Positions 1 through 36,194 of a DNA stretch of 36,194 nt are shown here, piece after piece; positions within the stretch are counted from its first letter, which is position 1; every line of letters starts with the position of its first letter. Origin of the DNA: Microcaldota archaeon (GTDB lineage: Archaea > Micrarchaeota > Micrarchaeia > Micrarchaeales > Micrarchaeaceae); NCBI GenBank assembly GCA_021818545.1, contig JAKATX010000003.1, positions 1 through 36,194 on the forward strand, read 5' to 3'. The notes beneath the pieces were generated by a model that did no database searches, was not told where the DNA came from, and was given only the letters and a program-made list of their open reading frames with translations. A program made the position numbers and the translations under genes.

Positions 1-127
1 ATATAGGCCAGTTGGGGCCGAGCCAATCAGCCACCTTTTACTTCAAGAACGCCTCCGCAGGCGCAATACCTACCGCCAATGTGCCGGTAGGTTATCCGTT
101 CACCGGCGACATATGGCTGGGATACTG
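1..127. repeat. Left copy of 127-bp inverted terminal repeat
   Basis: Bases 1-127 equal the reverse complement of 36068-36194 with no mismatch; the first difference is at base 128 (T here, C in the other copy), after which the two sequences stay homologous but diverge quickly. The repeat lies wholly inside the conserved core of two pilin genes. Exactly 127 is also a common assembler k-mer length, so the contig ends probably mark a shared graph node. Confidence 0.95.
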
Positions 128-1343
128 TACAACTCAGGGGTGCAGTTCGCCTACCAGTTTCGCAGAGGTCGGTACGATAAACGTGAAGGCAGCAGGAAGC
201 GCTTTCAGTGGGGGCACTTCGACAACTACGTCTAGTAGCACATCATCCACTTCATCGACTTCCTCCACATCTTCGACAACTTCAACAAGTGTGTATTACG
301 TTGAGCTGACTTTGACAAATAGCCAAAGCTCATCCACGTCGGCGCCGTCTCAGCAGATGATTACATTCAATCCATCCAGCTTCAGCACACACGAAGCCCA
401 GGATTTAGGGAACATAAGGTTCTATTCCGGAAGCGCAGGCACGGGGCAGGAGTTGTACAGCTGGTGCGAACGAGGATGCAATACGACATCATCCATGGCG
501 ATTTTTTGGGTTAAACTGACAAACTCCATAGCGGCAGGCAATACTATGACTATAAACATGACTTTAGAATCGACAACTGTGGAGTATGACCTCGCAAGCA
601 ATGGCATAAACGCATATGCAGGGGAAGCGCCAGAATTATCCTGCACTAATATAAGGCAAACACCATCTTGCGCAACCTATGCAGAATACGACAATGGTGC
701 CAATATATTTTCCGCGTTCTACGATAATTTCAAGGGGTCTACGCTTGATTCAAACTGGGTATATAGCTCGTGGACCACTAACGGCAACGGGGGACTGTAC
801 AGCATAAACAATGGGCTTAACCTAGATACAGTTGAGGCGAGCCAGAGTTACGGCGATCACATCAACAGCACTAAGACATTCACCAAGCCGTTTGGTTTTA
901 CGCTTTCATACCTAAGCCAGTATTATAAATCAAACACATGCGGTGCCCACGCATCATACATACAAGTAGGGACTTATCAGACAACCGGTATGTACGACTC
1001 TAGCTGCTATCCGGCTTACAATGTGCTTGGCAGCCAATGGGTTAACAGTAGTGGCTATGGCAGCGGGTCTGTTACTAAATTAAACGGTACTTTCACTGCA
1101 ATGTTGGGGCCATCTGGATCTGCCAATTACACTTTCTTCCAGTCCACCAATAACAATTACGGTGTTAGTCCTGCAACTGGCACAAGCAGCATGGCGTCAT
1201 CCAGCAACACGTTTGTAATAGGCGTAAGTGAATGGAATAACAATGCCGGAAATTACTCGAGCATTTACACAAATGATGTTGGCATGTTCACATATCCACC
1301 AAATGGCGTTATGCCAAGCGTAACTGTTGGCTCCTTACAGTGA
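1..1343 (+). CDS. Pilin-like surface protein with DUF2341-type domain, 5' end missing
   Basis: The reading frame is open to the left edge, so the N-terminal signal and membrane helix are cut off; the TTG at 12 is an internal Leu, not a start. By alignment with the pilin at 26996-28564, the first residues (IGQLGPSQSATFYF) match IGSLAPGQT inside the conserved pilin core, which runs to GTINVKAAG. A Ser/Thr linker follows (about 205-297), then a region like DUF2341 (YVELTLTNSQ, WVKLTNS, YAEYDNGANIF), then a lectin-like C-terminal part rich in Asn, Ser and Tyr ending MPSVTVGSLQ. The same C-terminal architecture and ending occur in the 26996-28564 protein. Probably a secreted, possibly glycosylated, pilus or cell-surface adhesin. 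DUF2341 is a family recognition by eye; ligand unknown. Confidence 0.75.
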   Translation, partial: IGQLGPSQSATFYFKNASAGAIPTANVPVGYPFTGDIWLGYCTTQGCSSPTSFAEVGTINVKAAGSAFSGGTSTTTSSSTSSTSSTSSTSSTTSTSVYYVELTLTNSQSSSTSAPSQQMITFNPSSFSTHEAQDLGNIRFYSGSAGTGQELYSWCERGCNTTSSMAIFWVKLTNSIAAGNTMTINMTLESTTVEYDLASNGINAYAGEAPELSCTNIRQTPSCATYAEYDNGANIFSAFYDNFKGSTLDSNWVYSSWTTNGNGGLYSINNGLNLDTVEASQSYGDHINSTKTFTKPFGFTLSYLSQYYKSNTCGAHASYIQVGTYQTTGMYDSSCYPAYNVLGSQWVNSSGYGSGSVTKLNGTFTAMLGPSGSANYTFFQSTNNNYGVSPATGTSSMASSSNTFVIGVSEWNNNAGNYSSIYTNDVGMFTYPPNGVMPSVTVGSLQ

Positions 1344-1390
1344 TATGCATAAGTACGCGTTGCCACTATTATTTATTTAGTCAGATAAAA

Positions 1391-1750
1391 ATGTATGAGA
1401 AGAAAATGAAAACATGCAAGTCAAAGGCCCAATCAGCTATTGAGTACCTGATGACCTACGGATGGGCGATATTGGTCATCGCTATAATAGTTTCGCTGTT
1501 ATTCGCGCTGGGGCTGTTCAACTCCGGTGCAAACACGCCGAACTTCTGCGTATCCCAGTCTAATTTCAACTGCTGGAATCCTGCATATACGTCGAACGGC
1601 ATAACGCTTACGATAAGCCAGAACACGGGGGAGGACATAATGACTCGTGGGCCTTCGTGGTTTCGTCATCCGAGCGCATCGGATCCAGCGGGCTGCCTGA
1701 GAACTTCTCGACCTCAAGCACGGACAACATGGTACACCTGGGCATTTTAG
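1391..1750 (+). CDS. Pilin-like protein, N-terminal fragment (gene broken by frameshift)
   Basis: Starts at ATG 1391 (MYEKKMKTCKSKAQ; ATG 1406 is an alternative), about 20 bases after a TATA-like TTATTTAT, so a leaderless or short-leader start fits; it lies 47 bases after the preceding pilin gene. The class III signal is clear: KA^QSAIEYL with Gln +1 and Glu +5, then the membrane helix TYGWAILVIAIIVSLLFALG. The pilin core continues to SQNTGEDI near 1639, after which this frame turns into nonsense and stops at 1750. The true continuation (NDSWAFVVSSS) is in the next frame from 1639. One missing A in the short A-run at 1639-1640 would join both pieces into one protein of about 507 residues. Confidence 0.75.
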   Translation: MYEKKMKTCKSKAQSAIEYLMTYGWAILVIAIIVSLLFALGLFNSGANTPNFCVSQSNFNCWNPAYTSNGITLTISQNTGEDIMTRGPSWFRHPSASDPAGCLRTSRPQARTTWYTWAF

Positions 1751-2910
1751 CTCCAGGCCAGACCGTCACATTGAACTACAGCGGTGGTGCATACGCAATG
1801 GCTGGTGACATACCTACCGGTAACAACATACCTGTAGGCTTTCAGTTCACAGGCTACGTCTGGCTCGCGTATTGCTCGGTGCCGTCATGCAATACTCCGA
1901 CCAGCTTCACGAAGGTAGGCACGATAAACGTGAAGAACAGCGGCCCTAGCACTTTCTCATCGCTGCCTACCACAACTACTACAAGCACATTGACTACAAC
2001 AAGCACGACAACCTCTACTTCGACAAGCACTTCTAGCACATCTACTACAGTAGCGACCACAACTAGCACTACGACGACGTCTTCGAGTAGCACGATACAG
2101 CAGACGTTCAATCCTACAGGCGGAGTGACTTATCAGGGCGATGTAGTATTTTCTTCATCGACAAGCCTTTCAGGGGATATTCTAGCAACAAACAGCATAT
2201 TCATACTAAGTGGGGTTACATTAACCACTAATGGGCACTCCCTCATTGCAGGAGCAGTGTTCAGCAATGCTGGCACGGTGGACACCGGCAACCTGAATAA
2301 TGGGGGCCCTAGCACAGGCACTAGCTCTGGAGGTTCGGGTAACTCAGGCGGGTCTGAAACGAATTCATATGGTGGATCTGGCGCGTCAGGCGGCAGCGGC
2401 GGCACAGGATGCGGATGCAATGGCCAATCAGGCGCTGGAGGCAACACGCAAGCTCCAGGTGGGGCAGCAGTATGCGCCTGTGGAGGCACCGGAAATAATG
2501 GTGCGACACCTTCTGCACCTTCATTAAGCGTATCGCTCTTAGAAACGTGGTATTCAGGAGGTATGGATGGTTACCTGTCTGGCGCTGGAGGCGGATCTTC
2601 CGGCATGAATGGCAGGGGCGGCGGCGGTGGAGGTGGTGGTTATGGCTTATATATACAAGCATCTTCTATAACAGCCGGAATAATAAATGGACAAGGTAAT
2701 GCAGGCCAATCGGCATCTTCAGGTGGCGGTGGTAGCGGGGGCGGTTCCGTGCTACTCGCGTATGGCACTACATACAGTTCTGGTACGTATAACCTTGTTG
2801 GAGGAGCAGGAGGAGGCTGCTCAGGGACTTGTGCAAGCCAGAGCGGAGGGGCAGGAGGGTCAGGCCAGCCCATAACGTATCAATGGTCAACGCCACCTAT
2901 TACGCCATGA
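1639..2910 (+). CDS. Pilin-like protein, C-terminal fragment with Gly-rich module
   Basis: Continuation of the pilin that starts at 1391, in the shifted frame; the first in-frame start codon is GTG 1657, which has no supporting signal, so this is not an independent gene. It carries the rest of the pilin core (LAPGQTVTLNY, GYVWLAYC, VGTINVKNSG), a Ser/Thr linker (about 1966-2100), a short stacked-repeat region (TLTTNGHSLIAG, FSNAGTVDTG) and a long Gly/Ser-rich domain with Cys pairs ending ITYQWSTPPITP. The same C-terminal module, with the same WSTPP ending, is in the pilin at the right edge. Likely surface adhesin or shaft protein. Whether the frameshift is real, programmed or a sequencing error cannot be told from the sequence. 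Confidence 0.72.
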   Translation, partial: NDSWAFVVSSSERIGSSGLPENFSTSSTDNMVHLGILAPGQTVTLNYSGGAYAMAGDIPTGNNIPVGFQFTGYVWLAYCSVPSCNTPTSFTKVGTINVKNSGPSTFSSLPTTTTTSTLTTTSTTTSTSTSTSSTSTTVATTTSTTTTSSSSTIQQTFNPTGGVTYQGDVVFSSSTSLSGDILATNSIFILSGVTLTTNGHSLIAGAVFSNAGTVDTGNLNNGGPSTGTSSGGSGNSGGSETNSYGGSGASGGSGGTGCGCNGQSGAGGNTQAPGGAAVCACGGTGNNGATPSAPSLSVSLLETWYSGGMDGYLSGAGGGSSGMNGRGGGGGGGGYGLYIQASSITAGIINGQGNAGQSASSGGGGSGGGSVLLAYGTTYSSGTYNLVGGAGGGCSGTCASQSGGAGGSGQPITYQWSTPPITP

Positions 2911-2948
2911 GACATGATGCTAGAGCCAAACGGAACTTCTAGCCCGCA

Positions 2949-2961
2949 TAAAATTATTAAA
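2949..2961 (+). promoter_or_regulatory. TATA-box promoter of uridine phosphorylase gene
   Basis: AT-rich ATAAAATTATTAA lies about 28 bases before the ATG at 2984, the spacing expected for a leaderless archaeal transcript. It supports that start over the later Met codons. Confidence 0.4.
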
Positions 2962-2983
2962 TGCTGGCACACTAATTCTAACT

Positions 2984-3796
2984 ATGGCACATGTAAAGCG
3001 CGGAAATACTTCTGCTGCGCATAAGATGCGTTCCGTAGCGGCTGCACCGATTGATGACTCAGGCAAGGTTTATCATTTGGGCCTAGGCAAGGGAGACGTA
3101 GGCGATATAGCGCTGATGCCAGGCGATCCAGGTCGCGTGCCGAGGATAGCTGAATTTTTTGACAGAAGCAAAGAGCTTAATGCACACAGGGAGTACTGCT
3201 CTTACGCAGGGTACGTTGGCAAAAAACGCATTATTGCGATTTCAACAGGCATAGGGGCGCCATCGACCGCAATAGCCATAGAGGAGCTGGCGCGGCTTGG
3301 AGTCAAAACGATGATAAGGATAGGCACCTGCGGCTCGATAACAAAAGACGCCGGAGTGGGCAGCTTAATAGTGGCCGATTCCGCAGTAAGGCTTGACGGC
3401 ACCACGCCGCATTACATAATGAAGGAATACCCTGCGGCGGGCACTCCAGAGATAACAATTGCACTGAAAGAATCAGCCATTGCGCTAAAGAAGGACGTGA
3501 CCGTTGGCACAACTGCATCGTCCGACTCTTTCTATGTAGGGCAGGGTAGGAGCGGATTCAATGGCTATGCGCCTAGCAATTCGCTCACCTTGATAAAGAC
3601 GCTCCAGGACGCCAAGGTAAAATGCTTCGAAATGGAAGCCTCGACGCTTTTTACGCTGGGCAGGATATACGATATCAGGACCGGGGCGATATTCGCGGTC
3701 ATAGCCAACAGGGTAACCAACGAGTTCATGGTCAATGCCGGAGTAGATGACGCCATAAATGCTACGATAAACGCCATACGCGATGGCGGAATCTGA
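2984..3796 (+). CDS. udp: Uridine phosphorylase (nucleoside phosphorylase family)
   Basis: 270 residues, a usual length for the PNP/UDP phosphorylase family, which splits a nucleoside with phosphate into base and ribose-1-phosphate in the cytoplasm. Visible family signatures in order: MPGDPGRVPRIA (phosphate-binding loop), REYCSYAGY, STGIGAPSTAIAIEEL, IRIGTCGSI, DSFYVGQGR and CFEMEASTLFTLG (ribose/base site Glu). GTCGSI, the DG...PHY segment and the GQGR motif resemble uridine phosphorylases more than purine enzymes; substrate choice is inferred. About 20 extra N-terminal residues precede the usual family start, so a later Met is possible, but promoter spacing favours 2984. A second, purine-type family member lies at 16814-17530. 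Confidence 0.85.
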   Translation: MAHVKRGNTSAAHKMRSVAAAPIDDSGKVYHLGLGKGDVGDIALMPGDPGRVPRIAEFFDRSKELNAHREYCSYAGYVGKKRIIAISTGIGAPSTAIAIEELARLGVKTMIRIGTCGSITKDAGVGSLIVADSAVRLDGTTPHYIMKEYPAAGTPEITIALKESAIALKKDVTVGTTASSDSFYVGQGRSGFNGYAPSNSLTLIKTLQDAKVKCFEMEASTLFTLGRIYDIRTGAIFAVIANRVTNEFMVNAGVDDAINATINAIRDGGI

Positions 3797-3951
3797 TTTG
3801 TGCAAGGCACTCCGACCTTGCTTTATACTGCTTTTCCGCATTTGTGATACGTTAGAATTTAAATAATGAATGCGTTATATAGGATGGGCAAGAGTACTTT
3901 GGGCGCATCTGCTCCCTGAGCGATCTGACTGGATTAGATTAAAGTGTTTTT

Positions 3952-5682
3952 ATGGCTTCTGTTAGCATTAGAATCGCCGCAGCGAACGGCGACGGAGTGG
4001 ATTCGAGCGGCGCGCTGCTCGGCAAAGTTGCAGCTCTTCATGGACTTGAAGTCTTCGGGAATAGGGGTTACCAGTCCGTGATAAGGGGCGGGCACGTATG
4101 GAATCAGGTCAGGATGGGGGATGAGAAACTCTACAGCTATGGGGACAAGATAGATATACTCGTAACGCTAAACCAGGACGGGATAAAGAACCAGAAAGGC
4201 CACCTTGGCGACAACGCCATAGTGATATACGATCCGTCGAAGTGCAACGTAGACGAGATCAAGGGCTCCTCGTTCAAGCTGCTTCCGATGCCGCTGCTGG
4301 ACATGGCAGTCGCGGCAGGAGGCGATCCTATAATGAGGAATATGGTTGCCATAGGCGCCATACTCAAGATAGTTGGGATACCGCTTAGCGTTTTGGAAGG
4401 TATAATAACCAAGATGTTCTCCAAGAAGGGAGATGAAGTAGTCAAGAGCAATATAAAAGCCGCAACAGATGGCTACAATTACAAGGGCGTTGAGAAGGCA
4501 TATGATATAAAAGGCGATGGAAAGCCGAGATACCTGCTTGAGGGCAACATAGCATTGGCTTTGGGAGCTTACGCAGCAGGATGCAAATACTATGCCGCAT
4601 ACCCGATGACGCCTGCAAGCAGCATAATGCAGTGGTACGCCGCACACGCAAACAAGGGGGCGTTCATGAAGCAGACGGAGGACGAGATATCTGCGATAAA
4701 TTCAACCATAGGCGCCGCTACCGCTGGCGTTAGGGCCATGTGCGGCACTAGCGGAGGCGGTTTCTCGCTGATGGTAGAGGCGCTGGGCTTCTCCGGCATG
4801 ATAGAAGCTCCGATAGTAGTGGTAGAATCGCAGAGGACCGGACCAAGCACTGGCCTGCCAACAAAGACGGAGCAGGCGGACTTGCTGTTCGTGATGCATG
4901 CTTCGCAGGGCGAATTCCCCAGGATAGTGATGGCTCCGAGGAGCGTTGAGGAGGCCTTCTATTTGGCAGCGAATGCGTTCAATCTTGCGGATAGGTACCA
5001 ATGTCCTGTGATAATAATGATGGATTTATTCTTGTCAGAGCACTTCGAGACTGTATCGGGATTCGATGTGGATTCGATAAAGATAGACAGGGGAAAGATA
5101 GCGGACCCGGCAAAGACCCAGGGCAGGTTCAAGCGTTATGAGTTGACCGAAGACGGGATATCGCCGCGGTCCATGCCGGGCACCAAGGGCATGTCTTTTA
5201 TAGCCCCGAGCGACGAGCACAATGAGCATGGCGACATAGTAAGCGATGTGCTGGCCGGCATAGATGAGCATATTGAAATGAGGATAAAGATGCACGAGAA
5301 GAGGATGCGCAAGATCACCACAATGCTCAAGAATGAGGATGTATTCGTGCCGAATATACAGAATGATGGAGCGAAACACTTCATGGTCACTTTCGGCTCC
5401 ACTACGGAAGTCGCGAATGAAGCGATGATTGCATTGAATAAGAAAGGCCTCGACGTGGGGCTTATATCGTTCAATTACCTCATGCCGCTTGACGCGAAGA
5501 AGACTAAGGAGATGCTTAGCGGGAAACACCTGATAGACATCGAATGCAACTTCACTGCGCAGCTTGCCAAGGTCATAATGATGGAGACAGGCATAGAGAT
5601 GCCTGACAAGATACTCAAGTACGATGGGGAGACGTTGAATTGCAGCGAGATAGTAGAAAGGATAACCCCTATGCTTAAATGA
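3952..5682 (+). CDS. korA: 2-oxoacid:ferredoxin oxidoreductase, alpha subunit (gamma-alpha fusion)
   Basis: 576 residues. The enzyme oxidatively decarboxylates a 2-oxoacid to acyl-CoA, passing electrons to ferredoxin. Residues 1 to about 180 are the gamma domain (GKVAALHGLEVF, GNRGYQSVIRGGHVWNQVR) and residues from about 195 are the pyrimidine-binding alpha domain with YPMTPASS at 217-224, the variant of the YPITPS motif. This gamma-alpha fusion with a separate beta subunit is the arrangement of Sulfolobus-type two-subunit enzymes, which accept several 2-oxoacids. The next gene is the beta subunit and overlaps by 4 bases, so translation is probably coupled. The substrate (2-oxoglutarate or pyruvate) is not resolved; the nearby histidine-to-glutamate pathway makes 2-oxoglutarate attractive but that is inference. 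Confidence 0.88.
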   Translation: MASVSIRIAAANGDGVDSSGALLGKVAALHGLEVFGNRGYQSVIRGGHVWNQVRMGDEKLYSYGDKIDILVTLNQDGIKNQKGHLGDNAIVIYDPSKCNVDEIKGSSFKLLPMPLLDMAVAAGGDPIMRNMVAIGAILKIVGIPLSVLEGIITKMFSKKGDEVVKSNIKAATDGYNYKGVEKAYDIKGDGKPRYLLEGNIALALGAYAAGCKYYAAYPMTPASSIMQWYAAHANKGAFMKQTEDEISAINSTIGAATAGVRAMCGTSGGGFSLMVEALGFSGMIEAPIVVVESQRTGPSTGLPTKTEQADLLFVMHASQGEFPRIVMAPRSVEEAFYLAANAFNLADRYQCPVIIMMDLFLSEHFETVSGFDVDSIKIDRGKIADPAKTQGRFKRYELTEDGISPRSMPGTKGMSFIAPSDEHNEHGDIVSDVLAGIDEHIEMRIKMHEKRMRKITTMLKNEDVFVPNIQNDGAKHFMVTFGSTTEVANEAMIALNKKGLDVGLISFNYLMPLDAKKTKEMLSGKHLIDIECNFTAQLAKVIMMETGIEMPDKILKYDGETLNCSEIVERITPMLK

Positions 5683-6560
5683 TTCGTGATAACATGCCAC
5701 AAAACTATTCTAACGGCGTTAAACCGATATTCTGCCCCGGATGCGGTGACTTCGGAGTATACGCGGGGCTCACAAAAGCATTCCAGGACCTGAACATAGA
5801 CAAGGACAACCTCTTGGTCGTTACTGGGATAGGATGCAGTTCAAGCATAGTGCAAGCGTTTGGATGCTACGGCATACACAGCCTGCACGGCAGGCTGCTT
5901 CCCGTGGCAATGGGCGCAAAACTGGCAAACCACGACCTCACGGTAGTCGGGGTTGGTGGCGACGGGGACGGGTACGGAATAGGATCCGCGCACTTCCTGC
6001 ATACCGCAAGGAGGAACATAAACATAACTTATATTGTAATGAACAACGAGACCTATGGTTTGACGACAGGGCAGGCCTCGCCCACTGGCCTGAAAGGCTA
6101 CAAGACCAAGTCAACCCCATTCGGGATCATAGAAAACCCGCTTAATCCTCTCGCGGTGGCGATAGGAGCAGGAGCAACGTATGTTGCAAGAGGTTTTTCC
6201 GGTGACCCCATGCATTTAGCGGAGCTCATAAAGAACGGGATAACCCATAAGGGTTTCTCCCTCATAGACGTGTTCAGCCCATGCGTCACTTTCAATTACC
6301 TGAATACATATGACTGGTTCAGGAGCAGGGTCTACAAGATGGACAGTAACAGCCATAATGTTTCTGACAAGAGCGCCGCGCTGAAGAAAGCAGTTGAGGA
6401 TGAGGAAACCGACTATGAGAAGCTGCCCCTAGGCTTATTCTACAAGACAGACAAGCCTATCTATGAGGATCTGGACATCACACTGAAGGATGGCCCGTTG
6501 ATAAAACAGCCGATGCCGACAAAGGAGAAAATACTTGAGTTGCTAGGGGAGAACCAGTGA
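5679..6560 (+). CDS. korB: 2-oxoacid:ferredoxin oxidoreductase, beta subunit
   Basis: 293 residues. Thiamine-diphosphate and 4Fe-4S binding partner of the preceding alpha subunit. Visible: CPGC at 19-22, Cys53 (GIGCSS) and Cys202 (FSPCVTF), the four cluster ligands of this subunit type; the TPP/Mg motif GDGDGYG at 94-100 followed by NN at 122-123. The ATG at 5679 overlaps the alpha stop as ATGA; a second ATG at 5694 (MPQNYSNGV) would give a length closer to relatives and may be the true start. The C-terminal tail after about 210 is the usual family extension. No cysteine-rich delta subunit is present nearby. Confidence 0.9.
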   Translation: MIRDNMPQNYSNGVKPIFCPGCGDFGVYAGLTKAFQDLNIDKDNLLVVTGIGCSSSIVQAFGCYGIHSLHGRLLPVAMGAKLANHDLTVVGVGGDGDGYGIGSAHFLHTARRNINITYIVMNNETYGLTTGQASPTGLKGYKTKSTPFGIIENPLNPLAVAIGAGATYVARGFSGDPMHLAELIKNGITHKGFSLIDVFSPCVTFNYLNTYDWFRSRVYKMDSNSHNVSDKSAALKKAVEDEETDYEKLPLGLFYKTDKPIYEDLDITLKDGPLIKQPMPTKEKILELLGENQ

Positions 6561-6566
6561 AGCACG

Positions 6567-6590
6567 AAATACGTTCCTGTAAACGTATTT
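6567..6590. repeat. Perfect 9-bp inverted repeat after korB
   Basis: AAATACGTT and AACGTATTT flank the 6-base loop CCTGTA, starting 6 bases after the korB stop. It could be a transcript-end hairpin or an operator for the next gene (start 6655). There is no T-run after it, so a simple terminator reading is weak. Confidence 0.45.
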
Positions 6591-6616
6591 AAAACCGTTT
6601 ATTGGCAGGAAAAAAA

Positions 6617-6626
6617 TACTTATATG
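6617..6626 (+). promoter_or_regulatory. TATA box before the 6655 gene
   Basis: TACTTATATG is centred about 33 bases before ATG 6655 and 21 before ATG 6643. A transcript start near 6648 would exclude the first ATG, which favours 6655. Confidence 0.4.
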
Positions 6627-6654
6627 ACCCAGTACATAGATAATGTGTGAATTT

Positions 6655-6990
6655 ATGGCAACTTCAACCAAACTGAGCAGCAAGGAGAAAGAGGTTCACG
6701 CTAAGATAGAGGGATTTCTGAATGATTACTTTGCCGAGCAATTAAGGCATTTGCGCACAGACGATGGGCTATCCGATATTTACAAGAAGGGCATGGAACG
6801 CCCATATAAGATAAAAGTGGAATCAGCAGAGCGGCGCGGTGACATGAATTATGACGTGGCCTTCAGGGACGTCAAGTACAAAGAATCCGCCAAGAGGAGC
6901 CTGAGCAAATGCATAATGTCGATAAAAGAGGATGAGATGAAGGTTATCAAGTGGGTCAAGCTGGACCTGGTAGGGCCTTTGTTGCATTGA
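6655..6990 (+). CDS. Conserved-looking small protein, function unknown
   Basis: 111 residues from ATG 6655 (MATSTKLSS; 115 from ATG 6643, which promoter spacing disfavours). I do not recognise the family. It is charged and mostly helical at the N-terminus (SKEKEVHAKIEGFLNDYF), with no signal peptide or membrane segment, so a cytoplasmic protein is likely. It has its own TATA box and ends 3 bases before the stop of the convergent carbonic anhydrase-like gene. Codon use looks like its neighbours. It could be a small regulator or a nucleic-acid or protein-binding factor, but nothing visible decides this. Confidence 0.55.
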   Translation: MATSTKLSSKEKEVHAKIEGFLNDYFAEQLRHLRTDDGLSDIYKKGMERPYKIKVESAERRGDMNYDVAFRDVKYKESAKRSLSKCIMSIKEDEMKVIKWVKLDLVGPLLH

Positions 6991-6993
6991 AGC

Positions 6994-7527
6994 TTATCCT
7001 GTCTTATTACTTTTTGAGGCTTTCATGTAATGCTCCTTCAGCTTTACGTATGCCTCCCAATTCCTTGTTATACGGGCCTTGTGCTCTTCTGTGGTGCTTT
7101 TGACCACCTTTGCGGGCACGCCCATGACTATGCTGTTGCTCGGTATTTTGGTGCCTTCCGGCACTACTGCGCCTGCTCCTATTATGCACCATTCGCCTAT
7201 CTCGGCGCCTTCGAGTATCACTGATCCCATACCTATTATGCAGTTGTCTTCTATGACACATCCATGGACTATCGCATTGTGCCCTATCGAGACGTTGTTC
7301 CCAACCACTGTTGGGTATTTATCGGCAGTGCCGTGCATGACTGAATTGTCTTGCACGCTGCAGTTGCTCCCTATTTTTATGTAATGCATGTCTCCCCTGA
7401 GCACACATCCGTACCACACGCTTGAATTTTCCCCTATAGTTACATCTCCTATTATGGTGGCGTTAGGCGCCACGAATGCAGTATCCGCAATTTTCGGCAT
7501 CTTGCCATCGAATCCTTCGATCCCCAT
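6994..7527 (-). CDS. Gamma carbonic anhydrase family protein (left-handed beta-helix)
   Basis: 177 residues from ATG 7527 (a TTG one codon upstream is possible). Hexapeptide-repeat protein with repeating I-G-x-x-x-x-I units (ATIIGDVTIGENSSVWYG). The three zinc-type histidines of the gamma class are present: His65 (NSVMHGT), His83 and His88 (SIGHNAIVHGC). A helical tail follows after about 150, as in YrdA/PaaY-like proteins. These are trimeric; some hydrate CO2, others have unproven activity. It follows the methyltransferase gene with a gap of about 20 bases on the same strand, so the two are probably co-transcribed. Carbonic anhydrase activity is plausible, not shown. Confidence 0.82.
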   Translation of the reverse strand: MGIEGFDGKMPKIADTAFVAPNATIIGDVTIGENSSVWYGCVLRGDMHYIKIGSNCSVQDNSVMHGTADKYPTVVGNNVSIGHNAIVHGCVIEDNCIIGMGSVILEGAEIGEWCIIGAGAVVPEGTKIPSNSIVMGVPAKVVKSTTEEHKARITRNWEAYVKLKEHYMKASKSNKTG

Positions 7528-7547
7528 CAAACCACTTAAACGCTTTG

Positions 7548-8237
7548 TTATTTCTCTCCAGTAATTATGTATGCTATTCCTGATACCATGTTGCTCATGC
7601 TTACGTTGTTGAATTCATTTTTGGTCGCAAGGTACACCAGCCGCTTCTTGTCAAATTTCATGATGCTATGAACGAGCCATGAGTACGCGTTGCGCTGCAC
7701 GAGAGTGCCCATTGCAAGCATTACCTTAGAATAGAATTTGAAGAAGGCACGGCCAAAGCGGCTGTCCGGCATTGCCATGTCTATGAAAACGAACTTTCCT
7801 CCTGGCTTCAGGACCCTATGGACTTCCTTTAGGAATTTATCCAAGTCGTCAAAATTTCTAAGTGAAAAAGCGGTTGTAACGACGTCGAATGAGTTGTCTT
7901 CATACTCCATGTTTAGGGCATCGCCCAACTCGAAACTTATTTCTGCCGCCCTTCGCTTTGCCGCTTTGGCTTTTGCTATGTCCAGCATCTTTTTGCTGAA
8001 GTCCATGCCGACTATTTCAGCCTTCTTGCCGTTCTTTAAAGCCATGTTATGCACTGCGAACGCCAAATCGCCAGTTCCGGTTGCCACGTCAAGAGCCTTG
8101 AATGACTCTTTGTCAGGTATGCTCTCATAGGCAGCACGACGGCGCCACAACGTGTCCACGCCAAAGCTAAGGACATGATTCATCGTATCATATTTGCCAG
8201 ATATGTCAGAAAATAGATTGCGTATCCTCTCGCTCAT
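7548..8237 (-). CDS. UbiE/MenG-like SAM-dependent methyltransferase
   Basis: 229 residues, the usual length of the UbiE family, which C-methylates demethylmenaquinone or related quinone precursors at the membrane. Visible: N-terminal VRNLFSDIS-like segment with KYDTMNHVLSFG (family signature), SAM motif I LDVATGTGDLAF at 49-60, motif II GMDFSKKML, the GDALNMEYEDNSFDVVTTAFSLRNF region typical of UbiE, and VLKPGGKFVFIDM. The C-terminal end is family-like. No other quinone genes are in the window, so the quinone role is inferred; methylation of another lipid or cofactor cannot be excluded. First gene of a likely two-gene unit with the carbonic anhydrase-like gene. Confidence 0.8.
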   Translation of the reverse strand: MSERIRNLFSDISGKYDTMNHVLSFGVDTLWRRRAAYESIPDKESFKALDVATGTGDLAFAVHNMALKNGKKAEIVGMDFSKKMLDIAKAKAAKRRAAEISFELGDALNMEYEDNSFDVVTTAFSLRNFDDLDKFLKEVHRVLKPGGKFVFIDMAMPDSRFGRAFFKFYSKVMLAMGTLVQRNAYSWLVHSIMKFDKKRLVYLATKNEFNNVSMSNMVSGIAYIITGEK

Positions 8238-8391
8238 GAAATCATGCTCAGGAATTAACTATTAAGCAATAACTTATTTACACTTTTGTTATCATCAGCA
8301 CATGTTTTTTGGATACGTAGCAGCGCATACGTTTGTCATCACATCGCTGAAGTGACCTTACCTGACTACAATAATTGATTAATTTATGCGC

Positions 8392-8958
8392 TCAGAGTGA
8401 ATGCATTAATCGCCTGGCGTAATCATCCTCTGATTTTGACAGGTCCTGCTCGACGGTCTTCCAGATGCCCTCCAAAACCTTGGAAAGCGGTCCGGACACC
8501 TCCCTCATATTGTCAAGAGCTTCGATATTTGCCTTGAGTTCTTCCTGCTTTTGCTTATCGACTTCCATGTCAAGCATCTTCTCGTTTTCTGCATAGAGCC
8601 GCGATATTGACTGGTTGGCATTCCAGATGTCTCCGAAATGCTCTATGCTTATGTCGCGCAGCTTCGAACGCCAATCAGAAAACTTCTTGACCTCTGCCTT
8701 GACGGCATTGTAATCGCCGCTATTGTAGTTTACTGATGTTAAGAACCCCTCGTATTCCTTGTCCCTTTTCGTTATGTACGAAGTGAATAATGATTTTTGT
8801 ATTTCCATCAGCATGCTCTGCGTGAGCTCCGCGCCGCTGACTATACCCAGCTTGTCCAAACCAGAATCAAGCAATTTGCCGGCAGACTTTGTACCGTTGA
8901 TAAGCCTGGTAAACCTGATATCGTTGTACTTATCCTTAATATCTGAAAGCAGACCCAT
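8392..8958 (-). CDS. Helical protein of unknown function
   Basis: 188 residues, ATG 8958 preceded by a weak GGTG ribosome site. I do not recognise the family. The protein is almost entirely predicted helix and charged, with coiled-coil-like stretches (about 115-165, rich in Glu, Lys and Leu) and no signal or membrane helix. The start MGLLSDIKDKY is amphipathic and could touch membranes. It is divergent from hutH with 126 bases between them and stands alone on its strand. Possible roles such as a structural or scaffold protein are guesses. Confidence 0.55.
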   Translation of the reverse strand: MGLLSDIKDKYNDIRFTRLINGTKSAGKLLDSGLDKLGIVSGAELTQSMLMEIQKSLFTSYITKRDKEYEGFLTSVNYNSGDYNAVKAEVKKFSDWRSKLRDISIEHFGDIWNANQSISRLYAENEKMLDMEVDKQKQEELKANIEALDNMREVSGPLSKVLEGIWKTVEQDLSKSEDDYARRLMHSL

Positions 8959-9084
8959 TAGAACACCGATACTGTAAGATTATTATATAACTATTTTAAG
9001 GTAGATAAATATTAAGCGTCTAGTGGATTATATTAATCGTATTAAAGTCGGTTTCCAGCGATAATTCGTAATGGTTTTGATTAA
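8959..9084. promoter_or_regulatory. Divergent promoter region between unknown gene and hutH operon
   Basis: AT-rich 126-base spacer with several TATA-like runs (TTATTATATAAC near 8983; ATTATATTAATC near 9028) serving both directions. A short palindrome GATTA-TAT-TAATC (9026-9038) sits about 50 bases before hutH and could be an operator or only a TATA element. Confidence 0.35.
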
Positions 9085-10599
9085 ATGGCGGTTAGGATAA
9101 ACGGGAAGGGCTTGACTGTGCGTGATGTTGTATCTGTTTCTAGGGATTTTGAATTGGTGGAGCTTAGCGAGGATGCAGTAGCGGGAATTGAGGCTTCGGC
9201 CACCTTGATTGACAGGCTAGCCAAAGGCAAAAAACGCGTTTATGGGGTGAATACCGGATTCGGCGCAATGGCGGACACCATAATATCCAAGGATAAGGTG
9301 CTTGAACTTCAAAAAAACATAGTGATGAGCCATTCCGCAGGCGTTGGCGAACCACTTCCGGAAGACGTGGTAAGGGCGGCTATGCTCTTGCGCGCCAACA
9401 CCTTAGCCAGAGGGTATTCCGGGGTAAAGCTTGGAACTATAAAAATGCTCATAGGGATGTTGAATAGGGGGATCCATCCAATAATACCGAAGAAGGGGTC
9501 ATTGGGCGCAAGCGGTGATCTGGCGCAGTTGGCACACATCGCCCTGGTTATGATAGGAAGAGGCCGCGCGGTGTACAAAGGCAGAATTCTGGACGGTGGT
9601 GATGCGCTCAAGCATGCGGGCTTGAAACCATTGAAACTTGGCGCAAAGGAGGGCCTTTCTCTTGTAAACGGCACGCAGATAATGGCAAGCATAGGCGCGC
9701 TAGAATTACATGACGCAAATATACTTGCCAAGACCGCGGATGTTGCGGCTGCCATGAGCTTGGAGGCGCTTAGGGGCAACATGTCGCCATTTGATGAAAG
9801 GGTGCAGATGCTCAGGCCCCATGATGGTCAGGTAAAATGCGCCGCCAATATCAGGAAGCTAGTCGATGGAAGCGGTCTTATCGGGTCTAAGAATAGGACG
9901 CAGGATGCTTATTCCATAAGATGCATACCGCAAGTCAACGGGGCGGTTAAGGACACGCTGGATTTCTGCGGCGGCATAATAGAGACAGAGATAAACTCCG
10001 TTACGGATAATCCCGTTGTATTGGCCGAAGATGGCGAGGTGCTGTCTTGCGGGCACTTCCATGGTGAATACCTCGCCTTCGCAATGGACTTCCTTGCCAT
10101 AGCTATATCTGAACTGGCAGATATTTCAGAGAGGAGGATAGCTAGGCTGGTAGACCATAAACTAAGCGGGCTTCCTGCGTTCTTGATAAAGGATGCTGGG
10201 GTAAATTCTGGTTTTATGATACCCCATTACACTGCGGCTTCGCTTGTTTCAGAGAACAAGATACTGAGCCATCCGGCGTCCGTTGATTCCATACCGACAT
10301 CGGCGAACCAAGAGGACCATGTAAGCATGGGCTCGATATCCGCCAACAAGCTCATGGAGGTATTATTTAACACTACAAACGTTGTGGCGATAGAATGCAT
10401 GTGCGCAGCGCAGGCTCTTGACCTGTTGGATGTTAATACAGGATCAGGGGTTGACGCAGCGCGCAAAGCAGTGAGGGAGAAAGTGAGGTTTATAAAAAGG
10501 GACGAAGAGATGCATGGCAACATGCAGAAATGCTTCGACATAGTTAGAACCGGGGCTGTGCTAAAAAGCGTTGAGGATACGGTCGGTGCACTGGAATAA
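9085..10599 (+). CDS. hutH: Histidine ammonia-lyase
   Basis: 504 residues, normal for the aromatic amino acid lyase family. It removes ammonia from L-histidine to give urocanate, the first step of histidine use. The self-formed MIO cofactor triad Ala142-Ser143-Gly144 is intact within GSLGASGDLAQLAH; YGVNTGFG (53-60), the active-site Tyr loop, and TSANQEDHVSMGS near 415 are present. Phenylalanine and tyrosine lyases share the fold, but the three following genes are the rest of the hut pathway, which settles the substrate. First gene of a tight operon: hutG begins 12 bases after its stop. Confidence 0.96.
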   Translation: MAVRINGKGLTVRDVVSVSRDFELVELSEDAVAGIEASATLIDRLAKGKKRVYGVNTGFGAMADTIISKDKVLELQKNIVMSHSAGVGEPLPEDVVRAAMLLRANTLARGYSGVKLGTIKMLIGMLNRGIHPIIPKKGSLGASGDLAQLAHIALVMIGRGRAVYKGRILDGGDALKHAGLKPLKLGAKEGLSLVNGTQIMASIGALELHDANILAKTADVAAAMSLEALRGNMSPFDERVQMLRPHDGQVKCAANIRKLVDGSGLIGSKNRTQDAYSIRCIPQVNGAVKDTLDFCGGIIETEINSVTDNPVVLAEDGEVLSCGHFHGEYLAFAMDFLAIAISELADISERRIARLVDHKLSGLPAFLIKDAGVNSGFMIPHYTAASLVSENKILSHPASVDSIPTSANQEDHVSMGSISANKLMEVLFNTTNVVAIECMCAAQALDLLDVNTGSGVDAARKAVREKVRFIKRDEEMHGNMQKCFDIVRTGAVLKSVEDTVGALE

Positions 10600-10610
10600 A
10601 TGGTATTGCT

Positions 10611-11585
10611 ATGCAGAATGTAAAACCAAGTGAGGTGATAGTACATGATGAAAAGGCAGATCCGAACGACCTTCGCTTGAGAAACATTATGGAGAATTAC
10701 CGCGATGGGGTAATGTATGATGTCGGGCTTATAGGGGTGCCTTTTGACTACGGCGTAAAGTTAAGCAATGGGAGAGTGGGCGCGAAATTAGGGCCAGACG
10801 CCTTCAGGAAGGCACTGAAGAGGTATGGGACTACCTACAACATAGAAAACAAAATCGATATAAGCGGACTGAAGATATGCGATTTCGGGAATGTTGATGT
10901 GGTGGACAATGATTCAAGCGAAACCCACATGCGCGTAAGCAGCGTAGTTTCTGAGGTATTGAAAACAGGCGCGGTGCCCGTAATCATAGGCGGCGGCCAT
11001 GACATAAGCTTTGCAGACGTAAGGGGGCTCTGCATGGCTTCAGGCGGGCATATAGGAGGCATAAACATAGACGCTCATTTTGATGTTAGGGAGGTCAGGG
11101 ATGGCAATATCTCCAGCGGCACGCCTTTCAGGAGGGTAATTGAAGAGCTTGACGGGCGCATTGATGGCAGGAATTTCGTCGAATTGGGCGCACATGATAA
11201 CTTAAATTCCAAGGCGCATCATGGATATTTAGAATCAAAAGGCGTTAACGTGATAACGCTTGATGACATGCGCCTTGCAGGAATTGACGATGCAATAGGT
11301 GGCGCACTTAAGGCTGCATGCACCGAAACAGAGGCTGCGTTCTTGAGCATAGACATGGATGCAATGCAAGGCAGCGCTGCGCCAGGATGCAGCGCCCCTA
11401 GCCCGCGCGGCGTGTCGCCTGACGAAATCGTGCGTGCGGCATTCGAATGCGGAGTGAATGGCAAAGTAAAGATGTTGGATATAATGGAGCTCAATCCTGA
11501 ATACGATACCAATGAAATGACAGCGATTTTGGCTGTTACTATTTTTGTTGGCTTCCTTAATGGATTTTCCAGAAGAAAGAGTTGA
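10611..11585 (+). CDS. hutG: Formimidoylglutamase
   Basis: 324 residues, ureohydrolase (arginase/agmatinase) fold with a dinuclear Mn site. It hydrolyses N-formimino-L-glutamate to glutamate and formamide, the last hut step. Metal ligands visible: His130 (GGGHDISF), Asp154, His156 and Asp158 (NIDAHFDVR), Asp248 and Asp250 (SIDMDAMQ). SSGTPFRR after the DAHFD motif and [11 protein letters not shown] are features of HutG rather than agmatinase or arginase. With this direct hydrolase no formiminotransferase or separate deiminase is needed. About 35 N-terminal residues precede the core. It ends 4 bases before hutU, so coupling is likely. Confidence 0.9.
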
Positions 11586-11589
11586 TTCA

Positions 11590-13272
11590 ATGAGACCGAT
11601 GTTTTATGAGGAACGACCTAAAACGCCGATCAGGGCGCCGCACGGAAATGAGCTGCACTGCAAAAATTGGGATGCTGAAGCTGCGATGCGCATGCTGATG
11701 AACAATTTGGACCATGATGTTGCAATAGATGCAGATGAGCTAATAGTTTATGGCGGCACAGGAAGGGCGGCCAGGAACTGGAAGGAATACAACAGGATAA
11801 TCAAAGCGCTGATGGAGCTCAATAAAGACGAGACGCTGTGCATACAGAGCGGCAAGCCGGTGTATATAGCCCCGACACATGAAGAGGCTCCGAGGGTGAT
11901 AATAGCCAACTCTAATCTAGTGCCAAAATGGTCCACCCAGGAGTGCTTCGATAAATACGATAGCATGGGCCTTATGATGTACGGCCAGATGACGGCAGGG
12001 AGTTGGATATACATAGGTACGCAAGGAATATTGCAAGGAACATATGAGACTTTTGCTTCGGTCGCCAGGGACGACCTTAAAAAAGATTCGCTTAGTGGGT
12101 CATTCATACTCACTGCTGGAATGGGCGGCATGAGCGGCGCGCAGCCCGTAGCAGGAACGATGAATGGCGCAGTGATACTTGACGTTGAGGTCAGGAAAGA
12201 GAGGATAGAGAGGAAGGTCAGAGAAGGCTACTGCGACAGGATGACGGAAAGCATTGATGAGGCCATAAGCTTGATCAAGAAGGCGAAAAGTGATGGTTCG
12301 GCCTTGTCCATAGGACTCGTAGGCAATGCCGCAGATGTATATCCGGAACTGGTAAAGCGTAATTTTATACCGGACGTGGTAACAGATCAAACACCAGCGC
12401 ATAACCTGCTAAGCTATGTACCTGAAGGGAACCTAGCGGAATTGGATGCGCTTAGGGAGAATGATCCTGAATCTTACAAGAAGCTGGCGCTAAAATCAAT
12501 AAAGAAGCATGTGGAAGCGATGCTTGAAATGCAGCGCGCGGGATCCATAGTATTTGATTATGGCAATAATATCCGGGCACAGGCAGAAACCGCAGGCACG
12601 AATGTGAGGGGAAAGGACGGCAAATTCCTTTATCCTGGATTCGTACCGAAATACATACGGCCTTTATTCTGCGAGGGAAAGGGGCCGTTCAGGTGGGCAG
12701 CCCTTTCAGGCAACCCAGAAGACATACGCAAGATAGACCAGATGCTTATTGAGGTTTTCGCCGATAATCTGGCGCTTGCTAGATGGCTTAGGATAGCAGG
12801 CGAGAAGATACCGTTTACTGGTTTGCCTGCACGAATATGCTGGCTAGGATACGGGGACAGGGCGGTAGCCGGAATCGAGATGAACAAGATGGTCAGGCGG
12901 GGGGAGCTCGAAGCCCCCGTAGTTATAGGCAGGGATCATCTAGACTGCGGCTCTGTTGCCTCGCCTTACCGTGAAACTGAGGACATGAAGGATGGAAGCG
13001 ATGCGATAGCGGATTGGCCCCTGCTGAATTTCGGGCTCAATGCCTGCAATGGAGCAAGCTGGGTCAGCTTCCACAACGGCGGCGGGGTCGGGATAGGAAA
13101 TGCGCTGCATGCAGGCATGGTCATAGTGGTGGACGGCACGGCAGAGAGGGAGAAGAGGCTGAAGCGTGTCCTGACCGTAGACCCCGGCATAGGAGTCGCA
13201 AGACATGTAGATGCGGGATATGACGAGGCAATAAAAACTGCCGGTGAAAAATCAATAAAGATACCAAGGTGA
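11590..13272 (+). CDS. hutU: Urocanate hydratase (urocanase)
   Basis: 560 residues from ATG 11590, close to the family norm of about 555. It adds water to urocanate using tightly bound NAD as electrophile, giving imidazolonepropionate. I chose ATG 11590 because it lies 4 bases after the hutG stop and leaves about a dozen residues before the conserved RAPHGNEL, as in E. coli; the upstream ATG 11560 and TTG 11545 would overlap hutG. Visible: [64 protein letters not shown] and [10 protein letters not shown] with the active-site Cys at about 417 (equivalent to Cys410 of Pseudomonas). Confidence 0.96.
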
Positions 13273-13278
13273 TCTACT

Positions 13279-14574
13279 TTGGACAAACCCAGTGCGGACA
13301 TAATAGTAAAGAACTGTTCTGAACTGCTCACCATGGCAGGAGGCGGCGGAAAGCCCAAGAAAGGCACCATGCTAAACAACGTTGGCATGATAAGGAGAGG
13401 CGCAGTAGGCATATCAGACGGCGTGATAACCTGGGTAGGCAGAGAAGACGATATAGGCAGTAGCGTAAAAAAAAGTAGGCGGACAAGGGTGGTAGACGCT
13501 GAAGGAGGCGTCGTTATGCCGGGTTTTGTCGATCCCCATACGCATATTGTTTTTGCAGGATCGCGCGAGAATGAATGGCTAGATAGGCTCGCGGGCAAAA
13601 GTTACCTGAGCATACTGAAAGCTGGCGGGGGGATCATCAGCACCGTCAAAGCCACCCGAAAAGCCAAAAAGCAGGATTTGATCAGGAAAGGGTTGGGATA
13701 CCTCCGTATGATGCTGGATTTCGGCACAACTACGATAGAAGCCAAAAGCGGATACGGCCTTACGTTAAAAGACGAGATAAAGATACTTGAATGCATTAAG
13801 GAACTTAATTCAATCCAGCCAGTTGACGTAGTGCCGACTTTCCTTGGCGCCCATGCATTGCCGCCCGAATTTGAGCGCAAGGAAGATTACGTTAAGCTAG
13901 TTGCGGATACCATGGTGCCTGAGATTGCAAGGCGCGGCCTGGCAAGTTATTGCGATGTTTTCTGTGAGCGAGGAGCCTTTTCTGCAGCAGAAGCGAAGCG
14001 CATTCTTGAAGCGGGTGTGGCGCACGGGCTAAAGCCTAAAATCCACACCAACCAATTCAACGACATAGGCGGGACAGAAGTTGCCGCTAAAATCCATCCC
14101 GAAAGCATAGACCATCTTGATGTCATTTCTAAAAAATGCCTTGATGACGTGGCAACAGCCGGCAGCGTCGCAGTACTTCTTCCAGGAGCGGCATTCTTCC
14201 TGGATGGAGGCATTTACCCTGATGCCAAGGCCATGATTGCGGCAGGCGTGCCATTGGCACTTGGTACTGATTTCAATCCTGGCACGTCTTTCTGCTATTC
14301 CATGCAGTTCATATTGTCATTAGCATGCATAAAGCTTGGCCTAAGCGTTGAGCAGGCGCTGAATTGCGCCACGATAAACGCAGCGCATGCAATAGGGATG
14401 GGCGGCGTTGTAGGCAGCTTAGATGTAGGTAAACAAGCGGATATTATAATTATGGATTTGGGTTCCTACAAACTTATACCGTATTCCATTGCGGGGAATA
14501 ATGTCAACACAGTGATAAAGAAGGGCTTTATCCATAAGGTTAAAGATCCGCATAAGGCGGATTGGACTGAGTAA
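13279..14574 (+). CDS. hutI: Imidazolonepropionase
   Basis: 431 residues, amidohydrolase family; opens imidazolonepropionate to N-formimino-L-glutamate. The start is TTG 13279, six bases after the hutU stop; it is favoured because ADIIVKNCSELLTM aligns with the N-terminus of Bacillus HutI and would be lost from the next ATG (13333). Metal ligands His87 and His89 in DPHTHIVFAGSR, then KSGYGL, the KIHTNQFNDIGG histidine, and GTDFNPGTS near 330 are all present. The C-terminal strand region (ADIIIMDLGSY) is complete. Fourth gene of the hut operon. Confidence 0.95.
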   Translation: MDKPSADIIVKNCSELLTMAGGGGKPKKGTMLNNVGMIRRGAVGISDGVITWVGREDDIGSSVKKSRRTRVVDAEGGVVMPGFVDPHTHIVFAGSRENEWLDRLAGKSYLSILKAGGGIISTVKATRKAKKQDLIRKGLGYLRMMLDFGTTTIEAKSGYGLTLKDEIKILECIKELNSIQPVDVVPTFLGAHALPPEFERKEDYVKLVADTMVPEIARRGLASYCDVFCERGAFSAAEAKRILEAGVAHGLKPKIHTNQFNDIGGTEVAAKIHPESIDHLDVISKKCLDDVATAGSVAVLLPGAAFFLDGGIYPDAKAMIAAGVPLALGTDFNPGTSFCYSMQFILSLACIKLGLSVEQALNCATINAAHAIGMGGVVGSLDVGKQADIIIMDLGSYKLIPYSIAGNNVNTVIKKGFIHKVKDPHKADWTE

Positions 14575-14690
14575 ACGCATTTCGATTTGTCCACAGTCTA
14601 AGGCCGGCCAAGCTGCTTGACTGCACATATGACAATTGACCAACAAGGTTTTTATTCTAAATTATGCATTAATTTGTGGCAGGTCATTTG

Positions 14691-16100
14691 ATGGTTTCTA
14701 AGTCAAAGGGTAGCACGACTTCGGTGGAACAGATCGGAATAGAGCATGTCCCAGATTCCAAGAGGCACGGCAACGCAATAATGGCTTTCACAGTGTGGTT
14801 TGCAGCCAATTTGGGTGCGGCCGGATTTGCGATAGGCGTGTTGGCGGTATACGTATTTGGACTAACTCTCGCACAGGCCATACCCGTACTGTTGATAAGC
14901 AATTTGATCGGCGGACTCATCCTCGGGCTCACGGCATCGATGGGACCGGAGCTTGGATTCCCACAGATGCTCAGTTCCAGAAGCGCGTTTGGCAGAAAAG
15001 GAAATTACCTGCCTGCAGCATTTAACTGGATAAGCACCATAGGGTGGTTCACATTCAACACCATACTTGGCGTTATAGCCATACAGGCGGTATACCCTGC
15101 CCTGGACCTGTATTTGGGCGTCATAGCACTTATGCTCATACAGGTGGTTATAGCAGTATTTGGCCACGACATAATACATGTATTCGAAAAGATCATGTCA
15201 ATAATATTGGGCTTGGTATTCCTCGCTCTTGCAGCACTTATATTGACATCACCGCAGCTAAGCGCAGCGCTCTCTTATGTGCCGCAGGGAGGCAACGCCG
15301 CCATGGCGACTTTTGGAGCCATAGGCGCGACCATAGCAGTGGCGTTCTCGTACATAATAGCGTGGTCGCCTTACGCGTCTGATTACTCCAGGTATTTCCC
15401 CGAGAAGATATCGAAACGCAGCGTTGCATTGGCGGCCATGTTTGGAGGTGCAGCTGCCTCCTTTGGCGTGGAGGCTCTGGGCGCATTAGTGGCGGCGGTC
15501 ATACAGAACCCCATAGCAGGCTCACAGAATGTAGTCCTCTTTGCAGGCGTAGCATCTGCTTTTGGCGGTCTCGGCGTGGTAATGCTTGTCGCCCTGGCCG
15601 TAGGGGCGATAACCGCAAATGCGCTTAACATATACTCTAATTCGCTGTCTGCGCTGGTCCTCGACATAAAGGCCAAGCGGTGGATAACGGTTGCTGCAGG
15701 CGGGCTGATAGGTTTAGCTCTCGCCATCGCGGTAGGAGCGAATTTCGTAACTGATTTCGAGAACTTCCTCTTGATACTGGACTATTGGATAACCCCTTGG
15801 GTAGCCATAATGCTTGTAGACTTCTTCGTAGCGAAGAGGACTGCGGCGCACCTGGCGAAGAAAAGCAACATCATAGACGTACCCACAATAGGGATATATG
15901 CGCTATCGATAATCATATCTATGCCATTCATGGTGCCTAGCACCGTATGCACTGCTATAGCCATGACAGGCTGCATCAATATACCGTTAATAAGTCCTGT
16001 TTTAAGCTCGATGGCAGGCGCATTCGGTTATGCCGACTTCAGCTATTTCATATCGTTCATTATCGCAGGCGTAGCTTATTGCATTTACAGGAAACTATGA
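14691..16100 (+). CDS. NCS1-family permease (nucleobase/cation symporter)
   Basis: 469 residues from ATG 14691 (GTG 14676 is in frame but has no better signal). About 12 membrane helices are visible as long hydrophobic runs, beginning AFTVWFAANLGAAGFAIG. The N-terminal ANLG, GPELGFPQMLSSRSAFGRKGNYLPAAFNW and SDYSRYFP motifs are hallmarks of NCS1 transporters such as cytosine permease CodB. These import purines, pyrimidines, hydantoins or allantoin with H+ or Na+. It follows hutI by 116 bases with its own possible TATA box (TATTCTAAATTATG). In this place it could carry a nucleobase for the nucleoside genes next door, or an imidazole compound such as urocanate or histidine; substrate is unknown. 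Confidence 0.85.
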   Translation: MVSKSKGSTTSVEQIGIEHVPDSKRHGNAIMAFTVWFAANLGAAGFAIGVLAVYVFGLTLAQAIPVLLISNLIGGLILGLTASMGPELGFPQMLSSRSAFGRKGNYLPAAFNWISTIGWFTFNTILGVIAIQAVYPALDLYLGVIALMLIQVVIAVFGHDIIHVFEKIMSIILGLVFLALAALILTSPQLSAALSYVPQGGNAAMATFGAIGATIAVAFSYIIAWSPYASDYSRYFPEKISKRSVALAAMFGGAAASFGVEALGALVAAVIQNPIAGSQNVVLFAGVASAFGGLGVVMLVALAVGAITANALNIYSNSLSALVLDIKAKRWITVAAGGLIGLALAIAVGANFVTDFENFLLILDYWITPWVAIMLVDFFVAKRTAAHLAKKSNIIDVPTIGIYALSIIISMPFMVPSTVCTAIAMTGCINIPLISPVLSSMAGAFGYADFSYFISFIIAGVAYCIYRKL

Positions 16101-16126
16101 CATGGGAGCATGTTGTTAGTGGTTAG

Positions 16127-16834
16127 ATGGGACGCAATTACGATGGCGGGAATGGCACAATGCCAGGAATTAATAAGGCAAAAACCGCATCCATGATACT
16201 TGCTGGCATAGTAAAAGAAGCCCATTCTGTGAGGGACCTTTTTTCGCAGGATGCCAGGATGGGAAACGCCTTTGTAAGGGTAGGCAATGATTTTGCAGCC
16301 ATGACGCCTACCGGCAACAAATTTGATATGAACGCTGGGCATGTTTCTATTGTAAACATAAGAAGCGGGATTGCAATCAACGGCGTAAAACAAACTAGCG
16401 AGTACAGGATGTATCTTGAGATCCTAAGGGCTTTGCCAGGGACCACTGCGGGAATGCATCTGCATGGATGCTTCTCTCTGCCTCTTGTAAAAGTAATGGG
16501 CGCCGAAAGCTTGGGCATGGACGATTTCGCAGAGGCGGACCATTATCTAGGTAAACGCGGCAAGAAAGGTAGGATTTGCAAGGTGAAGGGAAAGTCCGGC
16601 AGCATAGAACTCGCCAAGGCGGTGGCAGGCGCATTTCTGGATGGTGCGCAGGTAGTGATCATATTCGGGCCCAATAATGAATACCATGGGACAGTTGCGA
16701 TAAGCTCAAGCAACGATCCGCTCGGAGCAGCACGGGAGGCGCTCAACAAGCTGATTGATGTCGAATATGCAGCCAAGGTAAAGATTGCGGAGTTTTTTCT
16801 GCGAGAAAAACAGTTACGTGGTAAGCGCCTCTAA
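16127..16834 (+). CDS. Class II aldolase/adducin family protein, possible deoxysugar-1-phosphate aldolase
   Basis: 235 residues. The zinc site of fuculose-phosphate-type aldolases is visible: His111 and His113 (GMHLHGCFS) and His187 (NNEYHGTVA), with the acid/base Glu92 (TSEYRMYLEIL). The N-terminal GNAFVRVGNDFAAMTPTG is the phosphate-binding part seen as GN-S-R-G in relatives. Such enzymes cleave sugar phosphates to DHAP and an aldehyde. Its 3' end overlaps the convergent nucleoside phosphorylase gene by 21 bases and a DadD-like deaminase lies beyond, so an aldolase that splits 5-deoxyribulose- or methylthioribulose-1-phosphate is a reasonable inference. ATG 16160 is an alternative start. 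Exact substrate unproven. Confidence 0.72.
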   Translation: MGRNYDGGNGTMPGINKAKTASMILAGIVKEAHSVRDLFSQDARMGNAFVRVGNDFAAMTPTGNKFDMNAGHVSIVNIRSGIAINGVKQTSEYRMYLEILRALPGTTAGMHLHGCFSLPLVKVMGAESLGMDDFAEADHYLGKRGKKGRICKVKGKSGSIELAKAVAGAFLDGAQVVIIFGPNNEYHGTVAISSSNDPLGAAREALNKLIDVEYAAKVKIAEFFLREKQLRGKRL

Positions 16835-17530
16835 TGTCACCCTCCCGGCCAGCGTCACTATTTTCTGCAGCTCTTCGTGTGAGAGCATTTTCGTGTCTTT
16901 TATAACGTTGTTGCTCACTACAAGTAATGATGCGGTGCGCAACTTCTTTGCCTTGCCCAGCATGAACAGCGTCGAGACCTCCATGTCAACAACGTCATTT
17001 CCATATAATGCAAGTTCCTTGGCAAAATCGGTTCCGAATGAGTAGAAGGAATCGGAACTGAATGTATTTGTCACCTTGAAACTTAATTTTCTGGACTTTA
17101 AAGCATCTATCAACTTAAGGGTAAGATCGAAATCCGGGGTCTGCGCTATTGATATGCCGTTGAGCCATTTTCCTTCGTACTGGGTCACGGTGCTCCCATT
17201 TGCATAGGAAGCGCCGGATATTACCATGAACTCTCCCGTCTTTATTTTAGAACTCAACGCTCCTGCGGTTCCGAGCCGCACGAACGACTTGGCGCCCAAC
17301 TGCGCCAGCTCCTCTACGACTATTGCTACGGACGGCTGGCCGATTCCATGTGTCGCTATGGTTACTGATTTGCCATTGAAGCTGCCCGTATACGCCAAAA
17401 AGCCGCGGTTTGTATTTATGATTTTTGGCCTGGCCAATAATTCTGAAAGTGCTTTTACCCTTGCAGGGTCCCCGCATATGACTGCGCTGCTCCCAACTTC
17501 TCCCTCTTTCGCATGTATTATAGCGGGCAT
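16814..17530 (-). CDS. Purine nucleoside / 5'-methylthioadenosine-type phosphorylase
   Basis: 238 residues, the length and pattern of the hexameric Sulfolobus MTA phosphorylase, which also accepts inosine and guanosine. Visible matches in order: HAKEGEVGSSAVICGDPARV, NRGFLAYTGSFNGK, IATHGIGQPSVAIVVEELAQLGA, RLGTAGAL, ISGASYANG, TPDFDLT, FSSDSFY and VVDMEVSTLFMLGK (ribose-binding Glu). It splits purine nucleosides to base plus (deoxy)ribose-1-phosphate. The start ATG 17530 is backed by a strong ribosome site (AGGTGAT at 17537-17543). It follows the amidohydrolase gene on the same strand, and together they could convert 5'-deoxyadenosine or MTA first to the inosine form and then to hypoxanthine plus sugar-1-phosphate. 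Confidence 0.86.
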   Translation of the reverse strand: MPAIIHAKEGEVGSSAVICGDPARVKALSELLARPKIINTNRGFLAYTGSFNGKSVTIATHGIGQPSVAIVVEELAQLGAKSFVRLGTAGALSSKIKTGEFMVISGASYANGSTVTQYEGKWLNGISIAQTPDFDLTLKLIDALKSRKLSFKVTNTFSSDSFYSFGTDFAKELALYGNDVVDMEVSTLFMLGKAKKLRTASLLVVSNNVIKDTKMLSHEELQKIVTLAGRVTLEALTT

Positions 17531-17536
17531 TTCCTA

Positions 17537-17543
17537 ATCACCT
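17537..17543 (-). promoter_or_regulatory. Strong ribosome binding site of the nucleoside phosphorylase gene
   Basis: AGGTGAT on the minus strand, six bases before the ATG at 17530, matches the archaeal 16S-tail complement and fixes that start. Confidence 0.6.
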
Positions 17544-17598
17544 GTATCGAAATTGCCTGGATATTGTATTGCTGCTTAGCGCCATGGAATCCCGGTAA

Positions 17599-18987
17599 TT
17601 AATTCGCATGAGAGCCTGCAGAACCTTCCAACCCAAGATCCCGCTTGGCTGCATTTATCCCATTCTCGAGCTTCTCCGCGTTGATCGTGAGTATATCGCA
17701 GTCTTTGACTAAAATCCTGCCGTCTACCATTACGTCCCTAACGTCGCTTGACTTCGCCGCGAAAGAAAGATAGCCATAAGGATCGTATATCGGCATCGCG
17801 CTTGGGCTTTTGAGCGACATTATAACGATATCCGCCCTTTTTCCCTCCTTTATGCTGCCTATGCTGCCCTCTTGGCCCATGGCCCTAGCCCCGTTAATCG
17901 TAGCGGATTCGAATGACTGCTTTGCCCCCATGACAGTCAAATCCCCTACCGTGCCTTTTTGTATCAGGGATGCCATCTTCATGACTTCGAACATATCTAG
18001 CAAGTTGCTCGATGCTGCGCTGTCAGTTCCAAGGCTGACGTTTATGCCGCTTGAAATGTACTTTGATATCTTCGCTATGCCTGCACCAAGTTTAAGATTT
18101 GAGAGCGGGCATGAAGCTATCGATGCGCGGCCATGCCGGAAAACTTGGATATCCTTATCGGTCAGGTGGACTGCATGCGCCGCTATGGTCTCGCTGTTGA
18201 GGGCGCCCAAGCCGTCCAGATAAACTGCAATGCCGGATTTGACAGAAACGTTGTATGCGGACTTTATCTCTTTGGGTTCCGTTGCAGCTTCGGCAACGTG
18301 TATCGTATTGAGTATGCGGTATTCAGAGCCATACTTGAGATTGAGCTCTGACCGCTTTGCCTCTATATCCTTCAGCAGATCAGGGCCGCACGTGTAAGGC
18401 GAATGCGGCGACGTGGCGATCCTTATCCTGCCATTGTCTGCGCCATGCCATTCCTTCACCATGTCCTCGGTCTTTTTTAGTGAGCTGGACTTGGACCATT
18501 CGAATGCCGAATGCGTGGCTATTCCCCTTAGACCTGCATTGTACATTGCGGCCGCCTCGCTGCCCGCCTTGTCATAGAAGTACATCGAGACTGCAGAAGT
18601 GGTGCCTGATCTCAGCATTTCTGCAGCTCCCAAAGCCGCGCCAAGTTCTATGTGTTCCGGTTTGAACTTTGCCTCGGCAGGCCAGATTCTACCCTTGAGC
18701 CATTCCATCAATGGAAGGTCCTCGGCGTAACCCCTAAGTAGGCTCATCGCGATATGCGAGTGCGTATTTATGAGTCCTGGTATTGCGATACATCCACTTG
18801 CGTCTATTACCTCAAGCCGTTCCCTGCACTCGCGCCTGATCCTGCTTTCTGTAGCTATCATCCTTATTTTCCTGTCGTCCACCAGTATTGATCTGTTTGT
18901 TATGGCACCGTGTTCCGTTATTATGAACCTTGGATTTTTGATCAGAATGGCAGACGGTTCAGGGAGCCCATTATAATACGCATTCAT
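17599..18987 (-). CDS. MTA/SAH/5'-deoxyadenosine deaminase-type amidohydrolase
   Basis: 462 residues, TRZ/ATZ branch of the amidohydrolase superfamily. Metal ligands: His76 and His78 (INTHSHIAMSLLRG), a later His in TIHVAEAA, and the catalytic Asp in SLGTDSAASSN. The segment LMEWLKGRIWPAEAKF is characteristic of MTA/SAH deaminases, as are SPHSPYTCGPDLL and AAHAVHL. The Methanocaldococcus relative DadD deaminates 5'-deoxyadenosine, SAH and MTA; that activity fits here because a PNP-type phosphorylase follows 68 bases downstream on the same strand. Guanine or chlorohydrolase-like substrates are less likely. It has a TATA-like element about 40 bases before ATG 18987. Confidence 0.82.
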   Translation of the reverse strand: MNAYYNGLPEPSAILIKNPRFIITEHGAITNRSILVDDRKIRMIATESRIRRECRERLEVIDASGCIAIPGLINTHSHIAMSLLRGYAEDLPLMEWLKGRIWPAEAKFKPEHIELGAALGAAEMLRSGTTSAVSMYFYDKAGSEAAAMYNAGLRGIATHSAFEWSKSSSLKKTEDMVKEWHGADNGRIRIATSPHSPYTCGPDLLKDIEAKRSELNLKYGSEYRILNTIHVAEAATEPKEIKSAYNVSVKSGIAVYLDGLGALNSETIAAHAVHLTDKDIQVFRHGRASIASCPLSNLKLGAGIAKISKYISSGINVSLGTDSAASSNLLDMFEVMKMASLIQKGTVGDLTVMGAKQSFESATINGARAMGQEGSIGSIKEGKRADIVIMSLKSPSAMPIYDPYGYLSFAAKSSDVRDVMVDGRILVKDCDILTINAEKLENGINAAKRDLGLEGSAGSHAN

Positions 18988-19199
18988 GTTAACATCATGG
19001 GTTTGGTTAGGCCGAACCCCTATAGGCTTAAGCGGTCAAAATTATTAATCATTGCCCGCATCCGAAGAGTCTGCTCTACTGCGGTAAAACGCCTTGGGCG
19101 GTGCAATTTGGCAGCGCAATGCCCAGCATTGCCAACGACACGAATCAGGAATGAAAAGACTTAAAAGAACTTCTTTTGTATAGTAAATTGGTGTATTGA

Positions 19200-19799
19200 G
19201 TGCCAAAAAGACCAGCGGGAAAAGTGTCTGCAGACCTCAGGTATTCCACGTACATCATACAGATACTCATAGTGATAGTGCTGTCATATCTCGGGATGGC
19301 ATTTGGCGGCAAGGTGGCGGGCGGTGTATCGATTTTCTATTGGGCATACCCATTCTTCATACTTTTCACGTTGTATTGGGGCGTTTGGGGCATAGCAGGC
19401 GCTTATCTGGGAAGCGTGATAGGCGCGGGGCTCTTCAGTGGGCTATCGCCAAGCACTTCCATAATATTCGGCGCCGGTGACCTTATAGCCGCTCTGCTCG
19501 TATACCTGATTTATAGCAGCAGCATGCTAAGAAAGCGCGGGGTCAGCGCGTATGGATATGACATATACAATAACAGACGATCTGCCGCATGGTTCTTCGC
19601 CTGGGTAATCGTCGTATCTAACATAATAGGCGGGCTCATAGGAGTAACAGCCTTGCTTGAATTGGGCTCCATAACGCCGGGAGGATACTTCCTGACCTTC
19701 GGCACGTGGGTGGTAGGGAACGCATTGCTCCTGCTTATATTCCCCGCATTGAGCGAATGGCTCACGCCCATGCTCAAAAGCAACGGGTTGGTTGCCTAA
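19200..19799 (+). CDS. Multi-pass membrane protein, possibly ECF S-component-like
   Basis: 199 residues from GTG 19200 (no better start in this frame). Five to six hydrophobic segments are visible (about 20-35, 45-62, 64-80, 85-103, 132-155, 165-185). The pattern YWGVWGIAGAYLGSVIGAGLF followed by GAGDLIAALLVYLIY resembles small integral transporters such as QueT-like or other ECF substrate-binding subunits, but I cannot assign a family with confidence. No ATPase partner is nearby. It stands 60 bases before rpiB on the same strand, so co-transcription is possible and a vitamin or sugar substrate could be imagined, without direct evidence. Confidence 0.6.
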   Translation: MPKRPAGKVSADLRYSTYIIQILIVIVLSYLGMAFGGKVAGGVSIFYWAYPFFILFTLYWGVWGIAGAYLGSVIGAGLFSGLSPSTSIIFGAGDLIAALLVYLIYSSSMLRKRGVSAYGYDIYNNRRSAAWFFAWVIVVSNIIGGLIGVTALLELGSITPGGYFLTFGTWVVGNALLLLIFPALSEWLTPMLKSNGLVA

Positions 19800-19858
19800 A
19801 CCATCCGATTGCAAAGTTTGCGCGTAGTTGGGCCGTGGTTAGATGGCATGGTGGATTT

Positions 19859-20335
19859 ATGCATAAGAACGTTGTTTATATAGGGAGTGATCATGCAGGC
19901 TTCAAGATGAAGCAGTTGATATCGGCGCACCTCAAGCGGCACGGGATTGAGGTACATGATGAAGGTGCGAGCGCGCTGGTGCCAAATGACGATTACCCTG
20001 ATTATGCGCTCAGGGTATGCACGCAGGTCCTCAGGCACAGGGCCAAGGGCATACTTGTATGTGGGAGCGGACAGGGCATGGACATAGCTGCAAACAAGGT
20101 ACCCGGAATATACGCGTCCATAGCGTGGAACAAGGAAAGCGCGGCGGTGGCCAAAGAACATGACAATGTGAACGTGCTGTGCCTTGCAGGCAAGCTCACG
20201 AAACCCTCAGTGGCTAAAGAGATCGTTTCTACATGGATTAAATTGCGGTTCAGCGACGAACCAAGGCACGTAAGGCGCGTAAACAAGATAAAGCAGATAG
20301 AGAATGCCTTCTTTATGAGGAAAAAGTTGCCTTAG
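19859..20335 (+). CDS. rpiB: Ribose-5-phosphate isomerase B family protein
   Basis: 158 residues from ATG 19859 (MHKNVVYIGSDHAGF), which is exactly the family start; longer frames upstream are not coding. RpiB interconverts ribose-5-phosphate and ribulose-5-phosphate; relatives isomerise other aldose phosphates. Visible: GSDHAGF (9-15), DYPDYA, the catalytic Cys68 in GILVCGSGQGM, AANKVPGIYASI and EHDNVNVL. The GSGQGM loop differs from the commoner GTGIGM, so an altered sugar substrate is possible. Near a phosphorylase, deaminase and aldolase it could supply an isomerase step, but MtnA-type enzymes normally act there. Its stop overlaps that of the convergent hydrolase by 4 bases. Confidence 0.87.
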   Translation: MHKNVVYIGSDHAGFKMKQLISAHLKRHGIEVHDEGASALVPNDDYPDYALRVCTQVLRHRAKGILVCGSGQGMDIAANKVPGIYASIAWNKESAAVAKEHDNVNVLCLAGKLTKPSVAKEIVSTWIKLRFSDEPRHVRRVNKIKQIENAFFMRKKLP

Positions 20336-21144
20336 TCGGCCATTATCCATTTCGATACCTGAAGCGAAACCATGGGCCTGCCCAGGGCCTTAAGATTCAT
20401 GTGCCCCTCATTTTTTATGAGCATCAGCCTCGCTTTATGCCCATTGTTGATCATTCTATACAGGTCTCCGGACCTCCTGAAGTTGACGTCCATGTCTGAC
20501 ATCCCATGTATCAGGAGAACACGCTTCCTGCTCAGCTGCCTTGAGTAGTCGACTGCGTTGATGTCTAATTCCCCATTCTCGAATTTTCGCCATGTTGAAT
20601 CGCTGAGTCTCCACGTGAAAGGCTGCACCCTTTTCATTATCCGCCTGTCATCGCTTATTTTCTCCTCGCTATACTGCGGGCGCTTTCCGGCATCCCTGTA
20701 ATCCGTGGGCGCCGCTATGGCTATTATCTTGTCCACGTCCTTGGACTTCGCCCCTGCAACAAGCACTATGCTGGCGCCGAAACTCCCTCCGATCAGTATT
20801 ATCTCACTGGCCTTCCATGCCACGTTCTTCATGCTGAACAATTCAGTTGCATGGCCGCGCTTCACGAATGATATTGTATCTAGTATTGTGTCCACGCAAT
20901 TTTCGATCGTGGACTTTCCGTAGCTATCGAAAGTGCCGCGGTACTGCGGTATGAATATCATAAAACCCTTTTTGAGAAGACCAGAGAATTCCTGATCAAG
21001 CGGCTTGGATGGCGATGACGGCAGGCCGTGAGCCAGTATTATGGCCTTTCTGGGCTTATTAGCGCCCTGGTACGCGAAGTTTATCATCAGCCCCTTGTAT
21101 CTTGCTGCAAATCTTGAGACTTTAGGGATCAACAGCTTCACCAT
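20332..21144 (-). CDS. Alpha/beta hydrolase (S9-like, serine hydrolase)
   Basis: 270 residues. The hydrolase fold is visible: oxyanion HG at 39-40 (ILAHGLPSSPSKP), nucleophile Ser121 in GGSFGAS, an acidic residue in HGMSDMDVN near 217 and the catalytic His in NEGHMN near 245. The pattern YRGTFDSYGKS and the C-terminal rescue of the triad resemble acylaminoacyl-peptidase/esterase-like proteins lacking the propeller. No signal peptide, so probably cytoplasmic. It starts 17 bases after the ileS stop and is likely co-transcribed with it. Substrate (peptide or ester) cannot be read from the sequence. Confidence 0.78.
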   Translation of the reverse strand: MVKLLIPKVSRFAARYKGLMINFAYQGANKPRKAIILAHGLPSSPSKPLDQEFSGLLKKGFMIFIPQYRGTFDSYGKSTIENCVDTILDTISFVKRGHATELFSMKNVAWKASEIILIGGSFGASIVLVAGAKSKDVDKIIAIAAPTDYRDAGKRPQYSEEKISDDRRIMKRVQPFTWRLSDSTWRKFENGELDINAVDYSRQLSRKRVLLIHGMSDMDVNFRRSGDLYRMINNGHKARLMLIKNEGHMNLKALGRPMVSLQVSKWIMAD

Positions 21145-21161
21145 TTTGCATCGACTGGCAG

Positions 21162-24100
21162 TCAGGCCGAAAGCTTCTTCACTGAAACCTTTATCAGCTC
21201 GCCATCTATGTCCAGGTCTTTGTTGAACGCCCCGCCTGCAGAGCTTATACTGTCAGAAACCTTCGCCGCCCGCATGCTGGCTTTTATCTTATCGGAATGT
21301 TTTGATAGCAGCTGAACAAGCTCCCCTGCTCCTTCATAGCAGAGCTCTATCTTATCTGCTTTCTTTAGCTTCATCTCCTTCCTTATGAGCTGTATGCGCC
21401 GTTCGAATTCGCGCAGAAGCGCCTCCTCCTTGAGCTCCTCGTTGATCCTCGTGTCAACGAACGCCCGCCCGAACTTGAACGGTACCGCGTCGCTGCCGTC
21501 TTCCTTTTGCGATATCGTGAAGTGCTCTGCGCTTATCTCGAACGTTCCCTGGCCGGTATGGAGCTGGTACTTGCCGCCATTGGCTACTGCAGCCTTTAAC
21601 TCGGATGCACTGGAGCGCCTAAGCGCTTCGGCAACAGAAGGCGCCTTGTCCTTGAACGATGGGCCTAGTTTTGCAAAAAGCGGCTTGACCTCTTCGTTGG
21701 CAGGTTGGCCTATCTTGACCTCAAGTCTCTTGGTATTTATGTAATCGCTTATTATGGTTGAAAGCCTTTGTACCGCTAACTGCGACGCTTCGTCTTTGAG
21801 CTCTACAGTGGCCGAGAGGACAGGGCATCTCAGCGTTATGCCCGCTTTTTCCCTGCTATTGAGAAGCGCGGTTATCGTTTCCTTCGCAACTTCCATATCG
21901 GCTTCGAGCGTGTCGTTGAAGGACTTTTGTCTCGGCTTGGGCCACCGCTCCAGGAATATGCTGTCGTTCCTTGCGTACCTGTCCAAGTAGACCGCCTCCG
22001 ACACGAAAGGCGTTATCGGGGATATCAGGACAAGGGTGCGGTATAGTATGTAGTCCATTATATTGATTATCTTCTTTACCTGGCCCCTGCTGCCGTATAT
22101 CATGCGCTTCTTTGCAATCTTTATGTAGAACCTGCTGAAATCCTCTATTATGAACCCTTTAAGCGCTGTGGCCGCATTGTAGGCTTCATAGCCATCCAAC
22201 GATTTCGCCACCTCAGCGGATACGTGCTCGAGGCGCGACAGTATCCATGCGTCTATTGTTTCCATCCCTTTAGGCGAGAGCCTTTCCCTCATCTCGGGCT
22301 TGTATCCGAGCATCTCTTCGTATTCCGTTAGGAGGTTGGATACGTTGTGCAGTATGCTTATCACTTTCTCTGTATCCTTTATCTCTGCTATGGCCAGGTC
22401 GTTGAGCGTCTTGTTCAGTATCGGGTTGAACGAGGAGCACCAGAGCCTGAAAGCGTCCGCAGTTGATATCTTCAGCATCTCGTTGAGCGGCTTGTAGTTG
22501 CCCAGGCTCTTGCTCAGCTTCCTTCCGTCCGGTCCGAACAGTATGCCGTGCACTACGATGTGCTTGAACGGCTTCTTTCCATATACCATCATGCTGCTCT
22601 TCAGCATGTACTGGAACCATCCCCTTATCTGTTCCACGTACTCCACTATTAGCTCGGTGGGCAGGAAGCTGCCGAACTGCTCCGCAGTCAGACTGGCCCT
22701 AAAGGCGACGCTGGAATCCCACCAGACGTCAAGCACGTCATGGACGCGGGACATGTCGCCGCCGCACTTCCGGCATTTAAGTGTCACTTTGTCTATGTGG
22801 GGCCTGTGGAGGTCGGTCAAGCCGTCCACAACGCCGGGATTTACAGCGTTTGACTTCAACTCGGCCAACGAACCTATCACTTCATAATTGCTGCAAGCTT
22901 TGCATTCCCATATCGGCATTGGTGTGCCCCAATACCTCTGCCTGGAGACACACCAGTCCGGCGTGTTGGTAAGTATTGAATCCTCCCATCCGCGCACTTC
23001 GTCAGGGTGCCATGAAGTCCTGTCGTTCTGTTTTACCAGCCTATTCTTGAGCCTCTGCATGTTGAAAAGCCACTGGTCAGTGGCCAGGAATATGAGCTTG
23101 TTTCCGCACCTCCAGCAATGCGGGTAGCTGTGTCTTATGAAACCTTTGCTAAGTACTGCGCCAAGAGATTCTAGATCGTGGAGTACGGCCTTGTTCGCAT
23201 CGTATGGTATCTTTATGCCCTTGTACGAGCCGCCCTCTTCATCGTATGTTGCATCCATACCCACAGGGGAGAACGCGGGAAGCCTGTTTTTCTGCCCTAG
23301 CTGGTAGTCCTCTATGCCGTGGCCAGGCGCCACATGCACGAGCCCTGTTCCGTCTTCCATTGAGACAAAACTGTCTGAAAGTATTATTCTGTGGTATTTC
23401 CTGAGCTCTTTCTGCTTCTCCACCTTCTCCTCAAGCGGGCTAACGTACATTATGCCGTCAAGTTCGCTGCCGTAGAACTCTGAAACAACGGTAAAGCTTT
23501 CGTTTAGCACCTCGGAGAATGCCTGCAGCCTTGGCTTTGCCAGTATCAAGTTGCGCTGCCCGACTTTTATCATTACGTATAATTCCTTTGGATTTGCCGC
23601 TATGGCGACGTTGGCAGGAAGCGTCCATGGGGTAGTAGTCCATACGGCCAGGTACGCATCGGCATCGATCTTTATCTTGGGTTTGCTGCGTTCTTTGTCG
23701 ATTCTGAAGGCCAGGAATAGCGATGGATCGTCTACATCCTTGTATTCCACTTCCATGCTGCCCTGTGACAGCGAGGTTTCGCAATGGGGGCAATAGACGA
23801 GCGTCTTCTTGCCCTTGTACAGGTAGCCATTGCTGCTCGCCTCCTTGAACATCAACCACGCGGTTTCTATGTATTGATTCGTGTACGGCAGATACGGGTT
23901 CTTGAAATCCAATGATATCCCATACCGCTCGTAGTCCGCGTCAATCCTCCCGATATACTTCTCGACATATGACTTGCACTCGCTTATAAACTTCTCCAGG
24001 CCGACTTTCTGCTCTATGTCCTTCTTGTCTGTTATGCCTAGCGCCTTCTCAAGCTTGTTTTCTATCGGCAGTCCATGCACGTCATAGCCGGCCCTGTCAA

Positions 24101-24317
24101 CGACATCGAATCCGCGGTATCTCTTGTATCTTACGTATATGTCCTTTAGCGTCTTTACCCATATGTGGCCGGGGTGCAAATCTCCTGTCACGTAAGGCGG
24201 GCCGTCTAGGAAATAGAACTTCTTGCCGCCAAGCGCCTTTGCCCTGACCTTGTCGTTTATGCCTTCGCTACGCCAGCGCTCCAGTACCTTCTCTTCCTCT
24301 TTGATGAAATCCGCCAT
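21162..24317 (-). CDS. ileS: Isoleucyl-tRNA synthetase
   Basis: 1051 residues, the archaeal/eukaryal length. Charges tRNA-Ile in the cytoplasm. Visible: class I HIGH motif as HPGH at 48-51 after DGPPYVTGDL, the WVKTLKDIYVRYKRYRG and GYDVHGLPIE segments, the editing (CP1) domain with TTPWTLPANVAIA, Cys pairs that could bind zinc (CPHC, CWRC, CKAC, CRKC), and the KMSKS loop GRKLSKSLGNYK near 600. GLPIE and DGTGLVHVAPGHG mark it as Ile rather than Val or Leu enzyme. The anticodon-binding and C-terminal domains are complete. Upstream of the hydrolase in a likely two-gene unit. Confidence 0.96.
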   Translation of the reverse strand: MADFIKEEEKVLERWRSEGINDKVRAKALGGKKFYFLDGPPYVTGDLHPGHIWVKTLKDIYVRYKRYRGFDVVDRAGYDVHGLPIENKLEKALGITDKKDIEQKVGLEKFISECKSYVEKYIGRIDADYERYGISLDFKNPYLPYTNQYIETAWLMFKEASSNGYLYKGKKTLVYCPHCETSLSQGSMEVEYKDVDDPSLFLAFRIDKERSKPKIKIDADAYLAVWTTTPWTLPANVAIAANPKELYVMIKVGQRNLILAKPRLQAFSEVLNESFTVVSEFYGSELDGIMYVSPLEEKVEKQKELRKYHRIILSDSFVSMEDGTGLVHVAPGHGIEDYQLGQKNRLPAFSPVGMDATYDEEGGSYKGIKIPYDANKAVLHDLESLGAVLSKGFIRHSYPHCWRCGNKLIFLATDQWLFNMQRLKNRLVKQNDRTSWHPDEVRGWEDSILTNTPDWCVSRQRYWGTPMPIWECKACSNYEVIGSLAELKSNAVNPGVVDGLTDLHRPHIDKVTLKCRKCGGDMSRVHDVLDVWWDSSVAFRASLTAEQFGSFLPTELIVEYVEQIRGWFQYMLKSSMMVYGKKPFKHIVVHGILFGPDGRKLSKSLGNYKPLNEMLKISTADAFRLWCSSFNPILNKTLNDLAIAEIKDTEKVISILHNVSNLLTEYEEMLGYKPEMRERLSPKGMETIDAWILSRLEHVSAEVAKSLDGYEAYNAATALKGFIIEDFSRFYIKIAKKRMIYGSRGQVKKIINIMDYILYRTLVLISPITPFVSEAVYLDRYARNDSIFLERWPKPRQKSFNDTLEADMEVAKETITALLNSREKAGITLRCPVLSATVELKDEASQLAVQRLSTIISDYINTKRLEVKIGQPANEEVKPLFAKLGPSFKDKAPSVAEALRRSSASELKAAVANGGKYQLHTGQGTFEISAEHFTISQKEDGSDAVPFKFGRAFVDTRINEELKEEALLREFERRIQLIRKEMKLKKADKIELCYEGAGELVQLLSKHSDKIKASMRAAKVSDSISSAGGAFNKDLDIDGELIKVSVKKLSA

Positions 24318-24413
24318 TCAACCATTCTTGGCATCACATGCCCCGAACCGCATGTATTGTTGTCCGGATAGATATTGAGACGTTAACAATTTAATAGCTC
24401 TATGGAAGAAACA

Positions 24414-24432
24414 ATAATCCTATAAGGATTAT
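24414..24432. promoter_or_regulatory. Palindrome around a TATAA core before the 24443 methyltransferase
   Basis: ATAATCC and GGATTAT flank TATAA, a perfect 7-bp dyad ending 10 bases before ATG 24443. It is too close to be the TATA box of that start, so it may be an operator or the leader of a slightly longer transcript. Confidence 0.4.
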
Positions 24433-24442
24433 CGATGATGCT

Positions 24443-25216
24443 ATGAGGGATGGAGATACCGACAGCGTGATATGGCACATAGACAGGAACTCTATGCCAA
24501 AGGAGAGAAATGAGCTGGAAACTGCTTATCTCGATTCTATAATAAGGCTGGGCTCTAGAAAGACAGGGGAACGTTATGAAACCGTGCTTGACGTACCTTG
24601 CGGCATAGGGAGATTGCACCGCAGCTTGAGGAGATGCGGTTATGACGTTTACGGATTGGACATAAACAGCAACTTCATAGCAGAAGCGAGAAAAGCCAAT
24701 CCAGGATACATGGACAGATACTTTTTAGGCGATATGCGATCATTTCGCTTAGGCATGCAGTTCGACGTCGTTATGTCATGGTTCACGAGCTTCGGCTACT
24801 TCAAAGCTGATGATGACAAGAAGACCCTCAATGCGATGGCATCCCACATGAGAAGTGGAGCGCTTGTCATACTGGACTTGGTTAACGAAGACTGGTATAA
24901 AGCCAACATGACGGATGGCTATCTCGGTGTTTCGAAGAACGGGAATTTTGTGGAGGTTGAGGACACCGAAGCGCCTAGCGTAGTAGGAGGCGCGTCCCAG
25001 ACCGTACATTCCAGCAGGCTTTACAGGAGGCGAGGAAGGGATCTTGTATTCGTAAGGGATTTTAGAGTGCCCATACGCCAGTATACTTTACAAGGCATAA
25101 CAAAGATGCTGGATGAAGTAGGCATAAGCGTCGCATACACTTTCGAGAGGATGAACTACAAGCGGCCCACTCCTGCATCGTCCCACAACTTCATCGTCGC
25201 GGGCATCAAGGATTAA
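24443..25216 (+). CDS. Class I SAM-dependent methyltransferase
   Basis: 257 residues. Rossmann-type methyltransferase: motif I VLDVPCGIGRLHRSL at about 48-62, acidic GLDINSNFI after strand 2, GDMRSFRLGMQFDVVMSWFTSFGYF at motif II/III, and an ILDLVNEDWY strand 5. The insertion and the C-terminal beta-rich part (SRLYRRRGRDLVFVRDFRV, RQYTLQGITKMLDEVG) are typical of small-molecule methyltransferases with a cap. The substrate is not recognisable. It stands alone between the divergent ileS and the convergent zincin gene, 7 bases from the latter's stop. Cytoplasmic. Confidence 0.78.
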   Translation: MRDGDTDSVIWHIDRNSMPKERNELETAYLDSIIRLGSRKTGERYETVLDVPCGIGRLHRSLRRCGYDVYGLDINSNFIAEARKANPGYMDRYFLGDMRSFRLGMQFDVVMSWFTSFGYFKADDDKKTLNAMASHMRSGALVILDLVNEDWYKANMTDGYLGVSKNGNFVEVEDTEAPSVVGGASQTVHSSRLYRRRGRDLVFVRDFRVPIRQYTLQGITKMLDEVGISVAYTFERMNYKRPTPASSHNFIVAGIKD

Positions 25217-25223
25217 CAGCACA

Positions 25224-26291
25224 TCATTCTACGAGGAAGTGCTTTACCTCCATCTCGTATACCATGTCTGCCTTCCCTGTGCGGCCCGTCATGGCTGCAA
25301 TCTTGTCTAGCATCTCCTGGCTAAGTTCTCCCTGCAGGCGCATCTGCTTGGCGGCCTGCTTCTCATCTATAGAGCCCTTGCCCCTTAGCATTCTTCCCAA
25401 TGACTTAGACTTGTCTATCTTCTCAAGTTCCAGGGCGCTGCCGGATATGTTAAGCACGTACTTGTCCAGCCCATCAAGCTGATCGGATGACTCCAATGCG
25501 ATTTTTATGACTTCTGCCAGGGACATGTTAGGGTTGGACTTCAATGCGGTAGCAAATCCTATTATCGCATAATCGTAATAGACAGAGCGCGTTGCGTGGA
25601 GATCTATGTCCCCCATCCTGGCTTCTTTCTCCTTGTTCGTAAGGGTAGGCCATTCCGCCTTGAGCTTCTCATTGTACTCCAGGAACGCTTCCTGCTTGCT
25701 CTTGACCGCCTCAAGCATAGCATCCGCTACGGAATCATTGTCGACGGGCCTGCCGTTCACCTTCTGCGCTATATAGAAGCCTATGACCTCGGCCAGCCCA
25801 TCGTCCTTGCGCCTCCAAAGGCCCTCCCGGTAGCTGTAGCCGTTCTCGGAATCGAAGAATGCAGCATGGGTCAGCGCATGGCCAAGCTCGTGGCCTATCA
25901 CGTGGGTGAATTCGTACCTGAGCTTGTCTGCCATGTATGTATCGCCATTGGCCTCGGCCCTCTTCATGTCGGTATACATCTTGTAGCCTCTCTGGTACAC
26001 CTGTATCCTGTTGAAGAACGAGCTATATGAAGCTATGGCGCCGTCGGCATAATCATTGGGCGATGTCTTCAGCGTTGGCTGGGTCAATGACGAAGGGCTG
26101 CCGTTGTTCGCGTTCAGCTCGGCGCGCACTTGCTTGTACAGCGCGTTTATGTAGTTGAACACAGCCTTCTCCTCGTCCTCGGAATACGCCTGGAATTCTG
26201 CCTCATCCTTAGTCCCGGAGGCAGCGTTGACTACTGGCATAGTTGTTAGATCAATAATTGAATTCCCGTTCGATTTTTCTTTTCTTGCCAT
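25224..26291 (-). CDS. Zincin-type metalloprotein (HELGH motif), unknown function
   Basis: 355 residues from ATG 26291 (MARKEKSNGN), chosen because a GGTGA ribosome site lies five bases upstream; the longer frame to 26336 would overlap the TRAM gene. HELGH at 134-138 inside an amphipathic helix, and Glu168 (DDGLAEVIGFYIA) 30 residues later, fit a gluzincin-like Zn site (H, H, E). There is no signal peptide or membrane helix, so it would act inside the cell. The N-terminal 60 residues look disordered and Asp/Glu-rich; the C-terminal part is helical. I do not recognise the family. Its ribosome site overlaps the stop of the TRAM-domain gene, so the two are coupled. Confidence 0.6.
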   Translation of the reverse strand: MARKEKSNGNSIIDLTTMPVVNAASGTKDEAEFQAYSEDEEKAVFNYINALYKQVRAELNANNGSPSSLTQPTLKTSPNDYADGAIASYSSFFNRIQVYQRGYKMYTDMKRAEANGDTYMADKLRYEFTHVIGHELGHALTHAAFFDSENGYSYREGLWRRKDDGLAEVIGFYIAQKVNGRPVDNDSVADAMLEAVKSKQEAFLEYNEKLKAEWPTLTNKEKEARMGDIDLHATRSVYYDYAIIGFATALKSNPNMSLAEVIKIALESSDQLDGLDKYVLNISGSALELEKIDKSKSLGRMLRGKGSIDEKQAAKQMRLQGELSQEMLDKIAAMTGRTGKADMVYEMEVKHFLVE

Positions 26292-26295
26292 ATTT

Positions 26296-26300
26296 TCACC
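26296..26300 (-). promoter_or_regulatory. Ribosome binding site of the zincin gene, overlapping TRAM-gene stop
   Basis: GGTGA on the minus strand; its TGA is at the same time the stop codon of the upstream TRAM gene. It decides the start of the zincin at 26291 and implies translational coupling. Confidence 0.65.
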
Positions 26301-26589
26301 AATTCCCAGCATGAGCGATAGCATTGGCAAAGCCACCCATCAATTCAGTTATTGACACCTTGACTTTCTGGCCCACCTTTAGGCCTTTGCCATCGATAAA
26401 TATCATGTATGAATGACCGTGCTCGTCCTTTATGGACGCTTCGCCGCGGCCGCTTGCAAGCAGCTTCTCTATTTTGACCTCAAGTTCCTGCCCCACTTCG
26501 ACAGGACCTCCATTTGGCACGCCTAGGTAAGCATCGACAGATTCATCATCTCTAGCGTCCTTACCTGCCATTACAGCGCACTTTTGCAT
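26296..26589 (-). CDS. Small TRAM-domain protein
   Basis: 97 residues from ATG 26589 (MQKCAVMAGKD; ATG 26571 is an alternative). The frame remains open further upstream to 26793, but a TATA box at 26617-26626 places transcription start near 26595, so the upstream part is not coding. The body GQELEVKIEKLLASGRGEASI through GLKVGQKVKVSITEL is a TRAM fold, a beta-barrel that binds RNA and also occurs in tRNA-modifying methylthiotransferases; stand-alone TRAM proteins are common in archaea and some act as RNA chaperones. RNA binding is inferred. First gene of a coupled pair with the zincin. Confidence 0.75.
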   Translation of the reverse strand: MQKCAVMAGKDARDDESVDAYLGVPNGGPVEVGQELEVKIEKLLASGRGEASIKDEHGHSYMIFIDGKGLKVGQKVKVSITELMGGFANAIAHAGNW

Positions 26590-26616
26590 CGGCCTATTTA
26601 TGATTGTGATATATTC

Positions 26617-26626
26617 GTATTTAAAA
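26617..26626 (-). promoter_or_regulatory. TATA box of TRAM-zincin transcript
   Basis: TTTTAAATAC on the minus strand, about 30 bases before ATG 26589, with a purine-rich AAGC just upstream as a possible BRE. Confidence 0.45.
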
Positions 26627-26801
26627 GCTTCGTGAACCATATGGTCAACGTATAGTCGCACACTATTATTATTTTTATATAGGTGAACCAAATTATATCG
26701 CGGGCATAACTCCATTTGGCTGGTATACACGTATTCGGAACTACTGGTAGGTCGCACTAGGTGCAAAATCCCATAATATTGGATTTGTCGCAAATTCTAT
26801 T

Positions 26802-26865
26802 TGCTCCCATCGGGATTTGAACCCGAGTTGCGGGGTTGAAAGCCCCGCGTCCTTGGCCGGACTAG
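26802..26865 (-). tRNA. tRNA-Glu(UUC), only positions about 12-73 recognisable
   Basis: Minus strand. The T arm is perfect (TCGGG TTCAAAT CCCGA), the anticodon arm is CGGGG CTTTCAA CCCCG with anticodon UUC, the D loop AGTCCGGCCAA is the tRNA-Glu type, the 3' acceptor strand is TGGGAGC and the discriminator is A. No CCA is encoded. The matching 5' strand (GCTCCCA or a G-U equivalent) and positions 10-11 are absent from the roughly 200 bases upstream that I read: sequence fit ends sharply at CTAG (26862-26865). Either a non-canonical intron starts here, the 5' piece is encoded elsewhere (split tRNA), or the gene is damaged. Confidence 0.75.
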
Positions 26866-26909
26866 CTGTCGTAAAACAAGCACTATTTTTCCTAGCCATT
26901 CCAAAGCAC

Positions 26910-26960
26910 CTAACTTCTGATTTTCGGGTATCCGAACCCCCCTTTTCAATTAGAAGTTAG
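26910..26960. repeat. Two-tier hairpin between pilin gene and tRNA-Glu
   Basis: CTAACTTCT and AGAAGTTAG (9 bp) form the outer stem, continued by ATT/AAT after a single mismatch; inside, TTCGG and CCGAA with loop GTAT form a second perfect hairpin. It lies 36 bases after the stop of the minus-strand pilin gene and before the tRNA-Glu piece. It may be a 3'-end structure of the pilin transcript, part of a tRNA intron or leader, or a small RNA. Confidence 0.6.
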
Positions 26961-26995
26961 ACAACCAAATGTCCCACATGGAACACATTACAGGA

Positions 26996-28564
26996 TCATT
27001 GTACAGAGCCGAAGGTGACGGAGGGCATCACGCCGTTCGGCGGATAAGCACGTATGCGATACCAATAGAGCTCAAAAGCTCCATTTGACAAAATGCTTGG
27101 TGCAATTCCTCCACGTATAGAGCCTGAATATGTGCTAAATCCTGGATTTTGATAATTGATAAGCCCAGTTGCGCTTACCGCATCATAAAGTAGACTTACA
27201 ACATACCACGTGTTAAAACTTGCCGAACCTACGTTAGGCGGTGATGGTGAGTCCGCCCAGTCCATATAAAATTGGCTTGAATACATGTGTATTCCGGTAA
27301 AATAACCAAAATTAGTGCCATTGACATCTATTTGTATATCGGCTGCACCTGTTGATTCAGTATACGCTTCTGCTATGCCTACAGTTCCATAAGTCATCGA
27401 AGTGTAAATGGTTGCCGGTGAGCCAGAGCAACTACATGAAATTCCATTATTTATAACAAGTCCCGAAAGTCCAGTTGTCCATCCGCTAGGCATGCTTGTG
27501 CCTGCGAAGTTCCAATAGCCAGTGAACACATTAGCTCCATTATCGTACTCCGCATACGTGGGGCTTAACTGCGGCGCCTCGCCCGTAGGGCCAGAAGCCG
27601 AAAGGATGCTGTTGGGCATGAAGTTCATGTATATAGTAGCGCTGCCGCCATTGGCCGGCACCTGCGTCAAGCCCATGTTGACCCATACCATGGTCATGCC
27701 CGAGTTCGTCGGGTTCCTCTCAATCCATGCTTGAAGCGGTGTGCCGCCGTTCGCTATGGTGTTGCCAGATGAGAACTCCACGTTGCTCCATGTAGAATCA
27801 ATTTCGTTGGCGCTGTTGTAGCGGGCGTTGTCTATCGTGAGGTTCTGTTGGAACTGCAATGGTGTCGGTGTGGACTGCGCATTGGTCAGCATTATCGCGA
27901 CATAATTAATGGTGGTCGTAGAAGCCGTCGTTGTGGTTGTGCTGGTGGTGCTCGTAATTGTCGTCGAAGTTGATGTTGAAGGTGTAGATGTGGGTGAGGG
28001 CCCACCACTTAAAGCTGTGGATCCGCTGGCCTGCACGTTCATCGCGGCCACTTTGGCGTACTGCGCGCCGCCTGCACACATAGGGTTGGTGCAGTATCCG
28101 ATCCACACGTATGCCGATAGAGGCGTGCTGACTGGGGCGTTAGGTTGTATGCCGCCCTGTGGCAGGCTGTTGAAGGTTACTATGACCGTCTGACCTGGCG
28201 CGAGGCTGCCTATCGCATACGAATATAGTGACATATTAGCCGGCCTGCCGTTGCCCTCAAGCCCCAAGCTCTCCGATGCAACGAAAGCATTGACTGAATA
28301 GTAGTACTTGCCACTGCTCTGCCCGAATGTGAAGGATACCGCGTTGGCAGTATAACTCGGATTAGAGCAAGTGTAACTTAATTGTGCAACGCATGATGTT
28401 GGGGCGGGGACGCCATTGAAAAGACCAAGAGCAAATATTATGGTTATTATAATCGCGATTATGAGTATGGCCCACCCGTAGGTCATCAGGTATTCCATCG
28501 CACTTTGCAACTTTATAGCATGTGATGGTATTGTTTTTATATCTCTGGAAGTCTGCCTTGCCAT
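26996..28564 (-). CDS. Pilin-like surface protein with DUF2341-type domain
   Basis: 522 residues, the only complete long member of this family in the window. Class III signal: AIKL^QSAMEYL (Gln +1, Glu +5), cut by a prepilin peptidase, then helix TYGWAILIIAIIITIIFALG. Pilin core to about 170 (LAPGQTVIV, YVWIGYCTNPMC, VAAMNVQASG), Ser/Thr linker about 185-215, then DUF2341-like domain (YVAIMLTNAQ, WVNMGL, IYMNFMP, YAEYDNGANVFTGYW) and a lectin-like end MPSVTFGSVQ, parallel to the protein at the left edge. Exported through Sec, anchored or assembled as a filament; linker probably glycosylated. A divergent Lrp-type regulator lies 124 bases upstream and may control it. Confidence 0.82.
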   Translation of the reverse strand: MARQTSRDIKTIPSHAIKLQSAMEYLMTYGWAILIIAIIITIIFALGLFNGVPAPTSCVAQLSYTCSNPSYTANAVSFTFGQSSGKYYYSVNAFVASESLGLEGNGRPANMSLYSYAIGSLAPGQTVIVTFNSLPQGGIQPNAPVSTPLSAYVWIGYCTNPMCAGGAQYAKVAAMNVQASGSTALSGGPSPTSTPSTSTSTTITSTTSTTTTTASTTTINYVAIMLTNAQSTPTPLQFQQNLTIDNARYNSANEIDSTWSNVEFSSGNTIANGGTPLQAWIERNPTNSGMTMVWVNMGLTQVPANGGSATIYMNFMPNSILSASGPTGEAPQLSPTYAEYDNGANVFTGYWNFAGTSMPSGWTTGLSGLVINNGISCSCSGSPATIYTSMTYGTVGIAEAYTESTGAADIQIDVNGTNFGYFTGIHMYSSQFYMDWADSPSPPNVGSASFNTWYVVSLLYDAVSATGLINYQNPGFSTYSGSIRGGIAPSILSNGAFELYWYRIRAYPPNGVMPSVTFGSVQ

Positions 28565-28590
28565 AAAACATCCACATGTGCGATTATCAT

Positions 28591-28604
28591 TTCCTTTATA
28601 TTAA
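28591..28604 (-). promoter_or_regulatory. TATA box of the 26996-28564 pilin
   Basis: Minus-strand ATTAATATAAAGGAA-type element about 30 bases before ATG 28564, leaving almost no leader. Confidence 0.4.
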
Positions 28605-28624
28605 TAGTTTCATCAATAAATTAG

Positions 28625-28676
28625 TTATTGAATAAAATTCAATTTTTAAATCAAAAGTATTATAATTATTGAATAA
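28625..28676. promoter_or_regulatory. Paired TTATTGAATAA sites, probable Lrp-type operator
   Basis: TTATTGAATAA occurs twice in the same direction, at 28625-28635 and 28666-28676, 41 bases apart, close to four helix turns. The first copy is also half of a perfect dyad ATTGAAT-AAA-ATTCAAT (28627-28643); the second lies in ATTATT-G-AATAAT. Lrp/AsnC proteins bind phased AT-rich dyads, and the gene starting at 28689 is such a regulator, so autoregulation and control of the divergent pilin are likely. Confidence 0.5.
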
Positions 28677-28688
28677 TATTTAATAATC

Positions 28689-29138
28689 ATGAAAAATATA
28701 GATAAGGTCGTAATACCAATGTTGAAAACGGGATATTGCGCGCCCAAGATAGCTGGACTGGCAAAGGCCACAGGGGAACCGGCTGCTACAATACATTACA
28801 ATATAAAGCGCATGGAGAAGGGAGGGCTGATAAAAGGGTACAAAGCAGTCTTTGACTACTCCAAGATTGATGAAGGCGTTTGCGCTTATATATTAATCAA
28901 CCTTTCTTATGATGAAGATGTCAACCATGAACAAGTCTCCAAGAAGTTATCAAGCATGCCACAAGTTGAAAGTGTGGATATTATATCAGGAGAATGGGAC
29001 GCGCTGATAAAAGTAAGGGCAAAAAACTTGGATGAATTTTATGAGTTCGAAAGCAGTGTATTGAATAACAAAGGAGTAAGCAAGGTAATGTCAATGATAT
29101 CGTTGAAGCAAATGAAGACTGAATTCATGCTTCAATGA
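28689..29138 (+). CDS. Lrp/AsnC-family transcription regulator
   Basis: 149 residues, normal for the family. An N-terminal winged helix-turn-helix (about 15-50: KIAGLAKATGEPAATIHYNIKRMEKGGLIKGYKAV) is followed by the RAM ligand-binding/oligomer domain (about 63-140: VCAYILINLSYDED, VESVDIISGEWDALIKVRAKNLDEF). Such proteins form dimers to octamers, bind amino acids or other small effectors and regulate metabolism or surface genes. It is divergent from a pilin gene with paired operator-like repeats between them. With a histidine-degradation operon in the same window, an amino-acid effector is possible, but that link is speculative. Confidence 0.85.
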   Translation: MKNIDKVVIPMLKTGYCAPKIAGLAKATGEPAATIHYNIKRMEKGGLIKGYKAVFDYSKIDEGVCAYILINLSYDEDVNHEQVSKKLSSMPQVESVDIISGEWDALIKVRAKNLDEFYEFESSVLNNKGVSKVMSMISLKQMKTEFMLQ

Positions 29139-29195
29139 ACCCTGTATTTCTGGATTACGCGCAATCAATGGCGTGCCATTAGTATGGGAATGACG

Positions 29196-29201
29196 TTTTT
29201 T
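29196..29201 (+). terminator. T-run terminator after the Lrp-type gene
   Basis: Six consecutive T (within ACGTTTTTTAGG), followed by a second T-rich run at 29207, about 58 bases after the Lrp stop; archaeal termination uses such runs. It sits just before the convergent ankyrin gene end. Confidence 0.35.
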
Positions 29202-29209
29202 AGGATATT

Positions 29210-29908
29210 TTAGTCCTCCGCACCCTTTAATTTAAGCAATTTTATCATGTCTTTATTGCCCTCCGCCTCCGCTAATCCTAGCGCGGTCCTCCCTTTCTTA
29301 TCTTTCGCGTTTATCTCTGCGCCGCTATTTATCAGGAATTCTGCCATGTCTGCCATATTTTTCTGTGCGGCCCACATCAACGGCGTCCGAAGGTAGCTTG
29401 TTGGCGTGTTAGGGGATGCGCCGCTCTTTATCAGAAGACTCGCCATCTCCATGTTCCCTGTATTCACTGCCCACATAAGGGGCGTGAAATCTATGTTATT
29501 GTCGGCGATCTCCAATTTGGCACCGCTTGATATCAGCATCCTTGCCGTTTCTATATCGCCGTTTTCGGCTGCCCACAGAAGAGAGGACGTGCCATCGGTT
29601 TCCAAAGCATTGACATCGGCGCCTTTTTGTATGAGTGCAGTTGCAATGTTGAAGCGTTTATAGCGTGAAGCTATGAGAAGCGGGGTGCTATGCCTCATCT
29701 CAGCGACTACATTAGGGTTTGCGCCTTTTTCAAGCAGAAAGAATGCTATTTCGGCGTGACCCTTTTCTGTAGCCACCATGAGTGGTGTCCAACCGCCTTC
29801 CGCTTTTGCGTCTATGTTTGCTCCCCCATCAACCAACTTTTTAACTGCATCCAGACCTCCTGAGATCACAGCAGAAAATAATTCAGTATCAAGGTCTTCA
29901 GAAACCAT
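29210..29908 (-). CDS. Ankyrin-repeat protein
   Basis: 232 residues, made almost wholly of six to seven ankyrin repeats of about 33 residues: GGWTPLMVATEKGHAEIAFFLLEKGANPN, then HSTPLLIASRY, TSSLLWAAENGDIE, FTPLMWAVNTGNME, RTPLMWAAQKN and RTALGLAEAEGNKD units. Ankyrins bind other proteins. ATG 29908 has a GGTG ribosome site. No signal peptide or membrane helix is visible, so it is cytoplasmic unless exported by an unknown route. In host-associated archaea such proteins are candidates for contact with partner proteins; here that is inference. Confidence 0.88.
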   Translation of the reverse strand: MVSEDLDTELFSAVISGGLDAVKKLVDGGANIDAKAEGGWTPLMVATEKGHAEIAFFLLEKGANPNVVAEMRHSTPLLIASRYKRFNIATALIQKGADVNALETDGTSSLLWAAENGDIETARMLISSGAKLEIADNNIDFTPLMWAVNTGNMEMASLLIKSGASPNTPTSYLRTPLMWAAQKNMADMAEFLINSGAEINAKDKKGRTALGLAEAEGNKDMIKLLKLKGAED

Positions 29909-29979
29909 CTTTACACCTTACTAATTTGCTTTATGGATTATATAAATTGCACGTGGCCGTAGTCTGTGCATTTAGCATT

Positions 29980-30103
29980 CGCCAGGGTTGGGATTTGAAC
30001 CCAAAATTCCGCGAAGGAAACCGGTTGCCTTGTTCGCATCACTAATCAGCTCTTGAGTTATGAATCTCAAGACCGGCGCGTTACCAGATTCCGCCACCCT
30101 GGC
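29980..30103 (-). tRNA. tRNA-Ser(UGA) with 39-base intron
   Basis: Minus strand, 124 bases. Acceptor GCCAGGG/CCCTGGC is perfect, discriminator G73 fits serine (leucine tRNAs have A73), the long variable arm TTCC-TTCG-C-GGAA marks a class II tRNA, and the T arm TTGGG TTCAAAT CCCAA is perfect. The anticodon stem CCGGT/ACCGG with loop CTTGAGA gives anticodon UGA after removal of an intron between 37 and 38 (about 30027-30065). The exon anticodon region pairs with the intron (TCTTGAG with CTCAAGA), as in archaeal bulge-helix-bulge splice sites. No CCA is encoded. Confidence 0.85.
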
Positions 30104-30128
30104 ACCACTCTAATTATTGCCATGCACA

Positions 30129-30136
30129 TTTATAAA
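30129..30136 (-). promoter_or_regulatory. TATA box of tRNA-Ser
   Basis: TTTATAAA, centred 29 bases before the mature 5' end at 30103, the standard archaeal position. Confidence 0.6.
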
Positions 30137-30186
30137 ATGCAATCTGGAACCAGAACCGTATTAATTTTAGTCTGAGCCAATAACTT

Positions 30187-31284
30187 ATGGCTTTGCAAGT
30201 CAGCACGATAATGCTTGTCTCCATGATCATACCGATAGGACTGGCATTGCTTTCATTGCGCGGAATGATAAAGTCAATGCGCTTTCGTCCCTACAAATTG
30301 GATGGAACTTATGAAAAAGAGCCTGCGGTACTGGTAATCATGCCATGCAAAGGGGAGGATATCAGATTTGAAGAAACGCTAAAGGCGATAAAGAGGCAGG
30401 ATTATGACAATTACAAGCTAGTTGCCGTGGTGGATTCGAAGAACGACGCGGCGTACGCACCACTCATGAAGCATCGCATAAAGACTATCATAACAGACAG
30501 CAAGATATCAAAAACCACAAATTGCAGCGGAAAGAACAGGGCAATAATAACATGCTTGGAACTTTACGCCGGAGCTTTCGACATTTTCATGGTGCTTGAT
30601 TCTGACACTACGGTCATGGAAAGCTGGCTGCAGAGGCTCATCACCCCGCTGATCCAAGACCACAACGTAGGGTTAACCACGACATTCCCGCTGTTCTATC
30701 CGATTTCGGGGTTCTGGAGTAGGGTAAAAACCGTTTGGGGGCTCGTAGGTACTAGCATGCAAAGCGATAAGCGCACCATCTTCGCATGGGGCGGTTCGAT
30801 GGCATTCAGGGCCGGCATTGTAAGTGCAGCGATAAAAGAGCTTTCGAACAGCACTGCGGACGACATAGCCTTAGGAAAAGCGTGCAGTAAACGCGGGTTG
30901 GGAATAGTTGCTGTGCCTGAAGCAAGGCCGCTGGTCTATGTCAAGGAGACTTTCGGGACGTTTGCAGAATGGTCCGTCAGGCAGACGGCGCTCTCCATAC
31001 TGGGCAATGGGATGGTATTCAGATACGGGATGATATACTATTCTGCATTCTGCATAAACAATGCATTGCTCTTGTTGCTTTTGTATGGCAATTCGCCTTT
31101 ATCCATAATTTTCATTTTGCCCATACTTATGAACATGCTGGGCTTCAACATGCAGACCAAGATGTTAAACCCGCTTTATTACCTTATCGTGGCTTTTATG
31201 CCATTGGTGTATGCGATTGACCTTCTGATCGGAAAGAGGACCAGGAGCATAAGGTGGAGGGGCTCCGATTATAAGTTGGCGTAA
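30187..31284 (+). CDS. Membrane-bound family 2 glycosyltransferase
   Basis: 365 residues. An N-terminal membrane helix (about 5-25), then a GT-A catalytic domain: LVIMPCKGED, Asp83 in VVDSKND (UDP site), DSDT at 138-141 (metal-binding DxD), TADDIALGKA near 222 (TED-like acid) and WSVRQTA near 253 (QxxRW-like), then three to four C-terminal membrane helices (285-350). This is the pattern of processive or ceramide-glucosyl-like GT2 enzymes that add sugars from the cytoplasmic side. It lies 41 bases before a pilin-like gene on the same strand; a part in decorating surface proteins or making surface glycan is inferred. ATG 30187 chosen. Confidence 0.83.
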   Translation: MALQVSTIMLVSMIIPIGLALLSLRGMIKSMRFRPYKLDGTYEKEPAVLVIMPCKGEDIRFEETLKAIKRQDYDNYKLVAVVDSKNDAAYAPLMKHRIKTIITDSKISKTTNCSGKNRAIITCLELYAGAFDIFMVLDSDTTVMESWLQRLITPLIQDHNVGLTTTFPLFYPISGFWSRVKTVWGLVGTSMQSDKRTIFAWGGSMAFRAGIVSAAIKELSNSTADDIALGKACSKRGLGIVAVPEARPLVYVKETFGTFAEWSVRQTALSILGNGMVFRYGMIYYSAFCINNALLLLLLYGNSPLSIIFILPILMNMLGFNMQTKMLNPLYYLIVAFMPLVYAIDLLIGKRTRSIRWRGSDYKLA

Positions 31285-31325
31285 ATCAAGCATTACTTTA
31301 AATTATATTGCGGGTAATAGATTTC

Positions 31326-32153
31326 ATGCATAAGAGATGGCGCCCAAATACGAGAAGGCAGCAATCCGCCATAGAGCTGCTTACCACTTACTCATGGGCA
31401 TTTCTCATAATAGCAGTATTCGCGGCTGCCATAATAACGTTTTATCTTGCACAGCCCGCCCCTAATTATATAGGAAGCTCATGCAACATAGTGCCAGAAT
31501 TCCCGTGCTCGGAAGCCGCGTTGTATAGCAGCGGAGCATCAAGTTCCAAAATCACCGAGACCATAGTATTCACAAATAATTTAGGCACAGCGATCATGTT
31601 CCCGCAGAACTCATTCAACGCAACGACAACAGGCGTGAGCGTGATAAGCGTTAGTGGAATAGGCGATTGCGTGCCTTCTCTGGCGTTGCCGAATGCGAAG
31701 ATAACATGCCAGGCAAGTATAACAGGCGCGCTCACGCCGCCCATTGGCACATACCAAAGCACGAGATTCACTTTATCTTATGAAATATGCAATGGAAACT
31801 CCGCAAGCCTTTGCCCATCCAAAATCTACAAAACCAGCGGCCTTGCGGCGCAGACCTTTGGCGTACAGAAGAACTCGTTGCTTCTCGTGAACTTCACCTC
31901 TTCACCCATTGCAGGATCAATATCTTTAGGGGGAGTGCAATACACAGGCAACACCGCAGCTTATTTCCAGCCAGGTAATTATGTGATTTATGCTAAACCA
32001 CCTGCAGGTTATGCCTTTTCTTCATGGACCGTACAACCCCAATCAGCGCTTGTTTCCAATACCGCACAGACAGAAACAATATCCATAGCATCCAACACAA
32101 TCATTACTGCAAATTTCGTTCTTTCAACCGCAACTTCTACTACATCGACATGA
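31326..32153 (+). CDS. Pilin-like surface protein, C-terminus apparently truncated
   Basis: 275 residues from ATG 31326 (MHKRWRPNTRR; an upstream TTG at 31308 is less likely). Class III signal RRQ^QSAIELL (Gln +1, Glu +5) with helix TYSWAFLIIAVFAAAIITFYL. The body has IgG-like strands with paired Cys (SSCNIVPEFPC, GDCVPS, ITCQAS, EICNGNSASLC) and a C-terminal repeat resembling PEGA/InlB-type domains (FQPGNYVIYAKPPAGYAFSSWTV). It ends in the first residues of a Ser/Thr linker (TATSTTST) and a stop, directly where a decayed IS200 element begins; other members have a whole extra module after such a linker. Probably shortened by the insertion. Confidence 0.75.
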   Translation: MHKRWRPNTRRQQSAIELLTTYSWAFLIIAVFAAAIITFYLAQPAPNYIGSSCNIVPEFPCSEAALYSSGASSSKITETIVFTNNLGTAIMFPQNSFNATTTGVSVISVSGIGDCVPSLALPNAKITCQASITGALTPPIGTYQSTRFTLSYEICNGNSASLCPSKIYKTSGLAAQTFGVQKNSLLLVNFTSSPIAGSISLGGVQYTGNTAAYFQPGNYVIYAKPPAGYAFSSWTVQPQSALVSNTAQTETISIASNTIITANFVLSTATSTTST

Positions 32154-32490
32154 CCTCCTCCCCCACCTGAAGGTTGGGTTTCCAAGTCAGGCAGGCAAAC
32201 GCTTCTGCATGGGGTCGTTGTCTTCGCGAACATACCTTCTCACCGTTTCGTCGTTTACATCGCTCACGGAACGGTAGAAGTAACCACGGCCCCAGAAATG
32301 GCGCAACCATTAGAGCCGAAATTTAGGGCGCATCCAAAAAAGTCCATGCGTACTGTACCATTTCAGTAGTCCTGCTGCCCTCCATGGCATCATGCCCACC
32401 TGCAATATAACAACGATATGAACGTGGTTTGGCATAACGCCTAGTTCAAGCAACTTTATGCCATGCCTTTTGGCAGCAAGCAGACCCTAA
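32154..32490 (-). mobile_element. Decayed IS200/IS605-type element
   Basis: The spacer after the pilin holds a remnant of an IS200-like transposase (minus strand, 32187-32483) with the TnpA end sequence running up to the pilin stop. No tnpB is present. Subterminal hairpins cannot be defined with confidence, so the ends are approximate. Confidence 0.65.
32187..32483 (-). pseudogene. tnpA: IS200-like transposase TnpA remnant
   Basis: Conceptual translation reads LLAAKRHGIKLLELGVMPNHVHIVV, then a stop (TAA at 32310-32312), then WLRHFWGRGYFYRSVSDVN and ETVRRYVRE. The HUH motif (HVH) of the single-strand transposase and the C-terminal Tyr of RRYV are preserved, but the N-terminal third is lost and the frame has an internal stop, so it is inactive. 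Y1 transposases of this family cut single-stranded DNA. Its 3' side abuts the truncated pilin. Confidence 0.82.
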
Positions 32491-32733
32491 TTGAAGGTTT
32501 TTGCTTATAAAGCCTTTTATAAAATTGTTTGGTGATGTTTCTACGGCTCTGGATTAAGGTTTTGGTATGCAGTCTCTTTTACGACGTTTTTCATCGAAAT
32601 GGAATAAAAAGTCTCTCTTATCCTGACAAAATATCTTAATTGGAAAACAAGCCAATTAGAAACTGCCTGGAAAAGAAAGTGATTTAAAGCAATATACACT
32701 TATAATCTAGATTTATTTCTCTGATGGGATTTA
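32491..32733. other. Intergenic region before hppA
   Basis: No gene seen. AT-rich. It holds a perfect 7-bp inverted repeat TAATTGG-8 bases-CCAATTA (32637-32658) and a TATA-like TTATAAT (32700-32706) about 30 bases before the hppA ATG. The dyad could be an operator or a transcript-end hairpin. Confidence 0.4.
32700..32706 (+). promoter_or_regulatory. TATA box of hppA
   Basis: TTATAAT centred 31 bases before ATG 32734, giving a very short leader. Confidence 0.4.
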
Positions 32734-34761
32734 ATGTACCAGATATGGTTTGCAATAGGAGCAGCAGTACTGGCGCTGGTCTACGCGCTGGCAAGCACAA
32801 GAATGATACTGAAACAGCCGAAAGGCACGCAGAAGATGAACGAGGTCGCGGCCGCCATACAGGAAGGCGCGAATGCCTTCCTGAGAAGGCAGTATAAGAC
32901 AGTCTTTATATTCTGGTTTGTTCTGACAATAATATTCTATTTGCTTTCAGTCTCTTTCCCGAACGAGTTCCCGGCAAGCACACCGATAGCATTCACCGCT
33001 GGCGCGTGGCTTTCTGCCCTAGCTGGTTATATAGGCATGCAGATATCAGTCAGAGCCAACCTCAGGACAGCAAAGGCAGCGGAGAAAGGCCTGCATGATG
33101 CGCTCCACGTATCCTTTGTAGGCGGAACTGTGACAGGTATGAGCGTAGTGGGACTCGCGCTCTTGGGATTCTCCATAATGTTTCTAATGGTAAACAGCCC
33201 GATAGATTTGATAGGTTTCGGTTTTGGCGCAAGCCTAGTTAGCTTATTCGCCAGGGTCGGTGGTGGGATATACACCAAGGGCGCGGATGTAGGCGCGGAC
33301 CTTGTAGGAAAAAGCGAGATAGGCCTGCCAGAAGACGATCCTAGGAACCCCGCAGTGATAGCGGATAACGTGGGCGACAATGTAGGAGATTGCGCAGGCA
33401 TGGCAGCGGACCTGTTCGAATCGTATGTGATAACGGTACTTGCAGCCATGCTACTTGCGGTTTATACGCACCTGTCTACTTCGGCTTTATACCTGCCCCT
33501 TGCAGTGGGTGGCATAGGCATACTTGCATCCATAGTCGGTTCTTATTTCGTAAAGACCAACAACAAGAACAAGATATGGACATCGCTGAATAATTCAATA
33601 CTCATATCAGCGCTCCTGGCAGTGATAGGATTCTTCATACTGACATTCCTGCTCAAGCCGGCGTTGTACCTGTATTTCTATCCGCTGGTGGCCGGAATAC
33701 TCGTTGCAATACTGATATCGTACATAACCGGACATTATACGAATAAGAACACCGTTGCTGTGCGCGAAATCGCTATAGCTTCGAAATCCGGCTCGGGAAC
33801 CAACATAATATATGGTATTGCAAATGGGATGAGGGCCACGGCACTGCCCGTTATAGTCATAATAGGCGCCGTGCTTGCATCTTACTTCCTTGGCGGAGGT
33901 GTATTCGGCATAGCCTTGGCTGCCATGTCAATGCTCTCGCTCACTGGGATAGTGGTATCAGTTGACAGCTACGGCCCCATAACGGATAACGCTGGGGGAA
34001 TAGCGGAAATGAGCGGAATGTCACACAGAATAAGGGCGAATGTGACTGACCCTCTTGATGCGGTAGGCAACACCACCAAAGCAGTAACCAAGGGTTTCGC
34101 CATAGGGGCTGCAGCACTGGCTGCGTTGTCCCTGTTCGTGGCATTTGCCAACGCTGCGGGCATAACAACAATAGACATTTTGAATCCGTTCGTAATATGC
34201 GGCCTGTTCGTGGGCGCCATGATACCTTATGTCTTCTCTTCGATAACCATGCGCGCTGTCGGATCGGCCGCGGCGAAGATAGTGGAGGAGGTAAGGCAGC
34301 AATTCAAATCCATAAAGGGCTTACTGGAAGGCAAGGCCAAACCGGATTACGCCAAGACAGTTGATATAACAACAAAGGCTGCGATAAGATCACTGATAGC
34401 ACCGGCCCTTCTAGGCATATTGTCCCCTATACTTGTGGGCTTTTTGCTAGGATCAGAAGCGCTAGGGGGCATGCTTGCAGGAGTCATAATTTCGGGCCTA
34501 GTACTTGCACTCATGATGACTACAGGGGGTGCCGCCTGGGACAACGCCAAGAAGTACGTTGAAGAGGGGCATTTTGGCGGCAAGGGTTCTGACACACACA
34601 AGGCAGCCGTCGTAGGTGACACGGTTGGTGATCCTTTCAAGGACACGGCAGGCCCGGGATTGAATCCGCTGATAAAGGTAATAAACATGGTATCCTTGCT
34701 GATCGCGCCGGTGATAATAGGTTATTCTCTGCCGTTGATTCTGCACATTTCTGCCGTATGA
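32734..34761 (+). CDS. hppA: Membrane-bound proton-pumping pyrophosphatase, K+-independent type
   Basis: 675 residues with about 16 membrane helices. It hydrolyses PPi and pumps ions outward. Substrate motifs visible: GGGIYTKGADVGADLVGK, EDDPRNPAVIADNVGDNVGDCAGMAADLFESY, ITDNAGGIAEM, and near the C-terminus the GGAAWDNAKKYVEEG and GDTVGDPFKDTAGPGLNPLIK segments. The residue pair that separates subfamilies is Lys and Thr in GNTTKAVTKGFAIG; K+-dependent enzymes have Ala there, so this is predicted K+-independent and H+-specific. Complete at both ends. It could energise the membrane from PPi made by synthetases and polymerases. Single gene with its own promoter. Confidence 0.95.
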   Translation: MYQIWFAIGAAVLALVYALASTRMILKQPKGTQKMNEVAAAIQEGANAFLRRQYKTVFIFWFVLTIIFYLLSVSFPNEFPASTPIAFTAGAWLSALAGYIGMQISVRANLRTAKAAEKGLHDALHVSFVGGTVTGMSVVGLALLGFSIMFLMVNSPIDLIGFGFGASLVSLFARVGGGIYTKGADVGADLVGKSEIGLPEDDPRNPAVIADNVGDNVGDCAGMAADLFESYVITVLAAMLLAVYTHLSTSALYLPLAVGGIGILASIVGSYFVKTNNKNKIWTSLNNSILISALLAVIGFFILTFLLKPALYLYFYPLVAGILVAILISYITGHYTNKNTVAVREIAIASKSGSGTNIIYGIANGMRATALPVIVIIGAVLASYFLGGGVFGIALAAMSMLSLTGIVVSVDSYGPITDNAGGIAEMSGMSHRIRANVTDPLDAVGNTTKAVTKGFAIGAAALAALSLFVAFANAAGITTIDILNPFVICGLFVGAMIPYVFSSITMRAVGSAAAKIVEEVRQQFKSIKGLLEGKAKPDYAKTVDITTKAAIRSLIAPALLGILSPILVGFLLGSEALGGMLAGVIISGLVLALMMTTGGAAWDNAKKYVEEGHFGGKGSDTHKAAVVGDTVGDPFKDTAGPGLNPLIKVINMVSLLIAPVIIGYSLPLILHISAV

Positions 34762-35037
34762 TACACCCCGCTAACGTTATATGTCAGGAGGCGCAGCGAA
34801 CCCGTACCGAGATAAATAAGGGTCAGGATAGGTCAGGTCAGAATGTGTGCACTGCTACAAACTATACTTATACGCCGAACGGCACAACGAATGTAGCTGC
34901 GGGATTGCTAAACATAACTAATTTAGGGTCGATGCAGAAGCCGGGCCGTGGTTTCTAAGCCGCAGAGTTGCGACTATAGTGCCATTGCAACAATTAAGAG
35001 CAAATTTAGTTTCTATCCTTAAGCCTCTTAAAAATTG
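34762..35037. other. Spacer between hppA and right-edge pilin
   Basis: A plus-strand frame (34758-34958) includes a coding-like stretch, CTATNYTYTPNG through NVAAGLLNITNLGSM, that loosely recalls the stacked repeats of the pilin Gly-rich module, but has no start signal or signal peptide. It may be a fragment of a surface gene. A small direct repeat GGTCAGGATAGGTCAGGTCAG is at 34818-34838. No other gene seen. Confidence 0.3.
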
Positions 35038-36194
35038 TTATGGTATCGGCGGAGTAGACCATTGATAGGTTATTGCGCTTCCACTTGTGCTAGCTGCGGA
35101 TCCGCCATTAGCACCTGGGGACCCTCCGCCATTATTCCAACCTGCACCGCCGCCAATGTTAATTGTACCTAGAGCAGCAAGGCCACCAGGGCCGTAAGAA
35201 AGCAGAACTGCGCCGCCGCCTCCTCCTCCGCCTCCGGCTTGATTGCAACAATTAGTAGCTGAACTCCCGTCACCTCCGGGTGCACCATAAGCATTTATCG
35301 TGCCGGCATTGTCTATTGTATTTGCCTGGATATAAATTCCATATGCTCCAGATCCGCCGCCACAGGCACAGGTGTTTCCACCACCGCCGCCACCGCCAGA
35401 TAGGAGATTAGCCATCCCATCAATGGTGTACCATGTATTTATGTTAGACGCGATCGTTCCACTCGATGGCGCAGACGGCGTGGATCCGGGCTGCCCCGGC
35501 CCGCCGCCGTAGCCACCGTTCCCCCCGGCACCGCCGGACACTGCAGTAGAACCTCCGGATCCGCCGCCACCAGCGTTGTATCCGCCGCCGCCGCCTGAAC
35601 CGCCGTATGAACCACCATACGAAGTAAATGAAGTACCGGTGCATCCATCGCAAGAACCAGCGTTTGAGTAGTAACCTGTGTTTATTGTGCCTAGATTGCT
35701 GAAAGTTGTGCCGCTCACTATGGAATAACCTGCTGTTGTAAGTGTAATGCCTCCGTTTATCGTTACGCTTCCAGTTGCGTTCACATTATTGGATAGTTGC
35801 ATAGAAGATGTATATGTTATGCTGCCCATACACGTGCCTCCGGCCCAATCATTTGTACACGCTATTATCGAAGTTGATGTGGTCGAAGTTGAAGACGTAG
35901 ACGTGGATGTGGTCGAAGTTGAAGACGTGGATGTGGTCGAAGTTGATGTAGTAGAAGTGCTAGTAGTGCTAGTATAGGGGGACCCATCGAGCGAGACACC
36001 GCTGAACCTTGTGTTCAATGTGCCTATCCTTGAATATGACGTCGGATACTTGCATCCTGGAGTTGTGCAGTATCCCAGCCATATGTCGCCGGTGAACGGA
36101 TAACCTACCGGCACATTGGCGGTAGGTATTGCGCCTGCGGAGGCGTTCTTGAAGTAAAAGGTGGCTGATTGGCTCGGCCCCAACTGGCCTATAT
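35038..36194 (-). CDS. Pilin-like surface protein with Gly-rich module, 5' end missing
   Basis: The frame is open to the right edge, so the signal peptide and membrane helix lie outside; the in-frame TTG at 36183 is internal. Order: conserved pilin core identical over 127 bases to the left-edge gene, Ser/Thr linker (35868-35975, tandem repeats), stacked strand region (SITYTSSMQLSNNVNATG, TTFSNLGTINTG), then a long Gly/Ser/Asn domain with Cys pairs (CDGCTG, NCCNQAG) ending ITYQWSTPPIP. The same module and ending occur in the frameshifted gene at 1639-2910. So this pilin core is like the left-edge gene's but its C-terminus belongs to the other type. Surface adhesin inferred. Confidence 0.76.
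   Translation of the reverse strand, partial: IGQLGPSQSATFYFKNASAGAIPTANVPVGYPFTGDIWLGYCTTPGCKYPTSYSRIGTLNTRFSGVSLDGSPYTSTTSTSTTSTSTTSTSSTSTTSTSTSSTSTTSTSIIACTNDWAGGTCMGSITYTSSMQLSNNVNATGSVTINGGITLTTAGYSIVSGTTFSNLGTINTGYYSNAGSCDGCTGTSFTSYGGSYGGSGGGGGYNAGGGGSGGSTAVSGGAGGNGGYGGGPGQPGSTPSAPSSGTIASNINTWYTIDGMANLLSGGGGGGGNTCACGGGSGAYGIYIQANTIDNAGTINAYGAPGGDGSSATNCCNQAGGGGGGGGAVLLSYGPGGLAALGTINIGGGAGWNNGGGSPGANGGSAASTSGSAITYQWSTPPIP
35881..35946 (-). repeat. Tandem repeat in the pilin Ser/Thr linker
   Basis: Plus-strand units starting GGTCGAAGTTGA at 35881 (30 bases), 35911 (24 bases) and 35935 (partial) differ by in-frame 6-base steps. They encode alternating Thr and Ser. Such repeats expand and shrink by slippage, changing linker length, and may be glycosylated. 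Confidence 0.75.
36068..36194. repeat. Right copy of 127-bp inverted terminal repeat
   Basis: Exact reverse complement of 1-127, inside the right-edge pilin core; see the left copy. The sequences differ from position 36067 inward. Confidence 0.95.

Follow-up and report, generated by a model that had tools for sequence, protein, structure and literature searches.

Homogenized pilin cores and decoupled ends in a probable type IV pilin-adhesin family of Micrarchaeota

The DNA analyzed here (the window) is a stretch of 36,194 nt that forms one whole contig (G000:C4) of G000, a Micrarchaeota MAG of 711 kb in 13 contigs that is ~60% complete. As checked by translation, the window contains five genes of the class-III-signal type (Table 1). 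The modular pilins begin with a class III signal and a TYGWAIL helix, continue with the core and a Ser/Thr linker, and finish in a DUF2341 or Gly-rich end. This order, given in the initial annotation, was confirmed by translation, but the signal is absent from the data for both edge genes, which are cut at their 5' side. Because the window is a complete contig whose ends lie inside these genes, gene 1 on the left and gene 5 on the right are both 5'-truncated. As the initial annotation had claimed, they have the same core followed by different end types; the cores match over 135 nt at 99.3% (partner 36060-36194) and over 144 nt at 97%, in inverted orientation. The sequence common to both edges is the site where the assembly broke.

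Table 1. Pilin-type features of the window (core/end borders were taken from HMM matches and may be off by a few codons).
Feature	Coordinates	Strand	Basis or remark
Gene 1, 3' third of pilin core, 5' part missing	3..203	+	core HMM 107-173; contig starts here
Gene 1, Ser/Thr linker	204..290	+	translation
Gene 1, DUF2341-type end, ending ...YPPNGVMPSVTVGSLQ*	291..1343	+	PF10102 above cut-off; tail HMM
Gene 2, start codon and leader peptide	1391..1423	+	ATG at 1391; signal ...SKAQSAIEYLMTYGWAIL
Gene 2, pilin core, frame broken by one-base deletion	1424..1953	+	
Gene 2, Ser/Thr linker	1954..2061	+	translation
Gene 2, Gly-rich end, terminus YQWSTPPITP	2062..2910	+	tail HMM
Decayed DUF2341-type tail remnant, YQPNGVMPAI*FGS-like	26684..26746	-	in-frame stops: one TAG, one TAA
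P0001, DUF2341-type end	26996..27910	-	PF10102 E 3e-4, slightly under cut-off
P0001, Ser/Thr linker	27911..28012	-	translation
P0001, class III signal helix and pilin core	28013..28513	-	core HMM 2-174, E 8e-63
Fifth pilin-type gene, other body with InlB-like repeat	31326..32153	+	Flg_new_2 E 9e-8
Gene 5, Gly-rich end, terminus YQWSTPPIP	35038..35901	-	tail HMM
Gene 5, Ser/Thr linker, tandem-repetitive	35902..35991	-	
Gene 5, 3' third of pilin core, 5' part missing	35992..36192	-	core HMM; contig end

The two DUF2341 ends that had been assigned differ in strength, as that at 1-1343 lies above the Pfam cut-off, whereas that at 26996-28564 falls just below it (gathering score of PF10102, 23.4; P0002, 26.0 bits; P0001, 21.5 bits). 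DUF2341 was matched by all seven members of alignment A1. The two Gly-rich ends do carry the WSTPP termini described for them (2062-2907 and 35044-35901), but gene 2 starts at 1391 and not at 1639, which belongs to a downstream frame. One base is missing from gene 2 at 1644/1645 relative to the same stretch of a near-identical gene on G004:C1; homopolymer slippage was rejected as the cause of this frameshift, the missing base lying outside the G5 run. The core of gene 2 is a mosaic, which matches the G004:C1 gene from 1501 to ~1685 and is 96% identical to the G004:C7:6302 gene over 1689-1817.

P0001 (26996-28564, minus strand) is intact, with its start codon at 28564, and its AlphaFold model shows a helix at residues 22-45 followed by beta strands, with low confidence. 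The decayed remnant nearby is 62% identical to residues 500-520 of P0001, and a tRNA gene stands between the two. Two tRNA genes on the minus strand (26802-26866 and 29980-30103) are detected by Rfam and missed by ARAGORN; the latter spans 124 nt, as if it contained an intron. The collinear region of G002 lacks P0001, the tRNA at 26802-26866, and an AsnC-type regulator as a block. Because a tRNA adjoins P0001, tRNA genes were considered as insertion hot spots for pilins, and this idea was rejected (3 of 154 pilins lie <600 bp from a tRNA, vs. 9% of other genes). The gene at 31326-32153 has a different body, as the initial annotation had noted. It is syntenic with G002:C11:24883, with common flanking genes and 80% identity over the aligning part of the core, and it is a stable, syntenic single pilin outside the reassorting set.

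Beyond the window, the core occurs at ~23 places in the 0.71 Mb partial genome G000 and at 23-41 places in each of four same-genus genomes, and matches to it were found in all 41 genomes searched. Profile searches of the fetched stretches, to which gene calls and ortholog assignment were confined, yielded 139 core ORFs across five genus-mates. These carry a DUF2341-type end (sometimes two in tandem), a Gly-rich end, an InlB-like end, or no end. Two tandem DUF2341 modules lie in one reading frame at G000:C7:66705-69455, G000:C11:24412-26988, and G003:C13:62086-64926. Since G004 and G000 are 100.0% identical over shared stretches as long as 10 kb and G004 breaks inside the same cores, G004 is effectively the same strain reassembled. 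At least 8 of the 26 contig ends of G000 lie inside pilin genes and others in transposon-like genes; many of the remaining ends (C2, C5, C6, C7, C12, and C13) fall in near-identical TnpB/IS605-type-like genes, and another repeated ORF is found at the ends of C7, C8, and C11. Several kinds of broken gene were also observed. Stop codons interrupt several pilin genes at the G002 loci C5, C16, and C18, so this species may be losing copies or its assembly may be poorer. On G000:C13, a truncated pilin (L045:12670-12966) is fused to unrelated sequence, and its first ~35 core codons and ~450 nt upstream are identical to the full gene L045:10019-11536, 1.4 kb away. Finally, a broken tyrosine recombinase (G000:C7:69837-70130), which has the same stops in G004, lies directly upstream of a pilin gene.

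Assignment of these proteins to type IV pili rests on several features. The class III signal, with a short charged leader, a cleavage site, and an (A/G)QSAMEYL-type start of a hydrophobic helix, is present in nearly all complete copies. The Pfam model for this signal (PF04021, Class_IIIsignal) gave one match in the genome, far under cut-off, which is weak evidence because the model spans only 27 positions. All five genomes encode a prepilin peptidase (A24, PF01478; score over cut-off in four of them) and a secretion ATPase (PF00437). For the Gly-rich end, no matching family was found. AlphaFold yielded models of low confidence (mean pLDDT 46 and 52), a sequence search of solved structures gave no match, and a fold search of the PDB returned nothing at E <1e-3 and a weak match to a Pyrobaculum archaeal pilus (8fk7, E 0.025).

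Comparison of cores within genomes revealed tracts of identity with sharp edges. For instance, the G000 genes C13:14480 and C7:66705 show three synonymous differences (codons 10-12) and then 160 identical codons (~480 nt); upstream their similarity is random, and their ends are unrelated. Among 117 within-genome matches (>=88% over >=120 nt, the comparisons sharing genes and thus being non-independent), 90 start <=20 nt from the QSAMEYL codons, i.e., the start of the mature pilin. On the right, the matches stop within the core, at the linker, or in DUF2341. In a permutation run test on polymorphic third codon positions, over-long identical runs were found in all four genome groups; C5 and C13:8407, for example, share a run of 70 sites where 15 are expected. 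The initial annotation had named the core and the linker as natural recombination points. The core is indeed the chief exchanged and homogenized piece, which at times reaches into DUF2341, but the linker is only one edge among several, as right edges also lie inside the core and DUF2341 and left edges at QSAMEYL. The core has thus been homogenized by recombination, with ends decoupled from it and tract edges that are sharp.

The histories of cores and ends were then compared. When 85 cores are placed on a tree, at least 13 changes are needed to account for the end label (DUF2341 or Gly-rich), and each of the two core types is found with each of the two end types. For the 31 genes with DUF2341 ends, drawn from four genome groups, cores from the same genome cluster together on the core tree (5 changes for the 4 groups), and all 13 G001 cores fall in one clade (support 100/99). 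The tree of their DUF2341 tails carries no genome signal (16 changes vs. a shuffled mean of 15.7), and a forced G001 tail clade is rejected by the AU test (p 2.5e-4). The tails of G003:C13:94973 and G001:C15:38472, the best cross-species tail pair, are sisters, and a forced clade of the cores of these two genes is rejected as well (AU p 2.8e-13). Core and end identity are hardly correlated, with Spearman coefficients of 0.19 within and -0.08 between genomes for DUF2341 ends and of 0.09 and -0.05 for Gly-rich ends. Within a genome, cores may be up to 100% identical (same-genome cores, 95-100%) with tails at ~40%; across species, tails 77-80% alike are found on cores ~54% alike. Congruent trees of core and end would have pointed to duplication and divergence; strong conflict was found instead, and the reassortment of module and core suggested in the initial annotation is supported on an evolutionary scale by this conflict and by the sharp-edged conversion tracts.

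Tail-less pilins and the 31326-32153 gene keep their neighborhood across species, like ordinary orthologs. On the other hand, one and the same downstream neighborhood carries three different ends: G004 has one of DUF2341 type and G002 a Gly-rich one, and the DUF2341 end found in G003 is an unrelated one (29%). Among G000/G004, G002, and G003, synteny holds for 87-98% of ordinary genes, so changes at modular loci do not reflect general rearrangement. About half of the few tail ortholog pairs between G000/G004 and G003 are still syntenic, so that movement is frequent and not universal; some relocation may involve whole genes, which is inseparable here from moves of ends. The non-synteny of G001 tails was discounted because ordinary genes there are only 18-46% syntenic. 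Several ends persist across species as orthologs, and ends sit on different cores and at different loci.

Two less fragmented genomes from other genera of the family, G007 (3 contigs) and G013 (one 952 kb contig), also have expanded pilins, in which a lectin-like Laminin_G_3 domain (PF13385) lies between a common N-terminal module and a C-terminal segment. Two adjacent G007 genes share ~650 nt at 99.8% (lectin and C-terminus), preceded by different N-terminal modules. In a G013 tandem array, the C-terminus of one gene is exact with one neighbor, and its N-terminus and lectin are exact with another. These exchanges sit inside long contigs (438 kb and 952 kb). A tandem array of three exactly identical 1.97 kb pilin units was also noted in G013 (C1:585587-590410, L286).

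Taken together, these genes probably form an archaeal type IV pilin-adhesin fusion family whose core is homogenized by intragenomic gene conversion while its ends vary on different cores and loci. In each protein, a class III signal with its assembly helix would lead into a pilin beta-core, from which a flexible Ser/Thr linker extends to a display end, made up of a Gly-rich domain or of DUF2341 together with a variable domain. The assembly core is kept near-uniform by homologous gene conversion within the genome; DNA is repeatedly copied between genes, which leaves near-identical stalks with different, adhesive-looking tips, and the ends escape conversion, diversify, and persist across species. 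The core is probably kept uniform since subunits must co-assemble in common pili, and the displayed ends can probably vary in ways that serve attachment to host cells or biofilm matrix; we infer an adhesive role for them.

Several other explanations were weighed against this reading. Simple duplication and divergence would have whole genes copied, the core held by selection at the protein level, and the ends diverging fast. All members are clearly paralogs, and in pilins the ends normally evolve faster than a conserved assembly core, yet this account does not predict ~480 identical nt that include synonymous sites and are flanked by unrelated DNA on both sides, nor the conflict of core and tail trees with its two AU values, nor similar cross-species ends on dissimilar cores next to the high identity of same-genome cores. 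It is highly improbable, and duplication with divergence alone is rejected on the tree conflict and tract edges. Alternatively, short-read assemblers collapse and mis-join repeats, so that assembly or binning could have produced false chimeras and a false core identity. The contig ends in G000 pilin genes, the breaks of G004 in the same cores, a window that itself ends in a repeat, and the frameshifted, mosaic gene 2 all agree with such an artifact. Short-read assembly by itself does not connect a ~480-nt identical core to its two flanks, so individual joins of core and tail in G000 may be mistaken; the conclusions rest on many genes and on long contigs in other genera. However, mis-joins presuppose cores that are truly near-identical, most cores differ enough for placement, the tree conflict spans many genes and four genome groups, and the same pattern is seen within the long G007 and G013 contigs. 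These points make an artifact quite unlikely.

Programmed antigenic or phase variation, in which silent end cassettes are copied into expressed pilins at high frequency as in Neisseria pilE/pilS, would be in keeping with a conserved core with variable ends, tandem end modules, broken or truncated copies, and contig breaks at junctions. Nearly all complete copies, however, begin with a start codon of their own and differ in upstream DNA and leaders, which argues against a single expression site and led to rejection of the silent-cassette model. End modules lacking a core are for the most part genes interrupted by a contig end. Neither a DGR nor a shufflon or other dedicated recombinase fits: reverse transcriptase (RVT_1) is absent from G000, G002, G003, and G004, with one in G001, and tyrosine recombinases (integrases) exist but none is beside a pilin, bar the one broken gene near C7. 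Moreover, tract edges follow the limits of homology and not the short crossover repeats of site-specific systems. Programmed variation is thus improbable. A further possibility, less easily set aside, is that horizontal transfer from other species or strains is the main source of ends, the conserved core providing landing homology, since closely similar ends occur in different species at non-syntenic loci and pilins are present or absent at otherwise collinear loci (e.g., P0001, missing in G002). Nevertheless, within the genus the best cross-species ends (~77-80%) are not clearly above ordinary orthologs, many of the fetched ones being 70-88% identical, so recent transfer is unneeded and seems rather unlikely as the main source. 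Finally, a pilin family homogenized by intragenomic conversion could serve active surface diversification, ends being swapped in living populations through the homogenized core and thereby changing the host-binding or virus-evading pili of an episymbiont; this extension is speculative, and at present it seems unlikely.

Members of the Micrarchaeota are believed to rely on other archaea, and to our knowledge little is known of how they recognize their hosts. That a genome of ~1 Mb keeps 20-40 pilin-adhesin genes, with a common stalk and varied ends, points to pili as the host interface. Such a family could allow the cell to change the targets to which its pili adhere and would be an archaeal counterpart to recombination-driven surface variation in bacteria; it predicts heteropolymeric pili with interchangeable tips. 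No report of a reassortment system of this kind in archaea was found in the literature searched.

In Neisseria pilE/pilS, a conserved N-terminal pilin part is joined to a variable C-terminal part, which changes by RecA-type gene conversion. The Micrarchaeota family resembles this system in principle, having conserved N-terminal and variable C-terminal parts and conversion tracts between copies, but it consists of many intact genes and not of a single expression locus with silent, promoterless donors. Here it is also the conserved part that is homogenized, and the exchangeable units are whole domains and not mini-cassettes. In the bacterial Opa and Mycoplasma lipoprotein families, intragenomic recombination homogenizes common parts and shuffles exposed ones. 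The same concerted evolution is seen here; unlike those families, the present one is archaeal and pilin-based, belongs to a reduced genome, and has a boundary pinned to the first codons of the mature pilin. Within archaea, DUF2341 proteins are associated with type IV pilus loci and have been compared with PilY-type tip adhesins (Makarova et al., 2016, PMC4858521). The genes described here are like the stand-alone archaeal adhesion or PilA-type pilins of that survey in their class III signal, assembly helix, and number per genome; they differ in that DUF2341 or Gly-rich ends are fused to the pilin, copies number in the dozens, and the core is gene-converted. In Mia14, an ARMAN-2-related member of the Micrarchaeota, jellyroll LamG-like proteins are expanded, some of them are tied to type IV pili loci, and a role in contact with the host has been suggested for them (Golyshina et al., 2017, PMC5498576); the part of the Mia14 account considered here describes these proteins without pilin fusion, core homogenization, or module exchange. 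The G007 and G013 families, which are LamG (PF13385) pilins, may be compared with this Mia14 LamG expansion.
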